NCBI GenBank assembly: GCA_022661535.1
Contig: JAKULF010000005.1
Location: forward strand, 1,798,001 to 1,862,000
Direction of reading: 5' to 3'
Origin: Eutypa lata
Lineage: Eukaryota > Ascomycota > Sordariomycetes > Xylariales > Diatrypaceae
DNA length: 64,000 nt
Shown: piece by piece, positions 1-64,000 of the stretch
Layout of the letters: each line of letters begins with the position of its first letter
Numbering within the stretch: position 1 is the stretch's first letter
Position numbers and translations under genes: made by a program
The notes under the pieces: generated by a model
What the model was told of the DNA's origin: nothing
Databases searched by the model: none
Seen by the model: the letters and a program-made list of their open reading frames with translations, nothing else

Positions 1-1154
1 TAATATAAAGGCTCGGCCTCGGGGGATTATGCTCCAGCTACTTATACAAAAGTAGAGATATATAAAATATCCGCCGTTGAAGAAGAGTCCCAATTGAAAT
101 AATGACAAGGGCTGAAAGAGAATATTTTACATGAGTAGTAAAGAGGAAAATAGCAAAATCAATAAGATCTTGCCAAAAGATATAATAAAAAAAAGGAAGC
201 AGATTTATGCCAAACTGCGGTTTTTATTTATATCCTTCAATGCCTCATGATATGAAGAAACACACAAATCCAATATTTGGTGCTAAACTTTTTTTTTCTC
301 TTAAGGTTCTCATTGATCGAATGAAAGCCGGCTGTTTCCGGTTTGCCGGCGGTCGGTGGCACGGAGCTAATACGACAAAATTTACCTTTAGCGACATCAG
401 TCGTGACCTCACCTATAGTGGGTCTTCTACCTAGGCTGCTAGGCAATTAACGCGACAGCATTATCTTCAACGTTATCAACGCGTTTTCGGGTATATACCT
501 AGGTAACCACCTACGTAGAGGTGGTGGATGGATATGCACCTATCACGTTGAACCTATTAAGGAGTGTATGAATTGACGTCACAGTTGCAACACTGTTAGC
601 ATAGCAAATACCGAAAACTGACTTCAGATGACGGAACCTTATGCTATCTATTGAGCTGTATGGATTTAATGAGTTTAACTGTAGCCCCCAATCATTTCGA
701 TTGAATTCTTAAAGGGGAACCTTCGGTTAGAGTTGATATCTTGATAACGGCAAATGTACTATAAAACCCGCGCTATACCAAATAAGGCAACCATGTAAAC
801 AACAACATTCAAAGTTCCGCTACGTATCGTCAGCCTCATTATGTAGCAATGCAGCATGAACATAGGAATCATTCTCTTACGTACCTACATGGAATACAAG
901 AGCATCGTTATGCTACTCAACGTACACTTTGGAATGCATTTAATAGCACCTCTATAGGATATTCTTCTTGGATTCTCTCATGTCCTTCTATCCTACCTAT
1001 ATCGCAAGCATTTGTTTACAGTTGCATTGATAGCATTGCCACTACATAGCAAGCACCCCTCCTTAGTTTCAACCTGGCTGCTACTACATAGCTCGATTTA
1101 TATGCATTTCTATCGACGGGCCACAGTTTGGATATTTAATATATCGTTATTACT
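1..1154. other. Intergenic, no gene seen
   Basis: AT-leaning non-coding sequence upstream of the first gene. Short open frames here do not resemble proteins and have no supporting splice structure. The last few hundred bases presumably hold the promoter and leader of the gene that starts at 1155, but no clear TATA or CCAAT element was singled out. Confidence 0.6.
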
Positions 1155-3869
1155 ATGTCCTTGAGGGACGAGTCTAGGCCCCCTTTTAGATCGCGGCCAC
1201 CGGCGCCAAAGCCTGCCAGATCCGGAGAGTTACCACAACCATGGACTGCTGCTCGATGCCATCGCTTGCTTCGCCCGTTGATCTCCCGCATCGCTTCTCT
1301 GAGGAAGGATGCTGCAATATCATCATCATCATCATCAAGGCCCCTCGATCAAAGCCAGGTACCGGATAGGACCGGTGCAAAGCGACACAGCAGCGAATGC
1401 GACTGGCTACTGCCGTCCAAGAGAGTGAAACTCCACCGCACTTATTCGCAGAAGCGGCACCAAGTTTCTGCTCTGAAGCAGCCCGGTGCGGATGAGAAAT
1501 CTTCAAGCTCCAAGCCGACTGAGTGCTCGCGACAGGGCGGGGCAGCACGGCCTCGTGGCGACATCGTTGCACCTACTCCGCTACTACGTCGGGTGCGAGG
1601 CCATGCTTTGTCGTCCCTATCAAATGATACTACTAGCTCTCACGGTGAGCCGAAACAGGCACTACAGAATATTCCACAACCCATCGACTTTAGGATACGA
1701 AGGAAACCAACGTTACCTCAGAAGCAATTGGACGAACGCCTGGCCGCCTTAAAATCGCAGATGCCGTCTAGCAGACATAGCGACTACGAGGCAATCTATA
1801 AGAGCCTAGAAGCGCTCTTGACTGCTACGGATGCCAAGTCAGGAGAGAAGCGAGGGCCTAGGTCGTTCTTGGATATGTGCCTAAGGAAAGTCCCCGAGTA
1901 TATTTTGGAGCTCGAGGCGTGGGAGAAGCGCGAGGCGGAGGAGAATGGGACCTTTTCTGCATTGGGAAACGTAGATACGTCCTTGCAGATATACAATGAG
2001 CTGGAATCTCTAGGGCCTGTTCAGGGATGGAGACATCTGAGAGTCGTTGTTCGAGCAGATGGGCTTCGAGCCCTCAGGGAGGCAATTTCTGAGAGCCTCT
2101 TTGACAGCGCTTTCCTAGAGCTCCTCGTTGATCTTTGCACCGTATTGGGCGCTCCTTCGGAAGCTGAAGAGCTTATCGAAGCAATGATCCAACGTGAATA
2201 CGCCTGCCCACAGACGCCAGATGCCTCGTTTGCTGAGCTCCCGTCTATGCAGCCACTCTTAACGCTTGGATCATTTGCCAACAAGACAGGTCGTGTTATA
2301 TATCTTCTTCGGCAGAATACTTCACTGTTATCAAACAATAGCTTGCCCCGAGACTGGCTCGGGACGCGAGAGTTCGACCACATATGGGGCTTAGCCGTTC
2401 GGAATATCTCGAAAACAGAGGCAGCCAGCGAAGCAACTGAATTCATGATACAATCTATATCACTATTAAGCATACAAAAACGAAGACCGAACGGACGCAT
2501 TGAACAACAACCTCGATTAGAGAAAGAACTAACATTGGCTAACCAACAAGCTTTAGTAAACGCCCTCTCAACAGTAGCTGCTATGAGTTCGCTAGGCGAA
2601 AACGAAATACGGTCGTCGCGCCTCTCCGAAGCAGATGCGGCCAAGGTATCTCGTATCAGCAAGAGACTACAGTACATTCTTCAATCATCGCTGGCCGAAA
2701 CTAGCGCCTCCAACCGAGCCCAAGCCGGCGCTGGGATGCGCCTCCTACATCTAGCGCTCTTCCTATCTTCGATCGAAAACCAGTCCCAAAAAGCTAGGGA
2801 TACCGTCAAAGAGAACATCGAAGCTATAAACATGGCGTATATCGAATATGCTACTTCTACTACCATCAAAGAAGACCGAATAAAACGGCAGTACAACGCC
2901 ATGATCTCATTGATATCATCTACCGCCCGGAGCTACGCCAGGGGTCTCTCCCTACCATCTCACGATTGCTTGGATACGCTATTTCGACACTTGGAAACGC
3001 TCGATCTCGAAGACGGCATCTTGGAGAGGATGAAAGCGGCATCGGCCTTCACGCTCGCCCAGCAAACCCACAACGTCCGGGATCTGATCTACGCCGAGAA
3101 GCTCACTATGTCGGACTCCGAGGGTAGCAACAACGAGCCGCCGCAGACGCGATCCCTCTTCGCAGGCTACCGGTGGGACGCCACCATCGGGGAGTGGGTA
3201 ACCGTCAGCCCCGTCAAGCAGTCCGTCAACAAACAACGGCAGCGGCGGCTTCTTCGGTCATCTTCTACAGCAAGTCTACGTAGTAGTGGTGGCGGCGGCC
3301 AGGGTATTGTTGCTACTACCCGGTCGCATCTTCATCCACCTGCTAGAAGTGTGAGCTGCCAAGATAACAAAGAAAGCCTACATGCTGCTGCTGGCGATTG
3401 CCCGGAAGAACCCTCTCCTACGCGCGGGGCTCGCCGCGGCGATTGCGTCGTCAAACGGCGCAGGCACTCATCCTGCCTGCCACAGGAGGAGATGAGGGGA
3501 ATAGCCGTCATCGCCACCGCCACGACGGAGAAGACCGCAACGCCTCGTAATCCTGCAGGACAGCCTCATCCTCTTAGACGCGCGTCTTCGAACCCCAAGA
3601 TGGGGGTAAATCAAAACCATCTCTACGACAACAACAATGACAACGACGATGAGCTCAGCCAGCAGGGGGATAAGGAGAACTGTGATAAGGGTTGGGACCG
3701 AACAACAGGTCGAAAGAGGACGTCTGGATCCAGACTCCCTGGGAGGAGGTCCCTCGTCTCATTATCAGCTGCAAGTGCTAGTAGGCACAGCGCGAGGTCT
3801 AGCCTATCGAGGGGGGGCCGGGGCAGCGTATATGGCGATGTCTCCAGCGACGACGAGCTCGGCATGTGA
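1155..3869 (+). CDS. Conserved-looking fungal protein of unknown function, 904 aa
   Basis: A single uninterrupted exon from ATG 1155 to TGA 3867-3869. I do not recognise the family. Residues about 1-170 are basic and low in complexity, rich in R, P, S and K, with a serine run near residue 56. Residues about 185-700 look like a folded, mostly alpha-helical region with regular leucine spacing and no membrane segment or catalytic signature that I can name. A short aromatic patch (GYRWDATIGEWV, about residue 675) follows, then a disordered S/R/G-rich tail of about 200 residues ending in an acidic SSDDE stretch. The basic ends and acidic tail would suit a nuclear or chromatin-associated protein, but this is inference from composition only. 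The length and even reading frame make it a real gene; the function is unassigned. Confidence 0.85.
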   Translation: MSLRDESRPPFRSRPPAPKPARSGELPQPWTAARCHRLLRPLISRIASLRKDAAISSSSSSRPLDQSQVPDRTGAKRHSSECDWLLPSKRVKLHRTYSQKRHQVSALKQPGADEKSSSSKPTECSRQGGAARPRGDIVAPTPLLRRVRGHALSSLSNDTTSSHGEPKQALQNIPQPIDFRIRRKPTLPQKQLDERLAALKSQMPSSRHSDYEAIYKSLEALLTATDAKSGEKRGPRSFLDMCLRKVPEYILELEAWEKREAEENGTFSALGNVDTSLQIYNELESLGPVQGWRHLRVVVRADGLRALREAISESLFDSAFLELLVDLCTVLGAPSEAEELIEAMIQREYACPQTPDASFAELPSMQPLLTLGSFANKTGRVIYLLRQNTSLLSNNSLPRDWLGTREFDHIWGLAVRNISKTEAASEATEFMIQSISLLSIQKRRPNGRIEQQPRLEKELTLANQQALVNALSTVAAMSSLGENEIRSSRLSEADAAKVSRISKRLQYILQSSLAETSASNRAQAGAGMRLLHLALFLSSIENQSQKARDTVKENIEAINMAYIEYATSTTIKEDRIKRQYNAMISLISSTARSYARGLSLPSHDCLDTLFRHLETLDLEDGILERMKAASAFTLAQQTHNVRDLIYAEKLTMSDSEGSNNEPPQTRSLFAGYRWDATIGEWVTVSPVKQSVNKQRQRRLLRSSSTASLRSSGGGGQGIVATTRSHLHPPARSVSCQDNKESLHAAAGDCPEEPSPTRGARRGDCVVKRRRHSSCLPQEEMRGIAVIATATTEKTATPRNPAGQPHPLRRASSNPKMGVNQNHLYDNNNDNDDELSQQGDKENCDKGWDRTTGRKRTSGSRLPGRRSLVSLSAASASRHSARSSLSRGGRGSVYGDVSSDDELGM

Positions 3870-4011
3870 TGAGATGGGATATTAAGAGGGTAGGCAAAGC
3901 AAGCAAGCAGGGTTCACGGTCCCGAAACGTGTGCATGTTGTATGTGTGTGTGGGAGTGAGGATTCAATCATCTAGAGGATAGCTACCAATACTAGCGTAA
4001 TGCCTTGTGCC

Positions 4012-4051
<40 letters not shown>

Positions 4052-7000
4052 CTATAATACCTACTTCGTAACTACATGTACGGGCTAATGGATCATCTTC
4101 TGGGGTATTATTTTTGGTATCATGATCACTCCATGGATTTGAATGCGCAAAGATTAAATCGAAAGATATGGAAGATACCCGACAGTTCGTGACGACGACG
4201 ACGATCCAGAAGATCAGTGGTCTCGTTTCAGGCTTGGCTTGGGTAGAGGTTTCTAGCGTCGCAGCTTTGGTCAGTATGTTTTAGGCCTATCTATGTATCA
4301 TAGTGGCATCTCGGGATGAATAGGTAGGTATAAAGATAGCCGCAGGCCCCATATCGTAGCCCTTGCCTTGCCCATTATGAAACAAGCGAAAACGTGCTAC
4401 GACACCTGGAAATGGGCCTCGACCAACACGTTGCCTTACGCAACGGTTATAGTCTAGTTAGACGTTTACAGGGCATTTGGAGATCCACACCAGGGTTCGT
4501 ACGTATGTATGTATGCTGACAAAGGGCTGATTCCATGATGCCACCAAAATATCCGGGGGAGGTAGGTTTGTGAAACGCCTTTAAATACCAGATTCGGCAA
4601 GTCGGCATGAGCCTCTTTGAAAAAAAAGGCCATGGCCCGCCGGCGGTTGAACGAAGTCGGTCCCGTGGGTTCGTTTATTTAGTATTACCTGCATATGTCG
4701 AGAGGGGGTAAAATGGTGGCTGATGGGATTGCTGACGTTAAAAGGTCGACTCTAATAAAGGCATGTCGTCGTTGCTCCATGCTACCTTATTAGTAAGGAA
4801 TAGTGTATGTCGAGAGAACTTCATTATTAACTACGTAATTACCACCACCATTCGTTTAGCGATGCAACCCACCTTAGTTATTGGAGAAAGTTCGCGAGGA
4901 TCGTGGTTAAGCGTACACCTCTTGTCCTTTAGATACTTTATTATTATAATGCGTGTCAACTAGATTCCGGGCGCCACAACGCTGAACACAAATTTATTGA
5001 AGGGGCACAAGTAATCAATCATCCCCCTCTATGAAAAGCGTATGGTCTAGACTAAATGCTTGATTACTTCTCATAGCGATATGGTATAACGTCCATATAT
5101 ACCGGGTCCAGTCCCGCCCCCGCCCCCCTGGCCCGAGAGTTTGAAATATGGGCTGATGAACCCGTAGACGTTGATAGGCCCCTAATGAGATGGGTTCATG
5201 ATAAAGTGAGTGAGATAGGAACCCGCCCGAGCGTCTCGAATCAGCCGCAGACGTATCTAATCACATACGCAACTGCGTTTCATATACTCCTATGTTGCTG
5301 ATAAGATAAATCTCCGTTAGCCTCCTATCTATCTATTATATTCTATCGCGGTTCGACATGGAGGAGGTGCGTAGTTGATCTGAGACTTCCAATGAACGGG
5401 AATAGCCAGATCAGATTCGTTTGAGATGGAAGGTAGCAATATATTTACGCAGGTACTATGCCTAGCGAGTTTCGGTAACTGCGTAATCGGGTAGGTAACT
5501 TGGCTGCTTGGGTACCAGTCTAGGCAATACGACTCTGCAAACACATATATTCCTTTATTCTTTTTTCTTCCCTTTAAAGGATTTCATATAATAACTTCAT
5601 ACCTACTGGTGCGTCGAAATGCGTTGGCGTGTAAATGTATGTAGGTCTGTGTGTGTGCGTGTGGATCGATGGCAAAGGCTTGAAACGGGTCTACCAGTGG
5701 GCTATAGACATGTCTTAGGCACAAAAGACAGGCCCAGCGATATCGCCAACGACGCGGACTTGCGGATGAGGGCTGTAAGGTTGGCAACCGGCAACTAGCC
5801 AAAATATACTCTAAACTCAGGCACGCCCGCAGCATATGCGTCACCCTCAAATCCAATCAGAGATTAGGAGACATGTGGCTAGACGTCGTTCGCTACGTTG
5901 CGTTCGCGTTGATAGATATCAAACCCGTTTGGTATATTGGCTTCAGTGCTTCAGAACTCTTCTTATGATACATCAATGATTCAGGCATTCCTCTATTCTT
6001 TCCGAATTGCATGACAACTGGGGGCGGTGACTGGGTGATAAGTGTTTTACTCTTGGCGAGACGGGCCGAGCTGGGCCACTGAGATATCGCAGGTCCACAG
6101 ATCGTGATTCACCATTGAAACCGAAGAGTGCGTATGCTTAACTACATAGTTATAGGGAGATAATTCGCGTTCGTCGAGAAGAAGAAACGGCGATGACGAC
6201 TGCAAGTTGATGTATAGATAATTATGTAAGACATCGTTTGCCTGGATAGAGTCCTTTGGTGCGACATGAACTTGTAGGCTCATTTTCCTTAACTGGACAC
6301 TCGTCCGTATACTTCGTAGTTAGCGTTAAGTCAACGCCATCAATTTATTGTGAAACTGCGCTGTCCCGGGGAGGTTGAGTTAGCTGGCTGGGAGGCCTAT
6401 CGACGCAAAATATAACTGGCTGACCAAACGGCAATAGTCTGGTCTATCAAGGTCTGTCTCGGCCCCATTTCTACAGATGCTCGTTTTCCCAATACAATAC
6501 CGAACGATAATTGGCTGTTGTTGGTTTTTGGGGGGATCCAACTCTATCTACCTGTACTATGTAGGTAGTTCGTACCTCTCCCCGCTGCCCCTCATCAAAT
6601 CGCATCGGGCAGTCAATCGTTCAAGGCCGACCCTGGGAGCCACCCCTGCCGGTTGTTGTTTCAAGATCAACGACACTCTGCAAATGAGAAGCCACAATCA
6701 GAAGGTCTTATTATGGGTGGAAACGTCCGATTAGGTTAACGACAGCAAGGAACCACAGAATACATGATAACCACTATTTTACTAGCAAGAGTGTTGACCA
6801 CATTTTTATATGCATTTGAATTTAATGGAAACCAAACTCCCGGGCCTCACTATTACTTGTTATATTAATTACTTACCTACCTACAAACTTGGAATGAAAG
6901 TAGGACGCGGGAAGGACGCGGGTAGTAACTTAATATAGGTAATGTAATTGTGCGGCCCAAACCCTAAAGAGATTGATGAAGAAAATATGGACTGGCAAAA

Positions 7001-8735
7001 CCCCTGCTCCGATCCTCGTCGGCATATGCCAGCTAAATTCTTCGTATTGTAGGATGAATATGCATAATTCTGTCTGTACCTTGCATATGTACAAAGCATG
7101 TCTAAGGCTCTTACGGTAGGTACATAACTACATACCTAAGTTAATTCTCAGAGGCACATGCATGTCTCTTTTGTATGACATCGGTCGGTCCCGTTGAACG
7201 CACCACGGATCTTATTATTATGTACCTGGAATGACAGATGACAGAACTTGGCTGGCAGGCAGGCAGGGTAAATTCCTGGTTGTTGATCTTATTGTTTCTG
7301 CTAACTGTGGCTTTGAGCACTGACATACATAAGGATCATGAGTTAAAAACGTTCCTTGGCGTTAAACAAAACAAACATACGTAAAGTAATGAGCCATATT
7401 GTGTACATAGTAATGTGCTGGGGGGATAAAACCCCACGAATCACACATTAGAACCACATAGTGACTACACTATTGGTGAAGATCGGTAATGATGAGCTAT
7501 GTACATATGTATCTCCAAGCCTTAAACCTGGAGCATGCCCTTGCAGCCAATCGTCAGTGAAAAATACATAAATGGAATGGCAAACCCACTTCGCAATGGT
7601 CCATATCTTTGGGGTTCCTGGGTTCTCGATTGCTCATAGAAGCATCCTTAATTAATTATAGTAGATGAGGATCCCGAAAATGACTACTTTGTATAGAACT
7701 ATAAATTCACAAATATATTTAATATCTAGAGGAGGATCTTAGGATGAGTCTACACCATTTTTGAATTTCAATATTGTATTGGCTTATTCCTTGGGAATCC
7801 TCAGTCATCAAGTGGCTGATTAACTAGTAGTATCTACATACATGTAGGTACGTAAACGGCCACGAGGGCTGGGAGGGAGCATGTAACCACTGGGAAAAGC
7901 TACGTAATAGGGTGGCGCCCAAGTGTTAAGCGGAGCCCCTATATCTCTTGCAGTGGACCTTCACCCCATGTTCGGTCTGACCGGGGCTTGCTTTCCAAAT
8001 GCCTGGATCTTTTACCTCGTACAAACATAACTACATTCCACTTTGAGTCTTTCTTCACCTTCGTTCCTTTACTAACCAGTCCCTCTTTGGAGAACCTATG
8101 CCCACTTCACGACCTTTTGGGTGCGCGTTCTGTTTCATTCGTTTGGAACGTAGACCTCTTGCAGTCCTTTCAATAGTCGGATTTCTCCTAGGGGTATACT
8201 AAAATACTTCATATCGTGAAGCATTCTCTCCCTAGTTCACTTCAGACAGAGACCCCCCCGGTCCCCCTCCATCAAGCTATCTCTAGGCTGGTCACCTTCT
8301 TGTTTTCCTCCTCCTGGCCTACGAAAATAAACATATTACTACTCGCTACCTCACCCTCGGCGCACCTGTTGATTTCTCGACCTTGCAGCCCTTGACTGAA
8401 GTTAGGTCACATTCAAGATCTAAACACTTTTCAACCCTCAGTCTTGGTTCCTCTTGGCAGCAGGCTGTTTCGTTTTCTTCGTTTATTCTTCTTTTGCTTC
8501 TTAGCTGACGGAGTTGATCTTTTGTTGGCTGTCCATTTTTACAATCCCATTCAGACTTTTTTATATCATCTAGCGACCGATCCATTCTTTAACGGTAGAC
8601 AAGGGCTATTATTCCAACTATCGCCCTTTGTCCTATTGTCTAGATAGGCAAACAGACAGACAGATCTAGACTCCGATCGAACTTGCCGGACCACGTTTTT
8701 CTAATCTCCGGCATATCATCATCGCTACTACAATT
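3870..8735. other. 4.9 kb intergenic region without a recognisable gene
   Basis: No open frame here resembles a protein, and no chain of splice sites joins short frames convincingly. The region holds a TG microsatellite (4013-4050), scattered GTAT/CTAC-type short tandem motifs, and a pyrimidine-rich tract from about 8170 to 8735 (many TTC, CTT and CCTC runs), which is typical of the promoter and leader just upstream of a filamentous-fungal gene, here the reductase starting at 8736. Confidence 0.6.
4013..4050. repeat. (TG)19 microsatellite
   Basis: Uninterrupted TG dinucleotide run of 38 bases, about 145 bases downstream of the stop codon of the 904-residue gene, so probably in or near its 3' untranslated region. 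Confidence 0.95.
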
Positions 8736-10622
8736 ATGTCTTCATTCAACACAGTTCTGGAACGCGCAGATGGGGGTGACAGTGGTGAAGGACAAGCTGC
8801 GGGATGGACCCCGGCTATGGAAAACGAGTCACTATCTAGGTTTCTTTTAATCGTCTGCGGTGGCTTGTCGGTTCTCGTTATCATATGGCGTGTCACCCAC
8901 CTAATCGTTCAATATGTACGGACTGCTGTGTGCCTCACCAACGATACGCAACGATACTTCGCTAGACCATCCTCCAAGTTCTCATGGCTGAAAAAGAACA
9001 TCCTCTATGCCCCGATGTTCAGGAAACGTCACAACCGGGAATTTCAGTTAAGCAAGGCCATGAACATGGGGACACTACCTACGAGATTCCAGTTCTCCTT
9101 CCTTATCGCTTACTTTGCGATGAACGTTGCCTTCTGCGTTATCAACATCCCTTGGGTTGGGTCTTATGTCGATGCCGCTAAGCAAATTCGAAACCGGAGT
9201 GGCACGTTGGCTACGGTCAATATGATCCCCTTATTTCTCATGGCTGGGCGGAACAACCCTCTCATTGGGCTTTTGGGCATGTCGTTCGACACATTCAACC
9301 TCCTGCACCGATGGTTTGGTCGTATCGTGGCTCTTGAGGGTATTTGCCATGTCGTTTCGTACTGGGCAGGATCTGCGGCTAAGGGGAGCTGGGCCGCTGC
9401 TTGGCAGAAGTCGTATACTAGCACGGCGCTACTTGTCGGGTTAATCGTAAGTTATCGAAAGTTGCCGGAATGTGAAAGACAGTACTAATATATTCTAGGC
9501 CGTTTTCGCATTTACTATTATCATGTTTCAAGCTTCAAGCATTGCTAGACATGCGTATTACGAGTTCTTCAAGATTCTGCATATCCTGCTTGCTCTTGCC
9601 GCCTTAGTGGGTCTATGGTTACACCTGCAGATGGTTGCCCCAGATGCTATCAAGTGGCTGGTTCCTGTTGCCGGTATTTGGGCTGGCGACCGCTTTATCC
9701 GGTTCGCTCGTCTGGTGTACTTCAATTTTGGTAACGGCGGTACAAAGACTTTAGTCGAAGCCATGCCTGACAATGCTATCCGTCTCACAGTGACGATGGC
9801 CCGCCCCTGGACTTTCCGCCCCGGCCAGCATGCGTACTTATATATGCCAACCATCAGCTTCTGGCAATCACACCCCTTTTCTTTGGCTTGGAGCGATGAG
9901 GCGGATGCTCCTACTTCAGACAAGATCGCCATGAACCGGCAAGACATCCTGGCCTCGCGCAAGACCACAATGTCTTTCATCATCCGAGCACGAACCGGCA
10001 TGACCAACACGCTCTACCAGAGAGCCGCAGCCAGTTACGATGGACGAATGTCGACGACTTGCTGGGTTGAGGGACCGTACGGAGGAGAGCACTCACTGCA
10101 CTCGTATGGCAGTGTTATGCTCTTCGCTGGTGGTGTCGGTATCACGCATGCTGTGCCGCACGTACGGGACTTGGTAGCTGGATACGCGAACGGCACAGTG
10201 GCTGCACGGAAGGTTGTTCTGGTTTGGATCATCCAAAGCCCCGAGCACCTCGAGTGGATCCGACCGTGGATGACGGAAATCTTGGCGATGGATCGACGCA
10301 GAGAAGTACTTAGGATCATGCTTTTCGTGAGCCGACCCAGATCGACCAAAGAGATCCACAGCCCCTCGGCCACGGTCCAAATGTTCCCCGGTAGACCAAA
10401 CATCGAGACTCTCCTGGCGATGGAGACGGAGCAGCAAGTTGGTGCAATGGGAGTGACGGTCTGCGGTCCTGGTGCGCTCAGTGATGAGGTCCGCCTGGCT
10501 GTGCGACGCAGACAAGATTGCCAGAGCATCGACTTCATCGAGGAGGCTTTTAGTTGGGTAAGCATTAACAAGCCCAATCTTAAACTCGTTATTTGGCAAT
10601 GGTAACTAACACGTCACAGTAA
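8736..10622 (+). CDS. Ferric reductase-like transmembrane flavocytochrome, 590 aa
   Basis: Exons 8736-9446, 9499-10557 and 10620-10622. The protein belongs to the ferric reductase/NADPH oxidase superfamily, which moves electrons from cytosolic NADPH through FAD and two hemes across a membrane to Fe(III) or another acceptor. An N-terminal membrane segment lies near residues 35-55. Two heme-ligand pairs with the family spacing are visible: H191/H205 and H265/H279, each HX13H. The FAD motif HPFS begins at H362, an NADPH-binding glycine motif (AGGVGITHAVP) lies near residue 447, and CGPG near residue 558. The protein ends in EEAFSW, like other fungal ferric reductases as I recall them. Intron 1 (9447-9498) has donor GTAAGT and branch TACTAAT; intron 2 (10558-10619) has CTAAC and CACAG, and leaves only the stop codon in exon 3. 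Whether the substrate is iron, copper or oxygen cannot be told. Confidence 0.93.
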
Positions 10623-11485
10623 ATCGTCTCATTACTAGCATCAAAGGAGCATTCTGGAGCGGCATATAGACTACTAGGTGGCATCTTGAAGAGCCGACAA
10701 ACGGTCTAAGGCGTATCGCTTCCCCCCCATATTCGTGTGTATATTTTCTTGCGTTGAGTGCGTGTGTATGTATGTATTGAAGTCGCAGAGGACATAACTT
10801 GTGTGTACATATATTGTTGGATTTTTTTGGACGGGATACTTCAACCCCATATTTATTACGTGGACATGGCCGCGATGATGGTATTCCGCGTGCCTAAGAG
10901 AAGAGAGGATGTTAGGACATGACCGAGCAATGTGTGATTTTTAAAATATAAAAATAGATAAATGGTTCGCAAGCAATTCCACAGTCGCTACCGATACACA
11001 TTCATGAGTGATTGATATCGTCCTGGCCTTATTTTAAGCCACAAACAAACACCAGCTTGAAGGTGGCTATTGATAGGTCTTAGCCTCTAGAGCATAATTG
11101 AGGTATAGTAATATGTCTGAATGACTAGTCCCAAGGAATCTTGACGTTGCTCGTATCTTCCACGGATAGTTCACAATGGCAAACCACATGTATTTAGCAA
11201 GCGTATTGATTGGTATGTGCTATCTTTCTTCGTCACACAGACTCTTGAATGATACCCATACCTAGACACAGCCACATGCTGTACGGGTGACTGCTATACA
11301 TGCCGTTAAGTAATAGGGCCAAAAATGCAGTGATCCTTTTCCTCATGTTATATAGGACGTTACATCTTCAATGGCATTTTGCATTCGCCGACCCTCAGGT
11401 GCTCATAGGCCGCTAAGTTATGTATACGAATAGGAACAAGATCTTTGTTAAGGAATGCCCTACGTTATTGTATGGAACTTATTCG
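10623..11485. other. Intergenic flank of the retroelement
   Basis: The first part is the likely 3' untranslated region of the reductase. The rest is ordinary-composition non-coding DNA up to the abrupt start of the AT-rich element near 11490. No gene seen. Confidence 0.6.
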
Positions 11486-11490
11486 GTTAT

Positions 11491-11621
11491 TGTTAAGTGA
11501 TACCTTATTTATAGGTAGATATTATGTATATTAAAGTATTTTATAATATAGTGAAGTATAGATATATTTAAAAATTAATAATTATAATTATAATATATTA
11601 ATAAACTTTTATTTTATAACA
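11491..11621. repeat. 5' long terminal repeat, 131 bp
   Basis: Begins TGTTAAGTGATACC and ends TTATAACA. It aligns without gaps to 19033-19163 with 14 differences, all of which are C in this copy versus T in the other, or G versus A. This copy is therefore the less mutated one. The left flank GTTAT (11486-11490) matches the right flank of the element at 4 of 5 bases. Confidence 0.85.
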
Positions 11622-14600
11622 TTTTAATAATATTTCCTTAATTAATTTAAAAATAATTATTTTTTTTTATTAATTATATTTTTTTTTTTTTATTAAATTA
11701 AGAATTTTTTTATTTTTTTTCGATCGTTAAAGATATAAAGTTTACGATTAATTAATGTTATATTAGTTTTATTTTTTGCTTTTTATAATAAATAAATGTT
11801 AATAATTTTAATATTAATATTAATAAATTTAATAATTAAATTTTTATTTTTATTTTTATTTTTAAACGTTAATTTATTTTTAAATAAAATTTTATTTTTA
11901 AATAAATATAAAGTTTTTATACGAATATTATAATATTATTAAAAATTTTCGATTTTAAATTATTTTATTTTTTCGTTTAAAAAGTTTTTATTTTTTAAAT
12001 ATTAAATAATATCGAACTTTTATTACGTTAATTTTAACGATTTATTATTAAAAAATATTTTTATTATTTTTTATTTTTAAAAAAAAACTTTTATTTTATA
12101 AGATTTATTTCTTTATTTTTTAATTTTTTTAATTTTAAAAATTTAATTTTTTATTTTATTAAATAAATAAAGTTTAAACGTAATTTTCGTAATTTTTTAA
12201 AAATTTAAAGAAAAAAATATACGTTACGTATTATTTATATTTAAAACGATATTAAACGTGCGTTTTTTTTATTTTTTTTAAATGTTTTTTTATAATTTTA
12301 AAAAGTTTTTTATTCGTTTTTAATATTTTTTTAATTTTTAAATTATTTTTTTAACGTATTTTTTATTTTTAAGTTATTAATTTAAAAGTATTATTATTTT
12401 TATTTTTAATCGTTTTAAGATTTTTTTAATTTTTACGTTTTTTATTTTTAAAATTTAATAATTAATTTATTAAAAACGATTCGTTAACGAACGTTTTTTT
12501 TATTTTTTTTAATAAATTTTAAAATTTTTTTTAAATTTTATATTTTTATAAACGAAATTTTTTTGATTTTAATTTTAAAATTATATTTTTAACGTATCGT
12601 TTAATAAATTTATTTAAAAATTCGTTTTTATTTTATTAACGTTATTTATTTATATTTAAATTATTTAATGGTTTTTTTTTTAAAAAGTTTTTTTCGTTAA
12701 TAATTTTTAATTTTTAATTAAAAGATATTTCGTTATTATTTTAAAATTTTTATCGTTTTTTAATAAAGTTTAATAAAGTTACGTTTTTAATTTTATAATT
12801 TAATATTTTATTTTTATTATACGAGATATATAATAAGATTTAAAAAACGATTTTATTATTATTATTTAATTAATAATTTGTATTTTTTTAAAAAATAAAT
12901 AATAATATTAAAAATATTAATAATTTATTAACGAACGTTTTAATTTAAATTATTAATTAAGTTATAATAATTATAATAATTATAATTTATTAATAATTAT
13001 AAAGAAACGATAATAACGATAATAATATTAATAATAATATTTTATTTTTTTATTTTTTATTAAAATTAAATAACGTTAATTATTTTAATTTTAAATAAAA
13101 AGATTTAAAAGAATATAATATTATAATAATTAAAAAATATATTATATATATTAATATTTTTATTTTTATTTATCGTTTTAAATATTTCGAAATTATTTAA
13201 AATATTTAAGTTATTTATAAAGTTTAAAGTTTTTATTTTTAAAGTATAATTTTATATTAATATATAATTAAATTAATTTTTTTAAAACGAATAGTTTTAT
13301 TAAAAGAAAATGTAAATAAGATTAATTTAACGTTAAAATATAAATTTAAAAAAAAAAAATTTAAAGTTATAAAAAGTTTAAATTTTTTACGTTTTATTTT
13401 TTAAGATTTTTATTATAATAAAAAAATAAAAGTTTTTATTTAATAAGTTTTATTAAATGTTTAATTTTATAATTTTTTTATTTTTAATTAATTTTTTTAA
13501 ATTTTTAAAGTTTTTAATAACGAAATTTAAAATTAATTTATTAAGTTTAATTAAAAGATTATTATAATATTTTTTTTTAATAAAATAAATAATTAAAAAT
13601 TTATTTTTATTAATTAAATTAAAAAAAAATTTAATTTTTTATTTAATTAATTAATAATTTAATTAGTTTTTATATATTATAATAATTAATAAAATTTTTA
13701 TTTATATTAAAATTATATTTAATATTAATATAATATTTTTAATCGTTAATATTATAATTTATATTATTAAAATTTACGTTAATGTTTTTAATTTATTAAT
13801 TATTTTTTTTTATAATATTATATTTTAAATTAATATTTATTATTTAATTAAGTTTTTTAATATAACGTTTAAATATTTTAAAAAAATACTTAAGTTTAAT
13901 TATAAAATCGTTTTTAATATAATTATTTATAAAATAATTATTAATAAAATAATTATTTTTTTTTTTAAAATAATAATAATTTAAACTTTATTAATTTAAT
14001 AATCGTTTATTTTATTAATAAATATCGTAAAAACTTTAATAATAAAATTAATACGTTTATTTTAATAATTAAAAAAAAGTTATTTTATAAAGCGTTAATA
14101 ATAACGATTTTCGATTAAAGAATTTTATTAATTTAAATAAAAATAATTAAATAAATTTATAAAAAAAACGAAAAGTTAATTTCGATTTAAAACTTTATAT
14201 AAAAAAAGTAAATGATTTATTTATAATTATTAATGTTATTTATTTTAAAAGCGTTTAATAAATTAAAACGAAAATCGTTTATTATAATTACGATTTTTTT
14301 TTTTTTAATAATAATAAATTTTATTTTTATTTTTAAATTAATTATAAAGTTTAACTTTTTTTATCGTTTATTTTTTTAACGATTATATAAAAGTCGTTAT
14401 TAACGAAATTTTTAATTTTTAAATTTATAATTTTAAAAAAAAAACGTAAATTAATTAAAAAAATATTTATTTTTTCGTTTAATAATTTTTTTAAAAACTT
14501 AATTTATTATTTTAACGTTTTTTTAATTAAATTAACGTTATTTTAATACGTTAATTATTATATATTTATAAATATAATTTTAAACTTTATTTAATTTTAA

Positions 14601-17600
14601 TTAAAAAATTATTATTTAATAAAATTAAAGTTAAAGATTTTATTCGTTTAAAAATTATAAGATTTTTTATTAATAATTATTTAAATATAAATATAAAATT
14701 TAATTTTAAAATATAATTATATTTTAAATTTTATATTATTATATTTTTAAATATTTTATATTAAAAAAATATTTATAATAATATTAATTATTTTTAAACG
14801 TTAAAAAATAAAAATTAAATAAAATAATATTATTTTTTTTTAAAAATTAAATAATAAGTGATTTTTTTAATCGTTAAAAGTATTAATTTAAACGTTTACG
14901 TTTTTTAAAAATACGTTATTATAAATATATATTTTAAAAGTTAAAACGTTTAATATTATTTTATAATAATATTATTTTATTATAAAATTACTTTAATAAA
15001 TAATTTTTAAATTAATATATTTTTTAAAATAAATATTTTTAATTTAAAACGAATCGATATTATATTATTATTAAGATATACTTTTATTACGTTTTATAAT
15101 AATATTCGTATATTTATTATTTAAAAGATATATAAAAAAAAATATAATTTTTACGTTTTTATTATTATATTTATTATTTTCGTTTTTAAATAATTTTATA
15201 TATTTTTTATTAATTATAATATATAACTTTATAATAAATAAGATTTTTTTTTTAAATTTATATTTTAAAATAAATTTATAATTTATATTTATTTAATAAA
15301 TATAATTATATTTTACATTATAATATATAACGATTTTTAATGTTTTTTATACGTATTTATTTAAACGAATTTAAGTTTTTTATTATTATTTAATTTTAAA
15401 TTTTTTACATTTTAAATTATTAATAAAGATATTAAAAAATTAATTATTTAAAAAATTTTTTTAAAATATATATTAAAAGATTTTTTTTATAACGTCGTTT
15501 TTAAAAAAGCGAAATTTATTTTTAAAGTTATTTTTAAAAAAAATTAATTTATTTATAATATTAATATTATCGTTTTTTATAATTTTAATAATTTAAAAAT
15601 TTTAATTTAAATTTATTAAGTTTTTAATAAATTTAAAAATAATTTTAAAAATAAAGAATTTATTAATATTTTAAAAAATTAATAAATAAAAATTTAAATA
15701 ATATATAATTAAAAGAAATATATTTTAAAAAAATATCGTTTTTATTTATTAAGTTTTATTAAAAAAGTTATTATATAAAAATAATTTAATAAATTTAAAA
15801 TTAAAAGTTATATTTATAAAATATTTAAATTAATTTTTTTTTTTTTTTTTATTTTCGTTATTTAAAAAGTTATATTAAACGAAATTCGTAAAAGTTATTT
15901 TATTATTAATATTAAGATTTTAAATATTATAATTTTTAAAAACGTTTATTTTATAAAATTTTAAAAAAATATATTTATTAAATTAATTAATAAATAATTT
16001 ATTATAATATATAATACGTTAATTTTTTATTATTAATAAAAAATTTATTTAAATTTAATTTAAATATTTACGATTATAATTTATAAAAGTTAATATATTT
16101 TTAATTATTTAATTATAAATTATAAAAATTTTAATATATATATTTAAAAATAAATAAATTATATTTTTTAATTATATTTAAATATAAATAATTATTATAA
16201 TAATATTATCGTAAAATTTAAAATTTTAAATAAATATATTTAAAATTTTTATAACGTTTTTTTTATTTTTAAACGAAAAAATATTAATATTAATATTAAA
16301 AAAACGTTTATTAAATTTTTAAATATAATTATTTTAAGATATATAATTAACGAATTTAATTTATTTATAATTAAAAAAAGATTTAAAGCAATCGTTAATT
16401 TTAAATTTTCGAAATTATTTAAAAATTTAAAAATTTTTTTTAATATAATAAAATATATATAATATAATATTTTTATATATATTTTTATTTCGAAACTTTT
16501 AAAGTAATAAAAAATATTTTTATTAACGTAATTAAAAGTTTAAAAATTTAAAAATAAAAAAGTATTAAAAAGTAAATTTAAAATTTAACGTAAATATTAA
16601 GTTATTAAAATTAAAATGTTTATTTTTATACGTAATAAAAAGAAATTTTTTTAAGCGATTAAAAACGTTTTAATTAAATATATTATATTATATTATTTTA
16701 ACGTTAATAAGTATTTATTCATTAATTTTAATATATTTAAATATAATATTAATATTATAATATATTAAATTATAAATAAAGTTTTATTAAAAATTTAAAA
16801 TAAAAAAGAAAATTTATTAATTTTTTTTTTTAAAATTATTATTCGTTTTATAATTTTTATTTTTAAAATATTATTAAATATTAAAAAAAAATATTAATTT
16901 ATTAAAATAAAAATTATTAAATTTATATAATTTTTTTATAAAATTTAATATTAAATTAATATTTATAAAATTACGATATATTTTTTTATTAATTATAAAG
17001 TTATTATTAATTTTAAAAATTAAATTATAAATATTATTAATATAATAATTTTATTATTTAAAAATAAACGTTTTATTTAAATTATAAAGTATATTAATTA
17101 ATTTAATATTAAAGTTTATTATAAATTTAATCGTTTATATATTATTTTCGATATATTTTTTTAATTTTTAAAAAAAATATTAATAATATTATTAAATGTT
17201 TTTAAAAAATTTAATGTTTTATTTAAAAATTTTAAAAAAATATAATAATCGATTAATGTTAATTTTATCGTTTTAATTTTTTAAAAAGATTTTTTAATTA
17301 ATAATTTTAATTTTTACGTAATTATAATAATAAAAAAAGTTTACGATTTTTATTTTTCATTTTTAAATTCGAAATTTATTTTTAAATTAAATTATTCGAA
17401 ATTTAATATTATATTATTAATTTTATTAATTTAAATCTTTTTAAAATTTAAGTTAAAAATTTAAAAAAAATATTTTTAAAATTTAATTTAAAAGTTTATA
17501 TTAAATATTATTAAAAAAAATTTTTTTTTTAATAATAATAAAATTAATTTATCGTTTAAAATTTATAATAACTTTTTTTAAAAGAAATTTTTAAATAATA

Positions 17601-19032
17601 TTAATAAATACATATATTTTTACATTTTTAAAATTTATAATTTCGATATTTTTTAAATTTTTTACGAATTAAATTATATTAATATAAATTGTTTTTAATT
17701 ATTTTTAATATAATATTATATTTTTTATAAATAAATAAATTTTAAAAAATATTTTAATAATTATTTTAAATATTAAGTTTTTTATATTTAATAATATTTA
17801 AAATATAATAATCTTTAATTTATTATTAAATTTATTTATTTATATTATATAATTATAATAAATTTTATCGTTTTTATTTTTATATTTAAATATAAAAATA
17901 ATATTATTATAATTATTATTTATAAATTTATTAAAAAAGTTATATTTATTTTAAGTTTTTTAATTTAAATAATAAAGTAATAAGTAATAATATTATATAA
18001 ACGATTAATAAATAAAAATTAAAACATTTTTAAAGTTTTTATATTTAATAAAAATTTTAAATTTTTTTTTATATTTTAAATAATAATATAAAAATAATTT
18101 AAAACGAAGTTTTTTTATTTTATAATTTATTATTTTATTATAAATAAATAAAACAAGCGTATTAATTAATTTATTAAATTCGTTTTACGTTATTATTTTA
18201 ATATATTAATAAATATTATAAATTAAAAAAATAATTTTTTAAAGTTTTAATTTAAATTTAATAATATATTATTAATAATAACGAAAAAGTTTTTTAATAA
18301 ATTTATTATAAATTTTATTTTTAATTTTATTAATAGTTTAATTATTAATTAAAAATTTTCGTTTAATCGTTAATTGTTTTTTTTCGTATAAATTAAAGTT
18401 TATAATACGATTTATATTATTATTATATTTATTAAAATATATTATAATAAAAAGTATTTATTTAAATTTTTTAACGTTAAAAATAAAGTTTTATTACGTT
18501 TTTATAAAAATTATATTATTTTTAAAATAATTATTATTAAAAGAAAGTTAAGTTAATAATATATTAAACTTTTTTTTATTATTAAAAAAATCGATTAATT
18601 AATATATCGTTTAACGTTTTTAAATAATTAAAAGATTTATAACGTTATTTTTATTAATTATTTTAAATTAATATTTTTTAACGTTTTTAATAAATATTTA
18701 TCGTATATAAGTTTTATTTAAATATAAAATTATTTATAATAAATAATTAATTATAAAATAATTAAAATAAAGATTAATTTTAACGATAAATAATTTATAA
18801 AATATAAAGATTTAAAATTAAAATATTACGAATAATTATTTATAACGTAATTAAAAAATAAATTATAAAATTTAATTATTATTTTTTAAAAATAAACGTT
18901 AATTAATGAATAAATATTTCGAAAAAATATTTTATAAAAGAAAAGTTTTTTATTAAAAAGAAATTTTTTTTATAAAAAAAATTAATTAATTTTTAATATT
19001 AAAAACGTTATTTTTTTTTTTAAACGATAAAT

Positions 19033-19163
19033 TATTAAATGATATTTTATTTATAAATAAATATTATATATATTAAAGTATTTTATAATATAATAAAATA
19101 TAAATATATTTAAAAATTAATAATTATAATTATAATATATTAATAAATTTTTATTTTATAATA
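19033..19163. repeat. 3' long terminal repeat, 131 bp
   Basis: Begins TATTAAATGATATT and ends TTATAATA, where the 5' copy has TG and CA at the extreme ends, so its own termini have been lost to transitions. About 95 bases beyond it (19164 to about 19260) are also depleted in G and C, suggesting that mutation leaked into the flank on this side. Confidence 0.85.
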
Positions 19164-19168
19164 ATTAT

Positions 19169-20194
19169 ATATAATAACGTTTTATTTTTAATTATTAAAA
19201 AGCTTTTTTAACGTAAACTTTATTATAAAGCTTTGTTTATTTTCATGATTATATTAATTACCTAGTAGCTACTTAAGAACTAGGCACCGTAGATATTGTA
19301 TAAAGCTAAATCAATTCGAGATTTGAGGTTATAAGTTACCTATAATACAACATCGCGCTGTCGAATCATGAAGCCTCAATTGCACGTGCCTTCCCCCAAT
19401 CAATCTTAGTGTACAATACCATAACCCCGGTCTCAGCTATCTACCCCGCCAAAGACACGGCACTGATAGGTCATAGGCCGTAAGGTAGAGAGCATTTTGG
19501 CACTGTAACTTGATGCAACTACGGACAGTATCGGAGTACCGTGAGGTAGGTAGGTACATATGTATGTAATCAGGGTAATGCTAAGTTCGTAGGCTGAAGT
19601 TACCGACATCACATCACATCGCATTACCTTACCTTACCTTACCTTAGGTGCTACCAGAAGCTGCCTGCTTATCTACCACATTACCCTTAGCAGCCTTAAG
19701 TAACTAAGGTACCCCCGTAAGAGGTGGTGAATGCATGCATTGCGAAGCTAGGACTCAGCTGTTGTCCATTCCACTTAGGCGGATGACCAACGTTACCATC
19801 CTATTTATCACCTTTTCAGAGCAAACACGCAAACACCCCTCCTTCGTTCGTCGTTCCCCATACTAGCTGACATCTCCATGCCTTCGAGAAAACAAACCAA
19901 ACCAAACCATTGACTAACTAGTTAAACCTCGAGACAACAAACAGCTTCAGGACCCCGTAGTCTATTCTATCTCTCTCTGGATACCTTCCTACCTACCTAC
20001 ATAGTTATTTGCTATTGCCGCTACCCTCTTACCGTCCGTCACATCACACCTCAGACAGCCTTCTCCCGTCAGAAAAGGCGTATCATCCGAGCTACACAGG
20101 CCGTGTTTTCCTTTCATCCTCTCTTCTCTACCAACCAACCGACCGACCAGCCGACATCGTCAAGCACAGTCACGCAGAGTCAAGCAGAGCCAAG
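19169..20194. other. Intergenic and leader of the Yippee-type gene
   Basis: After the AT-rich spill-over ends near 19260, composition returns to normal. A pentanucleotide (ACCTT)n array lies at 19624-19646. From about 19800 the sequence is rich in C and T with CTAC and ACCT motifs, typical of a fungal promoter and leader. No gene seen. Confidence 0.6.
19624..19646. repeat. (ACCTT)n pentanucleotide array
   Basis: Four and a half tandem copies of the pentanucleotide in intergenic DNA. A related CCTTG-type array lies at about 20866-20893, downstream of the next gene. Confidence 0.85.
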
Positions 20195-20797
20195 ATGGGT
20201 CTTGCGTACAACACGTACCTCAGTAGCAACAAGATTTATGGGTGCAAGAACTGCAAGGCGCACCTGGCTAACCATGAGGACATCATAAGCCGAGTAAGTT
20301 TGCACACACACACACACATATATATATATATTCCATGTCTTCTTGCTCTTCTCCGTCATTCCATTCCCCGTCATCAATACCTAGCTCCCTTCTTACCTAC
20401 TATCGTCCGTACTATTTCCATCCTATCTACATCTATACCTACACACCACTTACCCCACCCTACCATTACCACCACCACCATCATGGGGATAATGTTCAGC
20501 AAAGGAGACGGATTTCTTCCTCTTTCTCTTCCACAGCTAACCACCACCGCGCGCGCCCTGCAGAACTTCCGCGGCCAGCACGGCAAGGCCTACCTCTTCA
20601 ACAGCGTGGTCAACATCGAGGCGGGCGAGCCGTCGGAGCGCAGCATGACGACGGGCCGCCATATCGTGCGCGACATCGCCTGCAAGCAGTGCAAGGAGAC
20701 CGTCGGCTGGAAATACGATAAGGCGTACGAGTCGAGCGAGAAGTACAAGGAGGGCAAGTTCATCCTCGAGGCCGAGCTGCTCTGTAATGTCAGTTAA
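20195..20797 (+). CDS. Yippee-like zinc-binding protein, 110 aa
   Basis: Exons 20195-20293 and 20564-20797. The protein is a small Yippee/Mis18-fold member: two CxxC pairs (C17/C20 and C73/C76) should bind one zinc, and the stretches CKAHLANH, GKAYLFNSVVN, CKQCKETVGWKYDKA and KYKEGKFILE follow the animal YPEL and yeast Moh1 pattern from end to end. Family members act as conserved adaptor or degron-recognition proteins (Moh1 is linked to the GID ubiquitin ligase); the specific role here is inference. The start is the ATG at 20195, because the open frame upstream of it reads through the leader. Intron 20294-20563 is long (270 nt) and contains a CA/TA microsatellite; its branch CTAAC (20537) and acceptor CTGCAG give the family sequence ISR-NFRGQHG. 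Use of the earlier acceptor at 20536 would insert nine residues absent from homologues. Confidence 0.94.
   Translation: MGLAYNTYLSSNKIYGCKNCKAHLANHEDIISRVSLHTHTHIYIYIPCLLALLRHSIPRHQYLAPFLPTIVRTISILSTSIPTHHLPHPTITTTTIMGIMFSKGDGFLPLSLPQLTTTARALQNFRGQHGKAYLFNSVVNIEAGEPSERSMTTGRHIVRDIACKQCKETVGWKYDKAYESSEKYKEGKFILEAELLCNVS
20302..20331. repeat. Compound (CA)n(TA)n microsatellite inside an intron
   Basis: CA repeats run directly into TA repeats near the donor side of the 270-nt intron of the Yippee-type gene. A second compound CA/TA tract occurs at 21944-21968. Confidence 0.9.
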
Positions 20798-22357
20798 ACG
20801 CAGCGCGTGCGCACGAACGAAAGAAGACAGCGGTACCACTCGTCCTAGCCCGGCTCAACCCGACTTGCCTTGCCTTGCCTTACCTTGCCTTGGTATGGCA
20901 TACGATACGATACGGCGCGATACGATACTCGATACAATCTTGGAAAAGATGATGTGCTAGGGCGACAGGACAGGATGGGATGACAATACTTTACGTGGCC
21001 GCCGAATTAGATACGTGCCGATGTGGGTAGGTGTGTGGACGGAATGACGATGGATCTTTTCTAAGTGAGGAAGAAGAAATGACACGAAACAGAAGGAACT
21101 TCGGGGCGTTTTTTTGTGTGTGCATTCTTGCTTGCTATCCCTTCCCTTTTTTCTTACGGCGTTTCTAAGTGAAGGCGATAGGTAGTATGGACTGGATAGG
21201 ATGGGACAGGATTCGGGTTTTCTAGGATTGGCTGCAGGGGATTGTTCTGGTTTAGGTCCTGGTTGTTTCTCACCACGCGGCGTCGTCGGTTGAAGAGAGC
21301 TCATGATTGCTTTTTATCTAAACTGCCTAGGTGCCTACCTACCTACCTACCTGTGTAGCTTAAGTAGGCTCTTCTTTGCGTTGCAACGAAACGAACAATG
21401 AAGAAATTGATTACAGATGAAATCACAGATGTGTTGAGGTTCTCTCTATTCTCACGGGCTGGTCTAAGTCACCTATATCTGTCTGATTCTGCTACTTCTC
21501 CTCAACGAGGAGAACGTCTCAGCTAGCTGGATGTTATAAATGCTGCTATCTTGACTTCTAACTTTGTATTGGGTGTATTCGATCCCTACCACTTATTCGA
21601 GGCTACGCTTTGGTGAATAGAGAGCGAACAACGAGCCTCGTCGACAATGGAATAAGTAATTTACCTACCCTTCCCCCTTAGGGATGTGAGTTAGAGATTT
21701 GCAACCCTTCCCAATCTGATAATAAAAGGCTTATCTATCGGGTGACGTAGCTGGTTTCCACTGTTCCCAGGTGTGCCCGAATATGTAATATAGTCCTGGG
21801 AATGCGACTAGGTTAACTACGTACATACATAAGTAGGATGTATGTATGTAACTAGGTGATCGTCACGCAAGGATGCATGTGATCGTCCCCTTCTCGGAAT
21901 GGAGGTGTTATATGTAGTTAGAAAGGTCCAATGAACAAAGGATACACACACACACATATATATATATCTATAAGAACCCATGACACAGTTTATCTAAAAG
22001 ATCCTGCACTTATACAGAGTTTGTACTACCTTGCTTTATTCGTGAGCAAAAAGGCTAAGCAGCCGTAAGGATACGCACGAGATATCTAATCAATCGACAC
22101 CGAACAGCCCAATACCTAAAATAATACGCCCTTAATCAAGCTCTGCATTGTATGAACCGTACCCGTACCCGAACACCCCAAAACTACATCAAACCACCTA
22201 TATATTTAGGCACCAAGTATATGCGCTGTATAACCAATGCTGAAGGTGTTTACGTAAACAGATGCGTCTACACTACGTACGTATGTATGTATATTATGTT
22301 TGCTTATACGAACCGACGAGCTATTGCTGACTGGCTAGCTAGCTGGCCCCCTTGACT
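20798..22357. other. Intergenic between convergent Yippee and transporter genes
   Basis: Non-coding sequence between the convergent 3' ends of the Yippee-type gene (+) and the transporter gene (-). It contains CCTTG and GATAC short arrays (about 20866-20935), an ACCT array near 21331-21351, and a CA/TA microsatellite (21944-21968). No gene seen. Confidence 0.6.
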
Positions 22358-23894
22358 TTAGTTATGCTCGATAGGCTCCTCAGGCAGCAGCTCCTCGACC
22401 TCCTCCTTCGGCCTGAGGAAGTCGAAGGGCGGCTGGACGATGCCGTTGAAGAGGAAGGTGAAGTAGACGAGCAGCGCGAAGCCGGCGACCTGCAGCCACT
22501 TGAACGACTCCCACCCGAGGCCCAGCGACACGATCCAGATGAACAGCGTCCGGCACGTGTCGATGGTCGACCGCGACGTCGCGCTGACGTTGCGCGTCAC
22601 CGAGAGGCCGAAGAAGTTGAAGCCCCTGTCGAAGAGACATGTTAGCGAACAGAATTGGATATAACGAGGTTCTTATAATGAGAAATTAAATGTTCGCAAA
22701 AGGAGAGAGGAGAAAGAAGGAAGGAAGGAAAGGAATTACGTACCCAATGCTGACCATAATGAGCAAGCTGGAAACCCAGATCTCGCTCGACGCCGTCATC
22801 TGGCGCCAGCCCTCGGCGATGTCGAACATGCCGTAGCGGCCCTCCTCCGTCATACCAACCGTGACGTGGAGGATCAGCATGATGACCAGGGTAACGGCGA
22901 GGCCGAAGAGGCCCTCCCAGCCGACGACCTCGAGGGGCTCGATGCTCGACCGCTCCAGCAGGTACTCCTCCAGCACGAACTGCGTGGCGGTGAAGATCTG
23001 CGCGCCGGCGATCAGCAGGACGCCAATGGCGGCGCGGAGGGCCTCGGCGCCGGGATCCCCCTCTGCCCCCTTCTCCCCGCCGTCTTCCGCAGCGTGGTCC
23101 GGCCAGATGGCGCCGGCGAGCCCGACGAGCGCCACGCCCGCCACGACGCCGACCAGCGAGGTCCACTGGAAGAGGTGCAGCTTGCGGCGCAGGAAGACGA
23201 CGCTGAACAGGCCGACGAACAGGACGAGCGCGCCCCGCGTCATCTGGTAGATCGACGCTGCCACCATGAGCAGCCCCGCGTTCATGAGCGTCGTGCCGCA
23301 GATGTCGCAGAGAGCGGGGAGCGAGAGGAGCAGGATCCGGTAGCCGCGGAGCACGCCGTCGGGGACCCCGGGCTGGTGGTGGTGGTGGTATTTCTTGTTG
23401 CTGTGGCCGACTAATGGGTGCTCCGAGTTTATGCTCGCGGCGTCATCGGCATCGGCTTCGGCATCGGCTTCGTTGTCGATCGTATTGATGGGCTCGTATC
23501 CGGCGGTCTGCTGTTGGCGGTTGGTGACGTAGCGCCGGTAGATGGCCATGAGGCCGACGACGAGCCAGCAGCCGACTTCGCCGATGAACATCTGTGCGGA
23601 TTGCAGCACCGGCTGCTCGAACTTCTTCCGTTTCTGGGGGTCGGGATCGTCGCAGTGGCGCACGCATTGGTTGTCCTATGGAAAGTGACGGAGGAGGACC
23701 ATACGTTAGCCCATTGATGATGTGATGATCCGGGAAGATGATGGGACCACCTTGATGGCAGTAGAGTAGAGTATAGTAGAGAGAGAGGGAAGAGGAGGTA
23801 GTTATCATACCTGGTATTTCGTGAGCAATGTATTGCATACTCCGGTGAGCAGCATCATCGCGACGAGCAAGGGGACGAGAGCCTTAGACGCCAT
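22358..23894 (-). CDS. SLC35F6-like drug/metabolite superfamily transporter, 427 aa
   Basis: Exons in transcript order 23894-23811, 23675-22744 and 22625-22358. This multi-pass membrane protein has the layout of the SLC35F6/EamA-related nucleotide-sugar and metabolite transporter group. A hydrophobic segment lies at residues about 5-24, followed by TKYQDNQCVRHCDDPDP, then a second membrane segment (residues about 55-72), an acidic and histidine-rich loop (residues about 85-125), and further helices including LMVAASIYQMTRGALVLFVG and ATSRSTIDTCRTLFIW, which look like the two family repeats. About ten helices are expected. SLC35F6 proteins are reported in lysosomal or mitochondrial membranes; location and substrate here are unknown. 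The start at 23894 was chosen because the residues upstream in the same frame are histidine-rich leader-like sequence. Introns use GTATGA and GTACGT donors with TATAG/GACAG-type acceptors and a GCTAAC branch. Confidence 0.88.
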
Positions 23895-24284
23895 CTTGAA
23901 TCGGGGGGAGGGGGTGTCACCGGCTTTCCAGAGCCGCGGTGGTGGTGCAAATGATAAATGATAATGATGGCGATTATGATGAAGAGCGGTCGTGACAAGC
24001 ACGATGACGTTGGAAGCTATGAGGTAGGTAGAGATAGATAAGGAGCAGCGCTATGCTAGCTTAGGGCCAGACGAAGGAACGCCGGTAGTAGTCCAAAGGA
24101 AACGAAACAAAGACAAGTAAAGAACCTCCTAAAACTACTTCTAATCAGCTCTTCGGAGGGTTTCGTCGTGCTATTGAATATTGTCGATCCGAGCCTCACC
24201 TCCTGAGTTCAACAACAAGTAACTAGTTGGAAAGGAGAGAAGTGTAAGGACCATCTATCTAACGTTAAGTTACCAGTTACCTAC

Positions 24285-24419
24285 CAAGCGGTGGACAATT
24301 TAATTGACCTGAACCACCCCATTTCGCACTATTCGCACTGTCCAAAACACCACCTAAATCGCTTTTTTTGGTGGTGCGGAGACTGTGCGAGCCGGGTCAA
24401 TTTTTTTGTCCACCGCTTG
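24285..24419. mobile_element. 135-bp MITE (foldback element) with target duplication
   Basis: The ends form inverted repeats of about 25 bp: the left end begins CAAGCGGTGGACA and the right end finishes TGTCCACCGCTTG, with the next 12 bases also nearly complementary (AATTGACC against GGTCAATT). The centre can fold too (CACCACC against GGTGGTG). The element is flanked on both sides by CCTAC (24280-24284 and 24420-24424), a 5-bp target-site duplication. It has no coding capacity, so it would have been mobilised by a transposase elsewhere. It sits about 390 bp upstream of the start codon of the SLC35F6-like gene. The transposase superfamily cannot be assigned from one copy. Confidence 0.8.
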
Positions 24420-24639
24420 CCTACGTAGCACCAGTCGGAGCCACTGTCAGGACTCGGCTTTCCGACGGACGGGGGCCCTGGCTGGCAGAAGCGCGATAAC
24501 AGAGACACTGCAGACACACAAGGTCCCTGAATCTGGGGCTTAGTGGGTCAGCCGACCGCGGATTGCTGGTTTGGGGCAGTGGATCTCCTGTTATGTAGAC
24601 CTGATAGGCCTGACAGTTCCCTGTAGCTGCGCTATCTGC

Positions 24640-24669
24640 CTACATACATGCACCCATACATGTATGTAG
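24640..24669. repeat. Perfect 11-bp inverted repeat with 8-nt loop
   Basis: CTACATACATG (24640-24650) is followed after 8 nt by its exact reverse complement (24659-24669). It is built from the CTAC/ATAC motif common in this window, so it may be a chance by-product of that motif. Confidence 0.7.
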
Positions 24670-25329
24670 TAACTAATGCCTACCTACTTACTACATACTT
24701 GATCAGCTAATGTGAGATCTCGTGGACATGTCACCTACGTATCGTATCAATAAGCCTGTCCATGGAAATATTCACTAACTATGGGATTCCCGTTGTTAGT
24801 TAGCATATGGAAATATCGGATCTGGCCACTTCTCCACTATACTATCGAGATAGATTGTTGTGAGAGACTGGGTAGCTAGACTGGGGTAGAGTCTACCGAG
24901 TCTTCTGCATCATGAGCCTGAACTCTTTCTTACCCTGATATAGCTAATAAGATTCATACCACTCCGTATGTGCGTAGCAATACCATTAATTTCGTACCAT
25001 TATGTATTTCCAAATCGTTTGTAGAGTCCTCGATAATGATAGCTAGTAGAGTCCCAATTCCATGCAACCGGATCTAGACTATATAATTCTTTATGTACAT
25101 ACATAGACGTAGCGGCTTCATAAATCATCAAGGAAACCCCCTCCATATTTGCACAGGTAATTTCAACGTCAGTTGTGGTTGTGAATTAGAATAAAAAAAA
25201 TGATTCTTAGGCAAAGTAACATGCCTGTTACGCATTAAAAAGATGTACGCTATTTTCCCTCTCCAACCTAAAATAGGTGAACCCCTTCCCTGTACTCCCA
25301 ATAGCAGTTCAAGCGAGTGTTTCTATACT

Positions 25330-26463
25330 TCATTCATCACCGTACTTCTGCTTCTCCCCGCGTCTGAACCAGCGCTTGTTCTTCTTCTCCTCCTTCTTAG
25401 CCGCCTCGGCCTCCGGGTCCTTGTCGCCGTAGTTGTTGTGGTGCGGGATGCCCAGCTCCTTGTCCCGCGCCAGCCGCTCCAGGTCCTTCTTCGTCAGGGG
25501 CACGCCCTCGATCTTCTTCACAGCCTTGCCCTCGGCGCCCGTCATGACGCCCGCCGCGCAGCCGACCACGCACGCCAGGCAGACGAAGAAGCCCGTCGAC
25601 CACGACGGCCGGTCGTACCGGTTCAGCGCCCACATGAACGAGCACAGGCAGACCTGGAACGCCGTGTTGGAGAGCTGCAGCCAGACGATGCAGTCCAGCT
25701 TCCACAGCTTGGTCGGCGGCGCCCGCTCGCCCGTGAGCGGCACGTCGGGGATCGTCTCCAGCGGGTACGGGACCTTGGTGATGTCGAAGGTGCCGGTCGC
25801 CTCGTCGACGTTCTTGGGCCCCAGGTGCGTGGGCAGCGTCTCCGACCCCTCGAGGCGGAACCAGCCCCGGTGGATGCCCGCCAGGGCCCGCAGCGCCTTC
25901 TGATCCTTGCCGAGGCGGTACTTGAACAAGTAGTACGCGTCGCGGAACCGCCAGGGCGCGAGGCCGAGCCCCGTCACGCAGAACAGCGCGTTCAGGATCT
26001 GCGAATCGGTCTCTATCCATATCCGGCGCGCCGAGTCGATGTGGTTGCAGTCGCCGTCGTAGCACATGGTGGGTGCTGCGTTGCAGAGCAGCAGGAAGAG
26101 CATGCCGCCCCAGGCGATGACGTTGAGCGCGTATATGGTGAGGAAGAAGCCGAACCCGGTGTTGTAGAATTCCCAGAAGGCGATGAGGCCCATCGTGATC
26201 TGCTCCTTCACGGCGTACTTGGGCGGGAAGTGATATCCGTTGGCATATTCGCGAGCCTGGACGTGGGCGGCGGCGACGTGCGTCGCGACCGCGGAACCGA
26301 TGCTCTCCTGGGGCTGGGGCTGGGGAATGGAGGCCCGCTGGCTGACGTTCGTAATGGTGCCATCGTCTTTGGTTGTGACCGAGGACGTTCTTGTCACTTC
26401 CGGGGCGCCGTCTTCCTGTCCTGCTTTCAAGGGGGTCATCGATGATGTATCTTCGTATGTCAT
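25330..26463 (-). CDS. DUF2985-type integral membrane protein, 377 aa
   Basis: A single exon. Residues 1-75 are polar and disordered (S/T/Q/E-rich). About residue 94 begins the signature hydrophobic stretch FWEFYNTGFGFFLTIYAL, continuing into a helix NVIAWGGMLFLLLCN. Further membrane segments lie near residues 153-170 (NALFCVTGLGLAPWRF), 254-275 (LDCIVWLQLSNTAFQVCLCS) and 290-310 (FFVCLACVVGCAAGVMTG). The C-terminus is very basic and charged (KKEEKKNKRWFRRGEKQ). This arrangement matches the DUF2985 family as I recall it, which is widespread in fungi and of unknown function. A cysteine pair in the loop after helix 1 (TMCYDGDCNH) could form a disulfide if it faces outward. Large open frames on the opposite strand (25243-26445) and in the other minus frame (25397-26533) are GC-rich shadows. 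It points away from SEN15, with a 1.85 kb shared upstream region. Confidence 0.85.
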   Translation of the reverse strand: MTYEDTSSMTPLKAGQEDGAPEVTRTSSVTTKDDGTITNVSQRASIPQPQPQESIGSAVATHVAAAHVQAREYANGYHFPPKYAVKEQITMGLIAFWEFYNTGFGFFLTIYALNVIAWGGMLFLLLCNAAPTMCYDGDCNHIDSARRIWIETDSQILNALFCVTGLGLAPWRFRDAYYLFKYRLGKDQKALRALAGIHRGWFRLEGSETLPTHLGPKNVDEATGTFDITKVPYPLETIPDVPLTGERAPPTKLWKLDCIVWLQLSNTAFQVCLCSFMWALNRYDRPSWSTGFFVCLACVVGCAAGVMTGAEGKAVKKIEGVPLTKKDLERLARDKELGIPHHNNYGDKDPEAEAAKKEEKKNKRWFRRGEKQKYGDE

Positions 26464-28315
26464 TTTGATAATCGAATAATCGGTGGTGGTCTGGCGCGCT
26501 CAGTGAGCTGCCTCGTATATTTATCGGTAGCACAGCTGAGTGGGATTTAAGGTGAGGCTTAATCCGATGTGAGACGAAAGAAGAGGAGTCGTCGAAGCCT
26601 AACCGTAGCCTTTTAGGTTTCTGATTGAGGGAGGTTTGAAAGACTGTCTGCCAGATCTCGACTTGTGATAGGCGTCAGGGGTAAGCAAGTTAGTCGAGTC
26701 AGATCAAGGTTCTAGACGACTACACGAATCGGACAGAATTGGGTCGAAGTTATCCCGTGATATCCTTTCGCTTTGTTTTAATTGAAACGACAGGCGACGA
26801 CAACGACAACTGAGATGCAGTAAAGAAGAGGTAAGGATGAAATTGAACGGAAGGATCAAAGGAATTGATTGTATCGACGCCAAGCGTTGAATTAAAAGGT
26901 AAACCCTTGCTATATACGGATTTGGCTTAATAGGCTGCTCCGTATGGAAAAAGTTAATTATAGTTGAGGGTTCGGTAGTGGAACTTGGAAGCAGTGAGAT
27001 TTTCTTTTGGAGGAGCAGAAGAGTTCAAAACAGTTTTAATGTAATTAGGCGCCTATTGGTTTTGCCAAGAATTCAATTTCTTTCATATACTTTTTCACAA
27101 GTTAACTACCTAGTAACTAACGAAGAAAACGCAAAAAGCTTTGTTGCTAGCAATTCGAATACGCGTACTTCGTAGTTCGTACAACATCATTCATTCTCGA
27201 ACACATCGAACGAAGAGATACAGTTCAAACTAATAAACAAGTGGGTGGGCCATCGAAAGGCGATGACAGCAACTAGCGGAATATCCCAGTCGAGCCCAGT
27301 CTTCTGGGTAAGCAACCAGTCAGTGGCAGCGCATCAAAAGAAAACGAATGCGAAGGCTAGAACTCGACTTACTGTACGAAGTACGAAAAATAATAAACCA
27401 ACTAATGGGTAATTAGTTAGCCCTCCTCACTAGTTTGATATAATGGAATAAGCTTATCCGTCCAGTCCGCTCACCCATTTCATTTCCCCTGTATGAAATA
27501 TTAAGAAAGGAAACGGTTATTTACCTGTTTGCCTGTTAATGTCACCAAGTTTCATCATCCGTTCATGATGTCTCTCTTCAATGGTATGGTACCATTCTTG
27601 ATTTGAGTCACTTGATTTGGGTTGTCTAGTCTACGAATCATCGAACCCGACTTTGACGTCACAAGGGTCTGCATTTGCCGTTCTGGGGCTGAGCACCAGA
27701 ACGCTATTTATGTAGTAATACACGTAGGTATAGTTAGGTTGCTACGTTAGTCTCACTCTTCAAACTCCTAGATGATAGACTACGAATAGATAGACAATAG
27801 ATAGACTGATGGTCTCATTTTCACGTAAGCACCACATATGGCAGTTGTATGGATACTTACTTAAGTATGGGTAGGGTTAACCTACATGTAGTATTGAATG
27901 AAGGCTGTGCTTCACCATTGCCCATTGCGCAACTTCTTTTGTCGTCTTGGCATCAGCGCCTAGTAGAATAATTGCATGTAGTTCAAGTCACCAACCTCTT
28001 GAAGATGCACTTCTAAAACGCATAGGTGATTGAGACTGACCGACTATAGGCATATAATAACTCAAATTTAAACCAGGATGTTGGAAGCATGTATGTACAT
28101 TGCATGTAAAAGCCAAAAGCTTTAGGGCTGCTTAGCTAAGACGCTGGATAACTGCCGATACCCACCGCTCTGGTACCACGTACCTAACGTTGCCCTTCTA
28201 GACGCATTCTATCGATAAAGAATATGCTTGCCACAAGGGTTCTCTTGTGTTAAATCTTATTTGAATAATAGTCTTCCGATTTCATAGAACTACACTCCGT
28301 TATATAATAGTCAAA
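26464..28315. other. Divergent intergenic region between DUF2985 and SEN15 genes
   Basis: Both genes are transcribed outward from this 1.85 kb region, so it should hold two promoters. No gene, RNA or strong repeat was seen; short open frames look random. Confidence 0.6.
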
Positions 28316-28750
28316 ATGGCGGACAGTGATTATATCGGAGAGCTTGCTAGCTCGGTTCTGGAGAACCTACAATATCAACATGACTGGACAAATCTGCAAA
28401 TTCACACACGTTCACCTTTGGATCAGTCGCCTCTGCCACGACCCTTGATTTCGGGTCTACCTCCCCGGCGCCTGTACCTACACCCGGATGACCAGATTGA
28501 GATGCTAAAGAAGCATCGGAACCCGGATAAGGCTATCCCGGAAATACCTGAAGTGGAATGGGTTCTACCGACTCATCTAGCCGAGAAATGGACTCTGAGG
28601 GCATTCGCAGGAGTCTTCGATTCAATGCAGCCGCAGACCCCTCCAGCTGCGGACCGCCCTAAGAGAGTAGTGCTAGCTACAGTACATGACGATTCTACAA
28701 TAGTCTACTACTTAATGCATAACGGCATCGTCAAACCTCGACAGAACTGA
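28316..28750 (+). CDS. SEN15: tRNA-splicing endonuclease subunit Sen15, 144 aa
   Basis: A single exon. The protein is the small structural subunit of the heterotetrameric tRNA-splicing endonuclease (Sen2, Sen34, Sen54, Sen15), which excises introns from pre-tRNA. Its C-terminal domain is the nuclease-like fold without catalytic residues that pairs with Sen34. The family hallmarks are the N-terminal helix (residues about 5-40), the centre with RLYLHPDDQ and PEVEWVLPTHLAEKWTLRAFAGVFD, and the C-terminal strand pair VVLATVHDDSTIVYYLMHNGIVKPRQN read from 28676 onward, which is the most conserved part of fungal Sen15. Length suits the family. The stop codon lies only 6 bases from the stop codon of the convergent alcohol dehydrogenase gene, so the two mRNAs must overlap at their 3' ends. 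Confidence 0.93.
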   Translation: MADSDYIGELASSVLENLQYQHDWTNLQIHTRSPLDQSPLPRPLISGLPPRRLYLHPDDQIEMLKKHRNPDKAIPEIPEVEWVLPTHLAEKWTLRAFAGVFDSMQPQTPPAADRPKRVVLATVHDDSTIVYYLMHNGIVKPRQN

Positions 28751-28756
28751 GTGCCC

Positions 28757-30229
28757 TTATGGGGTGAATACCACCTTTTGGACCTTCATTTGATCAAACA
28801 TTTCATACCCTGATACGGCCGAGGACAAGGGCATGATGTTCTCGAACATAAATCTGCACGGAGTTAGCCACGTCTATATCGAGCAGGGGACTATCTAATC
28901 TTAGAAATGATATGAGACCAAACAAGACACTTACCCAAGAAGATGCTGCTTCTTCTTCAAGAGCTCGAGTGCATCGGGGAAAACAGCGCGAACGGGGCAT
29001 CTTCCCATCTGCAGGCGTACGTTTTTACTATTTTTATTAGTTAGCTATGAGGCCATACGTACGCATCAACGTTTACTTACCCGTAAGCTTCATGACCATC
29101 AAAGGGAATCTAACTCTATGTTAGTTATGATAAGAGAACCAGCCTGAAATATATCATACCTCTGCGTTATGAACTCCGATGCTACTGATGAAACCGAATG
29201 GTCGCAAAATATCAAATGCTGTTCTAAGCGCGGGGCTCAAACCAACCACCTCGACGACTATATCTGCTCCTCGGCCATCTGTGACTTCTCTGATCCTGGA
29301 TAGCATTCCCTCCTTGTCCGTTCTGAAGTTGAGCGGCTCAGCACCCAAGCTTTTTGCGAGTTCGAGACGGCTGTCTATGCTGTCGATAGCGAAGAGATGC
29401 TTTGGCTTGTACTCCAGTGCAGAGATTATGGCACACAATCCAACCGGACCACAACCTATGACGACTGCGGTTGCCTCGGAAGGCTTTTGCGATCCCAGAG
29501 CATTGAAAGCATTCCTTGCGCCGAAGAAGCCTGTCGGGAAGATGTCTGCCATTAGTATCAACGCCTTGTCGTCTATTTCCGGGGGCGCCTTCATGACGGT
29601 TCCATCGGCGAGAGGCACTCGCACGTATTCAGCTTGACCTCCCTGTTACGCGTTAATTTAACCGTTGACATTGGATCTTCGGTACTTACTATACGATAAG
29701 AATTAGCATCAAGATTTACAAGTACCAGGGGACATAGTCATATATACCATCTAAAGCTTCCGATCCAAATAACGTGCTTTGAGTGCATCGAGATGTGTGT
29801 CCCATCTTACAATAGAAGCAATCTAGGCAAGATAAGGTGAATGGCGCCACGATCTTGTCACCAATCTTGACAGACTTGACATTTTTGCCGGCGTCGATGA
29901 TGATTCCAGTGAACTCATGACCCATAATGAAGCCGCTTCCGCGACCCTTCTCATGGCCGCGGTATACATGGAGTTCACTACGAGGCATTTATAAGTTACT
30001 CGGATGAAACAGTATCAACATGTAACAATTTAACTCACGAGCCACACAAAGCCGTCGCTTGCACTTTGACTATAATATCACCGTCTTCTTGAACTGTTTC
30101 GTCTTAGCGAAAGTTCACTTATCTAGAAGCTGTGCAGATCTCCTTACTCCTGGGAACGGGTCGCTGCTGTAGTGAAACCTTGTACGGGCCATCGAATACT
30201 ACGGCGTTCATAGTAGAGGGAAGCGCCAT
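28757..30229 (-). CDS. Zinc-dependent alcohol dehydrogenase (MDR family), 355 aa
   Basis: Seven exons in transcript order: 30229-30148, 30093-30039, 29977-29749, 29642-29160, 29109-29081, 29027-28935, 28853-28757. Medium-chain dehydrogenases oxidise alcohols or reduce carbonyls with NAD(P) and catalytic zinc. Catalytic-site residues are C44 (LCGSELH), H66 and E67 (MGHEFTG). The structural zinc site is C96, C99, C102 and C110. The Rossmann fold carries VVIGCGPVGLC, followed by the FAIDSIDSRLELAKSLGAE strand-helix. All six junctions keep the reading frame and give family-like sequence, including exon 5 (IPFDGHEAYG, 29 nt) and the join to KNVRLQMGRCPVR. Intron 3 is treated separately as a probable stwintron. 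A second in-frame ATG lies six codons after the chosen start. Substrate is unknown. It is convergent with SEN15. Confidence 0.9.
29643..29748 (-). other. Probable [D1,2] stwintron in the dehydrogenase gene
   Basis: In transcript sense, exon 3 ends TTAGAT, followed by one G (29748), an internal intron of 59 nt (29747-29689; donor GTATAT, branch GCTAAT, acceptor TATAG), then TAAGTACC and so on to acceptor AACAG (29643). Removing the internal intron joins the lone G to TAAGT and creates a perfect GTAAGT donor for a 47-nt external intron. The two-step product is in frame and reads ALD-GGQAEYVRV, the full length expected in this family. A single conventional intron could work only by skipping AACAG for an AG four bases later, and would delete one residue. 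Stwintrons of this type have been described in ascomycetes. Confidence 0.7.
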
Positions 30230-33200
30230 GCTGATGTCTTGGAAGTCCTGGCTGTTCAGATACACCATCTACACTCACAGAATACTTGTTTTCTGCTCGG
30301 AGTCTTCAGAGGATCTTCAGAGAAGTTGCAAATGCGGGGGTAACTTAGTGGGGTCAATCAGACCTCTCGGAATGAAACCTCTCACACTAACCAAAGGGCG
30401 GGCTCCGCGGTCCCTTCTTTCTCTAATTTAGGTCGTCCCTACAGTTCATGTAGGTATTCAACTTTGTAGGATCAGGGTTGTTTTCTGGCTTCGTAGCACT
30501 GCCTTAGAGGTGTGTACGTTGTAGTCGTTTCATATCGTTTTGCCTTTATACAAAATTGCCAAGACATACCACCCATAGGTAATGAGCACCTACCATGATA
30601 TCACTCTATGTAGGATAAATTGGCAGGTAATTGCATCTCGGTAGATATAGATTCTACTACCAGTCTAATTTTTTTTGTTCCTAGTCGAATAGAACAATAT
30701 ACGATGCGTAACAAATAGTAGACTAGAAGAGGGGTTCATCAAGTAGATAATTTATAGATACATGTAGGTAGCTGCCCGACGATCCCTTATATCCGGATCT
30801 CGGACACCAGAAGTGCTTTGAGACTTTCAAGATCCTGTCGGAATATGTAGGAGCCTGCCTGCCGCGAATGCAAACGATAATGCGTCACTCGTGTCCTCTT
30901 GCCTACCTATGGTACACATGCCGGTTATGGTTGCAGAGGAAGGCAGACAACCGAGTGGCATGCGATAATGCAAGCCTTACTATATATGGTGCTATTTATA
31001 ATATCAGGGCGTCAACGATCCTCGTAACCATGTGTGACTTCGGTTATTCGGGGAGAATGAACGATGCGTTGAGAGAAAGGGGGGGATTTGACTTGGGATT
31101 CAAGCTAAATAACTACTGTATTAAAGCTTGTTTCGAATATATAATAATACCTATTGATTGTTTCTTTGATATGTCAACTAAAGCTTTATAAAACGAAAAA
31201 GGTGATTATATCAATGACCCGAGGATCCCGTCGGTACTAAACGTGAGGGATGTCGGTCACAACTAGGTGCGGCTCTCAAGGAGGCTCAGTAAACCCCGCA
31301 TGCCCACGACGGAGGCGGCTGAAGCTCGCAACTACCTACATCCCTACAGCCAACGTACATAAAGTAAGTCTTGGAGCAACCTGACTGTGCCACGTACACA
31401 AAGCATGTGCGTACGTACATATCTCCATCACACGGATTCGAGGTCATATGTAAGCAGTTCAAACACCCAGGATCGAGTGTATGCAATGCATGTCTGGCGG
31501 CCAATAGCCTGGTCGGAATATCGATCACCATACGACTATCATCCAGCCTGTCAGCCAGTCGCGGTGATCGATTGACGATGATACACCGCCTCGGTGCCGG
31601 GGGCCACAAGTGCTCACGAATTATCTCTACGTATGCTCGCTCACTACATGGGGGGGGGGGGCTATTCATCGTTGTGTGTTCTGGCGTGAACACATCACCA
31701 AGACAAGGTCAAGGGAACGAACGACCATCTAAGTTGCTCTCTGCTGGTGTGCTAATCGGAACCTTGGAAGCCAAGGGCCTACGCTCTTTCTTACAGCCAC
31801 TCCAAATAAGTGATGCTATGCCAGTCGTGTGCCCCCGTCGCTGATGCAGCTGCACGTAAGCCCCCCCATACATAGGATCTAATGTTATAAGACTCTCCGC
31901 CATTCCCGTATCTTTTAACACTCTAAGGATGCGGGAAAGTTACATCCGGCCAACTGCTTCGGGGGTCAGTCGCTAAGGATACTCGATATCGCCCTCTGAT
32001 ACGACGCTCTATTCTTGTCTACCTATACACACTCTCTGACACTGTTATCGCCGCCACAACCTAGGGGCATAAATATACATACTTACTTAACTAGATACTG
32101 TAAGGATAGTGCAAGCGAGATGGTTACACTAGGTAGTTGAGAAGCCCATGAGGTCCTACGAGTCCCAAAGGAGAAATATCGGCTAGCCAAGCCTGAGATC
32201 GAGCAAGCAGTTGACCTGTCGAGTTTGGGACGCGGCACGCTTGCTCTGCCGTTCATTGACAATTGGAGGAGGCTGAGCTAATCCCTGCATGCTCTACCGA
32301 CTTGGCTCACCCATGAGGCGGAGCTATTCTGCGTTGATCTCATATCCTGATTAGCTGAAGGAACTGAACCCCACACCCTACGTTTCTCCCGCTTCAGCTC
32401 TTCCTATGTATTTACCAGTTTTTACGCGAGGAGGACCTCGCTCGATCTCACACTATAACCTTGTTGTGCCTACCTCCAACGAGAGGTCGTTTCCCCGTAC
32501 TATCTAGAATTTCTCCGTCATACCGCCTCATCAGCATGCTTTTTTCTTTCTTTCTGTCTACATCATGCCCTTCCAGGCACCCTTTAACTAATGTCTTACC
32601 CGCATAAGCCATGTCGCCGCACTAGACAGCGAGTGTGGCTTCTACTACTCGACGTTTGCAGAAACAAACCCCTTTTCATTATCTTGACCATGCATCGTCC
32701 ATCCTACTACCTACATAGTACTACTATTCTATTCTCTACCCCGATGTCTCTCCGAAAATTTCCCCAGGGCTGCTCTCTCGATTTGCAATCGGGTTTTGAC
32801 CCCAATTTCTGGAGTTGAGTTACATCCGTTCTAGGACCGCCGGTGTTTGGTCCGCCTTGGGCACCTTCACCGCAATGCAGATTTGGGGTCGGCAGCAGAA
32901 GCGGCGGTAGCAGCAGCAGCAGCAATAATTAATAGAAGAGCAGAAGAAAAAAGAAGAGAGCCACAGCATGGTTGAGGCTAGCACATGTGCCGTGAATTGC
33001 GACCCACCAGATTACCAAAGGCGAAGACATTCCACACGCACCTTTTCAGGCAAGTCGGACCAGACAACCCTTGGAGATCTGGCAGAGGCCTCCCATTTCC
33101 CCACTGGCAGGACTTTCGTCGCCTAGAGTAGGTATTCCTAACCTTTTCGCAAGAGATGCAATATACATCAACGTAGGTAGGCGCATCATAGTATTGAAGA

Positions 33201-34614
33201 CGGGAACCATGGCATATCTATAATGTATGCATGTGTATTCTACTACTTACTATTCAGGTAGTCTTGTATCGTAGTCAGTTGATAATCCGTATGGGTATTA
33301 CATATGCAGGAGCCATTCTGTCATCACAGTCATCGAAACGAAACTTCGATAGGGTTGGTTGGTAGTGTGCGGAAGTACCCGGTGTTCTCCAAGTCGATCA
33401 GATGGAAAAGAAGGGCGGCATTTATGCAGGCCTTGCGGTGAGTGCGCACTGGCGCACCATGCGGCTGTAATCGAGAACACGTCATGTCCGCTGTTTTAGC
33501 AGAGCCCCAATGCGAGCCAATCTCTATCTAAGAACATTGAAACGCCCTCAAACAGACAGACAAACAAACCACTTGAAAGTATGTATGTAAAATAGAGGGC
33601 GACCTATCCTGTCCATCTCATCACACGTGGACCACTCGGTGCTTCACATACACATAGTGCATCTATTATTATTATTGCCATTGTTATGCGATACTCGTCG
33701 AGCATTGCTCGCGGTCCTGCGATAATGATGAGATGGGCCACGTTGTCAAGCTCCATCCCAAGTTGGAAGCTAGGATCATGGAGAGAGCAACCGCTAGCTA
33801 TTAGTTCCAATGGCCTCACCGATGCGGAGTATCTCAACTACATTGGAATGCATTAGACTCGCTTTACAATGTACCTATCTAACTAGCGAAACTGGTATAG
33901 GTATGAAGGACTCGATATCGGTTGCTAGTCATGCCTACCTACTGCAAACTCATGCCTCTCTATTCATGGTACTGTACAGGAATGTCGCAAGCGGCTGTGA
34001 TGGTCACTATGAACTAGTTAACGTTCGCCGCCGGCCGTCATGCCACCCTACATATGTATATCCATTCCGCGCCCTCCTGAGTTGGGCAACACGTGGGTAC
34101 TCGCTCAGCGGACACCGCGATATATCATTGGGCCCCTAGGTAAGTTAGATCCGGAACCGCTACTGTTACTGGTCATATTGCAAAGTAGAGTAATAAGTGT
34201 GTACCTAATGCAATGCAATGCGATATGCCTACCTACCAGTTGCCCGCCCACCGCCCACGCGAGCGTATTGTATTGTACAATAACTACCACCAGGGGAGGG
34301 GTGGCTGCGCTTTCAAGCCACTCAAGGCGGCGGCCGGCAACAGTGTGTACATACGCAGATGGGTAGAATGTGCGTGTGGGCTTCCTCCGGACTATGTATG
34401 TATGTAGTTATGTAGGAGGGGCCGATCTCTCTAAACTACATATGTAGATTCATATTTTCCTCGTGCCGCCCGACTTTCATTTTCTATCTAACTAAATCAA
34501 ATATAATCTAGTTACATACCTACTTAAGGTATCTAGTCACCTGAATTACACACTCCTGCTCCTATTGGGAGCTGGCGCTTCTGGTTCCCGGTGAAACCGC
34601 AGTGAGAGAAGTAG

Positions 34615-34641
34615 ATAGGTAGGTAGGTAGGTAGGTAGGCA
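34615..34641. repeat. (AGGT)n tetranucleotide array
   Basis: Six to seven tandem copies of AGGT/GTAG, one of several arrays of this motif in the window (also 41513-41536 and, on the other strand, 21331-21351). Confidence 0.9.
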
Positions 34642-37600
34642 GGTACATACCTATAGGGACGCCTCGATATTAATATCGGCAGCGTGGTGCTGCCCCATCT
34701 CACTTGGAAAGTTGGAAGATACCCGAGATTGGACGGGACGTCTGGGCTGGCATTCCCCCGCAGGACATATGACACAACGACAACCCTGCTTCCCCCCCAA
34801 TGCCCTGGAAGGCCCGGATGGATACTTCGTCGATCCTTAAGCGCACCACCTTATCATCTGTCTGCCGCGTTCCGATTTCCTCCAGGTCCCTGACAGGGAG
34901 CCAGGGAGTCCTTAACGATCGTTCCCTGCCCCGCGGACGACAGCATCATGGGCATCAAAGACCAGAAGACATCAGATCATGTAACTATCTGCATGATGCG
35001 TAGATACCTAGATACCTGGCACCTGGATGCATACGAACAGTACATACATGGGTAAGACAGAATCGCGTAACTTCACGGAAATCCAGAAAGACACCTACAT
35101 ACATAGGTATAGAATAGAACTAGTTACATAATGACGATAACTACCAACGTCAGCCTACATCGTCAGCAGTAGGTACTGGGGGTTGGGTTATTTAATCACT
35201 TATTAACATGACATGGGCTGTGCGAAGGTAAATCGGCCGGCGTCCGGCGCTACCGGGTTTCTTGGCCCGTTTTTGCGACAATGCTCAATGCTCTCAATGG
35301 AAGCAAGCAAGCACGCAAGCAGGCAGGTCAAGGGGCCCATTCCAGCCCAGTGCCAGCCTCAAAAGTATTGGCATGGCTCTTACGCCCTGCCGAGAGGGGG
35401 ATCGACACTACGGAAAGTAGGCTCTGCTGCATCTTGTACACACACGTACGATACATATGTATGTATGTACATATCTAAGTTAGAGGCTCATCGGAGGCTA
35501 CAAAGCAGTGCCAACCTTCTCGAAACCTTCCATATTACCAAACATGACATTGCTCCGGGTTGGAACATTCTTAGTGTAGATGGTGATATCTGTTCCCCCC
35601 TCTGTGGATGCACTTCGAAACAACCGCTTTTTCCCTCCCATTTTAGAAATCTAGCTAGTTAGCTGCTAGTTAGTCAATGAGAGGAGAAAGGCTTGTTTCC
35701 GTGGGATCTCGTGCTGATGTTTCGTTTATCGCAGCGCGTCTACTGGCGTCTCCATGCGATAGCTGCCGCTGGAATACACATCTACTATAGGTACGAAGTA
35801 GGTAGGTCGGGTAGGTAGGTATATGTAATTAAGAGCAAACTTATACGTACATATTCTCATCGCAGTTGGTTAATCAAATTTCGGTATCTTGGGTACTTCG
35901 TACCTGGCTTGACCTTGCGTACATACCAAGAGAGCGCCATAGCCGCATTCTCTTGACTATTACTGCTTTCCCGATGTACTGCAGGTTTCTTTTATTCTTA
36001 TTGCTGCTGATCCAAATACTTACCCACCAACTTTTGTCTGCCTATCCTGCTGTCTCACCCAAATAGCTCTAAACACCCACTCTATCATCTATCATTGTCG
36101 TAGAGTCAAAAATCCCTTCTCGACGCCAACACGGATATACATGCAGTGCCCGGAAAAGATACACCCCATTACTACTACGTATAAGGATTGCTTAGTACAA
36201 CAAGCAACCAACATTAGGGCCTTTTCTGTCAACCCTGGCAACTTCTTAGAGATCAGCTCACGGATTCGATTCTCACGGTTTGTTCCTCTCCCCAAGGTAG
36301 CATCGTACCTATTCAAAGGATCAAGGATCTTTATTAATAACGGCCTACCTAGGCTATCCTTGACTAAGCTCATCACAGCATCCCCCCGGATTTACCAACC
36401 AAGCAGCCCCAAGACGTTGTTTTATATACCACACGCATGCACCTACGTTGCACATCCCGACCCGCCCTGCCCGCTAACTACCTGGGTGGTGGTTAAAACA
36501 AAACTAAAGACTGGAGTATGTTAGTCACCTGCGTACCACCTAATACCTACCTATCTACTGTAGTGCTCGTTAGATGTCCAGGCGGGCGGTGCAATTCTAG
36601 CTACTTGGAACCTAGCTAGCATAGCAGCATAGTTATTAACCTGAACCCAATAATAATAATAGCGCATTTTTTTAGGCGGAAACGACGGCCCTATCTCATT
36701 TGTAACTAAACAGGAGAGGTGAGAGAGAGGCTCCGCGACCTGCTTCCACACCTCCCCGCCTTATCTACAATTGCGCCAAACCTTATTAGTTAGGCTCGAT
36801 TTAGCTCGGAGGACCCAGGATAACGATTCGTCGGTCACGAGTAAAAGAAAGAGACAAAGTCGACCCTTAAACTGGCCGTCGGTGGTGGACATTAGTAGCC
36901 GAGTCTATACTAGCAGGTACTTACATTGGATACCTCTAGCCTCGGGTCCCTACCTAACATATGTATGTAGAGCCTCCCATGCCGGTTCAAACCCCCCTCT
37001 TCATCCTCGATTCCCAATCGCATTAGGAAGTCAGCTCAAGCTACAACCAAGCTAGCTGCTTATACTTCAAGAAAGTTAATTTACGAGTATACGAGCCTCA
37101 TATGAGCCGCGGGACTGGTACATGCTACAAACATACAATTACTTATCTAATACATGCAAACCACCATTGTCTACGTTGAGTATCACAACAGGACCGACGG
37201 TTCGATTCGATCATAACCAGCTCCCTCTAACTATAATACTTTAATATAGGGGTACTAAGTAATCTACGTACAATATAGAGAGCTATTAACATACATAACT
37301 ACATACTATCTATACCTACCTATAACGCATAGGTAGTTCCTACTTGGCTACTCGGGCACCTACCGTTACTGGCTGGCTGGGTTGGCCGTTGTTTCATCGG
37401 TCTGGACGGGTCCGTTGTCTAAAGCAAATCTCCAGCGGCTCAAGCACCCATTTTTAACCGCAGCTTGATTTTCTGAGATCCTTTGGCGGCTGTTTCCCCC
37501 TCTTGAATCATTCCCCCCCTTCCCTGTCTGCTTCTTCTCCCCCCCCGTCCCCTCCCCTCCTCTTCCGCTTTCCTCTCCAGGGCCCCAACAAGGTTAAGGT

Positions 37601-38392
37601 AGTGTAATCTTGTCTTGTCTGAGGCTCCAAGCAAGCCAAGCTTATACTACCTTTCACCCACATCACGCTCTGCTGGTACCCACCTGCTGCACCCCTTCCC
37701 TTACCTACCTACATACGTACGGGTGGCCCCTTCAACGGCCACTCAATGCAAGTTAACAACTCTGGAATTACAATACCACCGTTGTAGTTCTAGTAGTTCT
37801 GGGTGATCTAGCGTGCATCTGTGGGGGCGGGTGACCTTCTGGCAACTAGCGCAAGCGAGACAGAGAGAGAGAAAGCGGCGTTTAGGTATACAATACCTAT
37901 CTATACCTACATACCTACATAACTATACGTTAAACCTTAACTACCTACCTACATACCCGTATACCTCCATACATATATACATCCATATCTACCTACATAC
38001 TGCATACACCCACCATACATACTTATATACACCTATACACCTATACACACAGTATACCTACCCAAACACGCATCCTTTGCACTACAACATATACGCATTG
38101 CATTGGGAAGTTTGGAGGGGGAAATCGCAAACTGGACTGCACTGCACTGCACGGGGCCAATCGCGGTGCAACTTAGACTTAACGAATCTGAGATACCCTA
38201 TCGACAATCCTACCCTACCTATTCCCTAATCTCCATCTCTATTGTTCTTTCTCGCCAATCGACAGTTACCTTCGTTTGGTCTTGTCTCTTTCCCTTGAAA
38301 CCCCCAACGAAATCCTACGGTGCGGTGATCTCCCCCCAAACCAAAAAAAAAGGAAGAGAAAATCCAAGAACGACCAGAGGTTGTGTTGCTCC

Positions 38393-38404
38393 ATGGCGAG
38401 CTGA
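38393..38404 (+). promoter_or_regulatory. Three-codon upstream open reading frame
   Basis: ATG GCG AGC TGA lies 85 bases before the zinc-finger start codon, in a good translation context (CTCCATGGC). If it is in the mRNA leader it could damp translation of the zinc-finger protein. The transcript start is not known. Confidence 0.35.
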
Positions 38405-38488
38405 GAGCGACCAAAGCTTTCTCTCCTTGTTGTTTGTTGCGTGAGTAACGGCCGTCATATCATAAATCTAAGCGCCAGCGCGAAAGCA

Positions 38489-40234
38489 ATGACTGCTACC
38501 ACCGCCGCAGCAACTTCTGCTCACGACCCTCCCACGAGCGACTTTTATAATCCTGACGAGGTGTACCCGCAGAATAGTCCTTTGATGAAACCACATCATC
38601 CTAGACTTATACCCTCGCCCTCCCCACAACCTGATGTGCCTCATCCTAAAGTCAGTCATTCTCCTAGTTGCGGTCGAAAGTCTTCTAATCGTCGCCGAAA
38701 GATCCGACCTAGTCAAGGCGATGCTGTCTTGATCCATTACCTCGACGGTGGAAAACGGCCAGATATAGCCACCGAGGCCCTCATGCGACCCTTAGCGCGA
38801 TATCAGGACGGCTTCGACGACCAGAGCAAGAGTGGCTCCGACGTCGAAGAAGAGTCCACTACCGACGATTCGGGGGACGAGGAGGAAATCAGGAGCCACG
38901 AGATGTCCCCCGAATCGATGCCCCGTCCTGCCGACTCTAGCAACGCCACCGCCCCCACCGGCACCGGCGCCGCCTCGAGACCGATAGACCTACAGTCTTT
39001 AGCGACCAATGCGCTCGCCGCCGTCACAGCCGCGTCGCATCCTACTAACGGTGACGACCGACAACACCCGGATGACGAGCCTCGTATTACACCTAAGACG
39101 AAGCCACCTGACGGCTTAACGATCAACGGCGCGCGGGATGATACAGGTGCAAGAGAGGGAGCTACGCCTGTGCTGGCAGCGCCAATATCTCCGCCTTTGA
39201 GACATGGATCGCAAGATACGTATCCTTCGCGCCATCAAGGTCCAGGCAAAGTGTTGATGCACCCAAACGATGTCACATCATCGCCTAGTGCTTTATCACC
39301 AAGTAGGTCTGTGGGGTCGGGGGGGTCAGGGGAGCTGCCGCCAATCCAGAGTTCTTCGCCAAGGTCTGAGACTAGTGGTCATGATCCGTTGCCATCTATA
39401 GATCATGTTTTCGACCAGATAAGCCCTACGCAACAGGAAGTGCAGATACGCCGTGGGAGTCACTTCCCTCATTCTCCGCCATCAGGAGTACCTCGGATGA
39501 TAGGCATGCCCGGGACTCACGGCTCGCCACCAATCTCTCCAAATGATCCTTTTCGCCAAGGCATGCCATCTCCTGCTAATTCTCTACCCGTCTTGAGTCC
39601 GTATTATTACTCGAGTGCTAGTAGCACGTCGAACCATCGGTCTGGGCCGGATTATAGCAGTAATGGTGAAACGCCTAATACTGACCATGGGTCTACACCC
39701 GGCACCCTCGGCTCCATCACAGATCGTATGAGCATCGACCACATGACGAACCCGCCTATGGGCGCATTCCTTTGCACGTTCGAGGGGTGCACCGCGCCTC
39801 CTTTCTCGACCCAGTATCTCTTGAACTCACATGCCAATGTGCATTCCTCTGCGAGGCCGCACTACTGTCCAGTCAAAGGGTGTCCACGGAGCGAGGGCGG
39901 GAAAGGCTTTAAGCGCAAGAACGAGATGATCCGGCACGGTTTGGTCCATGATTCGCCTGGGTACGTGTGCCCGTTCTGTCCAGATCGAGAGCACAAGTAT
40001 CCCAGGCCGGATAATCTGCAGAGGTATGTTTTAGAGGAGTTGCTGAATATGGAGATGATGATCGATCTAGGCCGCTACGGTCTTCATCATCCAGATTATG
40101 TGACTGACAATATATTTAGACACGTTCGGGTTCACCATGTTGATAAAGATAAAGATGACCCCCTCCTTCGAGAGGTGCTGGCGCAGCGACCCGATGGTCC
40201 CAATCGAGGGCGGAGACGACGAGGGGGTCCATGA
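38489..40234 (+). CDS. C2H2 zinc-finger protein, 549 aa
   Basis: Exons 38489-40023 and 40120-40234. The start is the first ATG of the frame (38489). Residues 1-425 are disordered, with basic (RKSSNRRRKIRP), acidic (DVEEESTTDDSGDEEE) and S/P-rich stretches, as in transcriptional regulators. Three fingers follow from about residue 429: C-x4-C-x13-H-x3-H, C-x4-C-x17-H-x3-H, and C-x2-C-x15-H-x3-H (CPFC...HVRVH). The last finger is completed only after splicing, because intron 40024-40119 lies just before its first histidine, at residue 512. The basic end RGRRRRGG may be a nuclear signal. It is probably a DNA-binding transcription factor; the target is unknown. The intron is 96 nt, a multiple of three, without an in-frame stop. 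Confidence 0.88.
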   Translation: MTATTAAATSAHDPPTSDFYNPDEVYPQNSPLMKPHHPRLIPSPSPQPDVPHPKVSHSPSCGRKSSNRRRKIRPSQGDAVLIHYLDGGKRPDIATEALMRPLARYQDGFDDQSKSGSDVEEESTTDDSGDEEEIRSHEMSPESMPRPADSSNATAPTGTGAASRPIDLQSLATNALAAVTAASHPTNGDDRQHPDDEPRITPKTKPPDGLTINGARDDTGAREGATPVLAAPISPPLRHGSQDTYPSRHQGPGKVLMHPNDVTSSPSALSPSRSVGSGGSGELPPIQSSSPRSETSGHDPLPSIDHVFDQISPTQQEVQIRRGSHFPHSPPSGVPRMIGMPGTHGSPPISPNDPFRQGMPSPANSLPVLSPYYYSSASSTSNHRSGPDYSSNGETPNTDHGSTPGTLGSITDRMSIDHMTNPPMGAFLCTFEGCTAPPFSTQYLLNSHANVHSSARPHYCPVKGCPRSEGGKGFKRKNEMIRHGLVHDSPGYVCPFCPDREHKYPRPDNLQRYVLEELLNMEMMIDLGRYGLHHPDYVTDNIFRHVRVHHVDKDKDDPLLREVLAQRPDGPNRGRRRRGGP

Positions 40235-41569
40235 CAAGAAAAGTACCAAAAAGAAAAGGAGGATCAAAACCGGACCTCTTCTTTTTCGAAAATACGCCAC
40301 CTTGGCATTCAGAGCCTATGTACATATTCTGATGATATCCCTGGGCGGCTTTTTATTTATTTCCTTTCGACTTGGAGCGAAGTGGCTGGCGTTACAAGAG
40401 ACTCTTCTTGTTATATCTCAAAAAAGGGGACGGGATGTTTTAACGAGCGATCATACCAACCAAAGGGGTGGGGGGAGCCGGCGTTTGGGGCGCAAAACTT
40501 TATACCACATGGAGGGAGCTACTGTTGCTTCTACTTCTACTACCCTTTTTTTATTTTTTTATTTTTTTATGTTTTTATTCTTCTTCCATTGTCCATTACT
40601 TTACGCATCTATTATCTTCACACATACCCGCATTCGTTGTTGTTTTTCTTCTTATTTATTCCACCAAGCCTGACGCGTACCTTCCGTACCTACTTATCTA
40701 CACCCTACCGAGAGAGATCCCTACATTGGGACCGGAGTGTGGGTGTTTGTGGTTGGGATGGTGTATGGGAGGATAAAAAGGTGCCGGGCCACCGACTTTC
40801 ACACCTTTTTTATATTCGGTTGTTACGAGGTAGATGACTGTCTATGAGATGAGACGAGACGAGACGAGATGAGATGCGGAACCCGAGGAAAGAAACGACG
40901 GATAGGTACTTAGTATATCATTGCCGTACCATGTCTGGGGGGAGAACAGCTATCTATCTATATGTCTTAAGGAGCCAAAGCTAGCAGCGAGCGAGTTAGC
41001 CAGCCAGCCATACATATATATGGCTTGTAGAAATATGAAAAGATTAAAGGGGCTATTAGCAACCAAACCTTCCTCCGAGACGTGATGGATGTTCCGGATA
41101 TGATAGGCTACTGTAGACTTTTAGGTTCTACTGAGTGTGCGCGTATTCGAAGGGTAGGTGGGGGAGATGAGTGTGTGTGTATCATCGTATACGTATAAAC
41201 ACACTATTTGCAGATCACACAGTATGGGAGGCAAACCAAGCCATGCATTTATCTGGGGCTTCAAGTTGAAGTAACCGATGCTAGTTGTTTAGTAGACATG
41301 CGATATGATAAGGAGCTTGTTGTGTCACCAACGCGATGGTTTATTTCTACCTCGTTACATACATAGGTGTGCGCACGCGTGCGTATGTGTAGTAGATATC
41401 CATTCACTATACAACAACTAATCCCCTTTTCTCCTAGTACCTAATATATAGGTGTAGATAAATAAGTATTTAGGAAGCAAGACATAGACGTAAAGTGTCA
41501 CGTATGTAGGGAAGGTAGGTAGGTAGGTAGGTAGGTGTTTAACGATCATGCCATCCTCCCCCTACGCAC
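40235..41569. other. Convergent intergenic region, zinc-finger gene and palB
   Basis: Both flanking genes end here, so it should contain two 3' untranslated regions and terminators. There is a T-rich stretch at 40545-40590, a GACGA array (40850-40872) and an AGGT array (41513-41536). No gene seen. Confidence 0.6.
41513..41536. repeat. (AGGT)n tetranucleotide array
   Basis: About six tandem copies, starting 34 bases beyond the palB stop codon, so likely within its 3' untranslated region. Confidence 0.9.
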
Positions 41570-44500
41570 CTACACATCAACAACCTCCCAAGCCCCAACC
41601 TGAACAGGCGCATCACACAGGATCTCAACCTGCAGTCCATCTTCTCCTACATCTCCCCCTTCTCCACCTCCACCACCGCCGTCCCCACCGATCTGCTCGG
41701 CAACAAGCCACAAGACACCGCGTCTGGGCTCGACATCGAACTCAGGCGTTCGCAAACCACCAGGTCCGACCTCGCGGAACTCTCCTCCTCCACCACCACC
41801 ACCACCACCTACTCCTCCTACTCCTCCACTACTACTCCGACTATCGTCTTCGTCGGTTTCGTTATACCCCGTCGCAGCTAGGATCGTCCGGTTTGGCCCG
41901 CTGCCGTACACGAGTCGGATGCGTATGGCTGGATTACGCCGCTGGCGGCGCGGTTGGTGTTGGTATTGCTGATGGGGGTGATGGGGGTGATGGGGGTGAT
42001 GATTATGGTACGGATGAGGACTCGATGTCACACTATTATTATTACTACTACTAGTAGTAGTAGAATCCCCGCGCCCTCGCCTCGTGACGACGACGCTGGC
42101 GCGCGTGAGTCGCGCGGCGTAGATAGGTAGGCGTTTTTTGAGGCGTGCTGTCGTTGCCGTCGTCGTTTCGCCAGTATTGATACCAATACTACTGCTATTA
42201 CTATTGCTACTACTAGCAATATCAATACTATATCCATTGCTCCTGCGAAAGACCAACTCCCCGACCCGGACTCTCAACCTCCCCGCCGCATCCGGCGCAA
42301 TAGACTCTAGAACGCAAGGCCCTCCCGCCGTGCTCCCCGACGACGAAACGCGCAGCGTGAAACCGCCCAGCTGTCCCGGGTCGAACGTCGAGCAGACGAC
42401 GGTGTAGACGCCGCCGCCGCCGGCGGGCTCGGGCTCGGGGCAGCACCGCGCCACGACGCACCCGCCGCGCCGGTACTCGCCCGACGAGGCGACGAGGTCC
42501 CGCTGCGGGACCGGACCCGCGACGCGTTTCCCGTTGGCCCAGACTAGGTCTACGCGGATGGGGAGGGAGGGGTCGGAGGTGGAGAGGAGGATTGTTAGGG
42601 GTTGTGGTTGGGGCTGGGGTTGTGGATTGGAAGATGGTGATGATGATGATGATGATGATGTGGGGAGGCGTAGTCGGAATTGCGGGTTCGCCCCGTAGGT
42701 AGGCGAGGCGGCGTTGCCGCCTGCTGTGCGGCGCGTCCAGGCTGATGAGATCTCAGTTACGTGATGCTGTGGCGTAGTGGAGGAGGAAGACGAGGGGGAA
42801 GAAGAGGAGGCGCCGCCGATCTTGTGGACTGCGAGGGCGCTTCGGGAGAAGAAACTGAGCGTGAATGCGTATTGTGGTAGTGGTAGGTCCTGCGACGCGA
42901 CGACGACGGTGTACCGTGTCCCCTTGCGCGCTTCGAAGGGGGCGAGCGTTTGAGGGGAGTCCACGAATGGGCCTCGGTAGACGACGGATCGGTCGTCGGG
43001 GAGGAGGATGCGCTCGCTGTCGAGGTTGTTGTTGGAAGGGGAAGGAGAGGACGGTGAGGCAAATATGTATAGGCTCATGAAGCCGAGCTTGTTGGATACT
43101 GACGCGAGCGTTGTCGAGCGGCCGCCGTTGTTGCTGCTGCTGTTACTAACGCTACTATTGCCGCTGCTGTCATTGCTGTGGTTGCCGCCGCCGCCACCCC
43201 GCGCGATATCCAGCTCCGCGTCCTGGAAGTGGCGGCTCAGCAGGATCCAGACGCTGCCGTCGGCCTGGGCTGTCATCAAGTACTGCGGATTATGGGCGAA
43301 CGAATGGACCATGTTGGGCTCAGGCAGCTCCCATGCGAAGTGGTGGTCCTGACGCTCTGTGAAGAGGCTTGGGTTCCAGTTGAGGTAGAGCGACTCGAAG
43401 TTTTGTGCCACGTCCTCGAAACTGATCCAGAACGTGCCCGGCTTCAGCTTTACGGGGCGTTGCTGTTGCTGCTGCTGTTTTTGTTGTTCAGAAGAAGAGA
43501 AGGGTGACGGAGGGCGGGACGTCTCGGCTGATGATCCCACGCCCTTCCACACGAGCCCGTCGCACCATGGGTTCTTGACTAGCATTTTCTTGTTCCCCGA
43601 GGCATCCTCCGAGATGTCGAGGACGGCGTAGTCGTGCTCCCCCGCCAATCCCAGGATCTCCTCCTCGTCGGGCGACAGCCGGCCCGTGCCGAGCGTGACG
43701 ACGACATCCCCGTAGTCGTACGCCTTCTTCACCCGCCGCCAGGTCTGGTCGCCGTCGACATCGTCGCTCTGCAGGAAGATCTGCTGGGGGATCCAGCCCG
43801 TCAGCACCCACAGGTCGGTGCCCGAGTTGCTGCCGGGGAAGTCGTAGCCGCCGCGCACCTTGAGGTACGCCTTCTCGACCAGCGCCGGCCACAGGAGGTA
43901 CCGGTTCTGGCGGTCCACGACGTACAGCGTGCGGTCGTTGGACGACGACGGGAGCCGGTCGTCGATGGTCACCTTCCGGAAGCACCCGTTGAAGTACATC
44001 CGGAAGATGTACTTGCCGCTCGCAGAGATCTCGGGCTGCCCCGTCTCGAAGTCGATGGGGGACATTAGGGCTGGGAGGATGGACGTGGGGCCGGGCTTTA
44101 GGTGCTTTATGCAGGCGCAGAGACTGGCGACGACTGAGCAGTCTGTTGTTATGTCTTGGACTAGATCGTAATCGCCGTTGCTCTCCATTAAGCGACCCCT
44201 AGTTTGAGCTTCATCCAGTTGAGTATCCCTCATAGCAAGCTCTAAGGGCCGTTTCCATCCAGCAAACACCTCGCCTTGTCGTTCAGATAGCGAGAACTCC
44301 GAGGGATCTCTTTTATAATCTTAGTCACGACAACTAATAAAACGGGCTAAGCCCGTGATGCTGTGTTGAAGGTTACTTACATGTACGGAGGGCTGCTAAA
44401 TTCCTTTGGGTCGGGATCGGACTCCCAAGGGGGAAACAAGTTTCCGTGCAGGCGAGAACCTCGAAGTAGGATGTTCCTCTCATTAGTCGGAATCTGACGC

Positions 44501-44804
44501 GATAACCGTGGGAGCTTGAGCCGCTTCTCAACCGCAGCTACGCTGTCGGTTCGAGAGGATACCTTCAGACGTTCGGCCATCGAGATCATATCCTCACACT
44601 TCTTCTTGAAGCGAGATCTCTCGGCAGCCGAAGAGGTTCCCCTCGCCGCTTTCATGTATATTTCCGCAGCTGCAATGGCATGGTTCAGAGCTGCTTTGCC
44701 CTGGGCTTTGGACGCTAACGCCTCTCGTTCCTGGAAAAAAGTTCAGAATACAGTTCAACAGGGGGTAGGTACATGTAGCTCGTTACCTTTGCTTCTGCCT
44801 CCAT
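41570..44804 (-). CDS. palB: Calpain-like cysteine protease PalB/Rim13, 1035 aa
   Basis: Exons in transcript order 44804-44787 (six codons), 44730-44381 and 44309-41570. PalB/Rim13 is the protease of the fungal ambient-pH pathway, recruited to ESCRT-III on endosomes to cleave the transcription factor PacC/Rim101. An N-terminal MIT domain (residues about 7-80) gives the ESCRT link. The calpain core follows with the catalytic triad C180 (TTDCSVVASLCA), H348 (GEHDYAVLD) and N369 (VKNPW). Downstream are the two beta-sandwich domains of the family (FWISFEDVAQNF, NPQYLMTAQADGSVWILLSRHF and later). The protein is longer than I recall for PalB proteins because low-complexity insertions (poly-Q after residue 395, S, N, PQ, HHP and poly-G runs) sit between and within these domains. 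Both introns use GTAA donors. It is divergent from the ANT1-like gene and convergent with the zinc-finger gene. Confidence 0.93.
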
Positions 44805-46584
44805 GGTCGTAATAGGTACCCCGAAAATTGGGAGCTGGGATGAAACGAATAAAACAGATCACAAACCCGAAAGGCATGGGATAAGAGTCGATAGTTTAAG
44901 CGTCAGGTTCAAGATAATACGAAGACGGCAAGATCTATCATCTCTTTCTAGCAGGATCGATCAAATCATATATATATATGTGGGAAGGTTTCACAGTCCA
45001 GTCAGTTATTTACCTCCTTCCTAAATAGTATAAATTTTTCAAATAAGAAAAGTAATTGAAGCTGATATCGGAACTTGTACGACATGCTTAAACAGCATCC
45101 GAAGACGTCTAGGTGGTCAATTGGGGCAGCTCTCGTGGTAGAAATGAGGGGATCCAGCCCAGCCCAGCCCAGTCCACATCCAGATTATCGCAAGGCGATG
45201 CAAGATGATTAATCGATGTTATAAGGACATTAAAGGGAATGATGAGCCTATCAGGACATTTAATTGGTTGAAGTGTATGAAGATCTCTTCATGAGTCATT
45301 GTAGCTCGTTCACAACTAAATGTAAACAAGACGATTCAAGCTCAGATCCAGTAAGGGAATCTAGAGGTAGGTATAGTTGGTTGGTAGATATTCGGTGTTA
45401 GCCGCTCTATGCCATCTCGAACAGTAGAGTAGGTATGTAAACACCGATATTTTACCGAACGAACTGCTATCTGGATTGGATGGCACTTGCCGTACAACGT
45501 CTGTAGTTATAGGTAGGTATTGAATTATGCTGTAGATCCGAAAAGCAAGGCACGTTATGCACATATGGATATAGTTACAGAAGTCCAATTGAGACGGCAT
45601 CTCGATCAAAATCAATGTAGATCTTCAAGAGATGCGGCTGAAATATTGGGGTTTGATACAGCACTTTGACGTTGACATTGACAGCTACCTTAACTCACAA
45701 CCTACATACTACCTACACTACCTAATATGCAAGGCACCTTTTTCAAGTCAGCCATAGGGAACAACCTGATCATAGGCATATCAAACTCTTGAGTGAGTTT
45801 TCAGATTTCTAGTGTAATTAGAATATACGAATAGTCAATTGGAATCCTTATAAGTTAATACTCTCTAGGTAAGTATGAAGTAGAATAGAAGACAAGAGTG
45901 TTTCGGCGGTACTACCTTAGCTATGTCACGAAGCAAACCTAAATGTTGCATCACTGATAAGATGAATTGCCGATAACATGTCGATGAAACCTTTATGCAT
46001 ATGCAACTAGCTAGTTAGATGTAGTTAGATAAGTTGTTATGGGTCTACCTAGGTAATATCCAGCCAACAGCCGGTCCCATTGAAATGACCGAGGTTCAAC
46101 AAAGAACCACGGGCATCTCCATCTTGAACGTCTAAGTCAGACGCCAGACAACCTGGGTAAAACGTACCTAGTCAGGGTAGCTCTGTCATCACGTCTTCTC
46201 TTCCCGCTAGAAATAATGTCAGCACTTACCTGTTGAATATGGAGTTCCTCATCTCTTACTTCGTATCTATTTCTCCTTGAGAGAGACTTCGAGCTCCCAT
46301 TAATTGTGCCTCTTTATTTTATTTTAATGCCATAGTTGATCTAACCAACCGGCTGAATAGCATTGGCCTAGTGATCTCATCCTGTCATCTATAGTTAGTA
46401 CCCACCAAGTATCTCGGCAAACTCGCGCCATCTGTCCGCTCAAGCCTCCGTGTATAAACCTCCTGCTTTATAGATCCGTATAGACTATAGACGTCGCCCC
46501 AGCTTCATTTCCACTCAGTAAACGAAGCTTGTAATTAGAACAGCCGCTCGCGCTGTACTATAGCCCAGTCCATCTTCGCTCATC
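44805..46584. other. Divergent intergenic region, palB and carrier gene
   Basis: The promoters of palB and the ANT1-like gene should lie here. A CAGCC short array occurs at about 45156-45173. No coding sequence recognised. I did not identify a convincing PacC site (GCCARG) arrangement by eye. Confidence 0.55.
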
Positions 46585-47801
46585 ATGCCTGTACAATCGA
46601 AGCCGGCCCCGCTTCCTCCGTGGGGTCTGGCTGTAGCTGGTTCTACCGGCGCCGTATTGGCCAATGCCTTGGTATATCCTTTAGATATGTTAGTTACAGC
46701 CCTCATTTTTCTTTCTCTCGCTCGATCGACTAGCTAGATTACTGACCTACTTTTCGTGACATTGTGTAGAGTGAAGACGCGCCTCCAAGTTCAAGTCAAG
46801 CGAGCTCCGGGAGCCGAGTACGGACCCGACGACTCCGAACCGCATTATGCGTCAACATGGGATGCTGTCTCGAAAATCTTTGCCGACGAGGGCATCAATG
46901 GCCTATATGCAGGAATCAACGGTTCGCTACTCGGCGTTGCCTCGACCAACTTCGCATACTTCTACTGGTACTCTACCGTACGCGAGTTTTATTTCCGATC
47001 GCAAAAGGTTCCCACGCCTCCATCGACCGCGATAGAGTTGGCGCTCGGCGCTGTCGCCGGTGCTGTCGCGCAGTTATGTACGATTCCCGTCGCGGTCGTC
47101 ACGACCAGGCAACAGACACAAAGCAAGTCGGAGAGAAAGGGTCTCATAGAGACGGCGCGCGAGGTCATACATAGCGAGGACGGCGTTTTTGGTCTCTGGC
47201 GTGGCTTGAAGGCTAGTTTGGTTTTGGTTATCAACCCAGCCATCACCTATGGCGCATACGAGAGGCTAAAGAATGTGTTCTTCCCGGGAAAAGCTCGTCT
47301 CACGCCAGGGGAGGCATTCCGTAAGTGCCCCATGGTCAACGCTGAGAAGAGAACGTCGGCTAACGACAGTTTTAGTGCTTGGTGCCATGTCGAAGTCACT
47401 GGCGACCATTGCGACTCAGCCTCTAATCGTTGCTAAGGTCGGGCTCCAGTCAAAGCCCCCCTCGCAGCGACAGGGCAAGCCATTTAAGGGTTTCATCGAG
47501 GTGATGCAGTTCATTATCCAACATGAAGGTCTGCTGGGTCTCTTCAAGGGAATTGGGCCTCAGATCTTGAAGGGCCTGCTCGTACAGGGTATCCTCATGA
47601 TGACCAAGGAGCGGTAAGTTCTCTCCACGTTTCCAATTGGAAACCTCAGGACATGGACATTGGCTAACCCGTATCATCAGTATGGAACTCCTGTTTATCT
47701 TACTATTTAGATACCTCCGCCAGCTTCGATCGCAGCAACTGGCGAAGGCGGCGGAATTGGCTTCTAAGGTCAAGGTTGCCGTACCTCTGACTACGAAATA
47801 A
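46585..47801 (+). CDS. ANT1: Peroxisomal adenine nucleotide carrier (ANT1/PMP34 type), 337 aa
   Basis: Exons 46585-46688, 46770-47320, 47376-47613 and 47681-47801. Mitochondrial carrier superfamily: three repeats of two helices, each with a Px(D/E)xx(K/R)-like signature, here PLDIVKTRLQ at residues 33-42, IPVAVVTTRQQ in repeat 2 and QPLIVAKVGLQ in repeat 3. The repeat sequences (ANALVYPLD, YAGINGSLLGVASTNFAYFYWY, GLFKGIGPQILKGLLVQGILMMTKER) resemble the peroxisomal ATP/AMP carrier of yeast Ant1, which supplies ATP for fatty-acid activation; length agrees. The first junction restores PLDI-VKT. The last intron ends at TCATCAG (47680) after GCTAAC, giving MELLFILLFRYLRQL; a second AG at 47710 is also in frame and would drop ten residues. 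It could instead be another PMP34-like carrier for CoA, FAD or NAD. Confidence 0.85.
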
Positions 47802-49264
47802 ACGGTTAGACTTGGGAGACTAAAGAGGAAAGAAGAGCTCTCTCCCTCTCTCTCTCTTGTGTATCTGAGCTACTAAATCCATCTAGATGTAGAAGGTATG
47901 AAAGCGTATATACGGCAGGGAGTTCATTATCGCGATTTGTTCATAGGAATTGATATATTGGCACTGGCGTTCTAATGAAATCTTCGGCTTGCTTATGAAA
48001 TGTATGGAACCACACTCATGCATGCTTAGATATCTCAACTTACATTGACAAGCGATACATGTTGAAAGCCTCAAGCATGTGCTCGGATAAAGGATGTGCC
48101 CATCCAGGTCGGGGCTTTTATTCATAGTACAGTAGCTTGATGCCCGTACATATACGTGTAAATTGAATCTAGTGTACCACGAGCCAGAGGGAGTCCGATT
48201 TATCAGGACTATTATATTTGTACAGAGACCAAAAGATTGTTCTGCCTATTTGAACCAACAACATCGTGAAACCAGGGACGACGACAAGATACAAATCCGT
48301 GTCGGGTAAACCGTACTCTATAGCCTAGTATTATGGTAGTCAAAAGACTTGCGACTGATATTTCAGGACCCTAAGATACATTTAGATTGACTAGAAGCAT
48401 CTCATCTCAACATCCTATCTTTCTACAGCTCGTAACTATCCATAGTTGACGACTGGGAGCCACAACATAACCACTCGCTGACAAGATGGATATTGTCTAG
48501 AGGTAGCCTGATCGTTACCTCCTTGATCGAGAACACACCAAATCGTTGAAATCGATGTGGATTGGTTCAGGGGGTGATTTGCGACCCCTCCCAGCTGTGG
48601 TCATTGCTCGATTACGTCCTATGAACTACTTTGCAGATTCGCCTTATATCTCTGTATAGCATGCTATTTCCACTTCACACTGGTGTAGTCTAAGCTTAAT
48701 CTCGTCAGCTCAGACATTTCTGTACTATCATGTGATTCTCAACGGCCACTTCCAAAAGTATATGGCCTAGGCCTCAACAATACACGTATCGCTAGCCCAC
48801 TCCGTATCTTGCTTGATAACATAGCTACTGGCAGGTGTAGTGAGACGACGCACTCAGGATTCGTAACATCCACTTCCCTTGGCTTGATCACGATGAAGAG
48901 ATAGAGCTCGCTATTATCACTTTCTACGTTCAGGTAAGTTACGGTAGGTATATGTACCTAGTACTAAGTTGTTCAAGATTGGCAGCTGTCGTACAGCTGT
49001 AACTAACTAACGGTAGTTACATATTTGCATTCAGTGGCTGACACTATCATCCAAGCCAACAGCCCCACTCATTGATAGTTTAACCCGTGCACTGTCCCAC
49101 GTTGATACCATTTTAATCTGTGGCTTGACCCCTCTCGCTTGTAGGAAATTTCCACCCACACTTAGCCAAAGAATACTCAACGAAACCAAATTTCTATCTT
49201 CACAGCCAACTTCCACTTGTGACTTCGTAATCCTTCACAAGCACAACAGCACAACACCGACGCC
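47802..49264. other. Intergenic, no gene seen
   Basis: A CT-rich microsatellite-like tract (about 47838-47861) lies just after the carrier stop. The rest is unremarkable non-coding DNA leading to the ribosomal protein gene promoter. Confidence 0.6.
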
Positions 49265-49757
49265 ATGGCGAGTAAGTCAAATCGAACCTTTTGATTGAGG
49301 GTATTTCAATTATCGAATCAATTCGCTCACAAATTTTGTAACAGAATCCAAGAACTCGTCTCAACACAACCAGTCGAAGAAGGCTCACCGTAACGGGTAT
49401 GTGGAGATCATTTCTTAGGAAACAATTCAACGCGCGGTTCGACTCTGAATCGACTGCGTTCGAGAACGAGATTACCCTTTCATCAAAAAACTAACGAAAG
49501 AGATCGATGACAATAATGGATGGGTTTGGCTAACGAATTTGGCGACGAATAGTATCAAGAAGCCCAAGACCAACCGTTACCCGTCTCTTAACGGAACCGA
49601 CCCCAAGTTCCGAAGAAACCACAGACATGCTCTTCACGGTACAATGCGCGCTCTGGTATGTTTCCCCAGAGACTAGAAAACACCCCGCCATCTAAGGCCA
49701 AGAGACTGACGCACTATATAGAAGGAGAAGAAGGAGGGCAAGCGGGAGACGGCATGA
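49265..49757 (+). CDS. RPL29: 60S ribosomal protein eL29, 65 aa
   Basis: Four exons: 49265-49271 (7 nt), 49345-49396, 49553-49655 and 49722-49757. The spliced protein begins MAKSKNSSQHNQSKKAHRNG and continues through IKKPKTNRYPSLNGTDPKF, RRNHRHALHGTMRALK and a lysine/glutamate-rich end. This is the very basic eL29 protein of the large ribosomal subunit, and the length matches. All three introns have GTAAGT or GTATGT donors and keep phase. The intron-rich start, splitting the second and third codons, is common in fungal ribosomal protein genes. It is easy to miss because no exon exceeds 103 bases. Confidence 0.96.
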
Positions 49758-52700
49758 ACTGGTGATGGCTGGTATTGAGGGCACGACGACACAGGTGTGC
49801 ATCGCACCAAGTTCGGAACGTTTAGGCAAGGATCATGGAGTCCAGGACTTGCATTTCGCCGGCTTGTATCCAGGCGTAGGTATCTTCTGCGGAAAAGAAG
49901 AGGATGAACAAAAATAAGGAACCGAATGAGCTACGATTTCCAACAATGTGCCTCGAGTGTTTACGCCCTTGCATCATCCCCTCATGTGTGCCAAACCCAT
50001 GGATATTGATTGATATTGACCTGACCTCCTCCCGGAGATGTGTGTTCTTATTGCTTCTATGCAAAAAGACAACGGCATTAGTGTGTACAGCACTGGGCTT
50101 TTCTCCATGCTCATTTGCTGAAGGATTTCTTCTCGTGCCAAGAGTACCCAGCCCGTCAATTACCAAACACTCGTGCTTCGCTTTACCCCAAGGCAAGAGT
50201 GCATGGAGACAGGGCAACATACCAAATGACAAACTGATTTTTCTTGTGCAACGCCCACTTCTCCTATGCGTACCTGCACTGATATTCAAATACAATCTAC
50301 TTTAGCAGCATATACCTACTTGTATGACCTAGCTATGCTGTCTCATCTGATTTGGACGGATCGTCATTAGAGAGCCTTCATATATTTGTGTGTAGGCTCT
50401 AGCTTTAGTTTTAACTTGAAATATAATTATAACATTTCAGATTATCTGTTATCAATGTCTATTATGCATCTTTCGCGAGGCTGCATGAGGACACCAGCGT
50501 AGCCTCCTTTTAAAGGAACGTACGTACATATCCAATCACGTCTTGAGACAACAGGTAGATGAGGGAAAGTAACAGGATGATCGGGCTGAGCTGCTTTATA
50601 TGGCGACCGCGCGGTCTGATATTCGTCTGTTTCAAGGAGAAACACCTACCGAATGTAGTATGATTCGGTATCTACACGTATACAACCTAGAAGTGCTAGA
50701 CGTAGGTTTGTACTACGGAACCTATGGGCATGTTGAAGTCGTTAGACATGTGACAATTAGAGTTGAGGTTTGCCTATATCTTTGTATACTAAGATATCAT
50801 CCTGTCGATGGAAAATTGTGTGTTCTTGGCTAACTGATACAGGAGTGGCAGAATTACGGTTAGAGTCATGCACGATTAGTAAACCAATGAAATAGAAGTA
50901 ACTGAGTTGACAGGTAAACGTCATCTCGTCAATGGTTGCTGGATGTCGTACAAACGTGGAAGTATCTGTATGTATGTATGTATGCATGTGGCAGGTATTC
51001 ATGTTAATTAACCCGGAGTTTCAATTCGCTTTTTCTTCAGTAACTTAAACTTTCAGGGGAGTTTCGTTAGATCCCGAAGAGAAGACCCCACTTACATTAA
51101 GCGGCTCAAGAAAAGAAAGAGACAGAACTTTATTAGCTGCCAGATACCTACTGATGGGTGTTGACGCAAGCGTAGGGGGTTCTTAGTGCTGGTGTTCTAG
51201 CAGTCTAGCAGTCTAGCAGCCTAGGTCTACTCCGTACCTATTGTACAATACCTGCTAACGTTAGACTCGCCTGAAAAAGGCAGCCCTGACATGGGATAGA
51301 TTGGCGCTTGATTGGCCCGAAATAGACCCCCCGAGCCACTCGATACCCCTGGACTGGTGTGCCGCTGGGGGCTGCGTTCCTTTCCGAAACATTCAAGGTT
51401 AACGAGTTCACTTTTTGAGCTTGGATCTGCCCCATTCTTGGTCTGGTCCATACGATTTGGGGGTATTGGTTGCGTTGCCTCGAGGCTCTAAAATTTTAAT
51501 CTTTTTGTATGTATGTACATATATATGTACGTTAGTATGCGTTTCTAGGGGATAGCCTTACACCTTAACACACGGACCTTATCCGTCCTTCGTATACCTA
51601 CATAATTTTTTTCTCTCTCTTTCAAATGAAAAGGCACATACGCAAGTCACCAACTTTGTAGTTACTTTTCTTCCTCTCTTCTTCCCCGTCCTATCTCCCT
51701 CCTAACCTGACTCAAGACCTTGACGGCATCCTGCTGCCACTGGTTTTGGCCTAGAGACCTTCAGATGCTCTTGGAAGCAGCCTTTTTTGGAGTTATACTT
51801 TGTAAGTCTTGTTTGTACTCGTGTGGTTCACCGATTCATCACCTCACCCACCATCCACACCTTCCGCCCTTTTAACCAAGTCCTGTCTGTGTTCCCATTG
51901 TTACGGCTTCCCATTGTCCATTGTCGACCTTGGTTGATATCTAAGGCATAAAAGAGTGGGCAAGATGTTATCTCTTCTATGTTTATGCATGGAATCCCGA
52001 TTCAATCTACCCTTCTCTATCTGCTCTGCTACTACCACCAGCCTTAGCCGTTACCTAAGTGGCTGCATCCTTTCTCTCCTCCATTCCTTTCTTCTTTGTC
52101 TTCCAATTTCTAGCGAGTTCTTTCAACTGGGCAAATGACCTTCATGTAGTGAAGATTGCATGGTTTGCCCTTGAAATTGGTAGATTCGTTACCAACAATC
52201 ATTATCCGCATGCATTCCTAAGCTGGATCTTCGTCTAACCCTTGGACGTTCTCTAGCTATCTAATACAATTTACTACGGTTTATCCATACGGTACTCGTT
52301 TTACTACGTTGGTCGACACGTCATCCTTTCCTCGACGAACTCCTTTGAGGTCAGCAGGCTACTGCAGGAGCTCTCTCGAAAGGAAATACTTCTCGCCCTT
52401 GAGTTTGAAAATTTCGAAGAGTTGACCTCGATCTTCCCCAAAAACGTCTTACGTCGCTCGGCCGAGGCTAGGAATAGTTCAACCATTACCTGTTATACGA
52501 AGCGTATGGTAGTTAGACCAGCTCTAACTCCTTCGTCCAATTCTTTCCAAGCGTATCTACCAACCAGCGCTTTCGATCTCGTCGTTACATAGATCGGAAG
52601 ACGAACCCGAGTGTTTTAGCGACATCCCCTACCGACTACAGTCTTGGGTAACATAATACCTTCACCTTGGGACTTATTTGGTATCATACGACATCGTGCC

Positions 52701-53011
52701 TAAAGTAATACAACCGAACACACCGATCTCATTGCGTATCACCAAACTCGTGGTTAGGATCAAATTGAAACTACTTGAAAGAACACGCATAACAACGAGT
52801 CTTGACGAGGTTATCACTTTTCTATCAGTTCACTGATTTTTTGCACCTACCTATGGTGTTTGGCACCCCATATTGGACTTCTTGACGACCAATCGATTTA
52901 CAGTATATCTATTCCGCAATACACCTTCATATCAGTTTGAGTTTTCGACACCCTCGCAATTACTGGCGACCATATTGTTTTTTGATAAGCCGACACCTCA
53001 CCGTCTCAACC
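49758..53011. other. Intergenic plus long VTS1 leader region
   Basis: The first part holds the eL29 terminator region. Open frames on both strands at 49820-50305 are mirror shadows without protein character. A CTAGCAGT tandem motif lies at about 51199-51223. From about 51590 to 53011 the sequence is rich in T and C, as in long fungal leaders, and contains an ATG-poor open frame of 111 codons (52257-52589) that I could not assign. There are probably several upstream ATGs before the VTS1 start. Confidence 0.55.
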
Positions 53012-54938
53012 ATGAATCGTAACAGTACACCTGAGGCCGGCGCTGCCTCCTCGCTGCGCCCTCCTTCCTCCAGGACGGTAGGCGCTGGTCACCACCTCCG
53101 CGCCTCTGCCGACATGGCAGCCCTTGCTAGTCCTGGGGCTTCGAACCGCATTCGTCCCTCTTCTGATTTCTACGGCCAGCAAGGTCAAGGACAGGGCAGT
53201 GGTGACTCGGATCCTCAGGATAAGATGACGCAACAATGGATCGCAGATATCGATCAATATGAGACTACTTTGGAAGAGATGGCGGCCGCTACCTTAGATC
53301 AGGACTTCAAGGACGAGCTCAGTGCTATTGAGCAATGGTTTCGCGTTCTATCTGAGGCTGAGCGTACTGCTGCCTTGTATGCCCTCTTGCAGCAGACCAC
53401 TCAGGTCCAGATACGTTTCTTTATCCAGGTCCTTCAGCAAATGGGTAAGAACCATCCCATGTCGGGTGTTCTATCACCGGCCAATTTTGACAAAGGTATG
53501 TCACCAGGCACTAGGAAGCACTGCATTTTTTGTTACCCAGGCTAACATTGCCAATTTAGATCCCATGTCCAACCGTCTGAGTGATGCTATGAACAAGCTC
53601 AGTGTTGGTTCGGCTAGAAACTCGCTTTCCCAGCCACAACCCGCTGCAAAGAGACACTCCGGTCTTGATCAGGGTACTATCAATGCCATGTTCCCCGATG
53701 CCGCTGCGGCTATCGCCACTGAGAAGGCCAAATTTACACAGCAGACTGGCAACCAGCCACCCTCCAACCGCAATAGCACCGCTGTAGATGCACGCAACTC
53801 CCTTGCTGCACCCACCATCTCCGGACCAAACGAGGGACTCGAATCGGGGGGTCAGAACCCTACCTCGCCGTGGGGTAACAACCACGACCAGGGCGGTTCT
53901 AGACCCAAGTCTTCATCTGGACAGACGCCTATGGGCCAGTTTGTCCAGCCTCCACCGTCTGCAGGCTTGAGGTCCCCGCGCCCTCAACTGGGAGGAAATG
54001 CCAACATTCAGAACACTGTTCTCAACGCGCCTGACAAGGCAGGTGGGGACATGTCTATCCTGTCTCCGTATGCGAGCAGTGGCAACTGGGCTTCTATGGT
54101 GAACACGCCGATGGTTTCCTCGTTCCAGCCGAACACGCCAAACCAGGCTGACATGGTCGCCAATGCCACGGCGATGAAGCTTGCCGCCTTATCGACAGTC
54201 AACAACCGGTTCGCTCTGGATGATGTTCGCAAGTATCGGAGAGCTAGATCCAACGATGCTGCTGGTGGTCAAAACCCGCAGGCGGCTAACATACCCGGTG
54301 CTAACGTTGTTATGGTCAACGAGCATGGTCAAGTCTTAAGCCGGGATCAGATGATCGCTTTGCAGAATCAACAGGGAATGGGTAGTTTTGGTCAACATCG
54401 ATCCCGGCCTAACTCTCCGGGTATCGCCATTCAGCCTGCTTTGGGATCCGTACCATTCGCATCCCCCCAGAACAATGGTTTCTTGAGCGCCTATGACCCG
54501 ATGCAGAACCCGCTCCTCAACAATGGGCTCGGTGGAATCGGCATGGGTCAACTTGGCTTGGGTGCTCCGGACGCATCGTATCTGTCGGACAATTCCGCCG
54601 AAATGCATCGCGGCCGATCGCCACGTGGTCGTCGCGGTAGCTCAAAGCCTCCCGAGGATCCGACTGACCCAACCCTCCTGCAGGATATTCCAGCTTGGTT
54701 GCGCAGTCTCCGCTTACACAAGTACACGGATAATCTCAAGGATTTGAAATGGACCGACTTAGTGGAGCTTGACGATGCCGCCTTGGAAGCTCGCGGAGTC
54801 AATGCTCTTGGTGCAAGAAGAAAGATGTTGAAGGTTTTTGAGCAGGTCAAGGGTAAGTTACAGTCTACATATACATTGGACGCAATAGAAGCTAACTATT
54901 CTATAGACGCGAAGAGCGATGGCAAACTAGCTACCTAA
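53012..54938 (+). CDS. VTS1: RNA-binding SAM-domain protein Vts1 (Smaug homologue), 602 aa
   Basis: Exons 53012-53495, 53560-54852 and 54907-54938. Vts1 binds Smaug-type hairpins in mRNA 3' ends through its SAM domain and promotes deadenylation with Ccr4-Not. The SAM domain is at residues about 533-592 ([37 protein letters not shown]) and ends with the RNA-contacting helix [17 protein letters not shown]. An N-terminal conserved block (residues about 70-155, [20 protein letters not shown] to [10 protein letters not shown]) matches the other conserved region of fungal Vts1 proteins. The middle is disordered, rich in N, Q, S, P and G. The ATG at 53012 was chosen as the first in frame. Intron 2 lies just after the SAM domain and leaves a short tail [10 protein letters not shown]. 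It lies 900 bp upstream of TFC4 on the same strand. Confidence 0.94.
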
Positions 54939-55833
54939 ACACGTCGCCAATTGAGCTCCATTGCATTGCTGCGGCAGCGTACATTCTGAAAATATGCTGC
55001 CAAATTACGATTGAGGATTTTCGTCCGATCTAAATAGACACGGGGATTGGACGGTAAACGGGTTGCAGAGTATCATCTGAGAGGAGAAAAGTATCTTAGA
55101 GAGAATGGCCAATCTCTTCGCAGCGCGGGGGAAGAATGAAGGAATCTTGAGGCGCTGAGCGACCCGGGTACTATGTAACAATGTATATACTCCTTTCAAC
55201 AGCGCGGCCTTTCTATCCTCTAATACGAAGAAAAATTGAGAACTTTTAACAGCGATAAATGATTTAATGATTCCAATCCTTAGCTAAGACCTGAAGGTGA
55301 GAAGTCGTGCTGCTTGTGATAAAATGACTGTAATGCATAAATGCATATACCCCCGGATAGATGCATAGGTAGTCCTGTTTATCAACCTTAGAGCTAAGTT
55401 CTAACTACACTAAGAGTAATGGCATCTTGCAAACTTAGAACATTCTCAGAGCATCGTACAATTTCAATTTCCCAACACAAAATATTCTTCCTGATATTGT
55501 AACCTTGTTATTATGCTTTAGATGTTTTGTTGGCTGCCATCGTCTTCGCCGTCGTCTTCGTCGTCGAATGATTGAAAGTGCAAGTACGACGTCGTGGGGT
55601 GGGTACAAAGTCTAACTAATGCAATTTACCTATTATTGCTTCGGACTTATCCCAGTCAAGGTCGACTAACAAGACAATAGGCATGACAGTCTCAGCGTCA
55701 CTTCTTTTAAGATACATCGTCAAATAAGTTCGGACTCTAACTTATTCATCTTTTTTTCCCGCAATAGGTGGGCGTCCGTGGGAATGAAGGTACATCCACA
55801 ACGTACACGGATTTACCAACCTATTTGCCCATC
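54939..55833. other. VTS1-TFC4 intergenic region with a likely leader intron
   Basis: Just before the TFC4 coding region, a CTAAC-like branch, a polypyrimidine tract and GCAATAG (ending 55767) form a strong 3' splice site, so the TFC4 leader probably contains an intron; the donor was not fixed. The frame is open from 55768 to the chosen ATG, so a coding upstream exon is also possible. A GTC/TTC-rich stretch (55540-55567) gives an acidic open frame on the minus strand, considered under findings. Confidence 0.5.
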
Positions 55834-58800
55834 ATGAGCCATCGCTTCTCCTCTACGTTTGATGCCCTTCAGGCTCACTTCGCGAAGAAGTCAGCGTCTA
55901 CTGGTGCGGTAGGAAAAAATGCTTCCCAAAGCCAGCCACCGTCAGCGGAAAATACGGAGAAAGCAAATCATACAGCTGCTGGCCAAGTCTCTGTCCCTTC
56001 ACATCCAGCTTCGATTAGACATCCTGTTACGCAGCTTGCCCCTAATCAAGGTCTAGACTTATACACAGGCAGCTGGAATTCTCGTCACGAAGCCCCTTCT
56101 GCAGTACCGCACACCGTCACAACGCCCGCAGGTGCAATTACTCCAACACCTAGTAACTCGAGCCTGGGCAATACGCGCATTGACTCTCGTAATCACCTAC
56201 AGCCGCCTGGGTCTCAGTCGTACAACCAAGCACCATTACACAGCCAACATATGCATTCCAGTGGACCGGTCGTGGAGCACGCCAACTCAAACCCGATAGT
56301 GCCCGGTTTGCCCCCTAGTTCTAAGGTCCCCAACCCTCCCTCTCAGGATCCAGGCTCTGCCGACAGTTCTTCGGCTGCCAGGTATATTGCACAAGCAGTC
56401 AACAGTTTTATGAATGGGAGTGCCACTGCGGTTCAGGATTCAAGTCTCAAACCCAGTGAGAGTAACCCGACACACCCACATCCGAGTCAATCACTTGATA
56501 CTCAAGACCAAATTACCCCTATGGATACGGGTGTGGATTCACTTCTTCAACGGCAAAACGAACTTAGAGAACTAGAAGCTAGTCGAGGAAATGGTTCACA
56601 GCTAGAGAAGCGGGATGTGGAAGCTCTAAACGGCGCCCTCCAACAAACCCCCATTAACACTAAAGGGAGCTCACGAGGCACAAAAAGGAAAAACGTTCCA
56701 TCAAACAAATACTTCGAGGAAGGAGGACATGACTCGAGCCTACCTCCCGTACGTGGCCGTGGCCGTGGTAGGCGACGTGGCCCTCGAAAGGCTGCTGAGC
56801 CAACGGGTGATGTGAAGCTCCGTCTCAATATGGCATCGGAAGCCTATCTGCAAGGAAGGATTGATGATGCTATTCAACTTGTCGAGGATGCTATACGAAT
56901 CAATGCAGAAATCCACAGAGCTTGGATACTACTTGCGCAACTATTTGAAGAACGAGGAGAGCTTAGAAAGCGCCTCACGGCACAGATATGCGCGGCCCAG
57001 TTGGAGCCTAAAAATATCGACGGATGGCTCAGTGTGGCACAACAGGCTGTGGCCTTGCGAGATATGTATCCCGACGATGCAGATGAACTTACTAGACAAG
57101 CTATATTTTGTTATTCTGGTGCCTTAAGGAGCGACAATGAACATAGAACCGCTCGACATAGCCGGGCGGCTCTTGTTCTTGATAGGGGCTATTATAAAGG
57201 AGCTGCAAAGGATTACACCTTCCTAGCGAATCGGCTTTACTACGACGTATATGCACTCAGGGGCCTCGCGGAAACGACCGTTCTTCTCGCTGAAACCAGC
57301 AAGCGCAAGCAACCCACGTACACCCCGGAATCAGCCATTGACGCATACCGTCGCTGTATCGACCACTTTAGGGAGAGTGGATTTGATGAGGAATACCCTT
57401 TCGAATGGGAAGATGTCTATATATTCGTAGACCTTCTTGGATACGTCAAGCAGTTTAGGGAGGGCATACATGAACTGAAGTCGCTCGCGAGATGGCTTCT
57501 CGATCGTTCAGAAGAATCCTTCTGGGATTACTTCAATGATGACTTGGTTGATGACGATCGAGAGTGGGATGCGGACAATGTTCGCCGATTGGAAGTTCCA
57601 GGCTTCCAAGAGGGGAAATCCCCTGACGCATCTTATGGTAACGGCCTTCCGCTGCAGTTAAGAGCGAAGCTCGGTGTCTATCGACTAGAGTTAGGACAGG
57701 AAGATGAAGCTATGGTAAGTGACATCCATGTACGTTCGTGATTGAAGTAATCTGACAAGGCTCTCAGCAACATTTTGAATGGCTCGACCCTAACGGCGAG
57801 AGGGCATCTGAGCTTCTATCTGAATACACACATATCGTTTTAGAGGTGGCCTCTGCACTATACGACAAGAACAAGTATGCACAAGCACTTCGCTTCTACG
57901 AGCCTCTGTGGGATGTCCCCGATGCCCTCGATGCAAATGCTCTCCTGAGCGCTGGTAGATGCTACTTACACATAGGGGATAAGAGACAAGCTGAAGAGTG
58001 CTTCTCAGCAGCCATAGATGCTGACGAACTAAACTATCAACCTTGTATAGATGCCCGCCTAGAGCTGGCTAGGATGTACGAGGCTGCAAGGGAGGAGCGA
58101 GAGGCTTACATTCTAGTGTCCGAGGCTCTGAAACTTCAGGAGGCCCAAGAGGAAGAGGAGCCTTTGGATGGCGACATGGACGCCAATGTTGATGATATGG
58201 ACGAGGAGGAACTTGATCCTCCCAATCTCTCTTTGGATCGAGATCCCGGCATGGACGCACAACGAAAGAAGAAGCCCGCTAGAAGAGTTGTCAGGATGAG
58301 GAGGGATAAACCCAAGACCAAAGCCCAGAAGCCTCTCAGGTCGCTACAGCCAAAGGTGCAGAGACAAAGACCACGCGTGTTCGGCTACTCCGAAGAAGTA
58401 CATAAGGAAGAGGAAAGGCGCGCGGTAGAATTGGCGACCAAATGGCAGATAGTGCGTGATTCTCGGGAGGAATCGGGACCAAACGACCGCGGGCCTCCTG
58501 CATCGTTCATGGCGGCGGCCGGTCCTCTCGTGGACGATTTCAGGTCCTATAAAGACTTCTACTCGTGGGACAACTACCTCACCCACTTGGGTATCAAACA
58601 AGCTAGCCAGAAACCCGTGACTCGGAACCCGAACCTGGTGGAAATGGCGGAGCGTCTATCTCACAGTAGGTCTCATCCCCAATATTCCCCGCGGTGTAGC
58701 TGACTAACTATACGACTGGACTGAGCTGACTTGAAAATGTCTATAGACCTGGGCCCCGGCGAATTCGGCCCCACGAAGCCTACGAGCGAGAGGTATGCTG

Positions 58801-60050
58801 TAGGGTATCGAGGTGTCCCCTTCAGCGAGTGGTTGGCTCTGTTTCTTGAGTATGCATTGGGGCTGGCCCATAGTGATAGATTCACCGAGTCTTATAAAGT
58901 GTGCGAGTCTGCACGCGACGCCGTTATCTTCTCTAATTCGAAGGAAGACATGTTTCTTATTCATGTGACATGGGCTGGTAAGAGGAATTTTCTCACCCTC
59001 CCCTTTCCCTTTCCCTTTCCCTTTCCCTTCCCTTTCCCTTCCCTTTCCCCTTCCTCTATGGGCCTATAGACACTTAAAAAAAAAAATAAACTACTAAAAA
59101 AACTAACACGCTCTATCCAGCATGCGCGCTGCGCGGAAGGGATGAGGAAACCTGCGTCGCCATGGCGCGGTACTTCACGAGCAAGCATCAGTTCGACACG
59201 GACGCCTTCCGGATCTTCGCGGCGCTTAGTAGGCTCTGCCCGTCCCCGGCGTCCTGGTACGCGTCCGGTCCGGTGCAGAAGTTCCTGCTGCGGCAGATCC
59301 GCATCATGGACACGACCCTCGTGCCCAAGCAAGCGAAGATGGGGAGAGAGCAGAGCCCGAGCGAGGAGGCAGAGGCAGAAGCAGAGGCAGAGGTAGAGGG
59401 AGCGACGTACCCCGGGAAGGAGCCCGACGCCACGCTATTGACCCTGTATGGGCATGTCTTGTTTATCTCTAATAGCTTTACCTATGCGTTGAGTAAGTTC
59501 TTGTTTCGTCCTTCCTGGAAATGTCCCCATAGCTAACAACACTATAGATTACCTTTTGAGAGCCCTAAGCATCGACCCAACCAATACCATGATCGCCCTC
59601 AGCATCGGCCAATGCTACATCCAAGACGGCCTGAAGCGCCAGTCTGACAATCGACAGTACCTCATAGCGCAGGGGTTCGCGTTCCTGCACCGCTACTACG
59701 ACGCGCGGATCTCGTCGCCCCTCCCGTTACCATCGGCAGCGGCGGCAGAGCGCCAGGAGGCTCACTATAACCTCGCGCGTACGTATCACAGCGTCGGCAT
59801 CCCCCATCTCGCGGCGGAGTACTATCGTCGTGCGCTTCAGGAGGGAGAGCGGGTGGTAGATGGAGATGGGAATGGGGATGGGGATTGGGATATGGTAGTC
59901 GATGGTGGTGGTGTTGGCGGTGGTGGGAATAATATCATGGGCTCGCAGGATATCTCGCGAGAGGCTGCCTTTAACCTCCAGCAGCTGTGCCTTGCGGGCG
60001 GCGATTTGGAAACGGTTAGGGCGGTTGGAGAGAGGTTTCTTGTTATTTGA
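55834..60050 (+). CDS. TFC4: RNA polymerase III initiation factor TFIIIC subunit Tfc4, 1294 aa
   Basis: Five exons: 55834-57714, 57768-58665, 58747-58977, 59121-59492 and 59548-60050. This is the TPR subunit (tau131 in yeast, Sfc4 in fission yeast, TFIIIC102 in human) that bridges box-A-bound TFIIIC to TFIIIB on tRNA genes. Residues 1-320 are disordered and polar, ending in a basic GRGRGRRRGPRK patch. The TPR array starts near residue 328 (LNMASEAYLQGRIDDAIQL) with the family's hallmark FFxxxxxL-type helices, e.g. YFNDDL and RLELGQEDEA. A second TPR group follows an acidic linker (DEEELDPP), ending with NYLLRALSIDPTNTMIALSIGQCY and HYNLARTYHSVGIPHLAAEYY. The C-terminus carries a low-complexity D/G insertion. 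All junctions are in phase. A small D/E/A run (EAEAEAEAE) occurs in exon 4. The ATG chosen is the first in the open frame; an upstream exon is possible. Confidence 0.92.
59001..59050. repeat. (CCCTTT)n pyrimidine repeat in TFC4 intron 3
   Basis: About eight copies of CCCTTT, some shortened to CCCTT, occupy the donor half of the 143-nt intron 58978-59120. The run is pure pyrimidine on the sense strand and lies upstream of the branch CTAACAC. Confidence 0.9.
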
Positions 60051-61101
60051 TTTGATTTCTCATGCTGGCGAGGGGGTATCTGGGGTTAGGGAGGAGTAAC
60101 GTACTGACTGTGTGAGTAAGTGGCTGGGTTGCTAGGCAGTAGTTGATGTGAGGGTTGGATGATTCACGGGTTTAGTAGCTAGATTGCGAACTGAGTCTGA
60201 ATCATGGTTCATATGATTTACCAAGCATTGATTTGCATTGCCGGTTTGAATTGGCAACCCAATCATAGTCAATTCTTACACATAGAATCAAACAACAATT
60301 GCCTATAATAAAGGTGACGCCAAGTTTTCATGTGTACTTATGTATCTTAGGTATGCATGATAAGACTATAGGTACGTATGTGGTAGTATCAGCTTCCCGC
60401 ACAACCCCGGATCCGACTTCTCAGGGGTTGATCGTAAGCCAGATAGGTAGACAGACCAGGAAGACGTACGGTGGTGTTCCGGGTTCAATGAGTCACGACA
60501 GGATTCCGGCGGAGATGTTATGCTTAGTTGTTATGCTTGGCTGTACTTTGCTGATTAATGATCTCGCGGTCTATCCCAAACCTCTCCAACTCTTCGATAG
60601 CTGACTGCATGTCAGATGTCAGTTGGCAAGGATTAGATTAGATCTACGCATCTTATTAGCGCTCCGTATGTAGGGGGGGCAGCTTATATATACATAGCAA
60701 AATAGGCATCCAACTCCACTCTTCGCCCTACCGTTGGCAAAAAGGGGGGGTTTAGGTTAAATATGTAGGCGGTATGGTGGTATGGTCTGTATTACTCTAC
60801 ATATGTAGGTATAAGAACACAGAGAGCCCCTTCACGAAGAAAGGGAAAAAAAGTAAATGAAAGAAACTCGTTTAAGCTATTCTCCAATTATCAACATCGT
60901 TCCCCTCATCGTACGACCTACTTACCTATATCCAAGCCAATAAGCCTTTTATTCCACACCTCACATCGACTTCCCCTTCCTCTTCCTCACTCGTTCGACC
61001 TTATTATATTATATATCACAAAACCAAAACCCACCCATCTACACTAGTCTACCTACCAAAACAGAATATTTTATTTTATTTTATTTTATTTTATCTTAAA
61101 A
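60051..61101. other. Intergenic, promoter of the VOC-fold gene
   Basis: No gene seen. The end carries a (TTTTA)n array immediately upstream of the next start codon. Confidence 0.6.
61067..61094. repeat. (TTTTA)n array next to a start codon
   Basis: Five copies of the pentanucleotide end 7 bases before the ATG at 61102, so they form the end of the leader or the core promoter of the VOC-fold gene. Confidence 0.9.
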
Positions 61102-61794
61102 ATGGGCATATCCCACATATCCCTAGCGACAGGCCGGTCCCGCTTCGCGGCCATGCGGGCCTTCTACCTCGAGGCGCTCGCGCCGCTGGGCTACGTCACG
61201 TACTTCGACGACGAGGAGTACGGGATGCTCGGCCTCAAGCCCCGCGACGGGTCCCCCGACTTCTGGCTCCACGTCGGGAACGGCGAGCAGCCCGACCTGG
61301 TGCTCGAGGGCGGCGACGTGGAGAAGCGGCCGGGGAGGGCGCACGTCGCCTTCGATGCCGAGAGCCCCGATCTCGTGGATTCGTGGTATCAGGGGGCTGT
61401 GTAAGTTTCTTACTTACCTTTTTTTGCTTTGGGTTTTTTTCTTCTTCTTTTTTCGCTGCCCCCTTTTTTTCTTCTTCTCTTCGCATGCTCATGGTTCTCT
61501 CTTTTTTTCTTCTTGTTGTGATTATTATATGTGGGAGGGTGCTTGTGGAGGGAAACGAGTCTGAGATGGTGCGAGGATATATATATTGGTGTACAATGTG
61601 TGCGTGTGCATATGTGTTTATACCAGTAATGCTAACGCTCTACGATGCCATATTACAGCAAAGCCGGCGGGATCTCGAATGGTGCGCCTGGAATCCGCAA
61701 GATTGTTTCAGAGAACTACTATGCCGCTTTCGTGTTGGACCCCCTCGGCAATAACATCGAAGTTGTACACTACCGTCCCGCGGCGACGGCGTAG
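61102..61794 (+). CDS. Glyoxalase/bleomycin-resistance (VOC) fold protein, 144 aa
   Basis: Exons 61102-61400 and 61659-61794. The protein is a single VOC domain: two beta-alpha-beta-beta-beta units, with MGISHISLATGRSRFAAMRAFYLEALAPLGY at the start (typical first strand and helix), DFWLHVGNGEQP, RAHVAFDAESPDLVDSWYQGAV, and the ending YYAAFVLDPLGNNIEVVHY, a clear family signature. Possible metal or substrate residues are H5, H57 and E138. Fungal members of this subgroup are uncharacterised small glyoxalase-like proteins, so a dismutase, dioxygenase or binding role cannot be chosen. The 258-nt intron is long for this window and very T-rich after the donor GTAAGT, with GCTAAC and TTACAG at its end. 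Confidence 0.9.
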
Positions 61795-62849
61795 ACCTAT
61801 TTGAGAGTCATCGTCTAGTGACAAGGTTCACCACTTTGTGTGGAATGGGCGTTCTTATTTACTTACATGTGTGCGTGCGTGCGTCTCTGGTGGGAAGGAG
61901 GGGCTGAAGAGATGTTGTGAAAGGGGAGGGAAGATGCTGCTGGGTTCTCATGTTTCTTGCTTCTGGTTGAGGAGAAAAATGATCAGATGACGATGGCATC
62001 TGAGAGCTAGGTAGAAGAGAATTAGCTATTGGAATCTAAGACAAATTGCTTCTCATACTCTGTATATGTGGATGAACTGCGTACTTGTTACGTCTTGGGT
62101 ATCATTAGTAGGGAGTGGCTATGTATACATTGATTCTTACTTTCTAGTGTAAGATGTTTGTTATAGAGATAGGAATAAGATGACTTATGGCCACTGGCAT
62201 GATATTATTTACCTCTTTAGGTCGGTGACTAATGTTTGTCTACGTCTTAAGATGATAAGGCTAGACGGTTACCAGTTCGGAAGCCGGGATTTCGTAATTG
62301 TGAAATACTTCGTTGTACCGTATGATGGTATAGAAAATGATGGTTAACCTTTCAGATCTGTGATGAATCAGTGGTCAGCCTCGCATCTAGCAGACAACGC
62401 ATTCTACCTCGAGTGAATCATATAAAACCATGCATTTCGAGACTGAAACGTCTTTCGGTACATGATACTGTCACCTGTTGTTACGTTAGTCCTATCCGTC
62501 AAACATGCTCACAGGGCTCGGCCTGCAAAGGGTAGGGCTCCGGGTCAATAACCATGACGTTACCAAGTTATCATGAGTGACGAAGAAGCAAGAGAAGTTG
62601 TAAAACTAGCAAACAATTGGCATGTGTATTACACATTGGGTATGTATTACGCGTCTGGGACGTATCACACATTTTGCATGTATCACAAAGCCTTTTATTC
62701 TTGTATAAAAGGGTTTACATCCACTTATCTTCCTGCTTTTTCGAGTTAAATCTTCACCATCAACCACAGATACATCAATACCACAAAACTTCTTCGTTGC
62801 TATCCAGTTTTCATACCCCAGTCTATCCACCAAGTCGAGATCCTCCAGC
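61795..62849. other. Intergenic, no gene seen
   Basis: Non-coding. Short imperfect repeats of a TGTATYACRC-like motif occur at 62620-62690, just upstream of the small gene. Confidence 0.55.
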
Positions 62850-63186
62850 ATGGCGCTCAAGTACGTACCAGGACAGAAAGTCAAATACAAGTTCTACGTT
62901 GGTAAGTGGGCTGCCTTAACAGAGTAACAAGAATATAGCGCTCACTAGAAATTTAACAGAATCTAGCGACGGGTGGGTGGCCGTCGACTCTACTGGCGAG
63001 ATCACCGGTGTGTTGAGCGGCGCCCGCTACACGGTTCGTTCCCACTTCTCCCTATACACACAAACAGGTTAAGTATCGAGAAAATAGTCCTTGCTAACGA
63101 GGCCTTTCGGGGTTCGGTAGATTATGGACGATATCAGCTCGATGGAGCACACTGTCGAAGAGGCTGATGTCCTGAGCGTCATCTAA
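62850..63186 (+). CDS. Small protein, possible SH3/Tudor-like fold, 63 aa
   Basis: Three exons: 62850-62901, 62960-63033 and 63121-63186. Donors are GTAAGT and GTTCGT, acceptors AACAG and GGTAG, with a GCTAAC branch in intron 2, and all phases agree. The protein starts MALKYVPGQKVKYKFYVES, continues GWVAVDSTGEITGVLSGARYT and ends EHTVEEADVLSVI. The order (GQKVKY, then a GEITGVL turn, then RYTIMDD, then a charged HTVEEADVL) resembles small fungal and bacterial SH3/Tudor-like proteins of the type once called DUF2945, but I cannot claim membership. No single exon exceeds 74 bases, so automatic prediction might miss it. Translation of the acceptor-donor chain without any stop, and protein-like sequence throughout, support a real gene. 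Confidence 0.65.
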
Positions 63187-63188
63187 GA

Positions 63189-63272
63189 ATGCTTGTCATT
63201 GGAGTTATTGGCACCGTCATCATCGGTATGGCTGTCGAAGGTGTCGGGGGCGTTTTTGGAGCCATGGTCTAG
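63189..63272 (+). CDS. Possible 27-residue hydrophobic downstream ORF
   Basis: An ATG two bases after the stop of the 63-residue gene opens a 27-codon frame (stop TAG 63270-63272), offset by two nucleotides from the first frame. The peptide is almost entirely V, I, G, M, A with a GxxxG-like spacing and one glutamate, like a transmembrane helix. It could be a downstream ORF on the same mRNA, a shifted C-terminus from another splice form, or chance. Confidence 0.25.
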   Translation: MLVIGVIGTVIIGMAVEGVGGVFGAMV

Positions 63273-64000
63273 ATATGTCGTTATACGTGGAAACTATGTC
63301 TGTATTGAGCTGCTGCTTAGATGGCATGGAAGGGATCCATATGTTATGGTCAACGGTGTATTGACCTCTTGTCATTCATTCTGAGATCTAGTCTAGGGAG
63401 ATATAGCTACGTCTAAATAGCTGAATCAACATTTGACGAGATCCCTTTACGCACTACAATACCTACTTATGTATGCAGTTAGAGGTCGAAGTGATAAATA
63501 AGTGACATGGCTTGAATAATCACGTGTTTGATTACTCTGTGCTACCTACCCCATCGTGAAATCGTGCAGTTACTGCCTGAATCGCAAGGCATCGATTTGA
63601 CCTGACCCTAGTTAGAAGCTACCCAACTACGGGATCGTACCTACCTTAGCTGCTTAGGCTATACCGTAGTTGGTAGCTAACCCCTGCTATGTTTCCTCCC
63701 CAGCCTCCTGACTTTCCACTAAAGCTCCAAGGTAGTGGGGATGAGAGACCTAGCAGAGCTAACTTTAGGGAGCTAGACCTTGAAGCTTGGGGCATACGAC
63801 GTACTACGCATTGTACATAATGTTTGTACCAGAAATTGATTTGCCTGGCCAACCTGTGTACCTATCCGTCACCAACAATCTACCTGTACCTACATACCTC
63901 TTCTCTTACCTCCCTTCCAACACACATACACACATATACAGACAGACAGACGGAATTTCTTTGCAACCAAAGGGGACGTAAAATCATAACTAATTGGTAG
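63273..64000. other. Intergenic to window end
   Basis: Non-coding, with common CTAC/ACCT motifs. No gene seen. The final 200 bases are C/T-rich and may be the upstream region of a gene outside the window. Confidence 0.5.

What the first reader, a model, noticed from the sequence alone, without database searches (positions are those of the whole stretch)
29643..29748. Stwintron nested in the donor of an alcohol dehydrogenase intron
Seen: a complete 59-nt intron (GTATAT ... GCTAAT ... TATAG) sits between the first G and the following TAAGT of a second intron (47 nt, ending AACAG). Only the two-step removal restores the frame with the expected ALDGGQAEYV sequence and uses the first AG after the branch. 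Known: [D1,2] stwintrons, where a whole intron splits the donor, are described in ascomycetes. This is a site where one intron must be removed before the other's donor exists.
Basis: partly seen in the sequence, partly recalled or inferred. Interest (0 to 1): 0.8.

Follow-up and report, generated by a model that had tools for sequence, protein, structure and literature searches.

The report
Overlapping twin intron in dehydrogenase gene
A fungal dehydrogenase gene seems to contain two tiny introns that share one letter, so the cell would have to cut them out one after the other; this is a known but uncommon arrangement that has probably led to wrong public models of this gene.

Summary
On the minus strand, 29748-29643 (106 nt) interrupts an intact zinc alcohol-dehydrogenase-like gene of a fungus that is Eutypa lata or very close to it. 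None of 480 one-step introns tried restores the ALDGGQAEYV junction; removing a 59-nt and a 47-nt intron in succession does. Of the 120 listed homologues, 113 have the junction without gaps; the 7 broken there are exactly the two Eutypa lata and five Monosporascus rows.

The stated mechanism needs correcting. The donor GTAAGT already exists in the unspliced RNA, because its G is the last G of the 59-nt intron, and the next exon starts with G. Either intron can go first, and both orders give the same mRNA. This is an alternatively spliced [D1,2]/[A2,3] stwintron, a published sub-type, not one with an obligatory order. No RNA evidence was available, so the splicing itself is inferred. No sister copy was found in the genome. 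Verdict: real, a new member of a known kind, modest interest. Side result: three more [D1,2] candidates with long open frames in the same genome, not checked against homologues.

The parts
29643..29748 (-). whole twin intron in the [D1,2] reading (106 nt, phase 0, between codons GAT and GGA); in the [A2,3] reading the same product comes from removing 29642-29747
29689..29747 (-). intron A, 59 nt: donor GTATAT (weak, no G at position 5), branch point GCTAAT, acceptor TAG
29643..29689 (-). intron B, 47 nt: donor GTAAGT, branch point ATTAAC, acceptor CAG; complete in the unspliced RNA, overlaps intron A by one G
29689..29689 (-). shared G: last base of intron A and first base of intron B
29748..29748 (-). 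G that rebuilds the GTAAGT donor if intron A goes first
29642..29642 (-). first exonic G downstream; rebuilds the TATAG acceptor if intron B goes first
28757..30268 (-). host gene, 7 exons and 6 interruptions, 368-aa zinc alcohol-dehydrogenase-like protein; 96 of the 120 listed homologues start in the column of the Met at residue 14 (30229), so the first 13 codons are doubtful
29749..29977 (-). exon upstream of the twin intron, with four cysteines (SCLDCFYCKMGHTSRC) that I take, from memory, for the structural-zinc loop
29160..29642 (-). exon downstream of the twin intron
29681..29687 (-). AAGTACC, complementary to GGTACTT at 29720-29726; could mask the GTAAGT donor in the unspliced RNA, but the fold is no better than chance

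Best explanation
This is a functional spliceosomal twin intron made of two complete U2 introns that overlap by a single G (29689). Both cannot be removed at once, but either can go first. If the 59-nt intron goes first, G29748 joins TAAGT and rebuilds the donor of the 47-nt intron ([D1,2] route). If the 47-nt intron goes first, G29642 joins TATA and rebuilds the acceptor of the 59-nt intron ([A2,3] route). Both routes give GAT-GGA-GGT-CAA. Shown: the sequence, the frame, the exclusion of the one-step introns tried as a route to the conserved junction, and the identity of the two products. Inferred: that the RNA is really spliced this way. I favour both routes being used, with the 47-nt intron often first (about 0.55) because its donor GTAAGT matches consensus and GTATAT does not. 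The confidence given is for two-step removal of a twin intron whose sequence permits both orders; the strict-order rival below is a case within it, so the numbers do not add to one.
For: Zero of 480 one-step candidates give the expected junction. Both removal orders were computed and the products are identical. Of 120 listed homologues, 113 have the junction without gaps: 59 LDGGQA, 50 LDGAQA and one each of LDGSQA, LDGAQS, LNGGQA, LEGAQA; none has the LDGQA that the 109-nt intron would give. The 7 rows broken within five residues of the junction are the two Eutypa lata and five Monosporascus rows, which are all the rows of those genera in the list. At the other five junctions 2, 3, 3, 0 and 5 of 120 rows are broken. 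Interior shuffles reproduce the parse in 5 of 20000. The closest paralogue match, 60% identical (C11:1345870, L002), reads LLDGAQAEYV without interruption.
Against: There are no RNA reads. The donor GTATAT lacks G at position 5, is outside the 24 donors of the published search model, and is not used by the gene's other five introns (GTAAGG, GTGAGT, GTATGA, GTAAGT, GTAAGT). The external branch point ATTAAC is not the best form. Motif hits alone are near chance in this window. Some of the broken models are broken at other places too: P0033 at junctions 1 and 2, P0032 and P0072 at junction 6, so weak annotation explains part of it.
Confidence: 0.88

Rival explanations
1. Strict [D1,2] stwintron: the 59-nt intron always goes first, then the rebuilt 47-nt intron. 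(A case within the best explanation as far as the two-step removal goes.)
For: It gives the right product; a 7-nt pairing GGTACTT/AAGTACC could hide GTAAGT in the unspliced RNA; intron A has the better branch point (GCTAAT against ATTAAC).
Against: Intron B is complete in the unspliced RNA and has the consensus donor, and G29642 makes the reverse order productive. The fold is no better than shuffles (z -0.23, 75 of 200 shuffles as good).
Confidence: 0.3
2. A conventional 109-nt intron, 29747-29639, donor GTATAT and acceptor GGGAG, giving ALDGQAEYV.
For: In frame and stop-free.
Against: It needs a GAG acceptor four bases beyond a CAG and drops a residue that none of the 113 intact listed homologues lacks. 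It does not explain the internal GCTAAT..TAGTAAGT (5 of 20000 shuffles give a full parse).
Confidence: 0.06
3. A larger one-step intron as in the public Eutypa lata models: 29810-29633 (P0033 type) or 29850-29643 (P0032 type).
For: Both are in frame and stop-free, and P0033 and P0032 have exactly these junctions (DCFY|SEYV and GDKI|GGQ).
Against: They delete two or all four of the cysteines of SCLDCFYCKMGHTSRC, which 113 of the 120 listed homologues keep; the seven that do not are P0032, P0033, four of the five Monosporascus rows and P0061. They look like gene-caller workarounds.
Confidence: 0.03
4. The gene is decaying and the region is a frameshifted or insertion-damaged pseudogene.
For: The public models of close relatives are truncated or broken.
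Against: The reading frame is intact over all seven exons with six spliceable interruptions, and the coding exons agree with two Eutypa lata records at 287 of 289 and 288 of 290 aligned residues.
Confidence: 0.03

Closest known systems
[quoted passage not shown] the original papers were not read: one was looked up and is not held)
   Same: Two overlapping U2 introns, a G before and a G after, two mutually exclusive orders, one mRNA.
   Different: Different gene and fungus; for Helminthosporium the authors say they demonstrated it, here there is no RNA.
Uniquely occurring [D1,2] stwintrons of Hypoxylon sp. CO27-5 (PMC9024468, sections 2.1, 3.1 and 3.4 read)
   Same: Internal intron between G1 and T2 of the external donor, no sequence-similar copies found, seamless position in a conserved gene.
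   Different: 106 nt is shorter than the shortest there (114 nt), though close to the 109-nt stwintron of Aspergillus niger (PMC5639578, passage); the internal donor GTATAT is outside their search model; Diatrypaceae (if Eutypa) rather than Hypoxylaceae; the G downstream adds the second route.
Sequence-similar (sister) [D1,2] stwintrons of Hypoxylaceae and Xylariaceae (PMC12403724, introduction, one results section and discussion read)
   Same: [D1,2] layout, order Xylariales.
   Different: No sister copies found in this genome and no near-terminal inverted repeat.

Membership tests
[D1,2] stwintron | complete U2 intron between nucleotides 1 and 2 of the donor of a second U2 intron | tested here: met
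[D1,2] stwintron | two successive removals restore the reading frame and conserved protein; no single canonical removal does | tested here: met
   (0 of 480 one-step candidates), for conservation
[D1,2] stwintron | internal donor within the 24 donors of published search model A | tested here: not met
   GTATAT is not listed; this is a search filter of the authors, not part of the definition
[D1,2] stwintron | splicing intermediate lacking only the internal intron | not testable with these tools
   no RNA data held
[D1,2]/[A2,3] alternatively spliced stwintron | G directly downstream of the [D1,2] stwintron, so that both orders give one mRNA | tested here: met
   definition
[D1,2]/[A2,3] alternatively spliced stwintron | both intermediates detectable | not testable with these tools
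   no RNA data held
sister (propagating) stwintrons | sequence-similar copies elsewhere in the genome | tested here: not met
   only itself at E up to 10 (the search skips simple repeats and very common words)
sister (propagating) stwintrons | near-terminal inverted repeats | tested here: not met
   one 7-nt inverted repeat, internal, not near the ends
zinc alcohol dehydrogenase (ADH_N plus ADH_zinc_N) | both Pfam domains above the curated cut-off | tested here: met
   86.2 against 23.5 and 66.7 against 31.8 bits; no NCBIfam family reaches its cut-off (0 of 20 matched)

The most novel reading that the evidence does not exclude
An order-free twin intron old enough to be shared by Eutypa and Monosporascus, and thus a long-lived [D1,2]/[A2,3] stwintron outside the families surveyed in the papers I saw. 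Loss of either half in relatives would leave ordinary introns one nucleotide apart (phase 0 or phase 1), a natural test of one-base intron shifts.
Probability: 0.5. Interest if true: 0.42.

Novelty: new member of a known kind. Interest (0 to 1): 0.3.

Why it matters
The class is known, so this does not change the picture of splicing. It adds a compact member from (probably) Diatrypaceae; 'Eutypa', 'Monosporascus' and 'Diatryp' do not occur in the main texts of the three Hypoxylaceae/Xylariaceae stwintron papers searched. It is of the sub-type in which the order of removal is open, so the two intermediates can report which donor the spliceosome picks first. And it is a likely reason why the deposited models of a conserved enzyme are wrong at this spot in 7 of the 7 listed rows of Eutypa and Monosporascus; the cause is inferred.

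Tried and rejected
One-step introns: rejected, 0 of 480 give the conserved junction. A first version of that script had an off-by-one exon end and wrongly printed 0 in-frame parses; one search replaces it.

Sister copies in the genome: none found. Symmetry or stable RNA fold: one 7-nt internal inverted repeat and folds no better than shuffles.

Two other hits of the published motif model in the window were rejected: at 47613 an ordinary 67-nt intron (47614-47680) of a mitochondrial-carrier gene joins MMTKER to MELLFILLF in frame and the rest of the match is chance; 63550 minus lies where I saw no convincing coding frame across the site.

Fungal DNA of Monosporascus or other Diatrypaceae: I found no collection here that holds fungal genomes other than the window's own, so a twin intron there is inferred from broken protein models only. 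In P0001 and P0002 the extra residues VASTNDFDTLQ / VVSTNDFDTLQ before GAQ would fit a retained intron end, but back-translation cannot prove it.

Full report
What is there. The window lies in an unnamed 54.5-Mb assembly of 29 contigs. On the minus strand, 30268-28757 holds a gene with six interruptions (54, 61, 106, 50, 53 and 81 nt) and an intact 368-aa product. Pfam gives ADH_N and ADH_zinc_N above the curated cut-offs; of 20 NCBIfam families matched none reaches its cut-off; the nearest solved relatives by sequence are zinc-containing alcohol dehydrogenases 5yln and 4cpd. Of the 120 listed homologues 96 start in the column of the Met at residue 14, so the true start is probably 30229. The protein agrees with Eutypa lata UCREL1 P0033 at 287 of 289 aligned residues, the two differences lying at that model's first residue and at its broken junction, and with Eutypa lata P0032 at 288 of 290. 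The organism is therefore Eutypa lata or very close to it; this is an inference, as no tool names it.

The interruption. Exon 3 ends GCTTTAGAT and exon 4 begins GGAGGTCAAGCTGAA. Between them lies G, then a 59-nt sequence GTATAT...GCTAAT...TATAG, then TAAGT...ATTAAC...AACAG. I enumerated one-step GT-AG, GC-AG and AT-AC introns of 40 to 300 nt with a donor in 29900-29691 and an end down to 29562: 480 candidates, 71 in frame and free of stops, none giving ALDGGQAEYV. Successive removal of two GT-AG introns of at least 40 nt within 29775-29600 gives it in 4 ways: the 59+47 register in either order, and a 63+43 register with poor sites in either order. Removing the outermost sites in one step leaves one extra G and a stop after ALDGRSS.

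Is the expected junction really expected? The best 120 of 5850 homologues are listed; the rest I did not see. Of the 120, 113 have the junction without gaps: 59 LDGGQA, 50 LDGAQA and one each of LDGSQA, LDGAQS, LNGGQA and LEGAQA. None has the shorter LDGQA that the in-frame 109-nt one-step intron would make. The other 7 are broken within five residues of this junction, and they are exactly the two Eutypa lata and five Monosporascus rows. At the other five junctions of the gene 2, 3, 3, 0 and 5 of 120 rows are broken. Two of the Eutypa junctions can be read off the window: P0033 corresponds to an intron 29810-29633 and P0032 to 29850-29643. Both delete cysteines that 113 of 120 rows keep. The simplest reading is that gene finders that know only single introns cannot pass this spot in these fungi. 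That the same twin intron sits in Monosporascus is an inference from proteins; I had no DNA. Against over-reading: P0033 is also broken at junctions 1 and 2, and P0032 and P0072 at junction 6.

Chance. Holding the first seven and last five bases and shuffling the 94 bases between them, 5 of 20000 shuffles contain a complete parse with branch points in range; 1144 contain the hybrid AG-donor motif alone. A blind motif scan of the 64 kb is not telling: the relaxed model hits once (this site) against a mean of 0.55 in 40 shuffled windows, and the published model A hits twice elsewhere against a mean of 0.3; neither of those two survives inspection. The strength of the case is the position at a conserved coding junction and the frame.

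How it works. The sequence shows otherwise. The G at 29689 is both the last base of the 59-nt intron and the first base of GTAAGT, so the 47-nt intron 29689-29643 is complete in the unspliced RNA. Removing the 59-nt intron first makes GATGTAAGT; removing the 47-nt intron first makes TATAGGAGG, since the downstream exon begins with G. Both then finish as GATGGAGGTCAAGCTGAATACG; the two end products were compared by script and are identical. Because the introns share a base, the first removal takes a base from the other intron's site and an exon-side G makes it good. Which order prevails cannot be read from sequence. GTAAGT is the better donor, GCTAAT the better branch point (consensus as); a 7-nt complement GGTACTT/AAGTACC could cover GTAAGT before the 59-nt intron leaves, but 75 of 200 shuffles fold at least as well. 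I put about 0.55 on the 47-nt intron often going first.

Comparison with the known. Stwintrons are an established class; ten papers in the library hold the word (listing). PMC5639578 (Background section read, other passages) states that an [A2,3] stwintron occurs whenever the exon after a [D1,2] stwintron begins with G, that this gives two mutually exclusive ways to the same mRNA, and that this was shown for the alternative oxidase of Helminthosporium solani and found in an efflux pump gene. PMC9024468 (abstract and sections read) describes 117 [D1,2] stwintrons in one Hypoxylon, the shortest 114 nt, and the search model; it reports no prevalence of the [D1,2]/[A2,3] sub-type among them. PMC12403724 (abstract and sections read) describes 288 sequence-similar ones and one-step missplicing that leaves one G, which here would cause the ALDGRSS-stop product. 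Neither Eutypa, Monosporascus nor Diatryp- occurs in the main texts of PMC12403724, PMC9024468 or PMC8469720 (term searches); 'twin intron' with 'Eutypa' finds 0 papers and 'stwintron' with 'alcohol dehydrogenase' one, on intron sliding in mammals. Supplements were not open to me and the founding papers of 2013, 2015 and 2017 (Nucleic Acids Res.) were not read, so prior listing of this site is not excluded.

Other copies. The 106 bases match only themselves in the genome at E up to 10. The closest paralogue match, 60% identical, on contig 11, has no interruption at this place. A genome-wide pattern for the internal half of [D1,2] stwintrons gives 36 matches against 24 for the reversed pattern, a small excess. 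I examined the 30 loci returned of those 36 matches. Four separate places had a full parse with at least 30 open codons before and 15 after, three of them with long frames: L033 (108 and 262 codons), L045 (160 and 270) and L053 (137 and 143), with L046 weak (38 and 17). In L045 the piece after the join is a fungal transcription-factor domain entered at profile position 8; the other five pieces scanned have no Pfam match. In these three the next exon begins with A, so they would be order-bound [D1,2] cases; no control was run for the open-frame test and they were not checked against homologues.

Verdict. Real, well supported from sequence, mechanism class known, order claim corrected, no RNA proof. 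New member of a known kind, interest 0.3.

Noticed in passing
L045 (G000 contig 6, 291519-291578, minus), twin intron of 148 nt: Candidate [D1,2] stwintron in a fungal transcription-factor gene: 160 and 270 open codons on the two sides, and the Fungal_trans domain is entered at profile position 8 right after the join.
   Followed up: partly
L053 (G000 contig 8, 5533120-5533196, minus) and L033 (contig 1, 999927-1000006, plus): Two more [D1,2] candidates with long open frames on both sides, no Pfam domain found in the pieces.
   Followed up: partly
P0032, P0033 (Eutypa lata); P0001, P0002, P0008, P0009, P0072 (Monosporascus): Public protein models of this dehydrogenase are broken at the twin-intron junction in all seven listed rows of these two genera.
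   Followed up: yes
window 28748-28759: The stop codon of a Sen15-family gene (tRNA-splicing endonuclease subunit, function recalled) on the plus strand (28748-28750) and that of the dehydrogenase on the minus strand (28759-28757) are six bases apart, so the two transcripts probably overlap at their 3' ends.
   Followed up: partly
window 29159-29110: Intron 4 of the same gene ends CTAACATAGAGTTAG; the gene model needs the third AG after the branch point, so two nearer AGs are skipped.
   Followed up: no
window 47613-47809: The published stwintron motif model gives a false positive over an ordinary 67-nt intron of a mitochondrial-carrier gene, a useful negative example.
   Followed up: yes
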